Made by a program: the position numbers and the translations under genes. DNA of 64,000 nt, taken from assembly GCF_000378985.1 (NCBI RefSeq), contig NZ_KB905370.1, positions 847,830 through 911,829 on the forward strand. Direction: 5' to 3'. Of this stretch, positions 1-64,000 are shown piece after piece. The notes under the pieces are model-generated. The model searched no databases. It was not told where the DNA came from and worked only from the letters and a program-made list of their open reading frames with translations. The DNA comes from Ensifer sp. BR816 (GTDB taxonomy: Bacteria > Pseudomonadota > Alphaproteobacteria > Rhizobiales > Rhizobiaceae). Numbering within the stretch: position 1 is the first letter of the stretch; the number at the start of each line of letters is the position of its first letter.

Positions 1-902
1 GTCGGATTGGCGCCCGCCTCGTATTGCGCCGCGAATTCGCCGAGTGCCGCCGCCGCGTCGCCCTTGATGATGTGCTCGAAGAGATCGACGATGCGGGCGC
101 GGTCGGCGAGGCCGAGCATCGAGCGCACCGTTTCCATTTCGACGGAGCCGCCGCCATGGGCGATCGCCTGGTCGAGCAGCGACAGGCCGTCGCGCGCCGA
201 ACCCTCCGCCGCACGCGCCACCATCGCCAGCGCCTCGGGCTCGAAGGACACGGCCTCCTTGTTCAGGATGGTGGAGAAGAGCCCGACCAGGTCGGAGGCG
301 CTGATGCGCCGGAGATCGAAGCGCTGGCAGCGCGACAGGACGGTGATCGGAACCTTGCGGATCTCGGTCGTCGCGAAGATGAACTTCACATGCTCCGGCG
401 GCTCCTCGAGCGTCTTCAACAGGCCGTTGAAGGCCTGGGTCGAGAGCATGTGCACTTCATCGATGATGTAGACCTTGTAGCGCGCCGAGACGGGCCTGTA
501 GCGCACCTGCTCGATAATCTCGCGAATGTCGTCGATGCCGGTATGGGAGGCCGCGTCCATCTCGATGACGTCGACATGGCGGCCGTCCATGATCGCCTGG
601 CAGTGCTCGCCCGGAACACGCAGGTCGATCGTCGGCTTGTCGATCTCGGCGGTCTTGTAGTTCAGCGCCCGCGCCAGGATGCGGGCGGTCGTCGTCTTGC
701 CGACGCCGCGCACCCCGGTCAGCATATAGGCCTGGGCGATGCGGCCGGTCTCGAAGGCGTTGGTGAGCGTGCGCACCATCGGCTCCTGGCCGACCATCAG
801 ATCGGAGAAATCCTTGGGGCGGTATTTGCGCGCCAGAACGCGGTAGGCGGCCGGTTTCTCGACGGTTGAAACTGGGGATGAAATGGGCGCTTCGTCGCTC
901 AT
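1..902 (-). CDS. dnaX: DNA polymerase III subunit gamma/tau, 3' end outside window
   Basis: This is the clamp-loader ATPase of the replicative polymerase. About 300 N-terminal residues are present; the gene reads leftward and runs off the window at position 1. Visible motifs are Walker A GVRGVGKTT, Walker B DEVHMLS, sensor TTEIRKVP and the arginine-finger motif SRC. The ATG at 902 begins MSDEAPISS and is followed by the DnaX opening YRVLARKYRPKDFSDLMVGQ. The zinc module, four Cys in E. coli DnaX, is reduced to one Cys in the segment GEHCQAIM. I recall the same reduction in other alphaproteobacteria. The SRP RNA gene lies directly upstream on the same strand. Any tau/gamma frameshift site is outside the window. 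Confidence 0.97.
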   Translation of the reverse strand, partial: MSDEAPISSPVSTVEKPAAYRVLARKYRPKDFSDLMVGQEPMVRTLTNAFETGRIAQAYMLTGVRGVGKTTTARILARALNYKTAEIDKPTIDLRVPGEHCQAIMDGRHVDVIEMDAASHTGIDDIREIIEQVRYRPVSARYKVYIIDEVHMLSTQAFNGLLKTLEEPPEHVKFIFATTEIRKVPITVLSRCQRFDLRRISASDLVGLFSTILNKEAVSFEPEALAMVARAAEGSARDGLSLLDQAIAHGGGSVEMETVRSMLGLADRARIVDLFEHIIKGDAAAALGEFAAQYEAGANP

Positions 903-949
903 CGACCCTGCCGCTGTTCGAACTCTTGTCCCGACAGGACGGAGAAGGT

Positions 950-1047
950 GGGAGGCTGGCACGATGACCCGTGCCGGGGCTCGTTGGGGCTGCTTCCTTC
1001 CGGACCTGACCCGGTTGGCGAGTGGCTCGTCCACCACCAACCTCCCG
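950..1047 (-). ncRNA. ffs: Signal recognition particle RNA (4.5S type)
   Basis: Read on the minus strand, this stretch carries the hallmark SRP RNA domain IV sequence GGTCAGGTCCGGAAGGAAGC. It is flanked by complementary arms: GGGAGG near the 5' end pairs with CCTCCC near the 3' end. The RNA pairs with Ffh and targets membrane proteins to SecYEG. The ends are estimated from the stem and may be off by about 10 nt. Confidence 0.93.
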
Positions 1048-1151
1048 GCTTCCATATCGGCAATATCTGAAGCAAATGCAAGCCAAGCCGCCAAAAAACT
1101 GCTATCGGTATAGAATACAAGGCGAATCCCCTTGATCACGAGGAGACTTTC

Positions 1152-1556
1152 TTGACCAGCTTCACGCTCGACGAGCGCCTCGAGCGCGACGGCATACCGA
1201 TCGCCTCGATCGGCCTCTGCCAGATGCGCCTGATGAACGACCGCCGCTGGCCATGGCTGATCCTCATTCCGCAGCGGGCCGACGTTTCCGAAATCTACGA
1301 GCTCACGCCGCTCGACCAGACGATGCTCACCTTCGAGACGAACATGGTGGCGACGGCGCTCAAGAAGGTGACCGGAGCGCAGAAGATCAACATCGGTGCG
1401 CTCGGCAACATCGTCCGGCAGCTGCATGTGCACGTCATCGCCCGCAGGGAGGGCGATCCCAACTGGCCGGGCCCGGTCTGGGGTTTCGGCAAGGCCGAGC
1501 CATGGCCGGAAGACGAGCACCAGGCATTCGCAGCACGTATTCTGGAAAATCTCTGA
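1152..1556 (+). CDS. HIT domain protein, TTG start
   Basis: A 134-residue histidine-triad family protein, probably a nucleotide hydrolase or transferase of unknown substrate. The C-terminal motif QLHVHVIAR matches the HIT signature His-x-His-x-His, except that Gln replaces the first His. The two His thought to be catalytic are kept. The start is a TTG with a good ribosome-binding site (GAGGAG) about 8 nt upstream; no in-frame ATG fits better. The stop is 2 nt before the nudC start, so the two are probably translated from one mRNA. Confidence 0.88.
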   Translation: MTSFTLDERLERDGIPIASIGLCQMRLMNDRRWPWLILIPQRADVSEIYELTPLDQTMLTFETNMVATALKKVTGAQKINIGALGNIVRQLHVHVIARREGDPNWPGPVWGFGKAEPWPEDEHQAFAARILENL

Positions 1557-1558
1557 AC

Positions 1559-2539
1559 ATGACGAAAACGATCTTCGATCTTCACAGCCCCCATCCGGAG
1601 CCGAGCACCTTCGTCGCCTTCGCGGAAAACCATCTCGACCGGCAATCGGAGCACCGCGCCGACGATTGCGTCGAGAAGGCACTCAAACATCCGGGCGCGC
1701 ATTTCCTCGCCTTTTCCGGAGCGAAGCTGATCGTCAAGCATGACGAGAAGATCATCGACCCGCTCTTCGCCCCCTACGAACTCGCGGGCCTCGAACCGAC
1801 GATCGACGAGGCGGTGCTGCTCGGCTACCTGCCGAACGGCGAACCGCGGCTCGCCGTGCCTTCCGGGCTGACCGAGGAAACCGTGCCGGAGCCCTTCAAG
1901 ATCGCCGATGCGCGCATGCTCTACCGGCAGCAGATGCTGCCTGAGGACCTGCTCGGGCAGTTCGCCCAAGGCTCGAGCCTGATCACCTGGAACGCCAACA
2001 ACCGCTTTTGCGGCCGCTGCAGCGGGCCGATGGACGGTGCGGCCGGGGGCTACCGGCGCAACTGCACCGCCTGCGGCCATATGGTCTTTCCGCGCACGGA
2101 CCCGGTCGTTATCATGCTGACGGTCGATGTCGAGCGTGACCTCTGCCTGCTCGGCCGCAGCCCACATTTCGCGCCGGGCATGTATTCCTGCCTTGCCGGT
2201 TTCGTCGAGCCGGGCGAGACCATCGAAAATGCCGTGCGACGGGAAACCCAGGAGGAATCGGGCATCCGCGTTGGCCGGGTGCGCTATCATGCCTCGCAAC
2301 CCTGGCCACTGCCGCATTCGCTGATGATCGGCTGCTATGCCGAGGCGCGATCGACGGTCATCAGGCGCGACGAGCAGGAACTCGAGGATGTGCGCTGGTT
2401 CACCCGTGCCGAGACCGAAGCGATGCTGGAGCGCTCGACCGGCGTCGCCAATACGCCGGACGAGCATATCCCGCCGCCGAAGGGGGCGATCGCCCACCAG
2501 TTGATGCGCGACTGGCTCGCCTGGCCGGAGCGAGGCTGA
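1559..2539 (+). CDS. nudC: NAD(+) diphosphatase (NADH pyrophosphatase), Nudix
   Basis: A 326-residue NudC-type Nudix hydrolase that cleaves NAD(H) to NMN(H) and AMP and, in E. coli, decaps NAD-capped RNA. It has an N-terminal NUDIX-like domain (about 1-140), a zinc ribbon with CGRC and CTACG (about 150-175), and a Nudix domain whose box starts GFVEPGETIENAVRRET and ends QEESGI. The SQPWPLPHSLM segment is the NudC-specific motif. An open frame continues upstream through the HIT gene, but the ATG at 1559, just after the HIT stop, gives the normal family length. Confidence 0.95.
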   Translation: MTKTIFDLHSPHPEPSTFVAFAENHLDRQSEHRADDCVEKALKHPGAHFLAFSGAKLIVKHDEKIIDPLFAPYELAGLEPTIDEAVLLGYLPNGEPRLAVPSGLTEETVPEPFKIADARMLYRQQMLPEDLLGQFAQGSSLITWNANNRFCGRCSGPMDGAAGGYRRNCTACGHMVFPRTDPVVIMLTVDVERDLCLLGRSPHFAPGMYSCLAGFVEPGETIENAVRRETQEESGIRVGRVRYHASQPWPLPHSLMIGCYAEARSTVIRRDEQELEDVRWFTRAETEAMLERSTGVANTPDEHIPPPKGAIAHQLMRDWLAWPERG

Positions 2540-2574
2540 GCCCCCTTTCCCCAGTCAACAAGGGACAGGAATGA

Positions 2575-3267
2575 ATGTCGCGATCGGAACGGCTCATCGA
2601 TCTCATCCAGGTGCTGAGACGTCACCGGCGACCCGTGAGCGGCCGGCAACTGGCCGAGGAGACCGGCGTCAGCCTGCGCACCCTCTATCGCGACATCGCC
2701 AGCCTTCAGGCCCAGGGCGCTGAAATCGAGGGCGAGGCGGGCGTCGGCTATGTCCTCAGGCCGGGCTTCCTGCTGCCGCCGATGATGTTTTCCGAGGAGG
2801 AGATCGAGGCGCTGGTGCTCGGCTCGCGCTGGGTGGCGAAACGCGGCGACGACAGACTCGCGGCAGCGGCCGTCGACGCGCTGGCGAAGATCGGCTCGGT
2901 GCTGCCGGGCGAGCTCAAGGATAAGCTCGACGGTTCGACACTGCTCGTGGGGCCGCGCCAGCCGATTGTCGACCGGATCGACCTCGGCCTGTTGCGCAAG
3001 GCCATTCGCAGTGAACACAAGCTCGCGCTCCACTATCTCGACAATGACGGTCGTGACAGCCATCGCACGGTCTGGCCCTTCGCGCTCGGATTTTTCGAGG
3101 AGACACGGGTGCTCGCCGCCTGGTGCGAGCTCCGTCAGGATTTCCGCCATTTCCGCACCGACCGGATCAGGCAGGCGGACATGCTCGACAATCGCTATCC
3201 ACGCCGGCGCCAAGCATTGCTGAAGGACTGGCGCGTCGCCCGTGGCGTCGATCCCGCCGGGGTCTGA
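2575..3267 (+). CDS. YafY-type transcriptional regulator (HTH-11 + WYL domain)
   Basis: A 230-residue DNA-binding regulator. Residues about 1-60 form an HTH-11 domain containing TGVSLRTLYRDIASLQAQG. The C-terminal half (about 135-220) is a WYL ligand-sensing domain. ATG 2575 is chosen over ATG 2571 because it gives the family N-terminus MSRSERLIDLIQVLR; a purine-rich RBS lies in front. A VOC-family gene follows after 86 nt with an inverted repeat between them, so this regulator probably controls that gene. The effector is unknown. Confidence 0.92.
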   Translation: MSRSERLIDLIQVLRRHRRPVSGRQLAEETGVSLRTLYRDIASLQAQGAEIEGEAGVGYVLRPGFLLPPMMFSEEEIEALVLGSRWVAKRGDDRLAAAAVDALAKIGSVLPGELKDKLDGSTLLVGPRQPIVDRIDLGLLRKAIRSEHKLALHYLDNDGRDSHRTVWPFALGFFEETRVLAAWCELRQDFRHFRTDRIRQADMLDNRYPRRRQALLKDWRVARGVDPAGV

Positions 3268-3292
3268 TTTCATTTCCGTCCGGTGCGCATAC

Positions 3293-3313
3293 TGCTGACA
3301 AAAACTGGCAGCA
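3293..3313. promoter_or_regulatory. Candidate operator of the WYL regulator
   Basis: An inverted repeat with arms TGCTGACA and TGGCAGCA (7 of 8 positions complementary) separated by AAAAC. It lies between the regulator stop and the VOC gene, about 40 nt before the VOC start. The shape and place fit an operator for the adjacent YafY/WYL protein. That pairing is inference. Confidence 0.5.
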
Positions 3314-3353
3314 TGTGCCGATAGCTTGAAGGTCCCGAAACAAGGAGACCATC

Positions 3354-3722
3354 ATGGCAAAACCCAATCTCATCGTCCTCTATGTCGCCGATCCGCTGGC
3401 CAGCGTCGAATTCTATCGCAAGCTGCTCGGCAAGGAACCGACGGTCGCCTTTCCGACCTTCTCCTCCTTCGAGTTCAAGGAAGGCTTCACCTTGGGCCTG
3501 TGGGCACGGGAGAAGGTGCAGCCCCAGCCTGTCGGCGAAGGCAGCCGCGCCGAGCTCGCATTCATGGTGGAGGGAGAAGAAGCCGTCCGCGCGCACTATG
3601 AGGAATGGCAGGCGATGGGGCTGCCGATTGCGCAGGAACTGACGAAGATGGATTTCGGACCGACATTCGTCGCCCTCGATCCGGACGGGCATCGCCTGCG
3701 TGTCTGCCTTTACGACGACTGA
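3354..3722 (+). CDS. VOC (glyoxalase/bleomycin-resistance) family protein
   Basis: A 122-residue single-domain vicinal-oxygen-chelate protein opening KPNLIVLYVADPLASVEFYR and ending with the family motif DPDGHRLRVC. It could be a small-molecule resistance or isomerase-type enzyme; the substrate cannot be read from sequence. The start has a strong RBS (AAGGAGACC). It lies directly downstream of a WYL regulator, a common rhizobial pairing. Confidence 0.88.
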   Translation: MAKPNLIVLYVADPLASVEFYRKLLGKEPTVAFPTFSSFEFKEGFTLGLWAREKVQPQPVGEGSRAELAFMVEGEEAVRAHYEEWQAMGLPIAQELTKMDFGPTFVALDPDGHRLRVCLYDD

Positions 3723-3844
3723 GGCGTGTCGCACAGTATGCGAACAGGATAGCGAAGATCTCGCTCACACCCCGCAGGAAACGCCGGCGGGGTGTGGAAG
3801 ACTTTCACGCCGCGCATTCAATGGACGCGCGGCCATGCGTGTGT

Positions 3845-3982
3845 TTAGCGGCCGTAGACGGCAGCCTGAATCTGGGAACGGGAAAGACCGATGTCGCTCA
3901 GCGCGTGGTCGTTGAGAGCGTTCAGCTCGCGTACCGCACGGCGCAATCTTGCGTATTCCATGATCTTCTGACGGATCTTCAT
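3845..3982 (-). CDS. DUF1127 small Arg-rich protein (45 aa)
   Basis: A short gene encoding 45 residues, beginning MKIRQKIMEYARLRRAVREL and ending with the DUF1127 motif LNDHALSDIGLSRSQI followed by AAVYGR. DUF1127 proteins are abundant in Rhizobiales and have been linked to RNA turnover and phosphate or carbon adaptation. The specific role here is unknown. The upstream leader contains a perfect small palindrome, TAGGCATTTGCCTA, at 4022-4035. The gene is easily missed because of its size. Confidence 0.9.
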   Translation of the reverse strand: MKIRQKIMEYARLRRAVRELNALNDHALSDIGLSRSQIQAAVYGR

Positions 3983-4099
3983 TTTTGACACTCCATTTTC
4001 TTGTTCTTGACGGAGGTCAAATAGGCATTTGCCTAAGATTTCAGTAGTTCCATGATTGCAAATTAGGCATGCACTGGACGCGTAGCCGGTTAACGCCGC

Positions 4100-4954
4100 T
4101 CAGAGCACGCCGCGCATCGGATGCGCCTTGTAGGTGCCGAGGATGCGGACGTTCTCCGAGAAGAAGCGCAGCTCGTCCATGGCGTGGCGCACCCCTTCGT
4201 CGTCCGGATGGCCCTCGATATCGGCATAGAACTGCGTCGCCACGAACTTACCGCCGAGCTGGTAGCTTTCGAGCTTCGTCATGTTGATGCCGTTGGTGGC
4301 AAAGCCGCCCATTGCCTTGTAGAGCGCGGCCGGGATGTTGCGCACGTTGAAGACGAAGGTGGTGATGATCAGTTCGTCGTCCGACTTGCGCGTCGTCCGC
4401 TGCTCCTCGCGCGACAGCACGACGAAGCGGGTGACGTTGCTGTCGGTGTCCTCTACGTTCTCGGCGAGGATTTCCAGCCCGTAAAGGTCGGCGGCCAGGC
4501 GTGGGGCGAGCGCTGCCATCGAGCGGTCGCCGGTCTCGGAAACGAGTTTGGCGGCTCCGGCCGTGTCGCCTGCGACGATCGGCTTCCAGCGGTTGGCGCG
4601 GACGATCTTGCGGCACTGGCCGAGCGCATGGATATGGCTGTGCACGGTGCGGATCTCATCGTGCCTGACGCCCGGAAGCACCATCAGCTGGAAGCGGATC
4701 GGCATGAAATATTCGCCGACGATATGGAGGCGCGATTCGGGCAGCAGGTGATGGATGTCGGCGACGCGCCCGGCGATCGTGTTCTCGATCGGAATCATGC
4801 CGAGATCGGCGTCGCCGTTCTCGACCGCCAGGAACGCGTCCTCGAATGTCTGGCAGGGCAAGGGCTCCATGGACGGGAACATGTCGCGGCAAGCCATGTC
4901 GGAATTGGCGCCGAAGTCGCCCTGGAAGGAAATCCTGTTGGTTTTGGCGGTCAC
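4100..4954 (-). CDS. pheA: Prephenate dehydratase
   Basis: A 284-residue monofunctional prephenate dehydratase that converts prephenate to phenylpyruvate in phenylalanine synthesis. The catalytic domain (about 1-185) opens [20 protein letters not shown], carries [11 protein letters not shown] and ends with the TRF motif ([10 protein letters not shown]). A C-terminal ACT domain (about 200-280) should give feedback inhibition by Phe. No chorismate mutase domain is fused, unlike E. coli PheA. The start is 14 nt downstream of the kdsB stop on the same strand, so kdsB and pheA are probably co-transcribed. Confidence 0.96.
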
Positions 4955-4968
4955 TTTGGCTTCCCCTT

Positions 4969-5715
4969 TCAGGCCGAGAGCAGGCGGCGGGCTTTTTCCA
5001 GGTCGGCCGGCGTGTCGACGCCGAGCGGCACGGAATTGACGATCTCGACGTCGATGCGCATCCCGGCCTCGAGCGCGCGCAACTGTTCGAGCGATTCGCG
5101 CTTTTCGAGCGTCGAAGGCTTCAGCGACACGAAGGTCTCCAAAGCCCTGCGCCGGTAGGCGTAAAGACCGATATGGTGATAGAGCGGCCCGGCACCATGG
5201 GGCGCCGTCGCGCGAGTGAAATAGAGTGCGCGCAGCCGGCTCTCCGACAGCGGCGACCCGACGACCTTGACGACGTTCGGATTGGTCTTCTCGTGCTCGT
5301 CGGTGATTTCGACCGTCAGCGTGGCGATATCGGTCGCGGCGTTTTCGAGCGGCCTCAAGGCGGCGCGGATCGGCCCGGGCTCGATCGTCGGCAGGTCGCC
5401 TTGGATATTGATGACGATCTCGGCCTCGCCATTGGGATCGGCCTTCCTGAGCGCCTCGTGGATCCGGTCGGAGCCGGACTGGTGATCGACACGCGTCATG
5501 ATCGCCTCGAAGCCGGCGTCGCGCACCGCCTCGTAAACCTCGTCATGATCGACGGCGACGACCACTCGGCCGACATCGGCCTCCGCGGCGCGCCTGGCGA
5601 CCTGGACGATCATCGGCAGGCCGCAGATGTCGGCGAGCGGCTTGCCCGGCAGCCGGGTGGAAGCCATGCGCGCCGGAATGAGCACAAGCGCCTTGCCCGA
5701 ATTTTCACGATTCAT
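4969..5715 (-). CDS. kdsB: 3-deoxy-manno-octulosonate cytidylyltransferase
   Basis: A 248-residue CMP-Kdo synthetase that activates Kdo for lipopolysaccharide inner-core synthesis. The N-terminal nucleotide-binding motif is [29 protein letters not shown] supplies the metal-binding acidic residues, and [13 protein letters not shown] is the family motif. The open frame extends far upstream, but the ATG at 5715 ([16 protein letters not shown]) gives the normal length. It precedes pheA on the same strand and diverges from the cytochrome c gene. Confidence 0.95.
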
Positions 5716-5871
5716 CGTCTTGCCTTCAAAAGCCCCGGAGAAAGTGTCAAAACGTCTCACTTCGGGGCCGATAATCTCTGTTGCAACGCAGAGCCAAAAG
5801 ACATAGGTTCCGCGCGATTTCAAGATGGGCCGGGTTTTTGTTTGCGCCGGTGGCAAAGGGAGCGTTTGCAG

Positions 5872-6507
5872 ATGAATCCATATGTGAACATGGGTGTGGG
5901 TGCCTTGTTGGGTACGGTCTTCGTGCTGATGACCGTGTCCATTGCTTCTGAAGGCATTTTCCATTCCGAAGCTCCCGAAAAGGAAGGTTTCGCGATCGTC
6001 GCCGAGGAACCGGCGGGCGAAGCCGGTGCGGCCGGCGGCGAAGAAGCGAAGCCGGAGCCGATCGGCCCGCTGCTCGCCAAGGCCGACGCCGCCGCCGGCG
6101 AAGCCGTGTTCAAGAAATGCGCAAGCTGTCACACCATAGAGAAGGGCGGACCGAACAAGGTCGGCCCGAATCTCTGGGGACTCGTCAACCGTCCGGTCGG
6201 CTCGCATGAGGGCTTCGCCTATTCGGCCGGCATGAAGACCTTTGCCGAAGGCGGCAAGGTCGTCTGGGACTACGACCACCTGAGCTACTTCCTCGAGGCG
6301 CCGAAGAAGCACGTGCCGGGGACGGCCATGGGCTTTGCCGGCCTGAAGAAGCCGGACGAGCGCGCCAACCTGATCGCTTGGCTGCGCGAAAAGGCGGACA
6401 GCCCGGCGCCGCTGCCGACGGCAGATGCAGCCGCCGCCACCGAAGCAGCACCGGCACCGGCTGAAGGCGGGCAGGCCGCCGCCCCCGCTCCCGCTCCGGC
6501 AAACTGA
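5872..6507 (+). CDS. cycM: Membrane-anchored c-type cytochrome
   Basis: A 211-residue class I cytochrome c. An uncleaved N-terminal signal-anchor (about 5-25) is followed by a Glu/Ala/Gly-rich linker, then the haem domain with CASCH at residues 83-87. The distal Met ligand is probably in [10 protein letters not shown]. An Ala/Pro-rich tail (about 180-211) follows the domain. It resembles rhizobial CycM, which carries electrons from the bc1 complex to the aa3 oxidase. It lies alone, with a strong terminator right behind it. Confidence 0.92.
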
Positions 6508-6528
6508 GCGTTCGATTTTCGATGAGGA

Positions 6529-6556
6529 AGCCCGGTCGATCGACCGGGCTTTTTTC
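6529..6556 (+). terminator. Rho-independent terminator of the cytochrome c gene
   Basis: An 11-bp perfect hairpin, AGCCCGGTCGA with TCGACCGGGCT, is followed immediately by a T-run. It sits 22 nt after the cytochrome stop codon. Confidence 0.9.
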
Positions 6557-6731
6557 GTCCTGGCAAAGGGATGACGAGGCCGATGCAACTTCTGTCGGAT
6601 TTTCCTTTGGCAATGTCTAAAATCTGTGCAAATGACAATGTGAACCCAACCAAATGCGATCCGGTCCGAGCTAAGTCCCGTCTTCACGACGAGCGGGACG
6701 GAACCGCTCGGAACGAAGGAGCGGACGATAG

Positions 6732-7829
6732 ATGACCAGCGGTGGTACAGAGACTTTCCTGTTCGAGACACATCCGAACCCCATGGCAGCGGGCGAGCGC
6801 GAGGCTCTGCTCAAGAACCCGGGCTTCGGCCGCGTGCTGACCGACCACATGGCGACGATCCGCTATTCGGAGGGACGCGGGTGGCATGACGCCAGGATCG
6901 AGCCGCGGAAAGCTCTGGATCTCAGCCCGTCTACCGTGGTGCTGCACTACGCCCAGGAGATCTTCGAGGGCATGAAGGCCTACCGCCTGCCGGACGGCGG
7001 CGCGACGCTGTTCCGGCCCGACGCCAATGCGCGCCGTTTCACCAACTCCGCCAATCGCCTGGCGATGGCGCCCTTGCCGGAAGAACTGTTCGTCGAATCG
7101 GTGCGCGCCCTGGTGCGGACGGATCGCGACTGGATTCCGGCGGCCGAAGGCGCCTCGCTCTATCTGCGGCCGTTCATGATCGCCACCGAGGCGATCCTCG
7201 GCGTCAAGCCGTCGTCCGACTATCTCTATTGCGTGATCGCCTCCCCGGTCGGCTCCTACTTCAAGGGCGGCGCACCGGCGGTCACCCTCTGGGTCTCGGA
7301 ACACTACACGCGGGCGGCGCCCGGCGGCACGGGCGAGGCGAAATGCGGCGGCAACTACGCGGCAAGCCTTGCCGCACAGGCGGAAGCAAGCCGCGAGGGC
7401 TGCGACCAGGTCGTGTTCCTCGATGCCGTCGAACGGCGCTGGATCGAGGAACTCGGCGGCATGAACATCTTCTTCGTCTTCTCAGACGGCTCGCTGCAGA
7501 CGCCGCCGCTCACCGGCACGATCCTGCCGGGCATCACCCGCGATTCGCTGATCACGCTGGCCCGCGACCTGGGCCTCACGGTGCGCGAGGAGCCCTATTC
7601 GATCGATCAGTGGCAGGCGGATGCCGAGAGCGGCCGACTGACCGAGGCCTTCGCCTGCGGTACGGCCGCGGTGGTGACGCCGATTGGCAAGGTGAAGGGC
7701 CGCACCCGCAACGTCACGATCGGCGATGGCGGTGCCGGCCCGGTGGCCCAGCGCCTGAAGGCGGCGCTGCTCGATATCCAGAACGGACGTGCGCCCGACC
7801 GGCACGGCTGGCTCGACCGGCTGTTCTAG
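6732..7829 (+). CDS. ilvE: Branched-chain amino acid aminotransferase
   Basis: A 365-residue fold-type IV PLP aminotransferase that carries out the last step of Leu, Ile and Val synthesis. Lys204 in [15 protein letters not shown] is the likely PLP Schiff-base lysine. [14 protein letters not shown] is the family motif near the cofactor. The length matches the long (about 360 aa) bacterial/eukaryotic-like branch rather than the 309-aa E. coli enzyme. It appears to be a single-gene unit on the + strand. Confidence 0.95.
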
Positions 7830-7888
7830 ACCAACAGCGATACTCTCGGCTCCTCACATGAGGGCACGCAAGGGCGCGAAAACCTACA

Positions 7889-8833
7889 CTACATCAGCAT
7901 ATAGGCCCAGGCCGACACGCTGACGACGCCGAGGGCGGTCGTCAGCGTGATGGTCGAGGACGCAAGGCCGTGGCCAACATTGAAGTGGTTGGCGATCAGC
8001 CAGGCATTGACGCCGGTTGGCACGGACGAGGTCAGGACGAGGGCGGCGGTCCAGCTGTCGCTCAGGCCCAGGAGATGGCAGGCGGCGAAGACGGCGCCCG
8101 GCAGCACGATGAGCTTCAGCGTGCTGGTGACGGTGGCGAGGCCGGTATTGCCGGCAAGACCATATTTGTCGAGCGCCATGCCGATCGAGACGAGTGCTGC
8201 GGGCGCGGCGACGCCGGCAAGCTGGTCGACGACGATCTTGGCCGGTCCGCCAAGCGGCTGGCCGACAAGATGGAAGAGCGCCCCGAGGGCAAGCCCGATC
8301 ACCAGCGGATTGCGGGCGAGATTGCGGCCGACCCCCGCCAGAAGCTTGACGAGGCTCTGCCGCGGCCGGCCGCTGGCCTTCTGGTCGGCGCGGTCCATCA
8401 TCACGGTTCCGGCGATCATCATGACGGGCAGATGCACCGAAAGCAGGATCGACAGCGCAACGATCCCCTCCTCCCCGACGACGCGTGAAACCAGCGGCAG
8501 GCCGATGAACACGGTGTTGGCAAAGGCCGAAGAGACGCCGGCCAGCACGCCTATGCGCTGATCGCGGCCAAAGCCGAGGGTGGCGGCCAGATGGCCGATG
8601 GTCCAGGTGACCGCGACGCCGGAGAAATAGGCAACCCAGAGCGGCCAGGGCGATCCCTCCTTGAAATCCGCTTCGGCGATCGTGCGGAACAAGAGGACCG
8701 GTACGGCCACCCTGAAGACGAAATCGCCGAGCGCCTCGCCGACGGCCGGCTTCAGATAGCCGAACTTCACGATCAACCAGCCGGTCAGGATCAGGATGAA
8801 GATCGGAACGACGTTCAGGAAAACATCGGACAT
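7889..8833 (-). CDS. AEC (auxin efflux carrier) family transporter
   Basis: A 314-residue integral membrane protein with about 10 hydrophobic segments and a gap near the middle (DRADQKASGRPRQS, about residue 150-165), the usual AEC layout of five plus five helices. The opening VVPIFILILTGWLIVKFGYL is typical. Characterised members move malate, malonate and other organic anions; the substrate here is unknown. Confidence 0.9.
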   Translation of the reverse strand: MSDVFLNVVPIFILILTGWLIVKFGYLKPAVGEALGDFVFRVAVPVLLFRTIAEADFKEGSPWPLWVAYFSGVAVTWTIGHLAATLGFGRDQRIGVLAGVSSAFANTVFIGLPLVSRVVGEEGIVALSILLSVHLPVMMIAGTVMMDRADQKASGRPRQSLVKLLAGVGRNLARNPLVIGLALGALFHLVGQPLGGPAKIVVDQLAGVAAPAALVSIGMALDKYGLAGNTGLATVTSTLKLIVLPGAVFAACHLLGLSDSWTAALVLTSSVPTGVNAWLIANHFNVGHGLASSTITLTTALGVVSVSAWAYMLM

Positions 8834-8997
8834 GCGTGAGCCTTGAATCGACGCTTGGGCTGAACCGACCGGCGACGACCGATTCCAAGGGACAGGACGG
8901 AGCGAAGCGCGCCCGAGGCCGCGCGTTGCTCATGCAGATGGTTCCCGAGGCATAGACCCGTTCAAACCCCGGAGGCAAGGGCGGCGGACGAAGAAGC

Positions 8998-9023
8998 GGA
9001 ACATTCCGGCGTCAAGCAGCGTT
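8998..9023 (+). promoter_or_regulatory. Candidate RpoE2/EcfG general-stress promoter
   Basis: GGAAC at 8998-9002 is followed by 19 nt and then TT at 9022-9023. This matches the S. meliloti RpoE2 consensus (GGAAC, 18-19 nt, TT). The predicted transcript would start near 9030, about 20 nt before the BON gene. Confidence 0.6.
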
Positions 9024-9049
9024 GCCGTTTAGGGACCGGGATCACAGGA

Positions 9050-9325
9050 ATGTCGAGCGAGCATCCGACCTATTCGCACAAGGACGACGATCCGCATCTC
9101 ACCGATGACGATCTGGCCCAGAAGGTCTTGCGATTTCTTCGCTACGCGACATTCATCGACACCAGCGGCATCGAGGTGATCGCGCTCGGCAAGATGGTCG
9201 TGCTGTCGGGCACGGTCGCGTGCGAAGCGGATATCGCCTGTGCCGGCGATGCGGCCGCCTCGGTCATCGGCGTGCAGAGCGTCGAGAACCGGCTGACGAC
9301 GCGGCCGGACGAAGCCGGGGGCTGA
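9050..9325 (+). CDS. BON domain protein
   Basis: A 91-residue acidic protein with one BON fold (about 20-85), containing VIALGKMVVLSGTVACEADI and a closing VQSVENRLTTRP, the usual BON end. BON domains bind phospholipid or partner proteins. No signal peptide is visible, so it is probably cytoplasmic. An RpoE2-type promoter lies upstream, so induction in general stress is likely. Confidence 0.85.
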   Translation: MSSEHPTYSHKDDDPHLTDDDLAQKVLRFLRYATFIDTSGIEVIALGKMVVLSGTVACEADIACAGDAAASVIGVQSVENRLTTRPDEAGG

Positions 9326-9368
9326 GCCGCAGCAGACACGTGACACACGTCACGACGGAGGGCAGATC

Positions 9369-9812
9369 ATGAGCGACAGCATCGAGAAGAGCATAGAACT
9401 GGCCGTTCCGATCGAACGGGCCTGGCACGCCTTGACCGACCATCAGGCCTTCGGCACATGGTTTCGCGTCAAGCTTCACGGTCCCTTCGTCGTCGGAGAG
9501 ACCACCACCGGCGAGATCACCTATCCGGGTCACGAGGGTGTCAAGTGGAAATCCGTGACGGAGCAGATGGACGCGCCCCGTCTCTTTGCCTTCCGCTGGC
9601 CGCATTCCGAGGATCCGGGCGCCGATATTTCGAGCTCCCCTTCGATGCGCGTCGAATTCCGCCTGACGCCGACAACGAAGGGCACGCATCTGACGATCAA
9701 GGAGTCCGGCTTCGAGTCGCTGCCGAAGGATCGCCGCGAGGAAGCGCTGTCCCGCAACGAGGAAGGCTGGGAAATCCAGGCCCGGAACATCAAGGCCTTC
9801 GTCGAAGCCTGA
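9369..9812 (+). CDS. SRPBCC / AHSA1-type protein
   Basis: A 147-residue START-like fold protein. The N-terminal segment IELAVPIERAWHALTDHQAFGTWF is the usual AHSA1 opening, and HLTIKESGFESLP matches the last strand. Such proteins bind hydrophobic ligands or act as Hsp90-type co-chaperones; the role here is unknown. It lies 43 nt after the BON gene and may share its stress promoter. Confidence 0.85.
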   Translation: MSDSIEKSIELAVPIERAWHALTDHQAFGTWFRVKLHGPFVVGETTTGEITYPGHEGVKWKSVTEQMDAPRLFAFRWPHSEDPGADISSSPSMRVEFRLTPTTKGTHLTIKESGFESLPKDRREEALSRNEEGWEIQARNIKAFVEA

Positions 9813-9856
9813 TCTTGGAGCGGCAAGCGCCGCGCTATCACATCACCGTTCGACTA

Positions 9857-9900
9857 CTACAGCGACCTTTGCGCGTCTGATAACACGCGCGGCGCTGTAG
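9857..9900. repeat. Rhizobial intergenic palindrome (single copy)
   Basis: An imperfect inverted repeat with outer arms CTACAGCG and CGCTGTAG and inner arms GCGCGT and ACGCGC. I recognise it as a palindromic sequence found many times between rhizobial genes. It lies between the SRPBCC and SRAP genes and could serve as a transcript end. Confidence 0.65.
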
Positions 9901-9958
9901 GACCCGACATTGATCTCGAGGACCGCCGCGATACCTTTGCGGTGAGGGAGGCAGGCGG

Positions 9959-10672
9959 ATGTGCGGACGCGTCTACATCAAGAGCAATCTCGACGGCCTG
10001 TTGCGCGAATTCTCACTCGCCGAGCGGGAGGCGGTGGAGGGGATGGCGAACCAGTTCCCGCGCTATAACGGGGCACCCTCGCTCTACTATCCGATCATCA
10101 TTACCGACGTGATCCGCGAGCCGGACGTGTCCGGTCCGACCTTCGTCAGTGCCCGATGGGGCCTTATTCCGCGCTGGATGAAGGCGCCGGGCCGACCGCC
10201 GCCGGTCAACGCGCGCTGCGAAGGCATCGCAACAGTGGGCCTGTTCAAGGACGCCTATCGCCGGCGCCGCTGCCTGATCCCGATCGACGGCTTCTTCGAG
10301 TGGAAGGACATCTACGGCACCGGCAAGATGAAGCAGCCCTATGCCGTCGCCATGAGGTCCGGCGAGCCCTTCGCGCTTGCCGGTCTTTGGGAGACCTGGT
10401 GCAACCCGGAAACGGACGAGGATATCCGCACGTTCTGCGTCATCACCTGCCCGCCCAACGCGATGATGGCGACGATCCACGACCGCATGCCGCTGATCCT
10501 CAACCGGACGGACTACGAACGCTGGCTCTCGCAGGAGCCGGATCCTTCCGAGCTGATGAAGCCATTCCCGGAGGAGCTGATGACCATGTGGCCGATCGAC
10601 CGGAAGGTCGGCTCGCCGAGATATGATGCGGCGGACATTCTCGATCCGGTAGAGCCGCCTGAAGAGGACTGA
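9959..10672 (+). CDS. SRAP family protein (HMCES/YedK), abasic-site DNA crosslinker
   Basis: A 237-residue SOS-response-associated peptidase family protein. The mature N-terminus MCGR places the catalytic Cys at position 2, which forms a thiazolidine crosslink with abasic sites in single-stranded DNA. Other conserved parts are NARCEGI, the active-site Glu in GFFEWK and the His in IHDRMP. The ATG at 9959 must be the start, because Cys2 is the nucleophile after Met removal. No LexA box (GTTC-N7-GTTC) is visible upstream. Confidence 0.95.
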
Positions 10673-10709
10673 TTCCCGCTCTGCAGCGCTCCCTACACCA
10701 GCGCGGAAC

Positions 10710-12332
<1,623 letters not shown>

Positions 12333-12433
12333 GGGGGAAGACGGCCTGGATGGGGTTGCGGGCACCCCTATGCCACGGGGCGGCGCAGCTGTCACGCGAA
12401 CTTGGGGCGGAGGCGCCGAGACTGGCAAGGTGA

Positions 12434-12523
12434 TGGCGGACAGAGAGGGATTCGAACCCTCGATACGCTTTCACGTATACACGCGTTCCAGGCGTGCGCC
12501 TTCAACCACTCGGCCACCTGTCC
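12434..12523 (-). tRNA. tRNA-Ser (anticodon GGA)
   Basis: On the minus strand the acceptor arm GGACAGG pairs with CTGTCC. There is a T-arm GGGTTCGAATCCC, a long variable arm characteristic of class II tRNAs, and an anticodon loop CTGGAAC with anticodon GGA. CCA is encoded at the 3' end (12434-12436). It reads UCC/UCU serine codons. Confidence 0.96.
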
Positions 12524-12815
12524 ATCCGTCTGCAGCCGTTGGTCAGTTCGGCTGGATGGGGGAGTGAGACTCCACCGTGCTGCCGGCAAGAACCGGCGGA
12601 CGGGCGCGATATATACCGATGATTGGCGGCGGATCAACTGGTTTCTGACAGATTGTTGACATCGCGTGAGATGTTGTGGGCGCTGTCCACCATTGCGCTT
12701 GCCCGATGGCGGGCCTATCTCTTGGAGCGAGACGAGCAAATGCGAGAATCGGTCTCGCGCACGGGCGAGAATCGCTCGACAGGCTGAGGCGCGGGAACCG
12801 GCCGAAGGAGGATGG

Positions 12816-13133
12816 ATGCGGCTCTTGCTGCGGTTTGCAAGCTTTCTCGCGCTGACGGCCGCCGTGCTTGCCGGCACCATCGATTCGATCCAGTCGGTGG
12901 CGGCCTCCGAGCCGGTGCTGACGCCGCTTGCGGACGGGATCGCGCTGCTCGGGTCCGACGCGCTCAACTGGGTGCAATCGCTGCAGCGAACCGATGCGGG
13001 GCCCGCCATCTGGCTGACCGCGTTGCACTGGGTGTTCATGCAGCCGGCCTTCGCCGTTCTCCTCGTCATCGCCCTCCTTCTGTGGATGGCGGGATACAAG
13101 AAGAAGCCGGCCGCCGGACGCTTTGCGGCCTGA
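12816..13133 (+). CDS. Small membrane protein of unknown function
   Basis: A 105-residue protein with a hydrophobic N-terminus (about 3-22), a loop containing [15 protein letters not shown], a second hydrophobic segment (about 73-92) and a basic tail [14 protein letters not shown] 12816 follows a strong RBS (GAAGGAGG) and is preferred over the open frame further upstream. I do not recognise a family. It precedes msrA by 50 nt. Confidence 0.75.
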
Positions 13134-13183
13134 AGGCCGCCCCGTTCCGTTCAACGCTTTCGGTGAAACGAAGGGAACCGCGG

Positions 13184-13834
13184 ATGTTTCTGATCGACAT
13201 GTTCAACAAGAAGACCATCCTGCCCGACGCCGAGATTGCGCTGCCCGGCCGCACCGAGGAAATCCCGACGGCCGCGGCGCACTTCGTCTCCGGCCGGCCG
13301 CTGAAAGGCCCCTATCCGGACGGTATGAAGAAGGTCCTCTTCGGCATGGGCTGCTTCTGGGGCGCCGAGCGGCTGTTCTGGCAGATCCCCGGCGTCCACG
13401 TGACCGCGGTCGGCTATTCCGGCGGGCTGACGCCGAACCCGACCTACCAGGAGACGACAACGGGACTGACCGGCCATGCGGAGGTGGTGCTGGTCGTCTA
13501 CGATCCGCAAAAAGTGACGCTTGCCCGCCTGCTCAAGACCTTTTTCGAGGAACACGACCCGACCCAGGGCATGCGGCAGGGCAACGATATCGGCACGACC
13601 TATCGCTCGGCGATCTATGTCTTCGACGAGGGCCAGCTTGCCGAGGGGAATGCAGCCCGCCACACTTTCAAGCGGGCGCTGAACGCATTCAACCACGGCC
13701 GCGAAATCACCACGGAAATTGCGATTGCCCGACCCTTCTATTTTGCCGAGGACTACCACCAGCAATATCTCGCCAAGAACCCGGGCGGCTATTGCGGGCT
13801 GCGCGGCACCGGCGTCAGCTGCCCGATCGGCTGA
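13184..13834 (+). CDS. msrA: Peptide methionine (S)-S-oxide reductase
   Basis: A 216-residue MsrA with the catalytic motif GMGCFWGAE (nucleophilic Cys about residue 54) and substrate-binding [12 protein letters not shown] resolving Cys is probable in [14 protein letters not shown] near the C-terminus. It repairs oxidised Met in proteins. The roughly 45-residue N-terminal extension before the core is common in rhizobial MsrA. Confidence 0.95.
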
Positions 13835-14048
13835 AGCGAAGTCGGTCTGCTTGCGCCGGTCGCCAGCGCTCCGCAGGGCGCCGGCGGCTTTTTTACCATC
13901 TGAAAAATTTTGGATGTTTTTTTGAGGAAGCCGTGCAAGGATGCGGCCACCCAAGCCTTAAACAGAAGAGGGGCGGGCTCCGCGGACAGGCTCCTGCCGG
14001 CCGCCGGAAAACCCGAAAAAGATCCAATAACGACCACAGGGCTGCACG

Positions 14049-15041
14049 ATGAAAAAAACCATTCTCGGTCTCTTTGCTTTCTCGATGATGTCGGCGACGG
14101 CGCTGGCCGCCGACACCAAGCCGGCGCTTATCTACGACCTCGGCGGCAAGTTCGACAAATCCTTCAACGAGGCGGCCTTCAACGGCGCTGAAAAGTTCAA
14201 GGCCGAATCGGGCATCGAATACCGCGAATTCGAGATCGCCAACGACGCCCAGCGCGAACAGGCTCTGCGCCGCTTCGCCAGCGACGGCAATAGCCCGATC
14301 GTCATGGCCGGCTTCAACTGGGCCGCGTCGCTCGAAAAGATCGCGGCGGAATATCCGGATACGAAATTCGCCATCATCGACATGGTGGTCGAAAAGCCGA
14401 ACGTCAAATCGATCGTCTTCAAGGAACAGGAAGGCTCCTATCTGGTCGGCGTGCTGGCCGGTCTTGCCTCCAAGTCGAAGACCGTCAGCTTCGTCGGCGG
14501 CATGGACATCCCGCTGATCCACAAGTTCGCCTGCGGCTATGTCGGCGGCGCCAAGTCAACCGGCGCGGACGTCAAGGTGCTCGAAGCCTATACGGGCACG
14601 ACGCCGGACGCCTGGAACGATCCGGTCAAGGGCGGTGAAATCGCCAAGTCGCAGATCGACCAGGGCGCGGATGTCGTCTATCACGCCGCCGGCGGTACCG
14701 GCGTCGGCGTCCTGCAGGCGGCAGCGGATGCGGGCAAGCTCGGCATCGGCGTCGACTCCAACCAGAACATGCTGCAGCCGGGCAAGGTCCTGACCTCGAT
14801 GCTGAAGCGCGTCGACGTCGCCGTCTATGACGCCTTCACGTCGGCCAAGGACGACAAGTTCCAATTCGGCATCTCCAATCTCGGCCTCAAGGAAGACGGC
14901 GTCGGCTACGCGCTGGACGAGAACAACAAGCCGCTGATCACGCCGGAAATGCTCGATGCGGTCGAGAAGGTGAAGGCCGACATCATCGCCGGCAAAGTGC
15001 AGGTGCACGACTACATGACGGACGAGACCTGCCCGTACTGA
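14049..15041 (+). CDS. BMP family ABC transporter substrate-binding protein
   Basis: A 330-residue periplasmic protein with a signal peptide (about 1-20, ending ALAA). The BMP core has LGGKFDKSFNEAAFNGAEKF near the N-terminus and VYHAAGGTGVGVLQAA in the middle. Family members bind nucleosides or related compounds. No permease or ATPase gene lies beside it, so it is an orphan binding protein here. The gene ends ahead of a rhizobial repeat and a terminator. Confidence 0.92.
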   Translation: MKKTILGLFAFSMMSATALAADTKPALIYDLGGKFDKSFNEAAFNGAEKFKAESGIEYREFEIANDAQREQALRRFASDGNSPIVMAGFNWAASLEKIAAEYPDTKFAIIDMVVEKPNVKSIVFKEQEGSYLVGVLAGLASKSKTVSFVGGMDIPLIHKFACGYVGGAKSTGADVKVLEAYTGTTPDAWNDPVKGGEIAKSQIDQGADVVYHAAGGTGVGVLQAAADAGKLGIGVDSNQNMLQPGKVLTSMLKRVDVAVYDAFTSAKDDKFQFGISNLGLKEDGVGYALDENNKPLITPEMLDAVEKVKADIIAGKVQVHDYMTDETCPY

Positions 15042-15056
15042 TCGGAAAACGCTTCG

Positions 15057-15158
15057 CTAAAGCGCGTCGCATTCAAGCGTATTCATGCGACGCGCTTTAG
15101 GGTTTGACTTGTGCATGTCGTTGTCTCAAAACCGCTGCACACTTTTGCGCGACATGCA
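15057..15158. repeat. Rhizobial intergenic mosaic repeat (two palindromes)
   Basis: Two adjacent inverted repeats. The first has 16-bp perfect arms, CTAAAGCGCGTCGCAT (15057-15072) and its complement (15085-15100). The second has arms TGCATGTCG (15112-15120) and CGACATGCA (15150-15158) around a loop containing CAAAACCGCTGCACACTTT. I recognise both as widespread rhizobial intergenic sequences of the RIME type. They sit at the 3' end of the BMP gene. Confidence 0.8.
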
Positions 15159-15161
15159 GTA

Positions 15162-15194
15162 AGCCGCCGGTTCGCATGAACCGGCGGCCTTTTG
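15162..15194 (+). terminator. Hairpin terminator between BMP gene and slyX
   Basis: The stem GCCGCCGGTTC with GAACCGGCGGC has a 4-nt loop and is followed by CTTTTGC. It probably ends the BMP transcript and lies just past the convergent slyX stop. Confidence 0.75.
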
Positions 15195-15203
15195 CTGCCT
15201 CGC

Positions 15204-15413
15204 TCAATAATGCGGCGGCCGTGTCACCGGAACTGCCTCTTGCGCCTGTTCCTCGAGGCTCAGGAAACGCTCGGTCAGCCGGTCGAGCTTGGCCCGCGTC
15301 TGCTCGACCACCTTCCATTGCTCGGCAAGCTGTTCCGAAAGCTCCTCGATGACCCGCGCCTGATGCGCCGCCATCTCCTCCAGGCGAACGATCCGCTTGT
15401 CCATGTCGCTCAT
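15204..15413 (-). CDS. slyX: SlyX family protein
   Basis: A 69-residue heptad-rich protein with the SlyX pattern: MDKRIVRLEEMAAHQARVIE, then ELSEQL, and the terminal PPHY. It is probably a coiled coil; the function is unknown. The start has the RBS GAGGAG upstream. It follows the CysZ-like gene on the same strand by 65 nt. Confidence 0.9.
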   Translation of the reverse strand: MSDMDKRIVRLEEMAAHQARVIEELSEQLAEQWKVVEQTRAKLDRLTERFLSLEEQAQEAVPVTRPPHY

Positions 15414-15478
15414 GCGCTTCTCCTCATTCCTTTCAAATCGGCGGGCAGATTGAGCGGCCCGGTGGCGCCGTCAAGCGG

Positions 15479-16222
15479 TCAGCCGCGTGCCCCGGCTGCG
15501 ACGGCGGTCACGGCGGAAAAGCCGGGATCGCGTGCCGAAAGCCTCTTGTGCAGGTGCACCATCATGCCGGCGGCAAAGAGCGGCGTCAGCAGGTTGATGA
15601 ACGGCACCGCCAGGAACGCCGCGACCACGAGGCCGGCGAGGAACACCGTGGCGCGGTGCTTGACGCGGAAGAGCCGCGCCTCGGCAGGCGAACGGTGGCG
15701 CATGGCGGCGAACTCGAAAAACTCGCGCCCGAGCAGATAGCCGTTGACGAGGAAGAATGCGATGAGGTTGACGCCGGGCACGAGCAACAGAAAAAGCGCA
15801 ATGATGTTGCCGAGAATGACGACGCCGAGGAATTTTGCCGAACTCACCATCGCCTCGGCGAGCGGCAGAGGATTGCCCGGCGGCTCGGCCGGATAGTTGC
15901 GCTTCTCGACCACCTCGGCGACATCGTCGAGGAAGAAGCCGGCGATCAGCGCCGTCACCGGGGCAAGCAGCAGCGCCAGCGCGAGGGCAAGGCCGAGGCT
16001 GGCGAAAATGCCGACGACGAACGTGATCCAGCCGGCCCATTCGGGCGTGCCGGGCATCAGCACGTCGATCCAGGGCAGCGCCAGCCAGACGAACAGCTCG
16101 CGAAGCGCGAACCAGAGGGCGACGAGCGCCAGCAGCGTGAGCCCGATGACCTTCCAGAAAACCGCGCGGGTTTCGGCGGCAAAGAGATTGGCGAAGGCGA
16201 GCCGCGCCGAGTCGAGGATCAT
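15479..16222 (-). CDS. CysZ/EI24 family membrane protein
   Basis: A 247-residue membrane protein with about four to six hydrophobic segments. The motif NYPAEPPGNPLPLAEAM and the helix ending GYLLGREFFEFAAMRH identify the EI24/CysZ family, which in E. coli moves sulfate. No sulfur genes lie nearby, so sulfate transport is family inference. ATG 16222 has GGAG just upstream; an open frame continues but lacks family similarity. Confidence 0.85.
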   Translation of the reverse strand: MILDSARLAFANLFAAETRAVFWKVIGLTLLALVALWFALRELFVWLALPWIDVLMPGTPEWAGWITFVVGIFASLGLALALALLLAPVTALIAGFFLDDVAEVVEKRNYPAEPPGNPLPLAEAMVSSAKFLGVVILGNIIALFLLLVPGVNLIAFFLVNGYLLGREFFEFAAMRHRSPAEARLFRVKHRATVFLAGLVVAAFLAVPFINLLTPLFAAGMMVHLHKRLSARDPGFSAVTAVAAGARG

Positions 16223-16408
16223 GATCGATCTCCATAAAGGACAGTGGGCTCGATGTAAGCAGCCGCACCGGCGTCGGCAAGGCACTTGCGCCGGCCTTCC
16301 TCCATGCGGCAGGAACAACAGGCGCTGGCAAACCGCATGCAGGGCGATATGCTACGAGAAAGTCGTCTGATACGCCGCGCGGATCAATGAGCCACCAGGG
16401 GAAACGCC

Positions 16409-17770
16409 ATGACCAACCACAGGACGCTCTCGAGCCTTTCCGTTCTCGTGCAATCGGGACAACTGGATCCGGTTGCGCTCACGGACGAAACCCTGAGCCG
16501 AATTGAAAACCATGCGGACCAGTCGATCTTCGTCGGGCTGACGCGAGACCGCGCCGAACGGGAGGCCAAGGCGGCCTCCGCACGGATCAAGGCCGGCCGT
16601 TCCCTCGGCCTCACCGACGGACTGCCGATCGCCTGGAAGGACCTCTTCGACATGGCCGGAAGTGTGACCACCGCAGGCTCCGTCGTGCTGAAGGACAACG
16701 CTCCCGCTTCTGCCGACGCGGCGGTCGTCGCTGCCCTCGGCGGCGCCGGCATGGTGAGCGTCGGCCGCACCAATATGAGCGAGTTCGCCTTTTCCGGTCT
16801 CGGCATCAATCCGCATTACGGCACGCCCCGCAACCCTGCCTCGACGGACGTGCATCGCATTCCGGGCGGCTCGTCCTCCGGCTCGGCCGCGGCGGTCGCC
16901 GCCGGTCTCGTGCCCCTGGCGATCGGCACCGACACGGGCGGGTCGGTGCGCATTCCGGCGGCCATGACCGGCATTGTCGGCTACAAGGCGACGCGCGGGC
17001 GCTACGCGATGAAGGGCGTCTTTCCGCTCGCCCAGAGCCTCGATTCGCTCGGACCCCTCTGCCACACCGTGCAGGACGCCGTCTGGGCGGATGCGGCCAT
17101 GCACAGCCTGACGGCGCCGGTCATTCGCCGCGCCGATCTCGCCGATCTCTCGCTCGTCATTCCCGAAACGATCGTCTTTGACGAGGCGGAAGCCGAGGTC
17201 GTCGCCGCCTTCGAGGCGGCGATCAAGAGGCTCGAGGCGGCCGGCGTCCGGGTGCGGCGCCAGGCGTTTCCGACCTTCGCCGAAATCTTCGAGCTGATGG
17301 CGCGGCACGGCGCACTGGTGAATGCGGAGGCCTATGCGCTCCACCGCGAGCGGCTTGCCGGACCGGATGCCGCCCGGATCGACCCGCGCGTCGTCGTCCG
17401 CACCCGTCTTGGAGAGAAGATCACCGTCAGCGACTATATCGCCCTTCTCGACGCCCGCGACCGTCTGATCCACGAGACCCTCGAGAGCCTGAAGCCCGGC
17501 GAACTGATCGCCCATCCGACGCTGCCGCATGTGGCGCCGCCGATCGACCCGTTGCTTGCCGACGACGATCTGTTCTTCAAGGTGAACGCGAAGACGCTGC
17601 GCAACACGTCGATCGGCAATTTCCTCGATTTCTGCGGCGTGTCGATTCCCTGCGGCACCGGCACCGCCGGTATGCCGGTCGGCTTCCTCCTCTCCGCACC
17701 GCACCATCAGGACGACCGGCTGCTTTCCGCGGCGCTCGCGCTCGAGGCACTGATCCGGGGCGAGGCATGA
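16409..17770 (+). CDS. Amidase (amidase-signature family)
   Basis: A 453-residue AS-family hydrolase. The triad is visible: Lys77 (AWKD), cis-Ser155 in GGSSSGSAAAVAAG and nucleophile Ser179 in TDTGGSVR, the last two 24 residues apart as in the family. It hydrolyses an amide of unknown identity. It is not GatA, because no gatB or gatC gene is near. Its stop overlaps the ROK kinase start by 4 nt, so it is translationally coupled to sugar genes. An amide in a wall-sugar derivative is a possible but unproven substrate. Confidence 0.9.
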   Translation: MTNHRTLSSLSVLVQSGQLDPVALTDETLSRIENHADQSIFVGLTRDRAEREAKAASARIKAGRSLGLTDGLPIAWKDLFDMAGSVTTAGSVVLKDNAPASADAAVVAALGGAGMVSVGRTNMSEFAFSGLGINPHYGTPRNPASTDVHRIPGGSSSGSAAAVAAGLVPLAIGTDTGGSVRIPAAMTGIVGYKATRGRYAMKGVFPLAQSLDSLGPLCHTVQDAVWADAAMHSLTAPVIRRADLADLSLVIPETIVFDEAEAEVVAAFEAAIKRLEAAGVRVRRQAFPTFAEIFELMARHGALVNAEAYALHRERLAGPDAARIDPRVVVRTRLGEKITVSDYIALLDARDRLIHETLESLKPGELIAHPTLPHVAPPIDPLLADDDLFFKVNAKTLRNTSIGNFLDFCGVSIPCGTGTAGMPVGFLLSAPHHQDDRLLSAALALEALIRGEA

Positions 17771-18675
17771 TCGTCTCTTTCGATATCGGCGGATCGGCGA
17801 TCAAGGGCGCGATCACGCATTCGCCGGAACGGATCTTTCCCCTGCCCCGTCGGACGACGCCGCTCACCGATTTCCGCCGCTTCGTCGAAGCGATGGAATC
17901 GGTGCTCGACGAAGCGGGCGGGCTGCCGGACCGGATCGCCATTTCGATCACCGGCGTCATCGACCCTGAGACGCGGCGCATCAAATGCGCCAATATCCCC
18001 TGCATCGACGGGCGGGAACTGGCGGCGGAGCTCGAGGCGGCACTGCACCTGCCCGTGGTGATCGCCAACGACGCCGATTGCTTCGCGCTCGCGGAAGCCG
18101 GGATCGGCGCCGGCCGCGGCCATCGCATCGTCTTCGGCGCGATCCTCGGCACCGGCGTCGGCGGCGGCCTGGTGGTGGACGGCAGGCTCATCAACGCCGA
18201 TGGCGGCTTTGCCGGCGAATGGGGCCACGGTCCGGTCGCGGCGACCCATGCCGGGCACCCGCCCATTTCCATCCCCACCTTCGACTGCGGTTGCGGCCAG
18301 CGCGGCTGCGTCGACACGATCGGCGGCGCGCGCGGACTTGAGCGGCTGCATGAGACGATCCATGGCCGGACGCTCGCGAGCCAGGAGATCGTCGCGGCCT
18401 GGCAGCGCGGAGAAGCCGAGGCGACACAGACGGTCGACATTTTCGTCGATCTGGTCAGTGCGCCGCTGGCGCTCGTCATCAACATCACCGGTGCGACGAT
18501 CGTGCCCGTCGGCGGCGGCCTCGCCAATTGCGAGGCGCTGCTCGCCGAGATCGACGAAGCCGTGCGGGGACGCATCCTCCGCCGCTTCGAAAGACCGCTG
18601 GTGGTGCGCGGCGAATGCCGGGTCGAACCCGGCCTGATCGGCGCCGCGCTGCTCGGCGTCGGAGGGAAGGGCTGA
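17767..18675 (+). CDS. ROK family sugar kinase
   Basis: A 302-residue ROK kinase. ATP-binding FDIGGSAIKGA is at the N-terminus, catalytic Asp is in NDADCFA, and the zinc motif CGCGQRGCVDT is present. Glu and His in GEWGHGPV fit N-acetyl sugar or glucose recognition. Since it abuts nagA, GlcNAc or ManNAc kinase activity is plausible. A second, unrelated sugar kinase is present at 22437-23321. It overlaps the amidase by 4 nt and cutC by 1 nt. Confidence 0.92.
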   Translation: MIVSFDIGGSAIKGAITHSPERIFPLPRRTTPLTDFRRFVEAMESVLDEAGGLPDRIAISITGVIDPETRRIKCANIPCIDGRELAAELEAALHLPVVIANDADCFALAEAGIGAGRGHRIVFGAILGTGVGGGLVVDGRLINADGGFAGEWGHGPVAATHAGHPPISIPTFDCGCGQRGCVDTIGGARGLERLHETIHGRTLASQEIVAAWQRGEAEATQTVDIFVDLVSAPLALVINITGATIVPVGGGLANCEALLAEIDEAVRGRILRRFERPLVVRGECRVEPGLIGAALLGVGGKG

Positions 18676-19412
18676 TGCGCGGTATCCTGCTCGAGGTCTG
18701 CGTCGACGACGCCGAAGGACTGCAAGCAGCAATCGATGGCGGCGCCGACCGCATCGAACTCTGCGCCGCGCTTGCCGTCGGCGGGCTGACGCCGAGTGCC
18801 GGCCTGATGGCGCTTGCAGCCCGCGCGCCGGTGCCGGCCTATGCGATGATCCGGCCGCGCCCCGGCGATTTCGTCTACAACGCCGCCGAACTCGACATCA
18901 TGCGGCGCGACATCGATGCGGCACGGGAGGCCGGGCTTGCGGGCGTGGTGCTCGGCGCATCGCATCGCGACGGTCGTCTCGACGCGCAGGCGCTCGGCGA
19001 ACTGACGCGTTATGCCGCCGGCCTCGGGCTGACGCTCCACCGGGCCTTCGATCTCGTGCCGGATTTTGACGAGGCGATCGAGATTGCGGCGGACCTCGGT
19101 TTAGAGCGCATCCTGACCTCCGGCGGTGCCAGGAGCGCGCCAGAGGTGGTCGATACGCTGGTGCGGCTCGTGGAACTGGCGGACGGCCGGCTCTCGATCA
19201 TGCCCGGTTCCGGTGTAACCATCGATACGATCGATCGGCTCCTGCCGAGGCTTGCGGTGACGGAGGTGCACTCATCCTGCTCTGTTCGTGAGCCGGCTAA
19301 TGACAGGCGCGTGGTAGAGTTGGGCTTCGCCCCGCCGGAACGCCGCCGCACCGATGCGGCGACCGTCAGGGCGATGCGGGCGCGGATCGACTCGCTGCAG
19401 GGGAATTCCTAA
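18675..19412 (+). CDS. cutC: CutC family protein
   Basis: A 245-residue TIM-barrel protein. ILLEVCVDDAEGLQAAIDGG and ADRIELCAALAVGGLTPS form the CutC opening. LTLHRAFDLVPDFDEA and ILTSGGARSAPE follow in order. It was named for copper homeostasis, but its role is disputed. Its place in an amino-sugar operon argues for a sugar-related enzyme. Its ATG overlaps the kinase stop, and its 3' end overlaps the convergent nagA end by 4 nt. Confidence 0.93.
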   Translation: MRGILLEVCVDDAEGLQAAIDGGADRIELCAALAVGGLTPSAGLMALAARAPVPAYAMIRPRPGDFVYNAAELDIMRRDIDAAREAGLAGVVLGASHRDGRLDAQALGELTRYAAGLGLTLHRAFDLVPDFDEAIEIAADLGLERILTSGGARSAPEVVDTLVRLVELADGRLSIMPGSGVTIDTIDRLLPRLAVTEVHSSCSVREPANDRRVVELGFAPPERRRTDAATVRAMRARIDSLQGNS

Positions 19413-20572
19413 GCGGCGAAGACCGCCTCCCCGCCGATCCAGGTCGATTTCATCTTTAGCTCCGGCGTCAGCAGCACGAAATCGGCGTCCGTTCCGGGGA
19501 GCAGCCGCCCTTTGTGCGTGGCGATGCCCATGACGTCGGCGGGGTAGGCGGAGGCCATGCGGATTGCTTCCTCGATCGGCAGGCCGAGCCTCTCGTGCAC
19601 GAAGCGGACGGAGGACAGCATGTCGATATCAGCGCCGGCGAGGGTGCCGTCGGCAAGCGTCAAGCGCCCGTCCTTGCGCAGGATCTCTCGGCCGTTGAGG
19701 AGGAAGCTGGTCATATCGGTGCCGATCGGCGACATCGCGTCGGTGACGAGAAAAATCTGTCCCGGCCCCTGCTTGCCGCGCAGCGCAATGCCCATCGCCG
19801 CCGGGTCGACGTGGAAACCATCGGCAATCAAGCCGGCATGCAGCGTGCCCGTCGCGAGCGCGGCGCCGACGACGCCTGCTTCGCGGTGGCCGAGGCCGCT
19901 CATGGCGTTGAAGAGATGGGTGACAGTCCGAGCGCCCGCCTTCGCATAGGCGCAGGCCGTCTCGAAGCCGACGTCCGTATGGCCGAGGCTGACGGCGGCG
20001 CCGGCGGCGGTGAGCGCCCGCACCTGCTCCTTCGTCGCATTTTCTGGAGCGACGGTGACCATCAACGCGCCGAGCGCTTTCACGCAGGCGAGCATCTCGG
20101 CGAGATCGGCATCCTCCATCGGGCGGATCAGCGCCGGGTCGTGGGCGCCCTTGCGGGCGACCGAAAGATGCGGACCTTCGAGATGCAGGCCGAGGAAGCC
20201 CGGCACCGCCGCAGCCCTGGCGGCAAGGCCGGCTTCTATCGCCTTGCTGCGGATCTCGCGCGTGTCGGTGATCAGCGTCGGCAGCAGCGCCGTCGTGCCG
20301 AATTGCGCGTGCGCCGCGCAGATCTGCCGGATGCCGTCGAGCGTCGGCTGCTCGTTCAAGAGCGCACCGCCGCCGCCGTTCACCTGCAGGTCGATGAAGC
20401 CGGGCACGAGCAGTTGGCCGCGGGCGTCGATCGTTTCGGCATCGGCGGCGACCGCGACACCCGCCGGAACGATGCCCTTGATATGCCCCGCCTCGATGAG
20501 GAGCGCGCAGCCGTCGTGCCAGTCGATGCCGTCGAAAATCCGCGCCCCGGTGATCTTCCTTTTCGCAGTCAT
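19409..20572 (-). CDS. nagA: N-acetylglucosamine-6-phosphate deacetylase
   Basis: A 387-residue metallo-amidohydrolase converting GlcNAc-6-P to GlcN-6-P plus acetate. Metal and catalytic motifs are GLHLEGPHLS (Glu), SLGHTDVG (His), THLFNAMSGL (His) and FLVTDAMSP (catalytic Asp). The real start is ATG 20572 (MTAKRKITGARIFDG), overlapping the upstream SIS-deaminase stop in an ATGA. The two enzymes run consecutive steps. Confidence 0.96.
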   Translation of the reverse strand: MTAKRKITGARIFDGIDWHDGCALLIEAGHIKGIVPAGVAVAADAETIDARGQLLVPGFIDLQVNGGGGALLNEQPTLDGIRQICAAHAQFGTTALLPTLITDTREIRSKAIEAGLAARAAAVPGFLGLHLEGPHLSVARKGAHDPALIRPMEDADLAEMLACVKALGALMVTVAPENATKEQVRALTAAGAAVSLGHTDVGFETACAYAKAGARTVTHLFNAMSGLGHREAGVVGAALATGTLHAGLIADGFHVDPAAMGIALRGKQGPGQIFLVTDAMSPIGTDMTSFLLNGREILRKDGRLTLADGTLAGADIDMLSSVRFVHERLGLPIEEAIRMASAYPADVMGIATHKGRLLPGTDADFVLLTPELKMKSTWIGGEAVFAA

Positions 20573-21591
20573 CGTGTCTCCGTTACCTTCTTCAGGCTCG
20601 CCGGTGCATCCGGGTTGAGACCGCGCGAGCGCGACCAGGCCTCGACAAAACCGTAAAACGGCAGGATCAGCGCCAGTGCGTCGGTGATCGGATGGCCGGT
20701 CTCTACGAAGGGCAGGCGCTTTGCCTTTTGTGCCCGGGCCGAGGTGACGTGCACCACTGCCCCCTTGGCGCTCATGCCGTCGGCGATCTCCGTGACCGAC
20801 GCCTCCGCCGCATCGCGGGCGGCCAGCACCAGCACCGGGAAGCGGGCGCCGACGAGCGCCACCGGACCGTGCAGCACTTCCGCCGCGGAATAAGCCTCGG
20901 CATGCATGCCGGACGTCTCCTTGAACTTCAGCGCCGCCTCGCTGGCGATCGCCAGGGCCGGGCCGCGACCCAGCACATAGAGCGATTCGGCTTCGCCGAG
21001 GTCGGCGGCGAATTCCTGCCAGTCGAGCTTCACCGCCTTGGCGAACTTTTCCGGCAGATCGGCGACGGCGCGCTTCAGGGCCGCGTCGCCCGTCCATTCG
21101 CCGAGGACGGCAAGGCCAGCGACAATGGAGTTAACATAGGATTTGGTCGCCGCCACGGCGAGTTCGGGACCGGCGACAATATCGAGCGGATGGCTGCAGG
21201 CCGCCGCGATCGGTGACGGCAGCGTGTTGGTCAGCGCGATCGAGACGGCACCGGCTCGTGTCGCGGTCTCGGCCATCGCGACGATGTCGGGGCTCTTGCC
21301 GGATTGCGAAATGGCGATTGCCGCAGCGCCGCCGAGCTTCAGGTCGGCGGCGTAGATCGAGGCGAGCGAGGGCCCGAGCGAGGCGACGGGGCGGCCGGCC
21401 GTGAGTTCGATCGCATATTTCAGGAACAGCGCCGCATGGTCGGAGGAGCCGCGGGCGATCGTCACCAGGAAGGCCGGATCCTTGGCGCGGAGTGCCGCGC
21501 CCGCCGCGGCAAGCGCTGCGGCCGAGCGGTCGAGCAATCGTGCGGCGGCCTCCGGGATCTCGTCGATCTCTCGGCGCATGTTGGTCTGCAT
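20569..21591 (-). CDS. SIS-domain glucosamine-6-phosphate deaminase (NagB-II type)
   Basis: A 340-residue protein with two SIS domains like the isomerase half of GlmS, but no glutaminase domain. Motifs are TIARGSSDHAALFLKYAIE, SQSGKSPDIV and, in the second domain, LGRGPALAIASEAALKFKE. Next to nagA this organisation is that of NagB-II, which deaminates GlcN-6-P to fructose-6-P. A classical NagB is not present in the window. The stop overlaps the nagA start by 4 nt. Confidence 0.9.
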   Translation of the reverse strand: MQTNMRREIDEIPEAAARLLDRSAAALAAAGAALRAKDPAFLVTIARGSSDHAALFLKYAIELTAGRPVASLGPSLASIYAADLKLGGAAAIAISQSGKSPDIVAMAETATRAGAVSIALTNTLPSPIAAACSHPLDIVAGPELAVAATKSYVNSIVAGLAVLGEWTGDAALKRAVADLPEKFAKAVKLDWQEFAADLGEAESLYVLGRGPALAIASEAALKFKETSGMHAEAYSAAEVLHGPVALVGARFPVLVLAARDAAEASVTEIADGMSAKGAVVHVTSARAQKAKRLPFVETGHPITDALALILPFYGFVEAWSRSRGLNPDAPASLKKVTETR

Positions 21592-21675
21592 CGTCAGGTC
21601 CTTTCCTCAGATAAGTATAGCGCGGGATGGGGGCAGGGAACCGCCGACTTGTCTCTCATCCCGCTCCGGTTCGCC

Positions 21676-22440
21676 TCAGTTCTCCGGGATCGTCAGCTCC
21701 GCGACGAAGTCATAGGTATCGCCGCGATAGAGCGAGCGGGTGAATTCCACGACGCGCCCCGACGCAAGATAGGAGACGCGCTCGATCGAAAGGCCGGCCG
21801 CACCGACGGCGACACCGAGCATCGTCGCATCGGGATTCTTGATGTTGCAGGCGGAAATCCGCTGCACGGCGCGGACCGGCCTGGCATGCGACTTCTCGAG
21901 CGCGGAATAGAGCGAAGACGTGACGGCAAGCGGATCGGGAACGAACTCCGCCGAAACGCAGGCGCGCTCGATGGCAAGCGGCATGTCGTCGGCGATGCGT
22001 AGCCGCCCGAGACGGGCGACCAGGGCATCGGCGGGCAGGCCGAGCGTCATCATCTCGTCCGGCGACGGGTGAAAGAGCCCCCGCTCCAGCCATTCGGCCC
22101 TTGTATTGAGGCCACGCCGCGCCATGTCCTCGGTGAAGGAGGTCAGACGCGACAGCGACTGCTCGACGCGCGAGACCGGCCGGACGACGAAAGTGCCGGA
22201 ACCGTGGCGGCGCACCAGCAGCCCGTCGCGCACGAGATCGTCGACCGCCTTGCGGACGGTGACCCGGCTGACATTGGCGTAGTCGGCGAGGTCCCTCTCG
22301 GGCGGCAGCGCGTCGCCGTGATTGAGCTTGCCCGACAGGATCGCCTCTTCGAGCGATTGCCGGAGCTTGAGATAGAGCGGGCCTGCACCGCCCGACTGGA
22401 GGCTCTCGAGTGGAAGAATGGCGGCAAGCTGCTGGTTCAT
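21676..22440 (-). CDS. GntR/HutC family regulator (NagR/NagQ-like)
   Basis: A 254-residue regulator. The winged HTH is at about 20-85 (PPERDLADYANVSRVTVRKA) and the UTRA ligand domain at about 100-245. Its start overlaps the upstream kinase stop (ATGA at 22437-22440). Family members in such clusters sense GlcN-6-P or GlcNAc-6-P. The two matching sites at 23342 and 23473 are the likely targets, so it would control both divergent transcripts. Confidence 0.92.
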   Translation of the reverse strand: MNQQLAAILPLESLQSGGAGPLYLKLRQSLEEAILSGKLNHGDALPPERDLADYANVSRVTVRKAVDDLVRDGLLVRRHGSGTFVVRPVSRVEQSLSRLTSFTEDMARRGLNTRAEWLERGLFHPSPDEMMTLGLPADALVARLGRLRIADDMPLAIERACVSAEFVPDPLAVTSSLYSALEKSHARPVRAVQRISACNIKNPDATMLGVAVGAAGLSIERVSYLASGRVVEFTRSLYRGDTYDFVAELTIPEN

Positions 22441-23321
22441 GCGACGGCCTCCGGCCGGCCCCCGAAGCGGGCGGCGGCGAGCGCAACGGCTCCGGTCAGC
22501 GCGTCGGCCTCCGCTTCGACGAAGAGCGGCTGGTGGCGTCTAGCGAGCCAGGGACGATAGAGCGGCGCCAGCCCGCCGAGCAGGCAGATTGTCCGGCTGC
22601 CCCTCAAGACCACCACGTCCAGCGCCTCGTCCACGGTCGCCGCGGCCGCCTTGAGCAAGCGCGCCGCCACCGGGTCGCCGCGCCCGGCATGGTCGAAGAC
22701 ACGCGGAGCGTAGCGGCCGAATTCGCCGGGCTTCGCCAGCCGCGCGAAATCGACCACGTCGCGGGGATCATTGTTGAATTCGGCCAGCACGGACTGGGTC
22801 ACGGGCGAGGCTTCGTGAATGCCGTCATAGGCAAGCAGGCTTTCCTGCAGCAGCGCATGGCCGATGCGGGCACCGCTGCCATGGTCGCCGATCGTAAAGC
22901 CCCAGCCGCCGATATAGCTGACCGCTTCGCCCTCTCGGGCGATATAGATCGTGCCAGTCCCGAGGATGGCGACGGCACCGTCCCTGTCGCCAAGGGCGCC
23001 CTGCAGCGCGATCAGTCCGTCCGATTCGATATCGGCGGCGGCGAAGGGCAGCCGCCGCTTCACATAATGGACGGCGTCGCCGACATTGTGGCCGGCAACG
23101 CCAAGGATGGCGCGCGACGTGGCGATGCCGGCGGGATCCAGACCGGCATCCTCGAAGGCAGTACGCGCCGCATCGGCAATATTCTGCAGCGCCGTTTCAG
23201 GATCCGTGAGAATATTGGCGGCGCCGGATTTTCCGCGACCGAGAATACGACCGTCCGAGCCTGCAACTGCCGCCCGGCAACTCGTTCCGCCGCCATCGAT
23301 TCCGATCAGATAGGATGTCAT
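22437..23321 (-). CDS. BadF/BadG/BcrA/BcrD-type N-acetylglucosamine kinase
   Basis: A 294-residue ASKHA-fold kinase like eukaryotic NAGK and bacterial MurNAc/GlcNAc kinases. Motifs are GIDGGGTSCRAAVAG (phosphate 1), AILGTGTIYIAR (phosphate 2) and LLGGLAPLYRPWLA near the end. ATG 23321 has an excellent GGAGG RBS; a more upstream in-frame ATG lacks one. It heads the minus-strand operon kinase-gntR-SIS-nagA. It probably makes GlcNAc-6-P and/or MurNAc-6-P. Confidence 0.9.
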   Translation of the reverse strand: MTSYLIGIDGGGTSCRAAVAGSDGRILGRGKSGAANILTDPETALQNIADAARTAFEDAGLDPAGIATSRAILGVAGHNVGDAVHYVKRRLPFAAADIESDGLIALQGALGDRDGAVAILGTGTIYIAREGEAVSYIGGWGFTIGDHGSGARIGHALLQESLLAYDGIHEASPVTQSVLAEFNNDPRDVVDFARLAKPGEFGRYAPRVFDHAGRGDPVAARLLKAAAATVDEALDVVVLRGSRTICLLGGLAPLYRPWLARRHQPLFVEAEADALTGAVALAAARFGGRPEAVA

Positions 23322-23341
23322 GGGCACCTCCGCCATCTAAC

Positions 23342-23360
23342 ATACCAAAAAAATACCATT
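23342..23360. promoter_or_regulatory. Candidate GntR (NagR-like) operator 1
   Basis: ATACCAAAAAAATACCATT reads on the minus strand as a near-identical copy of the site at 23473-23493: 17 of 19 positions agree. It lies about 20 nt upstream of the kinase start, inside the leader of the minus-strand operon. Each site is a spaced repeat of TGGT/TTGG-type halves. Confidence 0.65.
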
Positions 23361-23472
23361 AACCAAGCGCAATTCCGGCGGGGCAAAGGCGTTTCAGTTA
23401 TCATATTGATTTTTTTTGAATAATTTTCATCTGATGCTTTTTGTTTAGCCAGAAGTTAAAAATCTCCTAGAC

Positions 23473-23493
23473 AATTGGTATTTTTTTGGCATT
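23473..23493. promoter_or_regulatory. Candidate GntR (NagR-like) operator 2
   Basis: AATTGGTATTTTTTTGGCAT on the plus strand lies about 27 nt upstream of murQ. It is the partner, in opposite orientation, of the site at 23342-23360. Two matched sites, one in each divergent leader, suggest joint control by the adjacent regulator. Confidence 0.65.
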
Positions 23494-23519
23494 AATTTGG
23501 AAAAGAGGAGAACGACGCA

Positions 23520-24419
23520 ATGCCGGCAGTAAAGACCGAAGAGCGCCACGACAAAGCCAAGGGGCTGGATCTCATGCATCCGGCGCTCGCGCTTGGCCTG
23601 CTCGCCTCCGGCCAACAGGCGGCAGCGAAGTCCGTCGACACGGCGATCGAAGCGATCTCGGCCGCAGCGGCACTTGCCGCGAATGCTCTTTCCGCCGGCG
23701 GCAAGCTTGCCTATGCGGGCGCCGGAAGTTCCGGCCTGATGGCGATGGCGGACGCGCTCGAACTGCCAGGCACCTATGGCATCCCCCAGGAACAGATCGT
23801 CATTCTTCTCGCCGGCGGCACCGCAAGCCTCAGCGATCTCGCCGGCGGCTACGAGGACGACATGGATCTCGCCCGTGCCGACGTCGAAGGCGCAGGCATC
23901 CAGGCGGGCGACTGCCTGATCTCCGTTTCCGCCAGCGGATCGACCCCCTATGCGCTTGCTGCCGCCGACGAGGCGAGAAAGCGCGGTGCCAAGGTCATCG
24001 GCGTGGCCAACAATGCTGGCGCAGCGCTCTTTGAGCGAGCCGACGTCGCGATCCTGCTCCAGACACCGCCGGAGGTGATATCCGGCTCGACGCGGATGGG
24101 CGCCGGCACGGCGCAAAAGGTCGCCTTCAACATGTTTTCGACGCTGGTCGGCATCCAGCTCGGCCATGTGCTCGACGGCCACATGGTCAATCTCAGAGCC
24201 GACAACATCAAGCTGCGCGGCCGCGCCATCCGGATCGTCTCGGACATCACCGGGGTCGGCGCCGGCGAAGCGGGCCGGCTCATCAGCGTCGCCTCGGGTT
24301 CGGTCAAGCTGGCAGTGCTGCTGGCCTCGGGAGCCAAGGACGTGGCGGCCGCTGAAGCCGCGCTTGAGAAGGCCAATCAGAATTTGCGCCGGGCGATCGC
24401 GATCGTCACGGGCGAATGA
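23520..24419 (+). CDS. murQ: N-acetylmuramic acid 6-phosphate etherase
   Basis: A 299-residue SIS-fold lyase that cleaves D-lactate from MurNAc-6-P to give GlcNAc-6-P. Motifs are GAGSSGLMAMADALELPGTY (the catalytic Glu is expected in ALELPGT), ISVSASGSTPYAL and GSTRMGAGTAQKVAFNMFST. The first motif departs from the E. coli GAGTSGRLG, so this is a divergent rhizobial MurQ. It heads the plus-strand transporter operon. Confidence 0.92.
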   Translation: MPAVKTEERHDKAKGLDLMHPALALGLLASGQQAAAKSVDTAIEAISAAAALAANALSAGGKLAYAGAGSSGLMAMADALELPGTYGIPQEQIVILLAGGTASLSDLAGGYEDDMDLARADVEGAGIQAGDCLISVSASGSTPYALAAADEARKRGAKVIGVANNAGAALFERADVAILLQTPPEVISGSTRMGAGTAQKVAFNMFSTLVGIQLGHVLDGHMVNLRADNIKLRGRAIRIVSDITGVGAGEAGRLISVASGSVKLAVLLASGAKDVAAAEAALEKANQNLRRAIAIVTGE

Positions 24420-24471
24420 AACCGGGAACCAGAACCGCGCCGTGGCGGCGCCTATAAGAGGGAGAACCTGA

Positions 24472-25731
24472 ATGACCCGTACGACAATCAAAGGCTTGCT
24501 GCTCGCATCGAGCATTCTCGGCTCGGCCGGGCTTGTGCAAGCACAGGACAAGACGCTGACGATCGAGAGCTGGCGCAATGACGACCTGGCGATCTGGCAG
24601 GAAAAGCTGATCCCCGCCTTCGAGGCGAAGAACCCGGGCATCAAGGTCGTCTTCTCGCCGTCCGCCCCGACCGAATACAATTCCGCGCTCAACGCCAAGC
24701 TTGATGCCGGGTCGGCCGGCGATCTCATCACCTGCCGCCCGTTCGACCCGTCGCTGGAGCTCTACAACAAGAAGCACCTCGCTGACCTGACCGGCCTTGC
24801 CGGCATGGAGAACTTCTCCGACGTCGCCAAATCCGCCTGGACCACTGATGACGGCAAGGTGACCTTCTGCGTGCCGATGGCCTCGGTCATCCACGGCTTC
24901 ATCTACAACAAGGATGCCTTCGACCAGCTCAAGCTGTCCATACCGACCACCGAAGAAGAGTTCTTTGCCGCGCTCGACAAGATCAAGGCCGACGGCAACT
25001 ACATCCCGATGGCAATGGGCACCAAGGATCTCTGGGAAGCCGCGACCATGGGCTACCAGAACATCGGCCCGAACTACTGGAAGGGCGAGGAAGGGCGTCT
25101 GGCGCTGATCAAGGGCGAGCAGAAGCTGACCGACGATGCCTGGGTCGAGCCGTACCGCGTGCTCGCCAAGTGGAAGGACTATCTTGGCGACGGCTTCGAG
25201 GCGCAGACCTATCCGGACAGCCAGAACCTCTTCACGCTCGGCCGCGCCGCGATCTATCCGGCCGGTTCGTGGGAGATCTCCGGCTTCAATACCCAGGCAC
25301 AGTTCAAGATGGGCGCCTTCCCGCCGCCGGTGAAGAAGGCCGGTGACACCTGCTACATATCCGACCACACCGACATCGGCATCGGCCTGAACGCCAAGAG
25401 CCCGAACGCGGATGCCGCCAAGACCTTCCTGACCTGGGTCGCCTCGCCGGAATTTGCGGATATCTATGCCAACGCGCTGCCCGGCTTCTTCAGCCTGAAC
25501 TCGACGGCCGTGAAGATGACCGATCCGCTCGCCCAGGAATTCGTCTCCTGGCGCGAGAAGTGCAAGTCGACGATCCGCTCGACCTACCAGATCCTGTCGC
25601 GCGGCACGCCGAACCTCGAAAACGAGACCTGGGTGGAATCGGCCAACGTCATCAACGGCACCGACACGCCGGAGGTGGCCGCCAAGAAGCTGCAGGACGG
25701 CCTCGACAGCTGGTTCAAGCCGGCAAAATAA
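24472..25731 (+). CDS. ABC transporter sugar-binding protein (family 1)
   Basis: A 419-residue periplasmic binding protein with a Sec signal peptide (about 1-24, ending VQAQ). The family 1 pattern is LTIESWRNDDLAIWQEKLIP at the N-terminus and GRAAIYPAGSWEISGF in the middle. It sits between murQ and two permeases, so uptake of GlcNAc, a chito-oligosaccharide or MurNAc is likely. It is comparable with the GlcNAc importers NgcE and DasA, but orthology is not proven. Confidence 0.92.
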   Translation: MTRTTIKGLLLASSILGSAGLVQAQDKTLTIESWRNDDLAIWQEKLIPAFEAKNPGIKVVFSPSAPTEYNSALNAKLDAGSAGDLITCRPFDPSLELYNKKHLADLTGLAGMENFSDVAKSAWTTDDGKVTFCVPMASVIHGFIYNKDAFDQLKLSIPTTEEEFFAALDKIKADGNYIPMAMGTKDLWEAATMGYQNIGPNYWKGEEGRLALIKGEQKLTDDAWVEPYRVLAKWKDYLGDGFEAQTYPDSQNLFTLGRAAIYPAGSWEISGFNTQAQFKMGAFPPPVKKAGDTCYISDHTDIGIGLNAKSPNADAAKTFLTWVASPEFADIYANALPGFFSLNSTAVKMTDPLAQEFVSWREKCKSTIRSTYQILSRGTPNLENETWVESANVINGTDTPEVAAKKLQDGLDSWFKPAK

Positions 25732-25741
25732 GACCGACCGG

Positions 25742-25767
25742 GGTGCGGCGCCAGCCTTCGCCGCACC
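25742..25767 (+). promoter_or_regulatory. Intercistronic hairpin after the binding-protein gene
   Basis: Arms GGTGCGGCG and CGCCGCACC form a 9-bp perfect stem with no T-run. It lies 10 nt after the binding-protein stop and before the permeases. Such hairpins commonly protect the upstream mRNA, so that binding protein is made in excess over permease. Confidence 0.6.
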
Positions 25768-25964
25768 TCATTCTCCCCGCGAAGCTTTGTCACGAGGAGA
25801 ACCAATGCCGCGGTGAACGCCGGCGCCAGGCCGGACGGATCGGAACGCGGCTGTGCCGACAATGTCCATGACAGCGCTCCATGACGCGCGACGGGCGGCG
25901 GCAATTCGAGCGAAAATCGGGCTGTGCCAAGAGCAACAGTCCCTGGAGAAGCGGGCCAGAGGCC

Positions 25965-26912
25965 ATGAAACCACGCGAAACCACAATGGACGTCAGCGAG
26001 ATCAAGCGCCCCCGCCGTTGGCATATCCTCGTCTTTCTGCTGCCGGCCCTGATCGTCTACACGGCGGTGATGATCCTGCCGCTGATCGAGACGTTGCGCC
26101 AATCCTTCTACAACACCGTCGACGGCCAATATGCCTTCGTGGGCCTTGGCAATTTCCAGGTTCTGTTCGGCGATCCGCGCTGGGCTGCGGATTTCTGGAA
26201 CGCGCTCAGGAACAACTGCGTCTTCTTCCTGATCCACATGGTGGTGCAGAACCCGATCGGCATTGCGCTTGCCGCCATGCTGTCGATCCCGAAGCTGCGT
26301 TTCAGTGCCTTCTACCGGACGGCGATCTTCCTGCCGACGCTCTTGTCCTTCGTCATCGTCGGCTTCATCTGGAAGCTGATCCTGTCGCCGATCTGGGGCG
26401 TGGCGCCCTTTCTCATGGATATCGTCGGCCTCAAATGGCTGTTCGCGCCCTGGCTCGGCCGGCCCGATTCGGCGCTGATCGCCGTCTCGCTGATCTCGGT
26501 CTGGCAATATATCGGCATCCCGATGATGCTGATCTATGCGGCGCTCCTCAACATCCCGGATGAGGTGATCGAAGCGGCCGAGCTCGACGGCGTCACCGGC
26601 TGGAGCCAGTTCTGGAAGATCAAGCTGCCGCTGATCCTGCCGGCGATCGGCATCATCTCGATCCTGACCTTCGTCGGCAACTTCAACGCCTTCGACCTGA
26701 TCTACACGGTGCAGGGCGCACTTGCTGGCCCGGACAAGTCGACGGACATCCTCGGCACCCTGCTCTACCGCACCTTCTTCGGGTTCCAGCTCCAGCTCGG
26801 CGACCGATCGATGGGCGCGACGATCGCGGCGATCATGTTCCTGATCATTCTGGCCGGCGTGTCGCTCTATCTGTTCGCCATCCAGCGCCGCATGCGCCGC
26901 TACCAGTTCTGA
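25965..26912 (+). CDS. ABC transporter permease (MalF/UgpA-like)
   Basis: A 315-residue inner-membrane permease with about six hydrophobic segments. The EAA loop is EAAELDGVTGWSQFWKIKLP (about 215-235), which contacts the ATPase. ATG 25965 is preferred because a purine-rich stretch (CCAGAGG) precedes it; ATG 25986 is an alternative with no clear RBS. About 230 nt separate it from the binding-protein gene. It is followed 10 nt later by the second permease. Confidence 0.9.
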   Translation: MKPRETTMDVSEIKRPRRWHILVFLLPALIVYTAVMILPLIETLRQSFYNTVDGQYAFVGLGNFQVLFGDPRWAADFWNALRNNCVFFLIHMVVQNPIGIALAAMLSIPKLRFSAFYRTAIFLPTLLSFVIVGFIWKLILSPIWGVAPFLMDIVGLKWLFAPWLGRPDSALIAVSLISVWQYIGIPMMLIYAALLNIPDEVIEAAELDGVTGWSQFWKIKLPLILPAIGIISILTFVGNFNAFDLIYTVQGALAGPDKSTDILGTLLYRTFFGFQLQLGDRSMGATIAAIMFLIILAGVSLYLFAIQRRMRRYQF

Positions 26913-26922
26913 GGAGACCAGG

Positions 26923-27762
26923 ATGTCGAAAGCACGAACCTCCATCGCCCGGACCGGCGCCGTCCATGTCGCGCTGATCGCCTATACGCTCGTGGCGCTG
27001 TTCCCGGTGTTCCTGACGATCGCCAACTCGTTCAAGAACCGCAACGCGATATTTCGCGAGCCCCTGGCGATCCCGACGCCCGAGAGCTTCAGCCTGATCG
27101 GCTACGAGACAGTACTGAAGCAGGGCGATTTCATCGGCTACTTCCAGAACAGCGTCGTGGTCACCGTCGTGTCGATCGCACTCGTGCTGCTCTTCGGCGC
27201 CATGGCCGCCTTCGCGCTCTCCGAATACCGGTTCCGCGGCAATACGCTGATGGGGCTCTACCTGGCGCTCGGCATCATGATCCCGATCCGGCTCGGCACC
27301 GTGGCGATCCTGCAGGGCATGGTGGCGACGAACCTCGTCAACACCCTGACGGCACTGATCCTCGTCTATACGGCGCAGGGCCTGCCGCTCGCCGTCTTCA
27401 TCCTGTCCGAATTCATGCGCACTGTCTCGGACGACCTGAAGAACGCCGGCCGCGTCGACGGGCTGTCGGAGTATGCGATCTTCTTCCGGCTGGTGCTGCC
27501 GCTGGTGCGGCCGGCCATGGCGACGGTCGCCGTCTTCACCATGATCCCGATCTGGAACGACCTGTGGTTCCCGTTGATCCTGGCACCGGCGGAAACCACC
27601 AAGACCGTGACGCTCGGCTCGCAGATCTTCATCGGCCAGTTCGTCACCAACTGGAACGCGGTCCTCTCCGCCCTGTCGCTGGCGATTTTCCCGGTGCTCG
27701 TCCTCTACGTCATCTTCTCGCGGCAGCTGATCCGCGGCATCACGGCAGGAGCGGTCAAATGA
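26923..27762 (+). CDS. ABC transporter permease (MalG/UgpE-like)
   Basis: A 279-residue permease with six membrane segments and the EAA-type loop NAGRVDGLSEYAIFFRLVLP (about 184-203). It opens with a long hydrophobic helix, VHVALIAYTLVALFPVFLTI. It is the partner of the upstream permease. The stop overlaps the oxidoreductase start in an ATGA, indicating coupled translation. Confidence 0.92.
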   Translation: MSKARTSIARTGAVHVALIAYTLVALFPVFLTIANSFKNRNAIFREPLAIPTPESFSLIGYETVLKQGDFIGYFQNSVVVTVVSIALVLLFGAMAAFALSEYRFRGNTLMGLYLALGIMIPIRLGTVAILQGMVATNLVNTLTALILVYTAQGLPLAVFILSEFMRTVSDDLKNAGRVDGLSEYAIFFRLVLPLVRPAMATVAVFTMIPIWNDLWFPLILAPAETTKTVTLGSQIFIGQFVTNWNAVLSALSLAIFPVLVLYVIFSRQLIRGITAGAVK

Positions 27763-28823
27763 GTTCTTCCGCAAACCCGATCCGCGTGCTCGTCGCCGGG
27801 CTCGGCAATATGGGGCGCAGCCATGCGCTCGCCTATCACCACAACCCCGGCTTCGAGATCGCCGGCCTCGTCAACCGCTCGAAGGTCGGACTGCCGGAGG
27901 CGCTTGCCGGCTACGAGATCCTGCCCTCCTTGCGCGAAGCGCTCCTCGAGCTCAGGCCGGAGCTCTGCTCGATCAACACCTATTCGGACAGCCACGCGGC
28001 CTATGCGGTGACGGCGATGGAGGCAGGGTGCCATGTCTTCGTCGAGAAGCCGCTGGCGACCACGGTCGCCGATGCCGAGCGGGTCGTCGCCTGCGCCCGG
28101 GCCAACGGCCGCAAGCTGATCGTCGGCTATATCCTGCGCCACCATCCATCCTGGATGCGGCTGATTGCCGAGGCGCGCAAGCTCGGACCGCCCTATGTCT
28201 TCCGCATGAACCTGAACCAGCAGTCGAGCGGACAGACCTGGGCGACGCACAAGTCGCTGATGCAGACGACCGCGCCGATCGTCGATTGCGGCGTCCATTA
28301 TGTCGATGTCATGTGCCAGATCACCGACGCGAAACCCGTCGAAGTGCGCGGCATCGGCCTGAGGCTCTCCAACGAAATCGCCGCCGACATGTACAATTAC
28401 GGCCACTTGCAGGTCATTTTCGAGGATGGCTCGGTCGGCTGGTACGAGGCCGGCTGGGGACCGATGATCTCCGAGACCGCCTTCTTCGTGAAGGACGTGA
28501 TCTCGCCAAACGGATCGGTGTCGATCGTCATGGACCAGGACGCCAAGTCGGACGACATCGACGTCCACACCAAGACCGCCGTCATCCGCCTGCACAGCGC
28601 CGCGACCGGTCCCGACGGCCGTTTCCTGACACCCGACGAGGACCTCCTGATGGAGGGCGAACCGGGTCACCAGGACCTTTGCGACCGCGAACAGGCCTTC
28701 GTTCTCAAGGCCATTCGCGAAGACATCAATCTCGACCGACACATGGACGATGCGGTGCAATCGCTCAGGATCTGCCTGGCGGCAGACGAAAGCGTTCGCA
28801 CCGGCAAGCCGGTCAAGCTTTAA
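27759..28823 (+). CDS. Gfo/Idh/MocA family oxidoreductase
   Basis: A 354-residue NAD(P)-dependent sugar oxidoreductase. The Rossmann motif [14 protein letters not shown] is at the N-terminus and the catalytic EKP motif is in [11 protein letters not shown]. His in [11 protein letters not shown] is the other conserved catalytic site. It sits inside the transporter operon, so it probably works on the imported sugar or on a derivative such as an anhydro or lactyl sugar. The substrate is unknown. Confidence 0.9.
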
Positions 28824-28839
28824 TCCGAGAGGGCGAAAC

Positions 28840-29847
28840 GTGGGATCACTGCAACTCCAATCCATCCGCAAGGCCTATGGCGGCCATGAGGTGCTGAAGG
28901 GCATCGACCTCGAGGTGAAGGACGGCGAGTTCGTCATTTTCGTCGGCCCTTCGGGCTGCGGAAAATCGACCCTGCTCCGGACCATCGCCGGCCTCGAGGA
29001 CGCAACCTCCGGAAGCGTGCAGATCGACGGTGTCGAGGTCGGCCATGTGGCGCCGGCGAAACGCGGCATCGCCATGGTGTTCCAATCCTACGCGCTCTAC
29101 CCACACCTGACGGTGAAGGACAATATGGGCCTCGGGCTGAAGCAGGCCGGCGTGCCGAAACCCGAGATCGAGGAGAAGGTCGGCAAGGCGGCCGGGATGC
29201 TGTCGCTCGAGCCCTATCTCGCCCGCCGTCCGGCCGAGCTTTCCGGCGGCCAGCGCCAGCGCGTCGCGATCGGCCGCGCCATCGTGCGCGAGCCGAAACT
29301 GTTCCTCTTCGACGAGCCGCTGTCGAACCTCGATGCGGCGCTGCGCGTCAATACGCGCCTCGAAATCGCCCGGCTGCATCGCAGCCTCAAGGCGACGATG
29401 ATCTACGTCACCCACGACCAGGTCGAGGCGATGACGCTTGCCGACAAGATCGTCGTCCTGAACGGAGGCCGTATCGAACAGGTCGGCTCGCCGATGGAGC
29501 TCTACAACCGTCCCGCCAATCTCTTCGTCGCCGGTTTCATCGGCTCGCCGCAGATGAACTTCATCGACGGCGAGAGGTTCGGCGACAGTGCCAAGACGGT
29601 CGGCATCCGCCCCGAACATATCGGCCTTTCGCGCGACGGTGGCCAGTGGAAGGCGAAGGTGATCCATGTCGAACATCTCGGCGCCGACACGATCGTCTAC
29701 CTCGAATCCGACGAGGTCGGGCCGCTGACGGTGCGGCTCTTCGGCGAACACCGCTACGCGGCCGACGACGTCGTCCACGCCACCCCGGTGATCGGCGGCA
29801 TGCACCGCTTCGACGCCGAGGGCCGGGTGATCAATTCCGGGCGGTAG
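28840..29847 (+). CDS. ABC transporter ATP-binding protein (UgpC/MalK type), GTG start
   Basis: A 335-residue ATPase. It has Walker [10 protein letters not shown], signature [15 protein letters not shown], Walker [14 protein letters not shown]-loop [10 protein letters not shown] and a C-terminal TOBE-type domain (about 240-330). The GTG at 28840, 16 nt after the oxidoreductase stop, gives the family start [17 protein letters not shown] with a purine-rich RBS. It powers the permease pair upstream and closes the operon. Confidence 0.93.
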
Positions 29848-30163
29848 GCGCAATCCAAGTTACGCTCGAAAGCGGCGCGAGGCTTCCCCTCCCCAACCCC
29901 TCCCCACAAGGGGGAGGGGCTTGCCGTGCCGCGCCCGCCCCGTTCATGCGCCGTTCCGCATTCTCGGGTGCCTAAGACGACATTAGCCGTGGCGGCGGAT
30001 GCATGCCCCCTCCCCCTTGTGGGGAGGGGTTGGGGAGGGGGTCGCTCTGAAGCGATCACACCTCCGTGATCATCCAAGGGCCGCAGCGACGAAGAGCCTG
30101 CGCCAATTAACTTTTCTGCCCTTCCCCGCCTGTCACGCCAGCCTGTTGCGCTGCGCCCGAAAT
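29848..30163. other. Gene-free stretch ahead of smeA
   Basis: This stretch lies between the ATPase stop and the operator of the efflux operon. It holds the large inverted repeat at 29886-30041 and otherwise no gene that I can support. Confidence 0.7.
29886..30041. repeat. Large inverted repeat of a C/G-rich rhizobial element
   Basis: The left arm (29886-29920) starts CCCCTCCCCAACCCCTCCCC. The right arm (30005-30041) is its complement with one extra base, and 84 nt separate them. The transcript could fold into a 35-bp stem. I recognise the arm as a common rhizobial intergenic motif. It lies after the last gene of the transporter operon and may act as its 3' end. Confidence 0.85.
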
Positions 30164-30189
30164 TAACATACATTCCTGTTTGTATATTA
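30164..30189. promoter_or_regulatory. AcrR-like TetR operator ahead of smeA
   Basis: An interrupted palindrome built on ATACA and TGTAT. The left side, AACATACATT, matches nearly all of the E. coli acrAB operator half. It lies about 100 nt before smeA and is the likely target of the TetR protein encoded downstream (smeR). Confidence 0.65.
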
Positions 30190-30285
30190 GCTTTCCGGTA
30201 TCTTCCCCCGATTCCGGCGTCATCTCCCTGACGGACCGCGCGGCAGGCGCCGCGAGACGGTCCCTTTGCATATTGGACATTTGCG

Positions 30286-31491
30286 ATGCACATGACCCGA
30301 CCGATACTGGCCGCCTCGCTGACAGCCGTGCTCCTTCTCGCCGGCTGCCAGAAGAACGAAGAGCAGGCCGCCGCCCCGGCTTTCCCTCCGGCCGCGGTCG
30401 CCGTTTTCACGACGGCGGCAGAGCCCTTGCCGATCACCAACGAGCTGCCCGGCCGCATCACGCCGACGCGGATCGCCGAGGTTCGGCCGCGCGTTTCCGG
30501 CATCGTCGTCGAACGGGTGTTCGAGCAGGGCACGATGGTCAAGGAAGGCGACGTGCTCTACCGGATCGACCCGGCGCCATTCCAGGTCAAGGTCGACAGT
30601 GCCGAGGCGACGCTGAAGCGGGCAATTGCCGTGCGCGACCAGGCCAAGCAGACCGCCGACCGGCAGTCGCGGCTGAAGGAGGCGCAGGTCGCGGCCGTTC
30701 AGCAGTATGACGACGCGATCGCGACGCTCGCCCAGGCCGAGGCCGACATCGGCATTGCCGAGGCGGGCCTCGCGGAGGCGAAGCTCAACCTCCAATACGC
30801 CAATGTCACTGCGCCGATCAGCGGCCGGATCGGCCGGGCGCTGATCACTGAGGGCGCGCTGGTCAGCGCGAGCGACACACAGAATCTCGCAACCATCCAG
30901 CAGCTCGACCCCGTCTATGCCGACTTCACCCAGTCGGCGACCGACCTCATCCGGCTGCGCAAGGCGCTTCAGGATGGCCAGCTGATCAGCGGCAAGAACG
31001 AGGCCGAAGTGCAGCTCATCCTAGACGACGGTACGCCCTATGGCTTGAAGGGCCGGCTGCTCTTCTCCGAGGCGGCGGTCGACGCCACCACCGGCCAGGT
31101 GACGCTGCGCGGCGAGTTTCCCAATCCGCACAATGATCTGCTGCCGGGCATGTATGTGCGCGTGCAGATCCAGCAGGGGCTGGAGAAGAACGCGATCACC
31201 GTTCCGCAGCAGGCGGTGCAGCGCAACAATGCCGGCCAGTCGCAGGTCTATGTCGTGACCGCCGACAAGAAGGTCGAGTTCCGCAACGTCACGCTGGGAC
31301 GGACCGTCGGCGAGCGCTGGCAGGTAACTGCCGGCCTCAAGGCGGGCGAAAAGGTCATCGTCGAAGGCTTCCAGAAGATCGCCCCCGGCGCTCCCGTCGA
31401 ACCTACCGATTGGAACCCGGGCACCAAGCCCGGCACCGGACAGCAGAGCGCGGCGGCCGCCGGCGACAAGTCCGCCAACGCAGTGAAGTGA
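30286..31491 (+). CDS. smeA: RND efflux periplasmic adaptor (lipoprotein)
   Basis: A 401-residue membrane-fusion protein like AcrA/MexA. It has a lipoprotein signal with lipobox LLAGC (Cys about 21), barrel-sandwich motif RPRVSGIVVERVFEQGTMV, an alpha-hairpin (about 100-165, Ala/Glu/Gln-rich) and APISGRIGRALITEGALV. The gene order adaptor-pump-TetR matches S. meliloti smeA-smeB-smeR, from memory. The outer-membrane channel is not encoded here, so a TolC elsewhere must serve it. Confidence 0.92.
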   Translation: MHMTRPILAASLTAVLLLAGCQKNEEQAAAPAFPPAAVAVFTTAAEPLPITNELPGRITPTRIAEVRPRVSGIVVERVFEQGTMVKEGDVLYRIDPAPFQVKVDSAEATLKRAIAVRDQAKQTADRQSRLKEAQVAAVQQYDDAIATLAQAEADIGIAEAGLAEAKLNLQYANVTAPISGRIGRALITEGALVSASDTQNLATIQQLDPVYADFTQSATDLIRLRKALQDGQLISGKNEAEVQLILDDGTPYGLKGRLLFSEAAVDATTGQVTLRGEFPNPHNDLLPGMYVRVQIQQGLEKNAITVPQQAVQRNNAGQSQVYVVTADKKVEFRNVTLGRTVGERWQVTAGLKAGEKVIVEGFQKIAPGAPVEPTDWNPGTKPGTGQQSAAAAGDKSANAVK

Positions 31492-31501
31492 GACCACATC
31501 C

Positions 31502-34500
31502 ATGCCCAGTTTTTTCATCGACAGGCCGATCTTTGCCTGGGTGGTGGCGATCTTCATCATGGTCGCCGGCATCATTGCGATCCCGCTCTTGCCGGTGTCG
31601 CAATATCCGGACGTGGCGCCGCCGCAGATCTCGATCAATACCACCTATCCCGGCGCCTCGTCGCAGGACACCTATCAGAGCGTCACGCGGCTGATCGAGG
31701 ATGAGCTGAACGGCGTCGAGGGCCTGCTTTACTTCGAATCGACCTCCAGCGCGTCGGGCTCCGTCGAGATCAACGCGACCTTCGAACCGGGCACCGACCC
31801 GAGCCAGGCCTCGGTCGACATCCAGAACCGGGTGCAACGCGTCGAGCCGCGGCTGCCCGATTCGGTGAAGCAGCAAGGCGTCCAGGTGGACGAGGCTGGC
31901 TCCGGCTTCCTTCTGATCATCTCGCTGACCTCGACTGACGGTTCGATGGACGCGATCGGTCTCGGCGACTATCTGAGCCGCAACGTCTTGAGCGAAATCC
32001 AGCGCGTTCAGGGCGTCGGCCGCGCCCAGATGTTCGCGACCGAGCGCTCGATGCGCGTCTGGCTCGATCCGGACAAGATGCTCGGCCTCAACCTGACCGC
32101 CGCCGACGTGACCGCGGCCATCCAGGCGCAGAACGCCCAGATCGCCTCCGGCTCGATCGGCGCCCAGCCGAACCCAATCACCCAGCAGATCAGCGCCCCG
32201 GTGGTGATCAAGGGCCAGCTTTCCTCACCGGAGGAATTCGGTGCCATCGTGCTTCGGGCGAACGCCGACGGCTCTGCCGTCCGGCTGCGCGACGTCGCCC
32301 GCATCGAAATCGGCGGCGAGAGCTATTCCTTCTCGACCCGCCTCAATGGCAAGCCCTCGGCGGCGATCGCCGTGCAGCTCTCGCCGAGCGGCAATGCGAT
32401 CTCGACCTCCGAGGCGATCAAGGCGCGCATGGACGAGCTCGCCGAGTTCTTCCCCCCGGGGCTCGAATATTCCATTCCCTACGACACCTCGCCCTTCGTC
32501 GCCGTCTCGATCCAGAAGGTGGTCGAGACGCTCGTCGAAGCCATGGTGCTCGTCTTCCTGGTGATGTTCCTGTTCCTGCAGAACATCCGCTACACGATCA
32601 TCCCGACGCTGGTCGTGCCGGTGGCCCTTCTCGGCACCTGCGCGGTGATGCTGGCGATGGGCTTCTCGATCAACGTCTTGACCATGTTCGGCATGGTGCT
32701 GGCGATCGGCATCCTCGTCGACGATGCGATCATTGTCGTCGAGAACGTCGAGCGCATCATGTCGGAGGAAGGGCTGACGCCGAAGGAGGCGACCCGTAAG
32801 GCGATGAAGCAGATCACCGGAGCGGTGATCGGCATCACTCTGGTGCTCGCCTCGGTGTTCATTCCGATGGCCTTCTTCCCGGGCGCCGTCGGCGTGATCT
32901 ATCGCCAGTTCAGCCTCACCATGGTCGTTTCGATCCTGTTCTCGGCGTTTCTTGCGCTGTCGCTGACGCCGGCGCTCTGCGCCAGCTTCCTGAAGCAGGT
33001 TCCGAAGGGCCACCATCACGCCAAGCGCGGCTTCTTCGGCTGGTTCAACCGCAGCTTCGACCGCACTTCGCGCGGCTATACCGGCATGGTCGGACGCATG
33101 GTGACGCGCACCGGACGCTTCATGATCATCTATCTGGCGCTGCTCGGCGGCCTCGCCTGGGCCTTTATGCAGCTCCCCTCCTCCTTCCTGCCGGACGAGG
33201 ACCAGGGCTTCGTCATCGTCATGATGCAGCTGCCGTCGGAAGCGACCGGAAACCGCACGACCGAGGTCATCCAACAGGCGGAGCATATCTTCGGCCAGGA
33301 GAAGGCGGTCGACACGATCGTCGCCATCAACGGCTTCTCCTTCTTCGGCACCGGCCAGAATGCGGGGCTTGCCTTCGTGACGCTCAAGGACTGGAGCGAG
33401 CGAGATGCGGACAACGCGGCCCAGTCGATCGCCGGCCGTGCGACGATGGCAATGAGCCAGATCAAGGACGCGATCAGCTTCGCGCTGTCGCCGCCGGCGA
33501 TCCAGGGCCTCGGCACGACCGGCGGCTTCTCCTTCCGGCTGCAGGACCGCGCCGGGCTCGGCGAAGCGGCGCTGGCCGAGGCACGCGACCAGCTTCTCGG
33601 TCTTGCCGCCCAGAGCAAGGTGGTGACGAGCGTTCGCTTCGAGGGCATGCCGGATGCGGCCCAGGTCAGCGTCAACATCGACCGCGAGAAGGCCAACACC
33701 TTCGGCGTGACCTTTGCCGACATCAACTCGACGATCTCCACCAATCTCGGCTCGTCCTATGTCAACGACTTCCCGAATGCCGGCCGCATGCAGCGCGTGA
33801 CGGTGCAGGCGGACGAGAACCAGCGCATGCAGCCGGCCGATCTCCTGAACCTCAATGTCCGCAATTCGAACGGCGGCATGGTGCCGCTCTCGGCCTTTGC
33901 CAATATCGAGTGGGTCAAGGCACCGACGCAGACGGTCGGCTATAACGGCTACCCGGCCGTCCGCATCAGCGGCGAGGCGGCTCCGGGCTACTCCTCCGGC
34001 GATGCGATCACCGAGATGGAGCGGCTGGTGGCTGAGCTTCCGCCGGGCTTCGGCTATGAATGGACCGGGCAATCGCTGCAGGAGATCCAGTCGGGCACAC
34101 AGGCGCCGCTGTTGATCGCGCTCTCCTGCCTGCTCGTCTTCCTGTGCCTGGCGGCACTCTACGAGAGCTGGTCTATCCCGGTCTCGGTCATCATGGTCGT
34201 GCCGCTCGGCGTCATCGGCGCGGTGCTGGCGGTGACGATGCGCGACATGCCGAACGACGTCTACTTCAAGGTCGGCCTGATCGCCATCATCGGGCTTTCG
34301 GCGAAGAACGCCATCCTGATCATCGAGTTTGCCAAGGAGCTGCGCGAACAGGGCAAACCGCTGATCGAGGCGACGCTCGAAGCCGTGCACCTGCGCTTCC
34401 GCCCGATCCTGATGACCTCACTCGCCTTCACCCTCGGCGTCCTGCCGCTGGCGATCGCGACGGGGGCAAGCTCCGGCAGCCAGCGCGCCATCGGCACCGG

Positions 34501-34648
34501 CGTCATGGGCGGGATGATCTCGGCGACGGTGCTGGCGATCTTCTTCGTACCAGTGTTCTTCGTGTTCGTCATGAAGATCTTCGGGTGGAGAAAGGCAACC
34601 GGCGCGGCACCTGAGGCCGCATCCGGGAGCGCCACGCCCGCAGAGTAA
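31502..34648 (+). CDS. smeB: RND multidrug efflux pump (AcrB/MexB family)
   Basis: A 1048-residue inner-membrane proton antiporter with 12 predicted helices and two large periplasmic loops. The proton-relay pair Asp-Asp is in GILVDDAIIVVENVER. The N-terminus MPSFFIDRPIFAWVVAIFIM is typical of the HAE-1 family. It starts 10 nt after smeA, so the two are one operon. Its likely substrates are toxic organic compounds, including plant flavonoids in rhizobia. Confidence 0.95.
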   Translation: MPSFFIDRPIFAWVVAIFIMVAGIIAIPLLPVSQYPDVAPPQISINTTYPGASSQDTYQSVTRLIEDELNGVEGLLYFESTSSASGSVEINATFEPGTDPSQASVDIQNRVQRVEPRLPDSVKQQGVQVDEAGSGFLLIISLTSTDGSMDAIGLGDYLSRNVLSEIQRVQGVGRAQMFATERSMRVWLDPDKMLGLNLTAADVTAAIQAQNAQIASGSIGAQPNPITQQISAPVVIKGQLSSPEEFGAIVLRANADGSAVRLRDVARIEIGGESYSFSTRLNGKPSAAIAVQLSPSGNAISTSEAIKARMDELAEFFPPGLEYSIPYDTSPFVAVSIQKVVETLVEAMVLVFLVMFLFLQNIRYTIIPTLVVPVALLGTCAVMLAMGFSINVLTMFGMVLAIGILVDDAIIVVENVERIMSEEGLTPKEATRKAMKQITGAVIGITLVLASVFIPMAFFPGAVGVIYRQFSLTMVVSILFSAFLALSLTPALCASFLKQVPKGHHHAKRGFFGWFNRSFDRTSRGYTGMVGRMVTRTGRFMIIYLALLGGLAWAFMQLPSSFLPDEDQGFVIVMMQLPSEATGNRTTEVIQQAEHIFGQEKAVDTIVAINGFSFFGTGQNAGLAFVTLKDWSERDADNAAQSIAGRATMAMSQIKDAISFALSPPAIQGLGTTGGFSFRLQDRAGLGEAALAEARDQLLGLAAQSKVVTSVRFEGMPDAAQVSVNIDREKANTFGVTFADINSTISTNLGSSYVNDFPNAGRMQRVTVQADENQRMQPADLLNLNVRNSNGGMVPLSAFANIEWVKAPTQTVGYNGYPAVRISGEAAPGYSSGDAITEMERLVAELPPGFGYEWTGQSLQEIQSGTQAPLLIALSCLLVFLCLAALYESWSIPVSVIMVVPLGVIGAVLAVTMRDMPNDVYFKVGLIAIIGLSAKNAILIIEFAKELREQGKPLIEATLEAVHLRFRPILMTSLAFTLGVLPLAIATGASSGSQRAIGTGVMGGMISATVLAIFFVPVFFVFVMKIFGWRKATGAAPEAASGSATPAE

Positions 34649-34657
34649 TGCGTCAGA

Positions 34658-34683
34658 ACGGCCCGCCCTCACCGGCGGGCCGT
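34658..34683 (+). promoter_or_regulatory. Hairpin between smeB and smeR
   Basis: Arms ACGGCCCGCC and GGCGGGCCGT form a 10-bp perfect stem with a 6-nt loop and no T-run. It may reduce read-through into smeR or stabilise the smeAB message. Confidence 0.5.
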
Positions 34684-34743
34684 CGGATAAGCCGGATGAT
34701 GCGCTGTCCGCCGCATCCCGCTCGAAACTGCAAGGAGAACGAC

Positions 34744-35376
34744 ATGCGCCGAACGAAGGCCGATGCCGCGGAAACCCGCAAGAAGATCCTGAGCGCCGCG
34801 GAGCGCGTCTTCTACAAGAAGGGTGTTTCCGGCACGACCCTCGACGAGGTTGCCAGCGAGGCGGGCGTCACCCGCGGCGCCATCTATTGGCATTTCGCCA
34901 ACAAGACCGATCTCTTCCTTGCACTCTACGACGCCGTGCCGCTGCCGCAGGAAGACATGATCGCGCGCGAAATCGAGACGGAGGCCTTCGACACGCTGGC
35001 GATCGTCGAAACGGCGACCGGCGAATGGCTCGAGACGCTTGCCATGGACGAACAGCGGCAGCGCATTCTCGCGATCATGCTCCGATGCGATTACGACAGC
35101 GAGATGGCCGCCGTGCTCGACCGCAAGAAGGAGATGGAGGAGCGCCACACCGCCATGCTCGAACTTGCCTTCTCCCGCGCCCTGGAGCGCGGCCAGTTGC
35201 GGGAGAACTGGACGCCGGCTGCTGCCGTTCGCGCGCTGCGTTGGATGGTGATAGGGCTCTTTACCGAATGGCTGCTTTTCGGCCGCCGCTTCGATCTGGC
35301 GGCCGAAGGACGGGACGCCCTCAGGCGCCTCTTCGAGAGCTTCCGGCAGACGCTTTCCGCCCAGTCCGCCGCCTGA
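34744..35376 (+). CDS. smeR: TetR family repressor of the efflux operon
   Basis: A 210-residue AcrR-type repressor. The HTH is at about 10-55 (TTLDEVASEAGVTRGAIYWH) and the C-terminal ligand domain is of TetR_C_2/AcrR type. The start has a strong AAGGAG RBS. It is encoded downstream of smeB on the same strand, and its candidate operator lies before smeA, so it would repress its own operon. Confidence 0.92.
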   Translation: MRRTKADAAETRKKILSAAERVFYKKGVSGTTLDEVASEAGVTRGAIYWHFANKTDLFLALYDAVPLPQEDMIAREIETEAFDTLAIVETATGEWLETLAMDEQRQRILAIMLRCDYDSEMAAVLDRKKEMEERHTAMLELAFSRALERGQLRENWTPAAAVRALRWMVIGLFTEWLLFGRRFDLAAEGRDALRRLFESFRQTLSAQSAA

Positions 35377-35397
35377 GTGCTGGCGTTTCTGCCCAGC

Positions 35398-35438
35398 TGG
35401 ATCATTTCATCGCTTCATTGAAACGGTGAAATGATCCA
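35398..35438. repeat. Rhizobial intergenic palindrome
   Basis: Arms TGGATCATTTCA and TGAAATGATCCA form 12 perfect pairs around a 17-nt loop. The following CTTTGAAATTACGCAATTCCG matches the flank of a widespread rhizobial repeat that I recognise. It separates the convergent smeR and polA genes and could end both transcripts. Confidence 0.75.
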
Positions 35439-35494
35439 ACTCTTTGAAATTACGCAATTCCGGACAGCGCGAACGCATGTGAGCGCATCCCGCT

Positions 35495-38400
35495 CTAATG
35501 CGCCTCGTCCCAGTTCTGCGCGGCGCGGGCGTCGACCTTCAACGGCACCCTCATGTCGAGGGCCGGCATGGCCGCGTTTTCCATCACCGACACGATCACC
35601 GGAAGAGTGCGCTCGATCTCGCTTTCCTCGACCTCGAAGATCAGTTCGTCATGCACCTGTAGCAGCATCCGGGCGGAAAGCTTGGCTTCCCCAAGCGCCG
35701 GGTCCATCTTCACCATGGCGCGGCGGATGATGTCGGCGGCCGAGCCCTGGATCGGGGCGTTGATGGCGGCACGCTCGTTGAAAGCGCGGTGCGATGGATT
35801 GGAGGAGCGGATATCCGGGTAATGGGCGCGGCGCCCGAAGATCGTTTCGACATAGCCATGCTCGCGGGCAAAGGCCTTGGTGTTTTCCATATAGTCGCGG
35901 ATGCCGGGGAAGCGTTCGAAATAGCGCTTGATATAATCGCCCGCTTCCGAGCGCTCGATCGAGAGCTGGTTGGCAAGGCCGAAGGCGGAAATGCCGTAGA
36001 TGATGCCGAAATTGATCGCCTTGGCGCGCCGGCGGATTTCGCCCGGCATGCCTTCGACCGGCACGCCGAACATCTCGGATGCGGTCATCGCGTGAATGTC
36101 GACACCGTCGGCAAAAGCCTGGCGAAGCTGCGGAATGTCGGCGACATGGGCCAGCACCCGGAGCTCGATCTGGCTGTAGTCGGCCGAAACCAGCCTGTGG
36201 CCCGGCGTCGCGATGAAGGCCGTGCGGATCTTGCGGCCCTCGGCGGTGCGGACCGGAATGTTCTGCAGGTTCGGCTCGGACGAGGAAAGCCGCCCCGTTG
36301 TCGTGGCGGCAAGCGCGTAGCCGGTATGGACGCGCTTGGTCTCCGGATGCACGTAGCCCGGAAGGGCGTCCGTATAGGTGGATTTGAGCTTGGTGAGCTG
36401 GCGCCAGTCGACGATCTTGCGCGGCAGTTCGTGTCCGACGGCGGCAAGCTCTTCGAGCACCGAAGCGGAGGTCGACCATTGACCGGTCTTCGTCTTCGAG
36501 CCTCCCGGCAAGCCCATCTTGCCGAACAGGATGTCGCCGAGCTGCTTCGGCGAGCCGATAGTGAAGGTCTCGCCGGCCAGCCGATAGATCTCGTCCTCGA
36601 GCGCTGCGGCGCCCTGCGCCAATTCGCCGGAAAGGCGCGACAGGATCTGCCGGTCAACGGTGATGCCGCGCTCCTCCATCTGCGCCAAGACGGCGACCAG
36701 CGGCCTTTCGAGGCGCTCATAGACGCGCGTCAGGCGCTTGGCGGCCAGCCGCGGCTTCAAGACATGCCAGAGACGAAGCGTCACCTCTGCGTCCTCGGCG
36801 GCATAGGCGGTCGCCCTGTCGATGTCGACGAAATCGAAGCTCACCGACGCCTTGCCGGTGCCGGCGACGTCCTTGTAGGGGATGGGCACGTGGCCGAGCC
36901 AACGCTCGGAGAGCGAATCCATGCCGTGCCCGCCGTTGCCGGCATCAACCACATAGGACATCAGCATGGTGTCGTCGAAGCTCTGCAGGACGATGCCGTG
37001 CCGCTTCATGACCAGATAGGCGTATTTCAGGTTCTGGGCGACCTTGAGCACCGACGGGTCTTCCAGCAGTGCCTTTAGCCGGCTTAACGCCTCCCGCGCG
37101 GGCACCTGATTTTCCACCAGGCCGCCGCCCAACAAGTCGCTGACGCCGTTCCTGTGGATCAGCGGCAGATAGGCGGCGCGGATGGTGCCCCCTAGCGGAT
37201 TTTTGCCGTAATCGGCAAACGCCATCGAAAAGCCGACGAGCTCCGCCCGCATCGGGTCGAGCGAGTTCGTCTGCGTATCGAAACCGAGAACGCCCGCCTC
37301 GCGCGCATCGGCGATCCACCGGTCGAGGGTTTCGAGATCGCGGATCGTCACATAGGCCGAATGATCGAAGGGCGCCTTGGCGAAGAAGTCCGCACGCGCC
37401 TGGGCCAGCTCCTGCGGCGTCGCGCCGGTGGCGTCCGCGTCGCCCATGCCCGTGAGGAAGGAAACCGCCGCCTTGGCGGCCGTCCCGCGCGGCGGCGCGG
37501 CACTCGATGATTGCGCCGTCGGCAGCGGCCCGGCGGCCTCGCCGACGTCGAGGTCCGGGCCATGCGCCGCAGCCCCCCACTCGACCGGCACATGCGCCGG
37601 TTCGATCGCCTCGGCGTCGGTCTCGGTCGCCGCCGCGACGCGACGCGTCAGGGTGGTGAACTCCATCGCCTTCAGGAAGGCGATGAGCCTGGGGCCGTCC
37701 TGCGAATCGAGCCGGAAATCCTCGAGCGGCACGTCGAGCGGCGTGTCCTTCCTCAAGGTGACGAGCTCGCGCGACAGGCGCGCCATCTCGGCATTGGCGA
37801 TGATCGTTTCGCGCCGCTTCTGCTGCTTGATCTCGCCGGCTCGCGCAAGCAGCGTGTCGAGGTCGCCATATTCTTCGAGAAGCTGCGCTGCCGTCTTCGG
37901 GCCGATGCCGGGAATGCCCGGCACGTTGTCGGTCGAATCGCCGGTCATCGCCTGGAGATCGATCATCTTCTCGGGCGGCACGCCCCATTTCTCGATGACG
38001 TCGGGGATGGTGATCTGCTTGTCCTTCATGCTGTCGTACATCGACACATTGGGGGTGACCAATTGCATGAGGTCCTTGTCGGAGGAGACGATGGTGACGC
38101 CGCCGCCCGCCTCCTCGGCAAGCCGCGCATAGGTGGCGATCAGGTCGTCCGCCTCGTAGCCTTCCTTCTCGATGCAGGGCAGGTTGAAGGCGCGGGTGGC
38201 GTGGCGGATCAGCCCGAACTGCGGGATCAGATCTTCCGGCGGCGCTGTGCGATTCGCCTTGTACTGGTCGTAGAGCGTATTGCGGAAGGTCTTCGAGGAA
38301 TAATCGAAGATCACCGCGAAATGCGTCGGCGTCACGCCGACCGACGTGTCGCGCGCATCGGTCAACAACTTCCAGAGCATGTTGCAGAAGCCAGCAACCG

Positions 38401-38509
38401 CATTGACCGGAAGCCCGTCCGACTTGCGGTTGAGCGGCGGGATGGCGTGGAACGCCCGGAAGATGAAGCCCGAGCCGTCGACGAGGAAGAGATGATCACC
38501 GTTTGTCAT
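35495..38509 (-). CDS. polA: DNA polymerase I with altered 3'-5' exonuclease site
   Basis: A 1004-residue PolA used in Okazaki fragment processing and repair. It has a 5'-3' exonuclease (about 1-300, LFLVDGSGFIFRAFHAI), a 3'-5' exonuclease domain (about 390-590) and a polymerase domain (about 620-1004; DYSQIELRVLAHV, RRRAKAINFGIIYG, QVHDELIFEV). In the proofreading domain, motif I reads FDTQTNSLD, so Gln413 replaces the metal-binding Glu. Motif II reads QNLKYAYL, so Ala497 replaces Asp. Motif III is intact (Tyr569, Asp573). The E. coli equivalents are Glu357 and Asp424. The polymerase itself looks intact. The start is ATG 38509. Confidence 0.97.
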   Translation of the reverse strand: MTNGDHLFLVDGSGFIFRAFHAIPPLNRKSDGLPVNAVAGFCNMLWKLLTDARDTSVGVTPTHFAVIFDYSSKTFRNTLYDQYKANRTAPPEDLIPQFGLIRHATRAFNLPCIEKEGYEADDLIATYARLAEEAGGGVTIVSSDKDLMQLVTPNVSMYDSMKDKQITIPDVIEKWGVPPEKMIDLQAMTGDSTDNVPGIPGIGPKTAAQLLEEYGDLDTLLARAGEIKQQKRRETIIANAEMARLSRELVTLRKDTPLDVPLEDFRLDSQDGPRLIAFLKAMEFTTLTRRVAAATETDAEAIEPAHVPVEWGAAAHGPDLDVGEAAGPLPTAQSSSAAPPRGTAAKAAVSFLTGMGDADATGATPQELAQARADFFAKAPFDHSAYVTIRDLETLDRWIADAREAGVLGFDTQTNSLDPMRAELVGFSMAFADYGKNPLGGTIRAAYLPLIHRNGVSDLLGGGLVENQVPAREALSRLKALLEDPSVLKVAQNLKYAYLVMKRHGIVLQSFDDTMLMSYVVDAGNGGHGMDSLSERWLGHVPIPYKDVAGTGKASVSFDFVDIDRATAYAAEDAEVTLRLWHVLKPRLAAKRLTRVYERLERPLVAVLAQMEERGITVDRQILSRLSGELAQGAAALEDEIYRLAGETFTIGSPKQLGDILFGKMGLPGGSKTKTGQWSTSASVLEELAAVGHELPRKIVDWRQLTKLKSTYTDALPGYVHPETKRVHTGYALAATTTGRLSSSEPNLQNIPVRTAEGRKIRTAFIATPGHRLVSADYSQIELRVLAHVADIPQLRQAFADGVDIHAMTASEMFGVPVEGMPGEIRRRAKAINFGIIYGISAFGLANQLSIERSEAGDYIKRYFERFPGIRDYMENTKAFAREHGYVETIFGRRAHYPDIRSSNPSHRAFNERAAINAPIQGSAADIIRRAMVKMDPALGEAKLSARMLLQVHDELIFEVEESEIERTLPVIVSVMENAAMPALDMRVPLKVDARAAQNWDEAH

Positions 38510-38726
38510 GCGGCCATGGATAGCGCGCGGGCAGGCAAAGGTCCATCGCGGTTTTGCTTGCAAACAGGAACTGCCATGCCCATTTCGGCACCCGGAATGA
38601 TACGGCATTCCCGGTCGTCAAACCGGATATTCGACGGTGAAGCGCCTCACGGAAACGTTACGCATTTGTAATGTGCGACTCAGTCGGACAATCCTTGAAA
38701 AGCCACATTTGAATCCTCAAATCAGG
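38510..38726. other. polA upstream region
   Basis: No coding potential supported. It should carry the polA promoter and, near its right end, the promoter of the small RNA: TTGAAA at 38695-38700 followed after about 17 nt by an A/T-rich hexamer. Confidence 0.5.
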
Positions 38727-38882
38727 GTGAGCGGCACTTAAACGATGCCGTCGTCTGGTGATTGGCCTGTCCCCCGCCCGCACCAGATGTGGACAAAGGC
38801 CTCATCCCCCTCTCCGGGCCTTTGTCCCGCTTTCACGAAGCCGCTACGGCGCCGCCTCCGCGCCGTAGCGGTTTTTGTTTGG
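38727..38882 (+). ncRNA. smr7C: Small RNA of the alpha-r7 (Smr7C) type
   Basis: A gene-free stretch between polA and a marR gene contains two stable hairpins. The first has arms GGACAAAGGCC and GGGCCTTTGTCC. The second is a perfect 11-bp terminator stem, CCGCTACGGCG with CGCCGTAGCGG (38841-38871), followed by a T-rich run. No coding gene on this strand precedes the terminator, so it must end a noncoding transcript. The location between polA and marR is that of Smr7C in S. meliloti, as I recall. The 5' end is estimated from the candidate promoter near 38695. Confidence 0.75.
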
Positions 38883-38972
38883 AGATGGCTTTCCTTTGTC
38901 GGGATCAGGCAGGCCACTCCATCGCCTGCTTTGTAACTTGTCTTCGTCCCGATTCGGGCCTACCCATGCGCT

Positions 38973-39416
38973 ATGGCCTTCAAGCGCATGGATTCTGCGA
39001 TCTATCTCGCCAGCCTGCTGGCAAGAGGCTTCTCGCGCGCCCTTCAGGAGCGGGCCCAGAAACTCGGCTTCGCGCCGGGGCAATTTCCCATCCTGCTGGA
39101 ATTATGGGCCGAGGACGGCCTGACGCAGAAACAGTTGCTCGATCGTCTCGACATCGAACAGGCGACCATGGCCAATACCTTGGCACGCATGGAGCGTGAC
39201 GGCCTCGTCGAGCGGCGGAGGCATCCCAATGACCGGCGCTCGCAGCAGATCTTCCTGACGGGCCGGGCCCGCGACATGGAGGCCGCGGCCAAGGAGGCGG
39301 CCGTCGCGGCGGAGCAATCGCTTCTCGCCGGTTTTCGCCGCTTCGAGAAGGAGCTCATGCTCGAATATATGCGCATGGCGCTCGCCAATGCGGCCCGCGG
39401 TGGCGACCCCTCCTGA
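38973..39416 (+). CDS. MarR family transcriptional regulator
   Basis: A 147-residue winged-helix protein. The recognition region is LTQKQLLDRLDIEQATMANT and the wing RRRHPNDRRSQQIFLT has the MarR DxRxxQ pattern. The ATG at 38973 is used; 38988 is an alternative. It stands alone between the small RNA and a peptidase gene, so its target is unknown. Confidence 0.9.
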   Translation: MAFKRMDSAIYLASLLARGFSRALQERAQKLGFAPGQFPILLELWAEDGLTQKQLLDRLDIEQATMANTLARMERDGLVERRRHPNDRRSQQIFLTGRARDMEAAAKEAAVAAEQSLLAGFRRFEKELMLEYMRMALANAARGGDPS

Positions 39417-39511
39417 TCGGCAACGGACAATTTGTCGTTGCATCAAAAGATTTCGCTTAAAGCCGCCCGCATTCGATTCTAGGTTCGCCCGCGAAACCAC
39501 AAAGGATTCGC

Positions 39512-40903
39512 ATGATGGCAGACATCACCCCCGTGCTCGAACGCGCCGACGCAAACCTCGCCGCAAGCCTCGAGCGGCTTTTCGACCTCGTCCGCATCCA
39601 GTCGATTTCCACCGACCCGGCCTTCAAGGCCGAGTGCCGCAAGGCGGCCGAGTGGCTGGTTGCGGAACTCGAAGCACTCGGCTTCGAAGCCTCCGTGCGC
39701 GACACGCCCGGCCATCCGATGGTGGTCGCCCACCATGCCGCCGAAAGCGCGCGCGCGCCACACCTGCTCTTCTACGGTCATTACGATGTCCAGCCGGTCG
39801 ATCCCCTGAACCTGTGGGACGCGCCGCCCTTTGAACCCGGAATCAAGGAACTCGAACCCGGCCGCCAGGTGATCACGGGCCGCGGCACCTCCGATGACAA
39901 GGGGCAATTGATGACCTTCGTCGAGGCGGTGCGCGCCTACAAGGAGACGCATGGGGCGCTTCCCTGCCGCATTACCATTCTCTTCGAAGGGGAAGAGGAG
40001 TCCGGCTCGCCGTCGCTGAAACCCTTCCTCGAGGCCAATGCCGCCGAACTCAAGGCCGACTACGCGCTGATCTGCGACACCGGCATGTGGGACCGCGAGA
40101 CGCCGGCGATCTCGGCGGGCCTGCGCGGTCTCGTCGGCGAGGAGATCATCGTCACGTCGGCAGACCGCGACCTGCATTCCGGCCTTTTCGGCGGCGCCGC
40201 GGCAAACCCGATCCACATTCTCACGGACATCCTCGCCGGGCTTCACGACGAAACCGGCCGCGTCACGCTCGACAACTTCTACGAAGGCGTCGAGGAGACA
40301 CCGGCCGAGATCAAGGCGACCTGGGAAAAGCTCGGCCGGACCGCGGAGAAATTCCTCGGCGATGTCGGTCTGTCGATCCCCTCCGGCGAGAAGGGCCGCT
40401 CGGTCCTCGAACTGACCTGGGCACGCCCGACGGCAGAGGTCAACGGGATCATCGGCGGCTATACCGGCGAAGGCTTCAAGACGGTGATCGCCGCCCAAGC
40501 TTCCGCCAAGGTGTCGTTCCGCCTCGTCGGCGACCAGGATCCGGCAAAGATCCGCGAAAGCTTCCAGGCCTATGCCCGCTCGAAGATTCCGGCGGACTGC
40601 TCCGTGGAGTTCCGCCCCCATGGTGCTTCGCCGGCTATTCATCTGCCGTATGATTCGGCGCTGCTGACCACCGCCAAGGCGGCGCTCTCCGCCGAATGGC
40701 CGAAGCCGGCGATCGTCATCGGCATGGGCGGCTCGATCCCGATCGTCGGCGATTTCCAGAAAATGCTCGGCATGGAATCTCTGCTCGTCGGCTTCGGCCT
40801 TGCCGACGACCGTATTCACTCGCCGAACGAGAAATACGAGCTCACCTCGTTCCACAAAGGCATCCGCTCGTGGATCCGCATCCTCGACGCGCTTGCGGCC
40901 TGA
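39512..40903 (+). CDS. M20 family metallopeptidase (dipeptidase)
   Basis: A 463-residue zinc dipeptidase of the M20/M25/M40 family. Metal ligands and catalytic residues are in FYGHYDVQPVDP (His, Asp), RGTSDDKGQ (Asp), FEGEEESGSPS (Glu) and RIHSPNEKYEL (His, near the end). The lid/dimerisation domain is at about 210-360. It resembles carnosinase-like bacterial dipeptidases. The substrate is not known. Confidence 0.93.
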   Translation: MMADITPVLERADANLAASLERLFDLVRIQSISTDPAFKAECRKAAEWLVAELEALGFEASVRDTPGHPMVVAHHAAESARAPHLLFYGHYDVQPVDPLNLWDAPPFEPGIKELEPGRQVITGRGTSDDKGQLMTFVEAVRAYKETHGALPCRITILFEGEEESGSPSLKPFLEANAAELKADYALICDTGMWDRETPAISAGLRGLVGEEIIVTSADRDLHSGLFGGAAANPIHILTDILAGLHDETGRVTLDNFYEGVEETPAEIKATWEKLGRTAEKFLGDVGLSIPSGEKGRSVLELTWARPTAEVNGIIGGYTGEGFKTVIAAQASAKVSFRLVGDQDPAKIRESFQAYARSKIPADCSVEFRPHGASPAIHLPYDSALLTTAKAALSAEWPKPAIVIGMGGSIPIVGDFQKMLGMESLLVGFGLADDRIHSPNEKYELTSFHKGIRSWIRILDALAA

Positions 40904-40909
40904 CAGGCC

Positions 40910-40939
40910 GAGCCGCCGCCGAACCTGTCGCGGCGGCTC
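40910..40939 (+). terminator. Hairpin after the M20 peptidase gene
   Basis: Arms GAGCCGCCGC and GCGGCGGCTC form a 10-bp perfect stem directly after the stop codon. Only a weak T-rich stretch follows, so termination may be partial. Confidence 0.5.
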
Positions 40940-41176
40940 ACTCTCATTTGAGGACATCCGAGCAGATATCCGGCCATCGCTGCTTGACCTGCCCGCCGCA
41001 GGATGCTTCCCTTTTTTGAAAACAGATCAGAATGGGGAATGGGCTATTGGCATGGGTGAGGACCGAGGCGTCGCGTTGCGGGCGCGCATTTTTCATCGCC
41101 CGAACGGACCTGGCCGCTCGGGCAACTCATCGGTGCTGCAGGCACGCCTCGATCCGGCCGGCATCCTGATCAGAGC

Positions 41177-42124
41177 ATGAAACGCCTCAAAGCATATTTC
41201 TGGCCGGTGGTGGGGCTGGCGGCGATTCTGTTTTCGGTGAACGCGCTCTATCATGAACTGCGCGGCCTTTCGCTCGCTGAATTCGTCGCAAGTTTCCAGG
41301 CGATTTCGTTCGCCAGTTGGCTGCTGGCCATCGGCTCGACGCTCATCGCCTATGCGGCCCTTGCCGCCTATGACAAGCTGGCGCTCGACCATCTCGGCCA
41401 CCGCATCTCGATCTGGTTCATCACCCTCTGCTCGTTCACGACCTATGCACTCTCGCACAATCTCGGCGCGTCGGTATTTTCCGGCGCCATCGTCCGCTAC
41501 CGGGCCTATCGCTCGAAGGGGCTGACGCCCGGCGAAATCGGCGTTCTGGTCGCCTTCTGCTCCTTCACCTTCACGCTTGGAACGCTGGTGCTGTCGGCGA
41601 TCGTGCTGCTCGCCAAGCCGGACATCATCGAACGCTTTGCCGAGGTGCTGCCGATCGAGATGTCGCTGACGACGGGCGGCCTGCTTCTGACGTTTATCGG
41701 TCTTTATATTCTCGGAAGCCTGGTCGGCCTTCGGCCGCTGCGCACCCGATGGTTCCAGCTTCACTACCCGCGGCCGGCGATCGTGCTCCGGCAGTTGGTG
41801 ATCGCCCCGGTCGAACTCCTCGGCGCCGCCGGCATCATCTATTTCGCTCTGCCGGAGGCCGGCAATCCGGGCTATATCGTCATTCTCGGAATCTTCCTCG
41901 CCTCCTTTTCGGCGGCGCTGCTTTCGCATGCGCCGGGCGGGCTCGGCGTGCTCGAACTCGTCTTCATCGCCGCGCTCCCCGAGATGGACCCGGCCGACGT
42001 GCTGGCGGCACTGGCGATCTTCCGCCTGCTCTACCTGCTGATCCCGTTCGTCATGGCGCTCGTCGTCATCTTCGTCTTCGAGCATTCGCGCTTCCTGGAG
42101 CAGCGCGACGCGGAGGGATCGTAG
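41177..42124 (+). CDS. YbhN / lysylphosphatidylglycerol synthase-like membrane protein
   Basis: A 315-residue membrane protein of the MprF flippase-domain family (UPF0104) with about eight hydrophobic segments. The motif SFTTYALSHNLGASVFSGAI and SHAPGGLGVLELVF are the conserved core. No aminoacyl-transferase domain is fused, so it is not a full MprF. A role in lipid transport is family inference. The 273 nt before it hold nothing that I recognise. Confidence 0.88.
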   Translation: MKRLKAYFWPVVGLAAILFSVNALYHELRGLSLAEFVASFQAISFASWLLAIGSTLIAYAALAAYDKLALDHLGHRISIWFITLCSFTTYALSHNLGASVFSGAIVRYRAYRSKGLTPGEIGVLVAFCSFTFTLGTLVLSAIVLLAKPDIIERFAEVLPIEMSLTTGGLLLTFIGLYILGSLVGLRPLRTRWFQLHYPRPAIVLRQLVIAPVELLGAAGIIYFALPEAGNPGYIVILGIFLASFSAALLSHAPGGLGVLELVFIAALPEMDPADVLAALAIFRLLYLLIPFVMALVVIFVFEHSRFLEQRDAEGS

Positions 42125-42129
42125 CGCCA

Positions 42130-42621
42130 TCAGGGCGCGTTGCACTCTCTTGGAATCGCCTTGTCGATCGGTCCTTCCGCCGCTTCGAGGCGCGCCGTCT
42201 CGATCTGGTAGGGGGTGAAGGGCGGCACCTGCAGCGACGGGTTGATGATCCGCGCGACATAGCAACCGGAGAAGAAGCGAATCTTGCCTTCCTGCTCGAC
42301 CGACCTGATCGCCACCGGGACGGCCGCGTAGATGCTGCCGGCGGCGCCCTCGGTCGTCACCTTGCCGATCCGGACCTCGACCGAGAGGGTCTTGGCGTAA
42401 CCATCGGCAAAGGCCTTGAACTCGCCGACCGGCTTCGCATCGCCGAAATAGGCATAGGCCCTGGCATATTCCTTGCGATTGATGGCGTTGTAGAGCGAGC
42501 GAATGAGCGCCGCGCCATCGGAACGGTCATCGACATAAGGGGCGGGCTCCTGTGCCCTGCCCTCGACACTCGATAGCGACAGGACCGCCAATGCCGACAG
42601 GATGATCGAACGAGATCGCAT
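42130..42621 (-). CDS. Secreted protein of unknown function
   Basis: A 163-residue protein with a signal peptide (about 1-23, SALAVLSLSSVEGRAQ). The mature part, with ALIRSLYNAINRKEYARAYAY, recalls an NTF2-like fold. There are two Cys (SGCYVARI and RECNAP), possibly a disulfide. I do not recognise a named family. It converges with the YbhN-like gene, whose stop is only 6 nt away. Confidence 0.75.
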   Translation of the reverse strand: MRSRSIILSALAVLSLSSVEGRAQEPAPYVDDRSDGAALIRSLYNAINRKEYARAYAYFGDAKPVGEFKAFADGYAKTLSVEVRIGKVTTEGAAGSIYAAVPVAIRSVEQEGKIRFFSGCYVARIINPSLQVPPFTPYQIETARLEAAEGPIDKAIPRECNAP

Positions 42622-42718
42622 CGTCTTCCTTTCGCAGAATGCTCACGGCCGACCGAATCGCCGGCCGCCGAGGCAGACAGGATTGGTCAGGATCACGACG
42701 ATTTTGCGTTGAGAGCCC

Positions 42719-43603
42719 TTACTCCGGCGGCAGGCCTGCCTTGCGCCGGGCGACCACCCGCTCGCGCCAGACGGTGAAAATCCCGGCCGCCACGACCAGA
42801 AGCGAGCCGATGATCATGTTGGCCGTCAGGGTCTCGCCGAAGATCGAGACCCCCATGATCGAGGCGAAGACGAGCTGCAGATAGGTGAGCGGCTGCACCG
42901 CGACGGCATCGAGCAGGTCATAGGCGCGAATGAGGAAATAGTGGCTCAGGCTGCCGGTGACGCAGAGGAGGATCATCCACACCCAGTCCGGCCCCGACAG
43001 CGTGGCCCAGAAGAACGGGCCGACGAGGCTGATCGCCGCCGCACCGACGACGCCCGTATAGAAGAAGCTCGTCATCGCCGAATCACCGCGACTGACGAGC
43101 CGTGTCGCGATGGCGTAGACCGCAAACATCAGCGCGCCGGCGAGCGGCAGGAGAAATTTCACGTCGAAGAAGCCTTCCCCAGGCTTGAGGATCAACAACA
43201 CGCCGACGAGCCCGGCCGCGATCGCCGACCAGCGGCGCCATCCGACGCGTTCACCGAGAAGCGGCATCGACAAGAGCGCCACGAAGATCGGCGTCGCCGC
43301 GAGGATCGCCTGCGACAAGGCCAGGCCGACGACGGTGAATGAGGTGATCACGACGACGATCTGGGCCGGCAGCAGCACCCCGCGCAGTAGCTGGAGCAGC
43401 GGCTTTTTCGTGATCGCGGTGGCCCGCAGACCCGCCGGCGACCGCCACGCCAGCGCGACGGCGAAGGCGGCAAAGGCCCAATAGCGGATCATGGCCACGA
43501 AGACCGGCGGGTAGTTGGTGCCGAGATGTTTGGAAAGCCCGTCCTGAATCGCGAAGATGACGATCGCGAGCAGCGCGAAGACATAGCCGTTTGCTTTGGA
43601 CAT
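42719..43603 (-). CDS. DMT superfamily transporter (two EamA domains)
   Basis: A 294-residue membrane protein with ten predicted helices in two EamA repeats: AIQDGLSKHLGTNYPPVFVA in the first and LTYLQLVFASIMGVSIFGET in the second. The substrate is unknown; relatives export metabolites. ATG 43603 (MSKANGYVFALLAIV) is the sensible start. A longer frame runs upstream but passes through the small RNA gene and has no family similarity. Confidence 0.9.
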   Translation of the reverse strand: MSKANGYVFALLAIVIFAIQDGLSKHLGTNYPPVFVAMIRYWAFAAFAVALAWRSPAGLRATAITKKPLLQLLRGVLLPAQIVVVITSFTVVGLALSQAILAATPIFVALLSMPLLGERVGWRRWSAIAAGLVGVLLILKPGEGFFDVKFLLPLAGALMFAVYAIATRLVSRGDSAMTSFFYTGVVGAAAISLVGPFFWATLSGPDWVWMILLCVTGSLSHYFLIRAYDLLDAVAVQPLTYLQLVFASIMGVSIFGETLTANMIIGSLLVVAAGIFTVWRERVVARRKAGLPPE

Positions 43604-43701
43604 GCGCTCGCCAATACACGCGTCTTGCGGCTTGGACCACGATTTTCTCGTGCATCCACCGGGGACGCGCCACAGTGGCTCCGAGAATCGGGGGCGTTGA
43701 C

Positions 43702-43830
43702 AGAAAAAGACCCCGAGCCGGGAGGAGGTGGCGTCGGGGTCTTTCAAACTTGGCCGGTTCCTGGGAGGAGGAGTGAAACCGACCCGCATCGGGCGCCGCG
43801 GGAGGAGGTGCAGCGCTTCGATGAGGATGA
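43702..43830 (-). ncRNA. Small RNA of the alpha-r14 family (three anti-SD loops)
   Basis: Read on the minus strand, this roughly 129-nt element contains three CCTCCTCCC-type anti-Shine-Dalgarno motifs: CACCTCCTCCC near 43802-43810, CTCCTCCTCCC near 43762-43774 and CACCTCCTCCC near 43719-43730. Each lies in a hairpin loop. The last hairpin is the terminator, with stem AAAGACCCCGA closed by a complementary arm and followed by a T-run at 43703-43708. This is the defining design of alpha-r14 RNAs (Smr14C/NfeR1). They base-pair near ribosome-binding sites of ABC transporter mRNAs. The 5' end is estimated. Confidence 0.85.
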
Positions 43831-43907
43831 TCATAAGTCATTCCGGCTGATTTAATATTGCCAATGTTGCATCGCAGCATTGCAGCGGATGCAAGGCGGA
43901 TGGATCA

Positions 43908-44303
43908 TCAACCGCTCGGCTCGCGACCGCAGGAGCCTCTTTCCCGGATACGATCGCGGTTGAGCGCCATGGCCTCGCAAGTCGGCTCCCAGTCATCGCA
44001 CCATTCCGACGGGAATCCATTCAACAGGCTTCCGGGCTCGAGAAAGGTCGGCCGATAGCCGCGCCGCTGCATCTCGGCGATGAGGCTTGCCTGCCGCTTG
44101 GCGAGGTAGAAAAGCCGACCATAGAAAAACCGGACATGGCCCTTGCCGAGCGTATAAGCGGGCGGATTTCGCGGATCGGCGGGGCTCTCGCCGCGCGCGA
44201 TGGCGGCCCGGACGAGCGCGAAGACGCGCGGCAGTTCGCGATACTCGGCAACCAGGTGCGGCCCACTCAGTTCCGAAGGCGGAAGGCAATTGATTCTGGT
44301 CAC
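43908..44303 (-). CDS. Pyrimidine dimer DNA glycosylase (T4 endonuclease V-like)
   Basis: A 131-residue protein beginning MTRINCLPPSELSGPHLVAE and continuing YRELPRVFALVRAA, which is close to T4 endonuclease V. The catalytic Thr2 amine and the active-site Glu in AEYRELPR (Glu20 region; Glu23 in T4) are present. GHVRFFYGRLFYLAKRQ is the next conserved block. The T4 C-terminal aromatic WYKYYGKA tail is absent and replaced by a basic tail. It would cut UV dimers in repair. Start ATG 44303 is required because Thr2 is the nucleophile. Confidence 0.92.
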   Translation of the reverse strand: MTRINCLPPSELSGPHLVAEYRELPRVFALVRAAIARGESPADPRNPPAYTLGKGHVRFFYGRLFYLAKRQASLIAEMQRRGYRPTFLEPGSLLNGFPSEWCDDWEPTCEAMALNRDRIRERGSCGREPSG

Positions 44304-44606
44304 CGGTTCGATCCGTCGCTGCCAGCGCCATTGTCGGATGCGCGCATCGCCAATCTAATATCTCGTCGATCGAGCGCAAGGCCCGCATGTGCACCATGCC
44401 AGCGACGAAGGTGGCGATGCCAAGGTTTTGAAGGCGCTCGGTTTTTCCCCGATCTCGTTCTTAACGCCCCCTTAAATTGCCGCATTTAGAGTCGAGGGAT
44501 CGGCGTGAGCGGGACGGAAAGACCGGCGCCGTACGACAATTGCGCCGCCGGTGTCGCCTGACAGCGACGATCACCGGTCCGGCTTCAGGAGACAGATCCT
44601 TCCGGC
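44304..44606. other. Gene-free stretch with one CtrA box
   Basis: This divergent region between the endonuclease V-like gene and the penicillin-binding protein contains a perfect CtrA-type sequence at 44461-44475. I see no gene in it. Confidence 0.7.
44461..44475. promoter_or_regulatory. CtrA box (TTAA-N7-TTAA)
   Basis: TTAA at 44461-44464, seven bases CGCCCCC, then TTAA at 44472-44475. This is the exact spacing of the CtrA recognition site in alphaproteobacteria. It lies 132 nt before the penicillin-binding protein start. A chance match is expected less than about once per several hundred kb at this GC content. Confidence 0.6.
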
Positions 44607-46832
44607 ATGGCGAGCAGAAAATCAGGACAACGGATCGAGCCTTCCTTTGGCGGCGACTACGATGACGACGACGATCTGCGCGTCGACGCGAGCGACCGAG
44701 TCAGCGGTGGCGGACGCAAGGCCAAGCGCACGCGGCCGAGCGGCAAGGGCGGGCGCGAGGCGCGCGGCAGGCGTTCCAACAGAGGCGGCGGGTCCGGCGG
44801 CGGATTCTTCGGAATGGTGCGGCGGCTCGCCTATTGGTGCGTCGTGCTCGGCATCTGGGGGGCGATTTGCGTCGGCGGGCTGGTGCTCTACTATGGCGCG
44901 CGCATGCCGAGTGCGACGAGCTGGTCGATCCCCGAGCGCCCGCCGAACGTCAAGATCCTCGCCGTCAACGGCGATATCGTCGCCAACCGCGGTGCGACCG
45001 GCGGCGAGGCGCTGGCGCTCGAGGACATGTCCCCCTACATCCCGCAGGCGGTGATCGCCATCGAGGACCGCCGCTTCTATTCGCATTTCGGCGTCGACCC
45101 GCTCGGGCTGGCGCGCGCCATGCTGACCAACATCACGACCGGTCGCATGGTCCAGGGCGGCTCGACGCTGACGCAGCAGCTTGCCAAGAACCTGTTCCTG
45201 TCGCCGGAACGCACCCTTGAACGAAAGGTGCAGGAGGTGCTGCTCGCCTTCTGGCTGGAACAGAAATACACCAAGGACCAGATTCTGGCGATGTATCTCA
45301 ACCGCGTCTTCTTCGGCTCCAACGCCTATGGCGTCGAGGCGGCGTCGCGGCGCTACTTCAACAAGTCGGCGCGCGACGTCAATCTCGGCGAAGCGGCCAT
45401 GCTTGCCGGCCTGCTGAAGGCGCCCTCGCGGCTGTCGCCGGCACGCGACCCGGAAGCGGCGGAAGCGCGCGCCCAGGTGGTGCTCGGCACCATGCGCGAG
45501 GAAGGCTTCATTTCCGACGCCGAGATCAAGACGGCGATGTCGCAGACGCCGACGCGGGCCAAGAGCTTCTGGTCGGGCGCCGAGCACTATGTCGCCGACA
45601 TGGTGATGGACCAGCTTCCCGGCATGATCGGCGAGATCAAGCAGGACCTGATCGTCGACACCACCATCGATCTGACGCTCGAGAAGAAGGCCGAGGAGGT
45701 GATCGCCGCTACCCTCGACGAGGAGGGCGGCAAGCTCAACGCCTCGCAGGCGGCGCTCGTGTCGATCGACGGCACCGGCGCGATCCGGGCGCTGGTCGGT
45801 GGCAGGGACTATGCGGAGAGCCAGTTCGACCGGGCATCCAAGGCCAAGCGCCAGCCTGGCTCGGCCTTCAAGCCCTTTGTCTATGCGGCGGCGCTCGAAA
45901 TCGGCCGCACCCCCATGTCGGTCAGGAACGACGCGCCGGTGAGGATCGGCAACTGGACACCGGAAAACTACGACCAGAAATATCGCGGCGAGGTGACGCT
46001 TGCCGACGCGCTTGCCAACTCGCTGAACACCATTGCCGCTGAGCTCGTCATGGAGGTGGGACCGCCGAACGTCGTCAAGCTGGCGCATCGGCTGGGGATC
46101 GATTCCGAGATGCAGGCGAATGCGTCGATCGCGCTCGGCACATCGGAAGTCACGCTCGTCGAGCTCACCTCCTCCTACGCGCCCTTCATGAATGGCGGCT
46201 TCAAGGCGACGCCGCATGTGATCCGCCGCATCTCCACCGCCGACGGAACCGTGCTCTACGAGAATACCTATGACAACCCGCCGCGCGTGCTCGATCCGGC
46301 GATCGTCAGCGAGATGAACGGGATGATGGTGCGGGTGCTGACCGACGGCACCGGCAAGAAGGCGCGCCTGCCCGGCTGGGAGGCGGCCGGCAAGACGGGC
46401 ACGACGCAATCCTTCCGCGACGCGCTGTTCGTCGGCTATACGACCAACCTCACGACCGGCGTCTGGTTCGGCAACGACGACGGCAAGTCGATGAAGAAGG
46501 TCACCGGCGGCGGGCTGCCGGCCAAGGCCTGGCACGATTTCATGGTCGCCGCGCATGAGGGGCTGTCGCCCTCGCCGCTCTTCGGCACCACCGGCATCCA
46601 GCCGGTCTTCGACGAGGGCAGCCCCGTCGCCGGCGGCGAGGCGCTGCCCGATGGCGTCGGTGATCCCGCGGCCTTCCCCGAACGGCCGGCGGCGATGGAC
46701 GGTGCGATCGCCGTCGACCAGACCCGCCCGGCAACGGAGCCGACCGGCGGCCCGGTCCCGCCGGCCGGCGTTGGCGAGACGACCGGTGCGACCCGCCGCA
46801 CGACACTTTTCGAACTCCTGACCGGCGGCTGA
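44607..46832 (+). CDS. Class A penicillin-binding protein (PBP1a type)
   Basis: A 741-residue bifunctional peptidoglycan synthase. It has a basic/acidic cytoplasmic N-terminus (Asp cluster DYDDDDD about 17-23) and a membrane anchor (about 74-96). The glycosyltransferase domain carries catalytic Glu in EDRRFYSHFGVDPLG and GGSTLTQQLAKNLF. The transpeptidase has SxxK in QPGSAFKPF and the KTGTT motif near residue 590. The C-terminal tail (about 650-741) is Pro/Thr/Gly-rich. A CtrA box upstream suggests cell-cycle control. Confidence 0.94.
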   Translation: MASRKSGQRIEPSFGGDYDDDDDLRVDASDRVSGGGRKAKRTRPSGKGGREARGRRSNRGGGSGGGFFGMVRRLAYWCVVLGIWGAICVGGLVLYYGARMPSATSWSIPERPPNVKILAVNGDIVANRGATGGEALALEDMSPYIPQAVIAIEDRRFYSHFGVDPLGLARAMLTNITTGRMVQGGSTLTQQLAKNLFLSPERTLERKVQEVLLAFWLEQKYTKDQILAMYLNRVFFGSNAYGVEAASRRYFNKSARDVNLGEAAMLAGLLKAPSRLSPARDPEAAEARAQVVLGTMREEGFISDAEIKTAMSQTPTRAKSFWSGAEHYVADMVMDQLPGMIGEIKQDLIVDTTIDLTLEKKAEEVIAATLDEEGGKLNASQAALVSIDGTGAIRALVGGRDYAESQFDRASKAKRQPGSAFKPFVYAAALEIGRTPMSVRNDAPVRIGNWTPENYDQKYRGEVTLADALANSLNTIAAELVMEVGPPNVVKLAHRLGIDSEMQANASIALGTSEVTLVELTSSYAPFMNGGFKATPHVIRRISTADGTVLYENTYDNPPRVLDPAIVSEMNGMMVRVLTDGTGKKARLPGWEAAGKTGTTQSFRDALFVGYTTNLTTGVWFGNDDGKSMKKVTGGGLPAKAWHDFMVAAHEGLSPSPLFGTTGIQPVFDEGSPVAGGEALPDGVGDPAAFPERPAAMDGAIAVDQTRPATEPTGGPVPPAGVGETTGATRRTTLFELLTGG

Positions 46833-46944
46833 ACAGGGACCCGCCACCGGCCGGCCCACGGCACCCGATCATCACCGCACCCACCGCGCGCATCGGACCG
46901 GGAAAGAGCGGCTTGCATTTGGCCCTGCTCGACCTGCAGAATGC

Positions 46945-46974
46945 CTTGCAGTCCGAAACGCCGGTCCTTATATA
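46945..46974 (+). promoter_or_regulatory. Candidate heat-shock (RpoH) promoter of dnaK
   Basis: CTTG at 46945-46948 and CCTTATAT at 46966-46973 have the order and roughly 17-nt spacing of a sigma-32 type promoter. It lies about 115 nt before dnaK, a heat-shock gene. The -35 match beyond CTTG is weak. Confidence 0.5.
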
Positions 46975-47087
46975 CGCCGCATCGACGCAGCCCGCGGGCT
47001 GCGATCAAATCCGAAGAGCATCCCGTTAGGGACTGTCCCATGAATGCCTGACCGGGTTCCGACAGTCCGCTGCAAGGAGAGAACGAC

Positions 47088-49013
<1,926 letters not shown>

Positions 49014-49034
49014 ATCGCGTCCTCGGACGAACGA

Positions 49035-49059
49035 AGCCCGGGAGCGATCCCGGGCTTTT
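49035..49059 (+). terminator. Rho-independent terminator after dnaK
   Basis: Arms AGCCCGGGA and TCCCGGGCT with a GCGA loop, then a T-run, starting 21 nt after the dnaK stop. It should reduce transcription into dnaJ, which has its own 260-nt leader. Confidence 0.88.
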
Positions 49060-49300
49060 CTGTATCCCCGAGGCACTCGCAGCGACATGAAAACCCGGCC
49101 CACGGGGCGGGCAGGCGAACGCATCACGAGGCGATAAAGTCGGGAAATCGTGCGGGAACACCATTATTCCCGACAAAAAACCACGCGGACGCCGTTTGGG
49201 CTATGGTATCGCGCTTCAAGGTTTACTAAATCCTGTGGCAAGATAATCAGGTCGGACCCTTCGCGCTGGCAAGCCTTGTCAACTGGACAACCGTTGAAGA

Positions 49301-50440
49301 ATGAAACGTGATCTCTACGAAACGCTTGGCGTTCAAAAAAACGCGGACGAGAAGGAGCTGAAAAGCGCCTTCCGTAAACTGGCGATGAAATATCACCCGG
49401 ACCGCAACCCCGGAGACCAGGAAGCGGAAAAATCCTTCAAGGAAATCAACCAGGCCTACGAGACGCTGAAGGACCCGCAGAAGCGCGCCGCCTATGACCG
49501 TTACGGTCACGCAGCCTTCGAGCAGGGCGGCATGGGAGCCGGTTTCGGCAATGGCTTTGCGGGAGGCGGCGCCAGCGGCTTCTCCGACATTTTCGAAGAC
49601 ATTTTCGGCGAGATGATGGGCGGACGCCAGCGCCGCTCGTCCGGCGGGCGCGAGCGCGGCGCCGATCTCCGCTACAACATGGAGATCACCCTCGAGGAGG
49701 CCTTTTCCGGCAAGACGGCGCAGATCCGCGTGCCGACATCGGTCACCTGCGACGTCTGCACCGGTTCCGGGGCGAAGCCGGGCACCAGCCCCAAGACCTG
49801 CGCCACCTGCCAGGGGTCCGGCCGCATCCGCGCCGCCCAGGGCTTCTTTTCGATCGAACGCACCTGCCCGACTTGCGGCGGCCGCGGCCAGACGATCACC
49901 GATCCCTGCACCAAATGCCATGGCCAGGGTCGTGTCACCGAGGAGCGCACGCTGTCGGTCAACATTCCGACCGGCATCGAGGACGGCACGCGCATCCGGC
50001 TCTCCGGCGAGGGCGAAGCGGGCTTGCGCGGCGGTCCCGCGGGCGATCTTTATATTTTCCTGTCGGTCAAACCGCATGAGTTCTACCAGCGCGACGGGGC
50101 GGATCTCTACTGCAGCGTGCCGATCTCGATGACGACGGCGACGCTCGGCGGCAAGTTCGACGTCACCACCCTCGACGGCACAAAATCGCGCGTCACCGTG
50201 CCGGAAGGCACTCAGGCCGGCAAGCAGTTCCGTCTGAAGGGCAAGGGCATGCCGGTGCTGCGCTCCAACCAGACCGGCGATCTCTACATCCAGATCCAGA
50301 TCGAGACGCCACAAAAGCTCACCAAGCGCCAGCGCGAACTGCTGCAGGAGTTCGAGCAGATCTCCTCCAAGGAGAACAACCCGCAGTCGACGGGCTTCTT
50401 CTCCCGCATGAAGGATTTCTTCGATACGCTGAGCGAATAG
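49301..50440 (+). CDS. dnaJ: Chaperone DnaJ (Hsp40)
   Basis: A 379-residue type I DnaJ. The J domain (about 1-70) has the HPD motif in [15 protein letters not shown] Gly-rich segment follows, then four zinc repeats: [28 protein letters not shown] and CTKCHGQG (about 145-215). C-terminal client-binding domains run to about 350. It stimulates DnaK ATPase. Confidence 0.98.
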
Positions 50441-50457
50441 TGCGCGATCCAAAATCA

Positions 50458-50498
50458 ATCGAGGCGCCGCGTGTCAGTCCGACGCGCGGCGCCTCGAT
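50458..50498. terminator. Bidirectional terminator between dnaJ and the DUF2182 gene
   Basis: Arms ATCGAGGCGCCGCG (50458-50471) and CGCGGCGCCTCGAT (50485-50498) form 14 perfect pairs around a 13-nt loop. Short T-rich stretches follow on both strands. The two genes converge here. Confidence 0.8.
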
Positions 50499-50537
50499 AT
50501 TTGGAGCTGATCGTCATTGCCGGAGCGGCGGCAGACA

Positions 50538-51440
50538 TCAAAGCGTCGCTCCCACCAATTGCCAAATGCCAAAGACGACAAGCACCGAACCGGCAATCCG
50601 CGACAGGATGCGACCGGCCGGCAGCACTTTCTCGACCAGCACGAAGAGCGCGATCGCGGCGATCCACAGCACATTCATGATGCCGCCGACGAACAACAGG
50701 GCCATCAGCGCCCAGCAGCAGCCGACGCAATAGAGGCCGTGACGGAAACCGAGCCCAATTGCGCCGCGCGGATCTCTACGGAAGCCGCCATGCCGCTGCA
50801 GGAAGACGATCGGTGCCTGGCATTGCGCCAGGCAGGCGTCCTTCAGCGGCGTCCACTGGTATAGCCCCGCGACGATCAGCACGATGCCGCTGAAGACACG
50901 GCTGGCGCTCGCAAGCGCCGGGGTCAGCAGTGCCCCCTCGATCAACCATTGACCGAGAGTCGCGACCAGAGCGAACCCCGCCCAGGCCATGAGATAGCCG
51001 CCGGTGAAATAACCGGCCGAGGCGAAGGGCTTGCCGTCACGGAGGCTCTGCCGCCCGACGCGGGCGTAGAGAAGGATCATCGGCGACGCGGAAGGAAGCA
51101 TCATGCCGACCATCATCACAACCCACATGGTCATCGTGAAGGCGGCGTCGACTGCGCTCCAGGGATGCGGCGAAATACCGAGGATTGCGTCGAGCGGACC
51201 GGCCTTCGGCGCGCTTCCCATGTCCATGTCCATATCCATGTGCATACCGGGCTCCATGGGCATGGCTGCGTCGCCACCCGCCCCGGGCATCGACATCCCG
51301 TCCATGTCCATGCCGGCGGCGAGCCAGACAATGTAGATCCAGGCGATCGCCGCCAGCATCGCGATCGCTGCAGCGACGATCGCCCGGTCTCGGCGTAACA
51401 GGGATTCGAGTGTGGTGTCGGTCACGGTGTCAATGCACAA
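50538..51440 (-). CDS. DUF2182 membrane protein with Met/Asp-rich loop
   Basis: A 300-residue membrane protein with about seven hydrophobic segments. DUF2182 marks are MMVGMMLPSASPMILLYAR, the Cys pair in PLKDACLAQCQAP and GLYCVGCCWALMALLF. Between the first two helices (about residues 43-76) lies a loop extremely rich in Met, Asp, Gly and His, resembling copper-binding segments of periplasmic copper proteins. It overlaps the 3' end of the DUF1326 gene by 11 nt, so the two are coupled. Biochemical role unknown; copper handling is inference. Confidence 0.88.
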   Translation of the reverse strand: MCIDTVTDTTLESLLRRDRAIVAAAIAMLAAIAWIYIVWLAAGMDMDGMSMPGAGGDAAMPMEPGMHMDMDMDMGSAPKAGPLDAILGISPHPWSAVDAAFTMTMWVVMMVGMMLPSASPMILLYARVGRQSLRDGKPFASAGYFTGGYLMAWAGFALVATLGQWLIEGALLTPALASASRVFSGIVLIVAGLYQWTPLKDACLAQCQAPIVFLQRHGGFRRDPRGAIGLGFRHGLYCVGCCWALMALLFVGGIMNVLWIAAIALFVLVEKVLPAGRILSRIAGSVLVVFGIWQLVGATL

Positions 51441-52065
51441 CGCCGCGGTGGGTCATATGTATCCTGGCGAAGTGGGCGTGCGAGTCCGCCAGGGACAGAG
51501 GCAGGGAACCGGTCGTGTCGGCCCAGCCGCGCCCCATTTCGCAGGTATCGTACTCGAAGCCGTTCGGCAGATTGAGCCGGGCGCGATGCTTGTCACCCGT
51601 CACCGGATTGAGGATCGGCTCGCCCCGCGCCGCGATCCATCCCGGCACGTTGACGCGCGCCGTCCTGCCCTCAATGTCGACCTCGAAATCGATCGGCGCA
51701 AAGACCGGATCGTGAAACGTTTCGAAGGTCGTCGCGAACACCTGGAAGAAGGTCGCGCCCGGCTCCGTGTCCTCTCCGCGCATAATCCGCAGCAGCGCTT
51801 CACGCTGTTTGTCCGAGGCACGCTCGTCGACGATATACACAACCTCGCCCCTGCCCTCGTGAATGGCGCCGGGCCAGGCGACGATCATGCCGCATTTCAG
51901 GCCATCGAGCCGGGTGTCGCCGTGATGGCCTTCGTCGATATCGATAACGCCCACGGCATTGCAATGCCCGTGCGTCGGCAAGGCATTGAACTGGCAGGGG
52001 CAGCCATAGGCGCAGTTGCAATGAATGAATTCACGGCCCTTGATCGTCCAATCGATATCCGCCAT
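51430..52065 (-). CDS. DUF1326 domain protein
   Basis: A 211-residue soluble protein opening DWTIKGREFIHCNCAYGCPC, so that Cys16, Cys18, Cys22 and Cys24 form a CxCxxxCxC motif. Further Cys occur in LKCGMIVAW and YDTCEMGRG. The domain function is unknown. It pairs with DUF2182 in the same transcript, a recurring gene pair I have seen in other proteobacteria. Thiol or metal chemistry is suggested by the Cys cluster. Confidence 0.88.
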   Translation of the reverse strand: MADIDWTIKGREFIHCNCAYGCPCQFNALPTHGHCNAVGVIDIDEGHHGDTRLDGLKCGMIVAWPGAIHEGRGEVVYIVDERASDKQREALLRIMRGEDTEPGATFFQVFATTFETFHDPVFAPIDFEVDIEGRTARVNVPGWIAARGEPILNPVTGDKHRARLNLPNGFEYDTCEMGRGWADTTGSLPLSLADSHAHFARIHMTHRGVVH

Positions 52066-52205
52066 CTACCCCTCCCGAAATCAGAACGAGTAAGCTGTCA
52101 ACCGCATTGTATGCGACCCTATGATCAGTGACCGGAATATACTCCCGGCCAGGAATGATGCCAACGGTGCGGAGTTCCATGCGCCGCACCATTTCTGGAC
52201 CAGTC

Positions 52206-53210
52206 TCAGCCGATGAGATCAACGGCGTAGTAGCAAAGGGCCGAAATCAGCGCCGCCGCCGGCATCGTAATCACCCAGGCGACGACGATGTTTCCGGCGA
52301 GGCCCCAGCGCACGGCAGAGACACGCCGGGCCGAGCCGACGCCGATGATCGCGCCGGTGATCGTATGCGTCGTCGATACCGGAATGCCGAGCCAGGTCGC
52401 AGCGAACAGCGTGATGGCGCCGCCGGTCTCGGCACAGAAACCCTGCATCGGATTGAGCTTGGTGATCTTCGACCCCATCGTGTGGACGATCCTCCAGCCC
52501 CCGAAAAGGGTGCCGAGGGCGATTGCCGCCTGGCAGGTGATGACCACCCAGAAGGGCACGTGGAACTCCGGTCCGAGATAACCCTGGGAATAAAGGAGCA
52601 CGGCGATGATGCCCATCGTCTTCTGCGCGTCGTTGCCGCCATGGCCGAGCGAATAGAGCGAGGCCGAAACGAACTGCAGCCCCCGGAAGGTGTTGTCGAC
52701 CGCAAAGGGCGTCTGGCGCACGAACAGCCAGGAGACGATGAGTACCAGCAGCAGAGCGAGCACGAAGCCGATGCCCGGCGACATGACGATCGCACCGGCG
52801 GTCTTCAGCAGGCCGCTCCAGACGATGGAACTGAAGCCGGCTTTGGCAAGGCCCGCGCCGACGAGGCCGCCGACGAGCGCGTGCGAGGAGCTCGACGGAA
52901 TACCGAAGATCCACGTCAGGATGTTCCAGACGATCGCGCCGATCAGCGCCGCAAAGATGACCTGCGGCGTAACGATGCCGGGATTGATGATCCCTTTTCC
53001 GAGCGTCTCGGCGACGTGCAGGCCGAAGAACAGAAAAGCAATGAAGTTGAAGAAGGCCGCCCACATCACCGCATATTGCGGCCGCAGCACCCGTGTCGAG
53101 ACGATCGTCGCGATCGAGTTGGCCGCGTCGTGCAAGCCGTTCAGGAAGTCGAAGAACAGGGCAACCGCGATGAGACCCACCAGCAGCGGGAAGGCAAGTG
53201 TCGCGTCCAT
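52206..53210 (-). CDS. pit: Low-affinity inorganic phosphate transporter
   Basis: A 334-residue PiT family symporter with about ten hydrophobic segments. The signature GLHDAANSIATIVSTRVL is at the N-terminus and its repeat IPVSTTHTITGAIIGVGSAR near the C-terminus. It moves metal-phosphate by proton symport. The start overlaps the stop of the DUF47 gene by one base. In S. meliloti this orfA-pit operon is repressed by PhoB under phosphate starvation. Confidence 0.95.
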   Translation of the reverse strand: MDATLAFPLLVGLIAVALFFDFLNGLHDAANSIATIVSTRVLRPQYAVMWAAFFNFIAFLFFGLHVAETLGKGIINPGIVTPQVIFAALIGAIVWNILTWIFGIPSSSSHALVGGLVGAGLAKAGFSSIVWSGLLKTAGAIVMSPGIGFVLALLLVLIVSWLFVRQTPFAVDNTFRGLQFVSASLYSLGHGGNDAQKTMGIIAVLLYSQGYLGPEFHVPFWVVITCQAAIALGTLFGGWRIVHTMGSKITKLNPMQGFCAETGGAITLFAATWLGIPVSTTHTITGAIIGVGSARRVSAVRWGLAGNIVVAWVITMPAAALISALCYYAVDLIG

Positions 53211-53854
53211 CAGACGTTCTCGATCACGATGCCGCTGATCTCGTTGGCGACGTCCTCGAAGCGGTCGACGACCTTTTCGAGTTGGCCATAGATTTCGCTG
53301 CCGATGATATAGGCCATGGGATTGGTGCTGCCATGGCGCTTGAACAGGTCCTTCAGGCCCTGATCGTGCAGTTCGTCGGAACGGCCCTCGACGCGGGTGA
53401 CTTCTTCGGCGATGGTGCTCAGGCGGTGCGCGTTGACACCGATCCGGTTGAGGAGCGGGATGGCCTCGGCGACGAGATGGGCAGCCTCGACGACGGCGGC
53501 ACCCATGGCCTGCATGCCGGGATCGAAGCTCTTCTGCTCGTAGAGCCGGATCGTCTTCACCGTCTTGTGCATCATGTCGATCGCATCATCCATCGATTGG
53601 ATGAGGTCCTTGATGTCGCCACGGTCGAAGGGCGTGATGAAACTGCGGCGCACCGCAAGCAGAACCTCCCGGGTGATCCCGTCGGCCTCATCTTCGAGCT
53701 GGACGATGCGGTCGCAATGGCGTTCGATGTCCGGGCCGCCGGCGAGCAGCGTGTTCAACGCCTCCGCCGCTTCCATGACGGTGCGCGAATGCTCGGCAAA
53801 GTGATCGAAGAACTGGTCTTCACGGGGGAGGAGCTTGCGAAACAGGCCGAGCAT
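53210..53854 (-). CDS. DUF47 (PhoU-like) Pit accessory protein
   Basis: A 214-residue helical protein of the DUF47 family, beginning MLGLFRKLLPREDQFFDHFA. It has a long helix with VRRSFITPFDRGDIKDLIQS (the conserved DRGDI). It is the first gene of the pit operon and in S. meliloti corresponds to orfA. It is thought to modulate Pit activity. A PHO box lies about 23 nt upstream. Confidence 0.93.
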   Translation of the reverse strand: MLGLFRKLLPREDQFFDHFAEHSRTVMEAAEALNTLLAGGPDIERHCDRIVQLEDEADGITREVLLAVRRSFITPFDRGDIKDLIQSMDDAIDMMHKTVKTIRLYEQKSFDPGMQAMGAAVVEAAHLVAEAIPLLNRIGVNAHRLSTIAEEVTRVEGRSDELHDQGLKDLFKRHGSTNPMAYIIGSEIYGQLEKVVDRFEDVANEISGIVIENV

Positions 53855-53876
53855 CAGCGATCCATACGGTTGTCGA

Positions 53877-53894
53877 TTGTCATACTGCTGTCAT
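53877..53894 (+). promoter_or_regulatory. PHO box upstream of the DUF47-pit operon
   Basis: TTGTCAT at 53877-53883, four bases, then CTGTCAT at 53888-53894: two 7-bp direct repeats with the exact PHO-box spacing. They lie just upstream of the operon start (53854) but read in the opposite direction, which fits repression by PhoB rather than activation. Confidence 0.75.
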
Positions 53895-54069
53895 ATTGCA
53901 CGTGCGGGCGCATGAATAGTTCCGCAGCGGCTGAAAATCAGGGCTTTCCCACAGGGGTTTCGGCTCGCCGCACGGCCACGGGACCGGGTTGCGCCTCGGG
54001 CGGACCCTTTCACCTTGCCTTGGCCGGCCATTCGTCCTACCTGACAGACACGTCGAATCCGGACCCGCA

Positions 54070-55194
54070 ATGCCCCACAAGGTCTATCTCACCTGCCTGA
54101 AGCTCAATGATTTTCGCAACTATGCGGGCCTCGCGCTCGATCTCGACCAGCGCCATGTGGTGCTGACCGGCGACAACGGTGCGGGCAAGACCAATCTTAT
54201 GGAGGCGATCTCGTTTCTTTCGCCGGGCCGCGGCCTTCGCCGCGCGGCTTACGCGGATGTCGCCCGCGTCGGCGCGGCGGACGGCTTCTCGGTTTTCGCG
54301 GCCGTCGAGGGCATGGATGGCGCAGTGGAGATCGGCACGGGTACGGCGGGTGCGGAGGAAGGGCAATCACGCCGCCTCAGGCTCAACGGCACGCCGGCCC
54401 GCACCGTCGACGAGCTCACCGACCATCTGCGCGTGCTGTGGCTGACGCCGGCCATGGATGGCCTCTTCACGGGCCCGTCCTCCGACCGCCGGCGGTTTCT
54501 CGACCGGCTGGTGCTCTCGCTCGATCCCGAGCACGGCCGGCGCGCCAGCGAGTTCGACCGTGCCATGCGCAGCCGCAACCGGCTGCTCTCGGAATTCCGG
54601 CAGGACGCTGCCTGGCTGAGCGCGATCGAGCGGGAAATGGCGGGACTGGGCGTATCGATGGCGCTCGCTCGCCTGGAGATGCTCGGCCTGCTTACGGCGC
54701 TCGTGGAACGCAGCCAGGGCGGCGGCAGCTTCCCGTCCGCCAGCCTTTCGCTTGCCGGATTTCTCGACGATGGCCACGGCCTGCCCGCCTACGATCTCGA
54801 AGAGCGATATCTCTTAATGCTCAAGGACGGCCGCGCCCGCGATGCGGCCGCGGGCCGAACGCTCGACGGACCGCACCGCAGCGACCTGATGATCCGCCAT
54901 CGGGAAAAGGACATGGAGGCGGAGCGCTGCTCAACGGGCGAACAGAAGGCCCTGCTCGTCGGGCTCGTGCTCGCCCATGCGCGCCTCGTCGGCGACATGA
55001 CCGGGCACGCGCCGGTGCTGCTGCTCGACGAGATTGCCGCGCATCTCGACCAGGGACGGCGCGCCGCGCTCTTCGATCGCGTCGACGAACTCGGTGGGCA
55101 AGCCTTCATGACCGGGACGGACCGGGCGATGTTCGAGGCGCTTGGTGAGCGGGCGCACTATCTGACAGTTGCAAACGGCCGCGTTTCGGAGTGA
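54070..55194 (+). CDS. recF: DNA replication/repair protein RecF
   Basis: A 374-residue SMC-like ATPase of the RecFOR pathway. It has Walker A GDNGAGKTN in LTGDNGAGKTNLMEAIS, signature CSTGEQKALLVGLVLAHARL and Walker B APVLLLDEIAAHLD. The N-terminal opening LTCLKLNDFRNYAGL is typical. It starts at ATG 54070, overlapping no other gene, and is followed by moeB 61 nt later. In many bacteria recF lies near dnaA-dnaN; here it does not. Confidence 0.95.
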   Translation: MPHKVYLTCLKLNDFRNYAGLALDLDQRHVVLTGDNGAGKTNLMEAISFLSPGRGLRRAAYADVARVGAADGFSVFAAVEGMDGAVEIGTGTAGAEEGQSRRLRLNGTPARTVDELTDHLRVLWLTPAMDGLFTGPSSDRRRFLDRLVLSLDPEHGRRASEFDRAMRSRNRLLSEFRQDAAWLSAIEREMAGLGVSMALARLEMLGLLTALVERSQGGGSFPSASLSLAGFLDDGHGLPAYDLEERYLLMLKDGRARDAAAGRTLDGPHRSDLMIRHREKDMEAERCSTGEQKALLVGLVLAHARLVGDMTGHAPVLLLDEIAAHLDQGRRAALFDRVDELGGQAFMTGTDRAMFEALGERAHYLTVANGRVSE

Positions 55195-55255
55195 CATCCC
55201 CTCCTCCATGGCGCGTCGGAACGAGGCGCCAAGCCGATATCCCACGGAGACGGAA

Positions 55256-56017
55256 ATGACCGCAGCAGCCCTCGAATCATCGGAAATCGCGCGCTATGCC
55301 CGCCATATCGTGCTGCCAGAAGTCGGGGGAGCCGGGCAGCAGAAGCTGAAGGCCGCGCGCGTCCTCGTCATCGGCGCCGGCGGACTCGGCGCCCCGGTGC
55401 TGCAATATCTCGCCGCCGCCGGCGTGGGCACACTCGGCATCGTCGATGACGATGTCGTCTCGCTGTCGAACCTGCAGCGCCAGGTCATTCATGCCACCAG
55501 CGATATCGGCCGATCGAAGGTCGAAAGCGCCGCCGCCGCGATCGCCGACCTCAACCCGCATGTGGAGGTCGCGCCACACGCGCTGCGTCTCGCACCTGAG
55601 AATGCCGAAGCGATCTTCCGGCAATACGACCTCATCGTCGACGGATCCGACAATTTCGATACGCGCTATCTGGCGGCGGACACCGCGGAAGCGGCACGGG
55701 TCCCTCTCGTCACCGGCGCCGTCGGGCGCTTCGACGGCTCCGTCACCGTGTTGAAACCTTACGAGGCGGACGCCGACGGTTATCCCAATCCTTCCTATCG
55801 CGATCTCTTCCCGACGCCGCCTCCGCCGGGTGCGGTGCCGGCCTGCGCCGAGGCCGGCGTGGTCGGGGCGCTCACCGGCGTCATCGGCACGCTGCAGGCG
55901 ATGGAAGCGATCAAGCTCATCACCGGCACCGGCGCGCCGCTCGTCGGCCGCCTGCTGCTCTATGACGGCCTCGCAGCCGCCTTCAACACGATCCGCTACC
56001 GACGCGGCAAGGGTTGA
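55256..56017 (+). CDS. moeB: MoeB/ThiF-type adenylyltransferase
   Basis: A 253-residue E1-like enzyme that adenylates the C-terminus of a ubiquitin-like sulfur carrier (MoaD or ThiS). ATP-binding is VLVIGAGGLGAPVLQYLAAA, the Arg/Asn/Asp set is LSNLQRQVIHAT, and the catalytic Cys region is GAVPACAEAGVVGALTG. The two zinc-binding CxxC pairs of E. coli MoeB are absent: SYRD replaces the first, and the C-terminus ends RYRRGKG with no CxxC. It is adjacent to a GNAT gene. Confidence 0.9.
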   Translation: MTAAALESSEIARYARHIVLPEVGGAGQQKLKAARVLVIGAGGLGAPVLQYLAAAGVGTLGIVDDDVVSLSNLQRQVIHATSDIGRSKVESAAAAIADLNPHVEVAPHALRLAPENAEAIFRQYDLIVDGSDNFDTRYLAADTAEAARVPLVTGAVGRFDGSVTVLKPYEADADGYPNPSYRDLFPTPPPPGAVPACAEAGVVGALTGVIGTLQAMEAIKLITGTGAPLVGRLLLYDGLAAAFNTIRYRRGKG

Positions 56018-56024
56018 GGGCAGG

Positions 56025-56498
56025 ATGGAAACGATTCGCCTCGACCGGAGCTTCGACCGCTACGAGGAGCTCCTGGTGCTGATCCGGAAATCCTTTGCCT
56101 ATATGGACGGGCGGATCGATCCGCCGTCCTCCGCGCATGCGCTGACCGTGGCATCGCTGCAGCGGAAAGCGCATGAGGAGGTCGGCTTTGCCGTCGTCGC
56201 CGGCCAAGACCTTCTGGGCTGCGTCTTCTGCAAAGCCGAGCCCGATTGCCTCTATATCGGCAAGCTCGCCGTCGCCGTCGGTTTGCAGAAGAAGGGCATC
56301 GGTCGCAAGCTGCTTGCCGCCGCGGAAGAGACCGCCCAAATCCTCGGGCTCCCGGCGCTGAGACTGCAGACGCGAATCGAGCTGACCGAAAATCACGCCA
56401 CCTTCGCGGCCTGGGGCTTCGTCGAGACAAGACGCTCCGCCCATCCCGGCTTCACGCGCCCGACCTCGATCGAGATGCGGAAAATGCTTTGGTTGTGA
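56025..56498 (+). CDS. GNAT family N-acetyltransferase
   Basis: A 157-residue acetyl-CoA transferase. The motif A acetyl-CoA loop is VGLQKKGIGRKLLAAAEE (Q/RxxGxG/A), preceded by LYIGKLAV. A C-terminal GFVE, then TRRSAHPGFTRPTSIEM follows. The substrate is unknown. It starts 7 nt after the moeB stop, so it is probably in one operon. Confidence 0.9.
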   Translation: METIRLDRSFDRYEELLVLIRKSFAYMDGRIDPPSSAHALTVASLQRKAHEEVGFAVVAGQDLLGCVFCKAEPDCLYIGKLAVAVGLQKKGIGRKLLAAAEETAQILGLPALRLQTRIELTENHATFAAWGFVETRRSAHPGFTRPTSIEMRKMLWL

Positions 56499-56615
56499 AC
56501 CTGCTCGGGGCGGTGGGAACCTATCGTGCAGCGAATGGGCCCCTCCCTTGTGGTGAGGCGTCGTCCGAATGAAACGAAAAGACTTCGCCTGTGGCCGAGG
56601 CGGTACCGCCGCGTC

Positions 56616-57620
56616 TCAATCCCGTCCCGGCAGCACGCGGTCCGGCGGGCGATGACCGTCGAAGAAGGTGCGGATGTTGATCACCACCTTGTCGCCCATG
56701 TCGATGCGGCCCTCGAGCGTCGCCGAACTCATATGCGGCAGCAGCACGACCTTACCTTCGCCGGCGAGCCTGATGAGCTTGGGGTTGACGGCCGGTTCGT
56801 TCTCGAAGACGTCGAGGCCGGCACCGGCGATCTTGCCTTCCCGCAGGCACTTGATCATTGCCGTCTCGTCGATCACGTCGCCGCGGGCGGTGTTGACGAT
56901 GTAACTGTCTGGGCGCATCAGCGCCAGACGCCGCGCCGAGAGCAGGTGATAGGTGGCGGGCGTCGACGGGCAATTGACGGAAACGATGTCGACGCGGGCG
57001 AGCATCTGGTCGAGGCTGTCCCAATAGGTCGCCTCCAGCATCTCCTCGGTCTCGCGCTTGGCGCGATGACGGTTGTGATAGTGGATCGACAGGCCGAAGG
57101 CCTTGGCGCGGCGGGCTACCGCCGTGCCTATCCGCCCCATACCCACAATGCCGATGCGTTTGCCGGCGATGCGGCGGCCGAGCATCCAGGTCGGCGACCA
57201 TCCAGCCCATTCGCCCTTGCGGTCGGTGAGGACCTGCGCACCTTCGGCGAGCCGGCGCGGCACCGCGAGGATGAGCGCCATGGTCATGTCGGCGGTGTCT
57301 TCGGTCAAGACGTTCGGCGTGTTGGTGACGGTGATTCCCTTGCGGGCGGCGGCATCGACGTCGATGTTGTCGACGCCGTTCGAGAAGGCCGCGATGAGCT
57401 TCAGTTGCGGCCCCGCCTGTTCGATCAGCGCCGCGTCGATCCGGTCCGTCAATGTCGGAACCAGCACATCGACCCGTTTTACCGCGGCAACCAGCTCGGG
57501 CTGACTGCGGAGTGTGTCGTCGATGTTGAGCTCGGCGTCGAAGAGCTCGCGCATCCGCGTTTCCACGACTTCCGGCAGTTTCCGGGTGATGTAGACGGTT
57601 GGCTTCTTTTTGCTTGTCAT
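56616..57620 (-). CDS. D-isomer-specific 2-hydroxyacid dehydrogenase
   Basis: A 334-residue NAD(P)-dependent dehydrogenase, probably glyoxylate/hydroxypyruvate reductase or a formate dehydrogenase-like relative. The dinucleotide motif is GIVGMGRIGTAVARRAKAFG. The catalytic set is Arg in NTARGDVID, Glu in FENEPAV and His in LPHMSSAT. ATG 57620 (MTSKKKPTVYITRKLPE) is the start; the frame continues upstream without a domain match. The substrate is not decided by sequence. Confidence 0.93.
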   Translation of the reverse strand: MTSKKKPTVYITRKLPEVVETRMRELFDAELNIDDTLRSQPELVAAVKRVDVLVPTLTDRIDAALIEQAGPQLKLIAAFSNGVDNIDVDAAARKGITVTNTPNVLTEDTADMTMALILAVPRRLAEGAQVLTDRKGEWAGWSPTWMLGRRIAGKRIGIVGMGRIGTAVARRAKAFGLSIHYHNRHRAKRETEEMLEATYWDSLDQMLARVDIVSVNCPSTPATYHLLSARRLALMRPDSYIVNTARGDVIDETAMIKCLREGKIAGAGLDVFENEPAVNPKLIRLAGEGKVVLLPHMSSATLEGRIDMGDKVVINIRTFFDGHRPPDRVLPGRD

Positions 57621-57906
57621 GCCTGCGAGCGGCCCTCGTTGACGGGTCCTTAACCAAGTTGGGTAATAGTTTCTCCCTATAGCCGCAATTTCTACCAGAC
57701 CCGGTGGGGAAGACAATTGAAAGTCGCTGTCCGGGTTCAGATTCGCGGCGCGCGTCCGGCCGGGCGCGGTCCGCATGCTTCCTTGGATCGGAGACGACCC
57801 CAGGAATAAGACATGCGGCAATTCAAAGTGCTGCAGTGGCCCTTGTGCGTCCGAGAAGGCGCCCGGCGCTGTGGGAACGCCGCAAGGCTTCGCTTACGAT
57901 CGGAAT

Positions 57907-58458
57907 ATGGGCTTCGTCATGCGTCACTTCATTTCCAAGGCCTCTCTATTGTTGCTGGCCACGTTGCTCGGGGCGGCCATCATGAGTTCCGCCGCCTTTG
58001 CCCAGGCGGCCAAGGGTGCGAGCGGGCTACCGCTCCCCCGTTTCGTCAGCCTCAAGTCCAGGAGTGTCAACCTGCGAATCGGGCCGAGCCTCGATTACGC
58101 GGTCGCCTTCCGCTATCTGAGGTCGGGCGTTCCCGTCGAGATCATCCAGGAATACGACAACTGGCGCCGCATCCGCGACGCCGACGGCACCGAGGGCTGG
58201 GTCAACCAGGCGCTGCTTTCCGGCGATCGCACCGCCGTCGCCGCGCCGTGGATGCGCGGCAAGGGTGAAGGCGTCTTCGTCAATTTGAGACGCGACCCGC
58301 AGAGCACCGCACCGATCGTCGCCCGCATGCAGCCGGGCGTGCTGCTGCACATCGGCGAATGCAATGGCGACTGGTGCCATGCGGAGACGCAGGGCGTCGA
58401 AGGTTGGATCGCCCAGAGCGAGATCTGGGGCGCCTATCCGGGCGAAGCCTTCAAGTAG
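57907..58458 (+). CDS. Secreted bacterial SH3-domain protein
   Basis: A 183-residue protein with a signal peptide (about 10-34, LLLLATLLGAAIMSSAAFAQ). Two SH3b-like repeats follow: VNLRIGPSLDYAVAFRYLRS with WVNQALL, and VFVNLRRDPQSTAPIVARMQ with WCHAETQGVEGW. Such domains bind peptidoglycan or proteins in the periplasm. ATG 57907 is preferred; 57919 is an alternative. The frame continues further upstream without a signal-like sequence. Confidence 0.87.
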   Translation: MGFVMRHFISKASLLLLATLLGAAIMSSAAFAQAAKGASGLPLPRFVSLKSRSVNLRIGPSLDYAVAFRYLRSGVPVEIIQEYDNWRRIRDADGTEGWVNQALLSGDRTAVAAPWMRGKGEGVFVNLRRDPQSTAPIVARMQPGVLLHIGECNGDWCHAETQGVEGWIAQSEIWGAYPGEAFK

Positions 58459-58471
58459 ATCCGGGCTAAAT

Positions 58472-59464
58472 TTAGAGAAGCTCGGCTTCCTTGGCGGCGC
58501 CGGCGAGCGATATCATCGGCCGCGGTCCAATCTGGCCGATGACGATGCCGGCCGCCAGATTGCCGAGCTTGCTGCAATCTTCGAGCGTCCGGCCGGCCGT
58601 ATAGCCATAGAGGAAGCCGGACGCGTAAAGGTCGCCGGCGCCGGTCGTGTCGACCACTTGCTTGATCGCAGTGGCGCCGACCCGCACCCGCGCCTCGCCG
58701 CGCACGACCACCGAGCCCTCCTCGCTGAGCGTCACGGCGGCGAGCTTGCAGTCCTTTGCCAGAGCCTTGAGCGCGAGTTCGAAATCCTCCGTCTCGTAGA
58801 GCGCCAGCGCTTCCTGCTTGTTGGCGAAGACGATGTCGACGGTGCCCGAGCGCATCAGATCCAGGAACTCGTCCCGGTAGCGATGCACGCAGAAACTGTC
58901 CGACAGCGTCATCGCCGTCTCGCGGCCGTGGGCATGGGCAATTCTTGCCGCCTCGCGGATCGCGTCCTTGGCGCGCGGCGGATCCCAGAGATAGCCCTCG
59001 AAATAGGTGACCGTCGATTGAGCGACGACGTCGGCCTCGACGTCCTCCGGACCAAGTTCGACGCAGGCGCCGAGATACGTATTCATCGAGCGCTCGCCAT
59101 CGTCGGTGACGAAGATCATCGAGCGCGCCGTCGGCGGCAGGCTCTCGAGCGGCCTAGTCTGGAAATGCACGCCCTGGGCGCGGATGTCGTGGGTGAAGAT
59201 CTCGCCGAGCTGGTCGCTGGCGACCTTGCCGAAATAGGCGGCGCGGCCGCCGAGGCTGGCGACGCCGGCGGCGGTGTTGCCGGCGCTGCCGCCGGAGGCT
59301 TCGACCGCCGGGCCCATGCGCGAATAGAGGAGTTCCGCCCGCTCCGCATCGATGAGGTTCATTGCGCCCTTGATGATGCCGTTGTGAACGAGAAAGCTGT
59401 CATCGCAGCGCGCAATGATATCGACGATCGCATTGCCGATCGTCAGTACATCGAATTTCGTCAT
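58472..59464 (-). CDS. PfkB family kinase (adenosine kinase type)
   Basis: A 330-residue ribokinase-fold kinase. The N-terminus DVLTIGNAIVDIIARCDDSF and the G-loop ASGGSAGNTAAGVASLGG are typical of adenosine kinase-like proteins. The catalytic Asp lies in DTTGAGDLYASGF. ATG 59464 has an RBS (CGGAG). Rhizobial relatives act on adenosine; the exact substrate is inference. It is transcribed toward the SH3 gene; the two genes converge. Confidence 0.92.
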   Translation of the reverse strand: MTKFDVLTIGNAIVDIIARCDDSFLVHNGIIKGAMNLIDAERAELLYSRMGPAVEASGGSAGNTAAGVASLGGRAAYFGKVASDQLGEIFTHDIRAQGVHFQTRPLESLPPTARSMIFVTDDGERSMNTYLGACVELGPEDVEADVVAQSTVTYFEGYLWDPPRAKDAIREAARIAHAHGRETAMTLSDSFCVHRYRDEFLDLMRSGTVDIVFANKQEALALYETEDFELALKALAKDCKLAAVTLSEEGSVVVRGEARVRVGATAIKQVVDTTGAGDLYASGFLYGYTAGRTLEDCSKLGNLAAGIVIGQIGPRPMISLAGAAKEAELL

Positions 59465-59593
59465 GAGCTCCGTCCGGTTTCCTGAATGGCCGGTGTTCGT
59501 TAATAGCGGTTTTCCGACCATTTGGAAGAGCCGTGCCGCCTTTAAGGCCCGCGAGTAGCGCCGGAGCTCCAAGAATGCTGCGAAATGCCGCCA

Positions 59594-60019
59594 TTACGCC
59601 GGCAGCGCCCTTTCATCATAGGCGTCCACGAAGGCGGCACTTGGCGGGATCGGCTTGATGACATCGATCATCACGCCGTTCGGATCGGCGGTAATGAAAT
59701 GGCGCTGGCCGAAGTCCTCGTCGCAGAGCGCCTTGAGAATGGGAAGCCCGGCATCCCGCATCTCCGCATAGAGCCGGTCGGGATCCTCGACTTCGAAATT
59801 CAGAAGCAGGCCCTGAACGGGGGCGCGGCGCTTTTCCGGCACCGTCTCGTGACGATAGTCGAGGACGGCAAGCGTGACATGTTCGTCCTCCGTCGACTGC
59901 AGATGCATGTACCAGTCGCTCTCGAAAAGCACTTCAAAGCGAAAGTGCGTCACGTAGAAGTCGGCCGTCGCCCGCACGTCGGCCGTCATGATCACCGGAT
60001 AATAGCTCGTCGTTTTCAT
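59594..60019 (-). CDS. VOC family protein (glyoxalase-like)
   Basis: A 141-residue vicinal-oxygen-chelate protein. [20 protein letters not shown] is the first beta-alpha-beta unit and [18 protein letters not shown] the second with its metal-ligand region. The gene is divergent from a TetR regulator, with two palindromic operator-like sites between, so it is probably repressed by that protein. The substrate is unknown. Confidence 0.88.
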
Positions 60020-60042
60020 GCTTTTCCTCCATCGATTATTCT

Positions 60043-60060
60043 CATACAATCTGCATGTAT
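60043..60060. promoter_or_regulatory. Candidate TetR operator, promoter-distal copy
   Basis: CATACAATCTGCATGTAT is an imperfect inverted repeat (ATACA against TGTAT) in the divergent VOC/TetR promoter. It is a weaker relative of the site at 60069-60085. Confidence 0.45.
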
Positions 60061-60068
60061 CTTCTTTA

Positions 60069-60085
60069 ACATACAGGCTGTATGT
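60069..60085. promoter_or_regulatory. Candidate TetR operator, perfect palindrome
   Basis: ACATACAGGCTGTATGT has 8-bp perfect arms ACATACAG and CTGTATGT and a central G. It ends at the base before the TetR start codon (60086), so bound repressor would block its own translation or transcription start. Confidence 0.65.
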
Positions 60086-60679
60086 ATGCAACAGGAAAAG
60101 ACGCGACGCTCGAATCGCGAACGTTCAGACACGACCCGCGCTGCCATCATCGACGCGGCACACGCACTCTTCGTCGCCAAGGGCTATGCCGACACGGCAA
60201 CGCCGGAGATCGTCGCCGCGGCGGGGCTTACGCGCGGCGCGCTTTATCACCATTTCGAGGACAAGAAGACGCTGTTTCGGGCGGTGATAGAAAGGGAGGC
60301 GCGCGAAGTCGCGGCAACGATCGAGCAGTCTGCTCCCGACGGCCTTTCGCCTCGTGAGGCGCTGCTTGCCGGAGCAGCCGCCTATTTCGACGCGATGGCC
60401 GTTCCCGGTCGCGTGCGCCTGTTGCTGCTCGACGGCCCGGCCGTCCTCGGCGTCACCGAAATGGCGGCGATCGACGCCGCGCATGGCGGCAGAACTTTGG
60501 AGGAAGGATTGAGCGCCGCCATGGCTCCCCGCCGCCTGGAGGAGAAGGCGGTCAAGGCGATGGCCTTCCTCCTGTCCGCCGCCTTCGACCGGGCTGCGCT
60601 CGAGATCGATGCCGGGGCGGCGCGGGCCGACTATGCCTATGCGATCGACAGGCTGATCGATCGCCTGATCGATCCCTGA
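60086..60679 (+). CDS. TetR family transcriptional regulator
   Basis: A 197-residue repressor. The HTH segment (about 15-60) contains [20 protein letters not shown], a typical TetR recognition helix, followed by [13 protein letters not shown]. The C-terminal domain (about 75-195) is Ala-rich. It is divergently transcribed from the VOC gene and has a perfect palindrome at its start codon. ATG 60086 is preferred; 60082 is in another frame. Confidence 0.9.
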
Positions 60680-60691
60680 AGAGCCGGGCCG

Positions 60692-61468
60692 TCAGCCGGC
60701 GACCGGAAGGACCTGCGGCGGCAGTTCGACGAGCGGCGCCGGGATGTCGCAACTCTTTTCCGGCGACCTGCAGATGTCGGCGATGACGCAGCGCTCGCAT
60801 TCCGGCCGGCGGGCCTTGCACACATAGCGGCCGTGCAGGATCAGCCAATGATGGGCGTGGTAGAGATATGTCTCCGGGATGACCCGCATCAGATTGGCCT
60901 CGACCTCGTCCGGCGTTTTTCCCGGCGCCAGGCGGATGCGGTTGGCGATGCGGAAGAGATGCGTGTCGACGGCGATGGTCGACTGGCCGAAGGCCATTTG
61001 CAATACCACATTGGCGGTCTTGCGGCCGACGCCCGGCAGCGTCATCAGTTCCTCGCGCGTCTTCGGCACCTCGCCGCCGAAATCGGCGATCAGCCGCTCG
61101 CTGAGCGCAATGACGTTCTTGGCCTTGTTGCGGTAAAGCCCGATGGTCTTGATATAGTCGCGCAGCTTGTCTTCGCCGAGCGCCAGCATCTTTTCCGGCG
61201 TGTCGGCGACGGCAAAGAGCGGCCGTGTCGCCTTGTTGACGCCGGCATCGGTCGCCTGCGCCGAAAGCGCCACCGCCACAAGCAGCGTGTAGGCGTTGAC
61301 ATGTCCGAGTTCGCCCTTCGGCTCCGGCCGCTGGACCGAGAAGCGGCGAAAGATCTCCTCGATCTCCGCCTTGCTATAGACGCTGCGCTGCCGCGTGGGT
61401 CGGCGGGCGGCCGTTGCCGTTCGCGGTTTCGCGGATCCGGGCGACAATTTGAGCTTCACGTTTTTCAT
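60692..61468 (-). CDS. nth: Endonuclease III
   Basis: A 258-residue bifunctional DNA glycosylase/AP lyase for oxidised pyrimidines. The HhH motif is LPGVGRKTANVVL. The catalytic Lys is in ATDAGVNKATRPLF and Asp in VDTHLFRI. The [4Fe-4S] ligands are in CKARRPECERCVIADICR (C-x6-C-x2-C-x5-C). A basic Ala/Arg-rich N-terminal extension (about 1-35) precedes the core. Start ATG 61468 is chosen; a longer frame exists. Confidence 0.95.
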   Translation of the reverse strand: MKNVKLKLSPGSAKPRTATAARRPTRQRSVYSKAEIEEIFRRFSVQRPEPKGELGHVNAYTLLVAVALSAQATDAGVNKATRPLFAVADTPEKMLALGEDKLRDYIKTIGLYRNKAKNVIALSERLIADFGGEVPKTREELMTLPGVGRKTANVVLQMAFGQSTIAVDTHLFRIANRIRLAPGKTPDEVEANLMRVIPETYLYHAHHWLILHGRYVCKARRPECERCVIADICRSPEKSCDIPAPLVELPPQVLPVAG

Positions 61469-61490
61469 GCTGCATCTATAGTCATTGGTT

Positions 61491-61988
61491 ATGACCGAAG
61501 GCAACGCCGCGACAAGCATCAACGACGAACCGATCTTTTCAGCGGAACTCACCCCTTACCGTTCGCTCGGCCTCAAAGGGTTCAAGATCCTGCTGATGAT
61601 CGCGGCTGCGATGAGCGCCGTGCATGTCCTGGTGTTTCTCATCATCGGCGCCTGGCCGATCGTGTTCTTCTTCGGGCTCGATTTCGTGCTGCTCTTCGGC
61701 GCCTTCTGGCTCAACTACCATTCGGCACGCGCCCGCGAGGAGGTCAGCGTCTCGCGCACCGACGTGTCGGTGAGGAAGTTCGCGCCGTCGGGAAGCATGA
61801 CCGAACATCGCTTCAACCCCTTCTGGGCCCGCTTCAGCATCAGGCGCCACCAGGAGATCGGCATCGTCTCGATGAAGATCAGCGGTGGTGGCCGGCAGAC
61901 CGATATCGGTTCGTTTCTCAACCGCGACGATCGCGAAACTTTTGCCGTTGCCTTTTCCCGCGCACTGGCCACGGCCCGGTCGAGATGA
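61491..61988 (+). CDS. DUF2244 membrane protein
   Basis: A 165-residue protein with two membrane helices (about 34-54 and 56-76, LLMIAAAMSAVHVLVFLIIG then WPIVFFFGLDFVLLFGAFWL) and a soluble C-terminal part with RDDRETFAVAFSRALATAR. This is the DUF2244 pattern found in alphaproteobacteria. The function is unknown. It diverges from nth with only 22 nt between start codons. Confidence 0.87.
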   Translation: MTEGNAATSINDEPIFSAELTPYRSLGLKGFKILLMIAAAMSAVHVLVFLIIGAWPIVFFFGLDFVLLFGAFWLNYHSARAREEVSVSRTDVSVRKFAPSGSMTEHRFNPFWARFSIRRHQEIGIVSMKISGGGRQTDIGSFLNRDDRETFAVAFSRALATARSR

Positions 61989-62052
61989 ATCAAGAATCGG
62001 GTGGTTAACCGGTCCCCCGCATGGTTTCCTGCGGCATGACAGGAGATGATCC

Positions 62053-62925
62053 ATGAACGTCGTGACAACCATTCCCACCGACATCACCCCGGACGGCACC
62101 GATTACGACACGGTGCGCCACGTCATCGAGATGCTGACGAAGGATTACCGCGACCAGCCGCAACTCGAGACGATCGCCCGCCGCCTCCGTCAGTCGCCGA
62201 CTCAGCTCCAGAAGGTCTTCACCCGCTGGGCCGGACTTTCGCCAAAGGCCTTCCTGCAGGCGGTGACGCTCGACCATGCCAAGCGGCTTTTGCGCCAGGA
62301 GGAGATGCCGCTGCTCGAGACCAGCATCGAGGTCGGGCTGTCAGGCCCGGGGCGGCTTCACGACCTCTTCGTCACCCATGAGGCGATGTCGCCCGGCGAG
62401 TGGAAAGCCCGCGGCGCCGGGCTGACGATCCGTTACGGCTTCCACCCTTCCCCCTTCGGCACGGCGCTGGTGATGGTGACCGACCGCGGCCTCGCGGGCC
62501 TTGCCTTTGCCGATGCGGGCGAGGAGCGCGCAAGCTTCGAGGACATGGCCCGCCGTTGGCCGAACGCCAGCTATATCGAGGACAGCGCGGCCACGGCGCG
62601 CTATGCCGCACGCATCTTCAACCCGGAACGCTGGTGTGCCGACGAGCCGCTCAACATCGTGCTGATCGGCTCCGACTTCCAGATCCGGGTCTGGCAGGCG
62701 CTCTTGAACATTCCGCTCGGCAAGGCGACAACCTATTCGAAGATCGCCGGCGAAATCGGCCAGCCGACCGCGTCACGCGCCGTCGGCGCGGCGGTCGGGC
62801 GCAATCCGATTTCCTTCGTTGTGCCCTGCCACCGGGCACTCGGCAAGGGCGGCGAACTCACCGGCTACCATTGGGGGCTGACGCGGAAGCGGGCGATCCT
62901 CGGCTGGGAGGCGGGAAAGGCATAA
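62053..62925 (+). CDS. Ada-like AraC-type regulator / O6-methylguanine-DNA methyltransferase
   Basis: A 290-residue fusion of an AraC HTH domain (about 20-120, IARRLRQSPTQLQKVFTRWA) and a methyltransferase domain (about 125-285). The active-site Cys is in VVPCHRALG. It lacks the N-terminal phosphotriester-repair Cys domain of E. coli Ada, so it is a short Ada type. It repairs O6-methylguanine and may regulate its own gene. Confidence 0.93.
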   Translation: MNVVTTIPTDITPDGTDYDTVRHVIEMLTKDYRDQPQLETIARRLRQSPTQLQKVFTRWAGLSPKAFLQAVTLDHAKRLLRQEEMPLLETSIEVGLSGPGRLHDLFVTHEAMSPGEWKARGAGLTIRYGFHPSPFGTALVMVTDRGLAGLAFADAGEERASFEDMARRWPNASYIEDSAATARYAARIFNPERWCADEPLNIVLIGSDFQIRVWQALLNIPLGKATTYSKIAGEIGQPTASRAVGAAVGRNPISFVVPCHRALGKGGELTGYHWGLTRKRAILGWEAGKA

Positions 62926-62928
62926 GAC

Positions 62929-62961
62929 AAAAAAAGGGGCGCCGCGGCGCCCCTTTTGTTT
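62929..62961. terminator. Bidirectional terminator between the Ada-like gene and gpmA
   Basis: Arms AAAAGGGGCGCC (62932-62943) and GGCGCCCCTTTT (62946-62957) form a 12-bp perfect stem with A and T tracts on both sides. The genes converge. Confidence 0.85.
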
Positions 62962-62980
62962 CGATCGAAGATGTGGACGC

Positions 62981-63616
62981 TCAATGCGCGGCCGACATGT
63001 CGCCGAGCACTTCCTTGGAGGCGACGGTGGAATCCGCCTTCAGCTTGTAGACCATCGGCACGCCGGTCGCGAGGTTGAGGTTCAGGACCTGCTCCTTCGT
63101 CAACCGGTCGAGCACCATGACCAGCGAGCGCAGCGAATTGCCGTGGGCAGCCACCAGCACCTTCTCGCCGGCCAGCACGCGCGGCAGGATTTCGGTCAGG
63201 TAGTACGGCCAGACGCGGGCGCCGGTGTCGCGCAGGCTCTCGCCGCCGGGCGGCGGCACGTCATAGGAGCGGCGCCAGATATGCACCTGCTCCTCACCCC
63301 ATTTGGCACGGGCATCATCCTTGTTGAGGCCGGAGAGATCGCCGTAGTCACGCTCGTTGAGCGCCTGGTCGAAGATCGTTTCGAGCGAGGACTGGCCAAC
63401 GGCGTCGAGCACCATCTGGCAGGTGCGCTGGGCACGGATAAGCACAGACGTGAAGGCGATGTCGAACTTGATGCCGTATTCGGCAAGCGCCTTGCCGCCG
63501 GCCTTCGCCTCCGTGACGCCGAGCTCGGTCAGGTCCGGATCGCGCCAGCCGGTGAAAAGGTTCTTCAGGTTCCATTCGCTCTGGCCGTGCCGGACGAGGA
63601 CGAGAGTGCCGCTCAT
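62981..63616 (-). CDS. gpmA: 2,3-bisphosphoglycerate-dependent phosphoglycerate mutase
   Basis: A 211-residue dPGM of glycolysis. The catalytic His is in [14 protein letters not shown], Glu in [14 protein letters not shown] and the second His in [13 protein letters not shown]. It is shorter than E. coli GpmA (about 250), as in other Rhizobiales. Its gene follows dapB by 27 nt on the same strand. Confidence 0.96.
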
Positions 63617-63643
63617 TTCGATTTCCTCTTTAACAGTTTGGTG

Positions 63644-64000
63644 TCAATTGAGCCCGAGAACATCGAGCATGGAATAGAAGCCCGGCTTCTGATTGCGGGC
63701 CCAGAGGGCAGCCGAAACGGCCCCGCGGGCGAAGATCGAACGATCCGTGGCGCTGTGCGACAGCGTCACCATCTCGCCCTCGCCGGCAAGAATCACCGAG
63801 TGCTCGCCGATGACGGACCCGCCGCGCAGCGTGGCAAAGCCGATCGTTCCTTGTGGCCGCGGACCGGTATGGCCGTCGCGCACCTTGACGGAATGGTCCG
63901 CAAGATCGATGCCGCGACCCTTCGCCGCCGCCTCGCCGATGAGGAGCGCCGTGCCCGAAGGCGCGTCGACCTTGTGCTTGTGGTGCATTTCGACAATCTC
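63644..64000 (-). CDS. dapB: 4-hydroxy-tetrahydrodipicolinate reductase, 5' end outside window
   Basis: The C-terminal 118 residues of DapB, an NAD(P)H reductase in lysine and meso-diaminopimelate synthesis. The signature [16 protein letters not shown] contains the catalytic His and Lys. [20 protein letters not shown] follows, and [20 protein letters not shown] is the usual end. The gene enters from the right edge. Confidence 0.96.

Follow-up and report, generated by a model that had tools for sequence, protein, structure and literature searches.

Proofreading by DNA polymerase I (Pol I) is regarded as a standard part of bacterial replication fidelity. The Pol I enzymes of Bacillus (Bst), Mycobacterium and Thermus (Taq) carry vestigial exonuclease domains with no known functional proofreading site. 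For the Escherichia coli enzyme we take the numbering of the key residues to be E357, D424, Y497 and D501, and the assignment of the exonuclease residues as ligands of two catalytic metals is one that we assume after Klenow.

Substitution of D424 by alanine has been used to eliminate the 3'-5' exonuclease activity of E. coli Pol I, and with alanine at L361 the binding of DNA to that site is disrupted (PMC7952088, available excerpts); D424 and D501 carry the same numbers in the accessible parts of PMC3121766 and PMC7952088. The Pol I of Helicobacter pylori, as described in the excerpted text of PMC3121766, is full-length and preserves the exonuclease domain, with the metal ligands D355, D424 and D501 missing. 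This enzyme was shown to be without proofreading activity; it extends mispaired primers, carries out mutagenic bypass and has a part in mutagenesis (PMC3121766, same excerpts). In the sections available, a survey of PolA in 2,307 proteobacterial genomes reports whole-domain losses elsewhere and does not mention decay of the site in Sinorhizobium (PMC6403173).

We analysed a 64,000-nucleotide stretch of DNA (the window) whose Pol I shares with E. coli Klenow the domain order, the predicted fold (Z 29.1, 1.7 Å), the motif positions and the equivalents of D355, D501 and Y497, whereas it has Gln and Ala where Klenow has E357 and D424. One of these changes, D497A, is the same as the engineered D424A, and E413Q falls on the E357 site of the D355A,E357A enzyme; unlike such engineered exo-minus Klenow and Pol I, the putative exo-minus state of the window enzyme is natural and one in a genus-wide series. 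In H. pylori the residues lost are D355, D424 and D501 and the lack of proofreading has been shown, whereas the window enzyme is known from its sequence. The two cases differ further in that the state varies between sister species of Sinorhizobium and that MutS is present there; H. pylori, to our knowledge, has no MutS. Pol I chains from Bacillus and M. smegmatis are among the fold matches of the window model, and no Taq chain is among the matches listed. The Bacillus and Mycobacterium domains represent old losses with heavy decay (16–20% identity to the model, against 43–44% for Klenow); unlike these and the old loss in Thermus, the losses in Sinorhizobium appear to be still in progress. A Pol I without proofreading is an already known kind, of which the window enzyme is probably another member. 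What looks new, against the literature searched, is that loss is under way repeatedly inside a single genus: the papers listed include none that describes loss of the Pol I exonuclease in Rhizobiaceae, Sinorhizobium included, and none on mutation accumulation in Sinorhizobium, both being weak evidence of absence.

The polA gene and its exonuclease pocket

Residues are numbered from the ATG at 38509; the mechanical open reading frame of polA opens farther upstream, at 38608.

35495–38509, minus strand: polA, DNA polymerase I, 1004 amino acids (ATG at 38509, stop at 35495–35497; translation and Pfam)
37697–38509, minus strand: 5'-3' nuclease domain, residues 1–271, conserved (Pfam residues 7–271; pN/pS 0.061 in 15 genus pairs)
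36734–37363, minus strand: 3'-5' exonuclease domain, residues 383–592, predicted fold intact and active site damaged (DNA_pol_A_exo1, 91.4 bits; pN/pS 0.209)
35498–36712, minus strand: polymerase domain, residues 600–1004, strongly conserved (Pfam DNA_pol_A, 525 bits; pN/pS 0.050 in the genus)
37277–37279, minus strand: Asp411, a kept ligand (E. coli D355; codons and PDB alignment)
37271–37273, minus strand: Gln413 (CAG), replacing the Glu ligand (E. coli E357); within the window's clade, in this genome only
37259–37261, minus strand: Leu417, DNA-end contact kept in the window (E. coli L361 by alignment)
37019–37021, minus strand: Ala497 (GCC), replacing the Asp ligand (E. coli D424); common to clade members L082 and L083 (S. 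americanum)
36791–36805, minus strand: motif III, with Tyr569 and Asp573 kept (E. coli Y497 and D501; codons and PDB alignment)

A search of the window's own genome (6.95 Mb) returned a single polA match and no further one, ruling out a second copy there. The protein carries the Pfam domains 5_3_exonuc_N, 5_3_exonuc, DNA_pol_A_exo1 and DNA_pol_A, all above cut-offs, and its 5' nuclease, 3'-5' exonuclease and polymerase domains in one chain (Klenow match, E = 2.5e-173) identify it as a PolA. Motif I reads F410-D411-T412-Q413 and motif II Q492-N493-L494-K495-Y496-A497; in the PDB alignment, Q413 falls at the Glu of Klenow FDTET and A497 at the Asp of QNLKYD. The original prediction had placed Gln413 and Ala497 at two ligand positions of an enzyme that otherwise looked intact, and this reading is borne out by the minus-strand codons CAG and GCC on the E357 and D424 columns of the Klenow alignment, by the retention of Tyr569 and Asp573 and by the strong conservation of the polymerase domain. 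Its further statement that D424A abolishes proofreading agrees with the use of that variant to eliminate the E. coli exonuclease (PMC7952088, in the parts available). In place of the four acidic ligands of a proofreading Pol I (D355, E357, D424 and D501), the window enzyme thus has two together with Gln413 and Ala497. It retains the DnaQ-like exonuclease fold and the motif III Tyr, and it resembles the H. pylori type in that the exonuclease domain is present and catalytic ligands are missing.

An AlphaFold2 model of residues 380–604, built from a 101-sequence alignment, has a mean pLDDT of 94.9, and its closest PDB structures are E. coli Klenow chains, with 43–44% identity (1kfs: Z 29.1, r.m.s.d. 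1.7 Å, 208 residues aligned, 43% identity; 1d8y by Foldseek: E = 6.7e-22). A full-length model from 26 sequences (mean pLDDT 52) was left out of the analysis. The window domain is therefore predicted to be a folded DnaQ-like exonuclease minus two of its four acids. Because the fold appears to be kept, the domain has most likely lost its proofreading function, and the polymerase and 5' nuclease domains next to it are conserved. With the E357 and D424 equivalents gone, the fold retained and the site decaying in sister species, the suggestion that this Pol I is non-proofreading gains support by analogy, and the enzyme is most likely without exonuclease activity.

Ligand states in the genus, the family and the class

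We assembled 193 PolA loci, comprising 33 genus genomes, 80 loci from named genomes and 80 stretches from other family members. Removal of 23 identical proteins left 170 PolAs, 33 from Sinorhizobium and 137 from other Rhizobiaceae, none of which contains a stop codon; the genus and family names were assigned through identical or closest named loci. The named loci are the best 80 of 586 and are skewed to close relatives, and the 80 family stretches were hand-picked among the matches listed in a 247-genome family sample, 60 of them as one per genus; six of the 247 genomes gave no match. Of the 33 genus genomes, two are less than 90% complete.

At least one acidic ligand has been replaced by a non-acidic residue in 21 of the 33 Sinorhizobium PolAs against 7 of the 137 from other Rhizobiaceae (Fisher p = 6e-13, relatedness ignored). 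Swaps between Asp and Glu are the only change in a further four Sinorhizobium PolAs and in one outside, all four acids are kept in eight of the 33 Sinorhizobium species, and the genus assemblies deviating at these columns number 25 of 33. Written as residues 411/413/497/569/573, the genus states are DEDYD (8), DADYE (8), DQGYD (3), DEAYD (2), GQGYD (2) and DEDYE (2), with DQAYD (the window), EAAYD, DEGYG, EEDYE, DAGYG, EGDYN, DAEYE and EEDYD seen once each. S. meliloti 4H41 PolA carries both E to Q and D to G. Leu417 is replaced by another residue in 13 of the 21 Sinorhizobium PolAs that have lost a ligand and in none of the 12 others of the genus. As to whether the whole genus shares the window's state, which the original prediction had left aside, most of the genus has indeed lost ligands (21/33), but not the same ones.

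Outside the genus, 129 of the 137 distinct PolAs read D/E/D/Y/D at these columns; two read REDYG, and DQAYD, DEEYD, RQDFE, EAGYN, DRDHD and AADFD occur once each. In other families of the class, the canonical DEDYD was found in 40 of 40 PolAs, these being the highest-scoring among the matches listed, with one passed over; 132 of 142 genomes in that sample, the window's own included, had a match. Judged by these residue states, loss of the Pol I exonuclease ligands is sporadic across Rhizobiaceae.

Several individual loci deserve mention. The Rhizobiales isolate R129_A (L023, PolA at 4001–7024), which belongs to another genus, has the same E to Q and D to A pair as the window, and no ligand is missing in L021 and L030, its relatives at about 95% identity. 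Acidic ligands are lost in L162 (RQDFE), L164 (EAGYN), L166 (REDYG), L167 (DRDHD), L171 (REDYG) and L184 (AADFD), from six different genera, and three of these six have also lost the motif III Tyr. The reduced genomes G038, G107, G124 and G212 (1.0–1.4 Mb) gave weaker PolA matches, in several pieces in three of the four, and the family member G103 (1.9 Mb) gave no PolA match at the cut-off.

Trees, parsimony and recombination

The polA tree was built from the 5' nuclease and polymerase codons, with the exonuclease domain excluded, for 129 of the 170 sequences (the genus together with sequences more than 77% identical to the window). Sinorhizobium forms one clade in this tree (support 64), and its sister (support 100) is a group of seven DEDYD sequences, Ensifer adhaerens and E. 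sesbaniae among them. Over these 129 of 170 sequences, parsimony at the four acidic columns places 23 changes within the genus, where the branch length is 1.67, and 4 outside it, where it is 8.9.

As a lost-or-kept label, the site needs six changes within the genus. If a loss is never undone, nine losses are counted on the polA tree and eight on the trees of mutS alone and of mutS with polA; with restorations permitted at equal cost, the counts become three to four losses and two to three restorations on the polA tree and two to five of each on the mutS trees, the highest loss count there being five with two restorations. All of these counts take the ancestor as intact, and mutS, which lies about 257 kb from polA, yields similar numbers whether used alone or together with polA.

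The losses fall into groups defined by different substitutions: the window with L082 and S. americanum L083 (D497A); L084 (D497A); L090/L094 (D497G and D573G); a D573E clade, mostly with E413A as well; L097 (D411E, E413G and D573N); and the S. meliloti group (E413Q and D497G, plus D411G in two of its members). The window lineage acquired D497A first, a change that it shares with S. americanum, and E413Q is present in the window genome alone. Taken together, the residue states and trees point to repeated losses across Sinorhizobium by way of different substitutions.

A reading on which a few original mutations were spread or undone by recombination, in place of many separate losses, is unlikely. 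In its favour, equal-cost parsimony prefers few losses with restorations, and in the D573E clade related motif I variants alternate with a canonical motif I in L109 and a near-canonical one in L093. In L084, codons 460–499 (a 40-codon stretch) are closest to the Ala-bearing L082 (0.900), whereas for the overlapping stretch 480–519 the nearest sequence is the Asp-bearing L085 (0.958), ahead of the Ala-bearing species (0.883–0.925). This second stretch speaks against the recombination reading, as do the variation of the substitutions by clade (Ala, Gly, Gln, Glu and Asn) and the similar counts from the mutS trees, alone or with polA. Some ligand alleles may nevertheless have moved by recombination.

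Constraint on the domain and its explanation

We compared pN/pS in 15 independent pairs within the genus and 48 outside it, at tree distances of 0.01–0.45 and with genus–outside pairs dropped. The summed values for the 5' nuclease, exonuclease and polymerase domains are 0.061, 0.209 and 0.050 in the genus and 0.080, 0.156 and 0.069 outside; nonsynonymous differences stand at 351:177 (exonuclease:polymerase) in the genus against 1339:1071 outside (Fisher p = 4e-6, relatedness ignored). For the exonuclease and the polymerase, respectively, the values are 0.074 and 0.025 in three Ensifer-group pairs and 0.149 and 0.081 in five further pairs from outside the genus. In four genus pairs, picked by hand, neither member has lost a ligand, and their values are 0.219 (exonuclease), 0.052 (polymerase) and 0.097 (5' nuclease); in one of these pairs, L091–L092, the exonuclease value is 0.105 and the 5' nuclease value an odd 0.447. 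Since such ligand-intact pairs show a raised exonuclease pN/pS too, the relaxation seems older than the visible ligand losses.

Sites conserved outside the genus (at most two changes in 96 outside sequences) have undergone 93 changes on 91 sites of the exonuclease domain within Sinorhizobium, compared with 22 on 286 in the polymerase and 21 on 187 in the 5' nuclease. The four ligand sites account for 23 of the 93 (permutation, 0.00014), and the hardest-hit positions, 417, 413, 412, 411, 497, 570 and 573, lie in the pocket. Frequent change also occurs away from the ligands, at 542 (five changes) and at the less conserved 469 and 548 (seven each), and 56 of the 91 conserved exonuclease sites, including Tyr569, Lys495 and Glu572, are unchanged in the genus. 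At positions 1 and 2 of the ligand codons we counted 16 changes over 8 positions in the genus against 4.32 per fourfold site, and 4 over 8 outside against 19.06, which corresponds to 46% and about 3% of the fourfold rate, respectively. In the genus the ligand codons thus change about half as fast as neutral sites and show no sign of exceeding the neutral rate. As a separate observation in the 5' nuclease domain, residue 255 (window 37745–37747) is invariant in the 96 outside sequences and has changed five times in the genus, where it is Asp in 27, His in 4 and Asn in 2.

Our preferred reading, which we hold to be very probable, is that the window encodes a Pol I with a dead or nearly dead 3'-5' exonuclease, as one case of a genus-wide release of constraint. 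On this reading Pol I proofreading would have been dispensable from the base of Sinorhizobium or near it, and catalytic residues would then have been lost repeatedly, lineage by lineage, leaving the catalytic ligands among the most-changed sites and the fold kept, presumably as a scaffold for the polymerase. E413Q and D497A would take away ligands of both catalytic metals, such that a mispaired primer end would reach a well-folded pocket and find no hydrolysis there, and the enzyme would dissociate or extend the mismatch. By analogy, the enzyme would polymerise and nick-translate normally without editing, and the remaining errors would fall to other layers, namely the DnaQ-type proofreader of Pol III and MutS mismatch repair. 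A strong RNase_T (DnaQ-type) match, which is a family match only, is present in all 53 genomes examined, including 28 from Sinorhizobium, and MutS in all 33 genus genomes; we infer that errors can therefore be caught elsewhere, with DnaQ and mismatch repair as backup.

Loss of MutS in Sinorhizobium is ruled out by the same 33 of 33. Among candidate replacement exonucleases, PF01612 has three matches in 50 of 53 genomes and four in G001 and G024 (genus) and G125 (outside), with no gain in Sinorhizobium; PF00929 has one to six matches in 28 genus genomes and one to four in 25 others, with no clear step; and neither PF10108 nor PF00136 (B-family polymerases, for example Pol II) has a match in 30 genomes, of which 15 belong to Sinorhizobium. 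No gain of any of the four is seen at the base of the genus, and therefore none of them explains the release.

Several points weigh against release. Purifying selection still acts on the exonuclease domain (pN/pS about 0.2), and its looser constraint relative to the polymerase is seen outside the genus as well. The eight of 33 PolAs that keep four acids, the four with swaps alone, the frequent changes at 542, 548 and 469 and the 64% support for monophyly of the genus may each be read in the same sense, and recombination may have spread or restored alleles. If release is the correct reading, Sinorhizobium, including the model S. meliloti, would offer stages with four acids kept, with one lost and with several lost together with the substrate contact, a natural series for asking when the Pol I proofreader is dispensable and what covers for it. 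Proofreading should not be assumed for S. meliloti or for Pol I of the window type.

A different account, which we consider improbable, is that the loss was adaptive. Selection would have switched off Pol I proofreading in Sinorhizobium, the exo-minus state being favoured for better lesion bypass or strand displacement or for more useful mutation; the pocket would have been inactivated in each lineage and the domain retained as a non-catalytic DNA-handling or scaffold module of a mismatch-extending, lesion-bypassing Pol I. If true, Pol I would shape the mutation supply of these symbionts. The repeated change of the same few catalytic residues beside 56 of 91 untouched conserved sites fits this account, as does the H. 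pylori enzyme, which extends mismatched primers, performs mutagenic bypass and adds to mutagenesis (PMC3121766, in the excerpts available). However, the ligand codons change at about half the fourfold rate and not above it, the four hand-picked ligand-intact pairs share the raised exonuclease pN/pS of 0.219, as relaxation predicts, and the site is kept in 129 of the 137 PolAs from other Rhizobiaceae.

Release of constraint is compatible with a nearly dead enzyme, and weak residual activity in the window Pol I is possible because it keeps D411, D573, Y569 and Leu417. The stronger proposal, that Asp411, Asp573 and Tyr569, perhaps with neighbours, sustain slow or altered proofreading, is very doubtful. 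Three of the five motif residues and Leu417 are indeed kept in an intact predicted fold, but in E. coli Pol I the single change D424A serves to abolish the exonuclease (PMC7952088, in the text available), and sister species lose other ligands, Leu417 and neighbours with no convergence on a new set. By eye, no recurring replacement acid that might serve as an alternative ligand appears in the motif strings.

Sequencing or assembly error at both codons, which the original prediction had named as a possible refutation, is virtually out of the question, for Ala497 is also found in three other Sinorhizobium assemblies (L082, L083 and L084) and 25 of the 33 genus assemblies deviate, although Gln413 occurs within the window's clade in this one assembly, with the same E to Q change recurring in the S. 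meliloti group.

We also noted the structure of the contig that carries the window (G000:C1, 6.13 Mb; window at 847830–911829). It bears polA, mutS, an RNase D-like gene and, at 4.298 Mb, repC. The relative G009 has a repC with the same open-frame length (438 amino acids) on a contig apart from the 3.97-Mb one that bears polA and mutS, and G008 has a 6.48-Mb contig with repC. Contig G000:C1 looks like a chromosome–chromid cointegrate or an assembly join.
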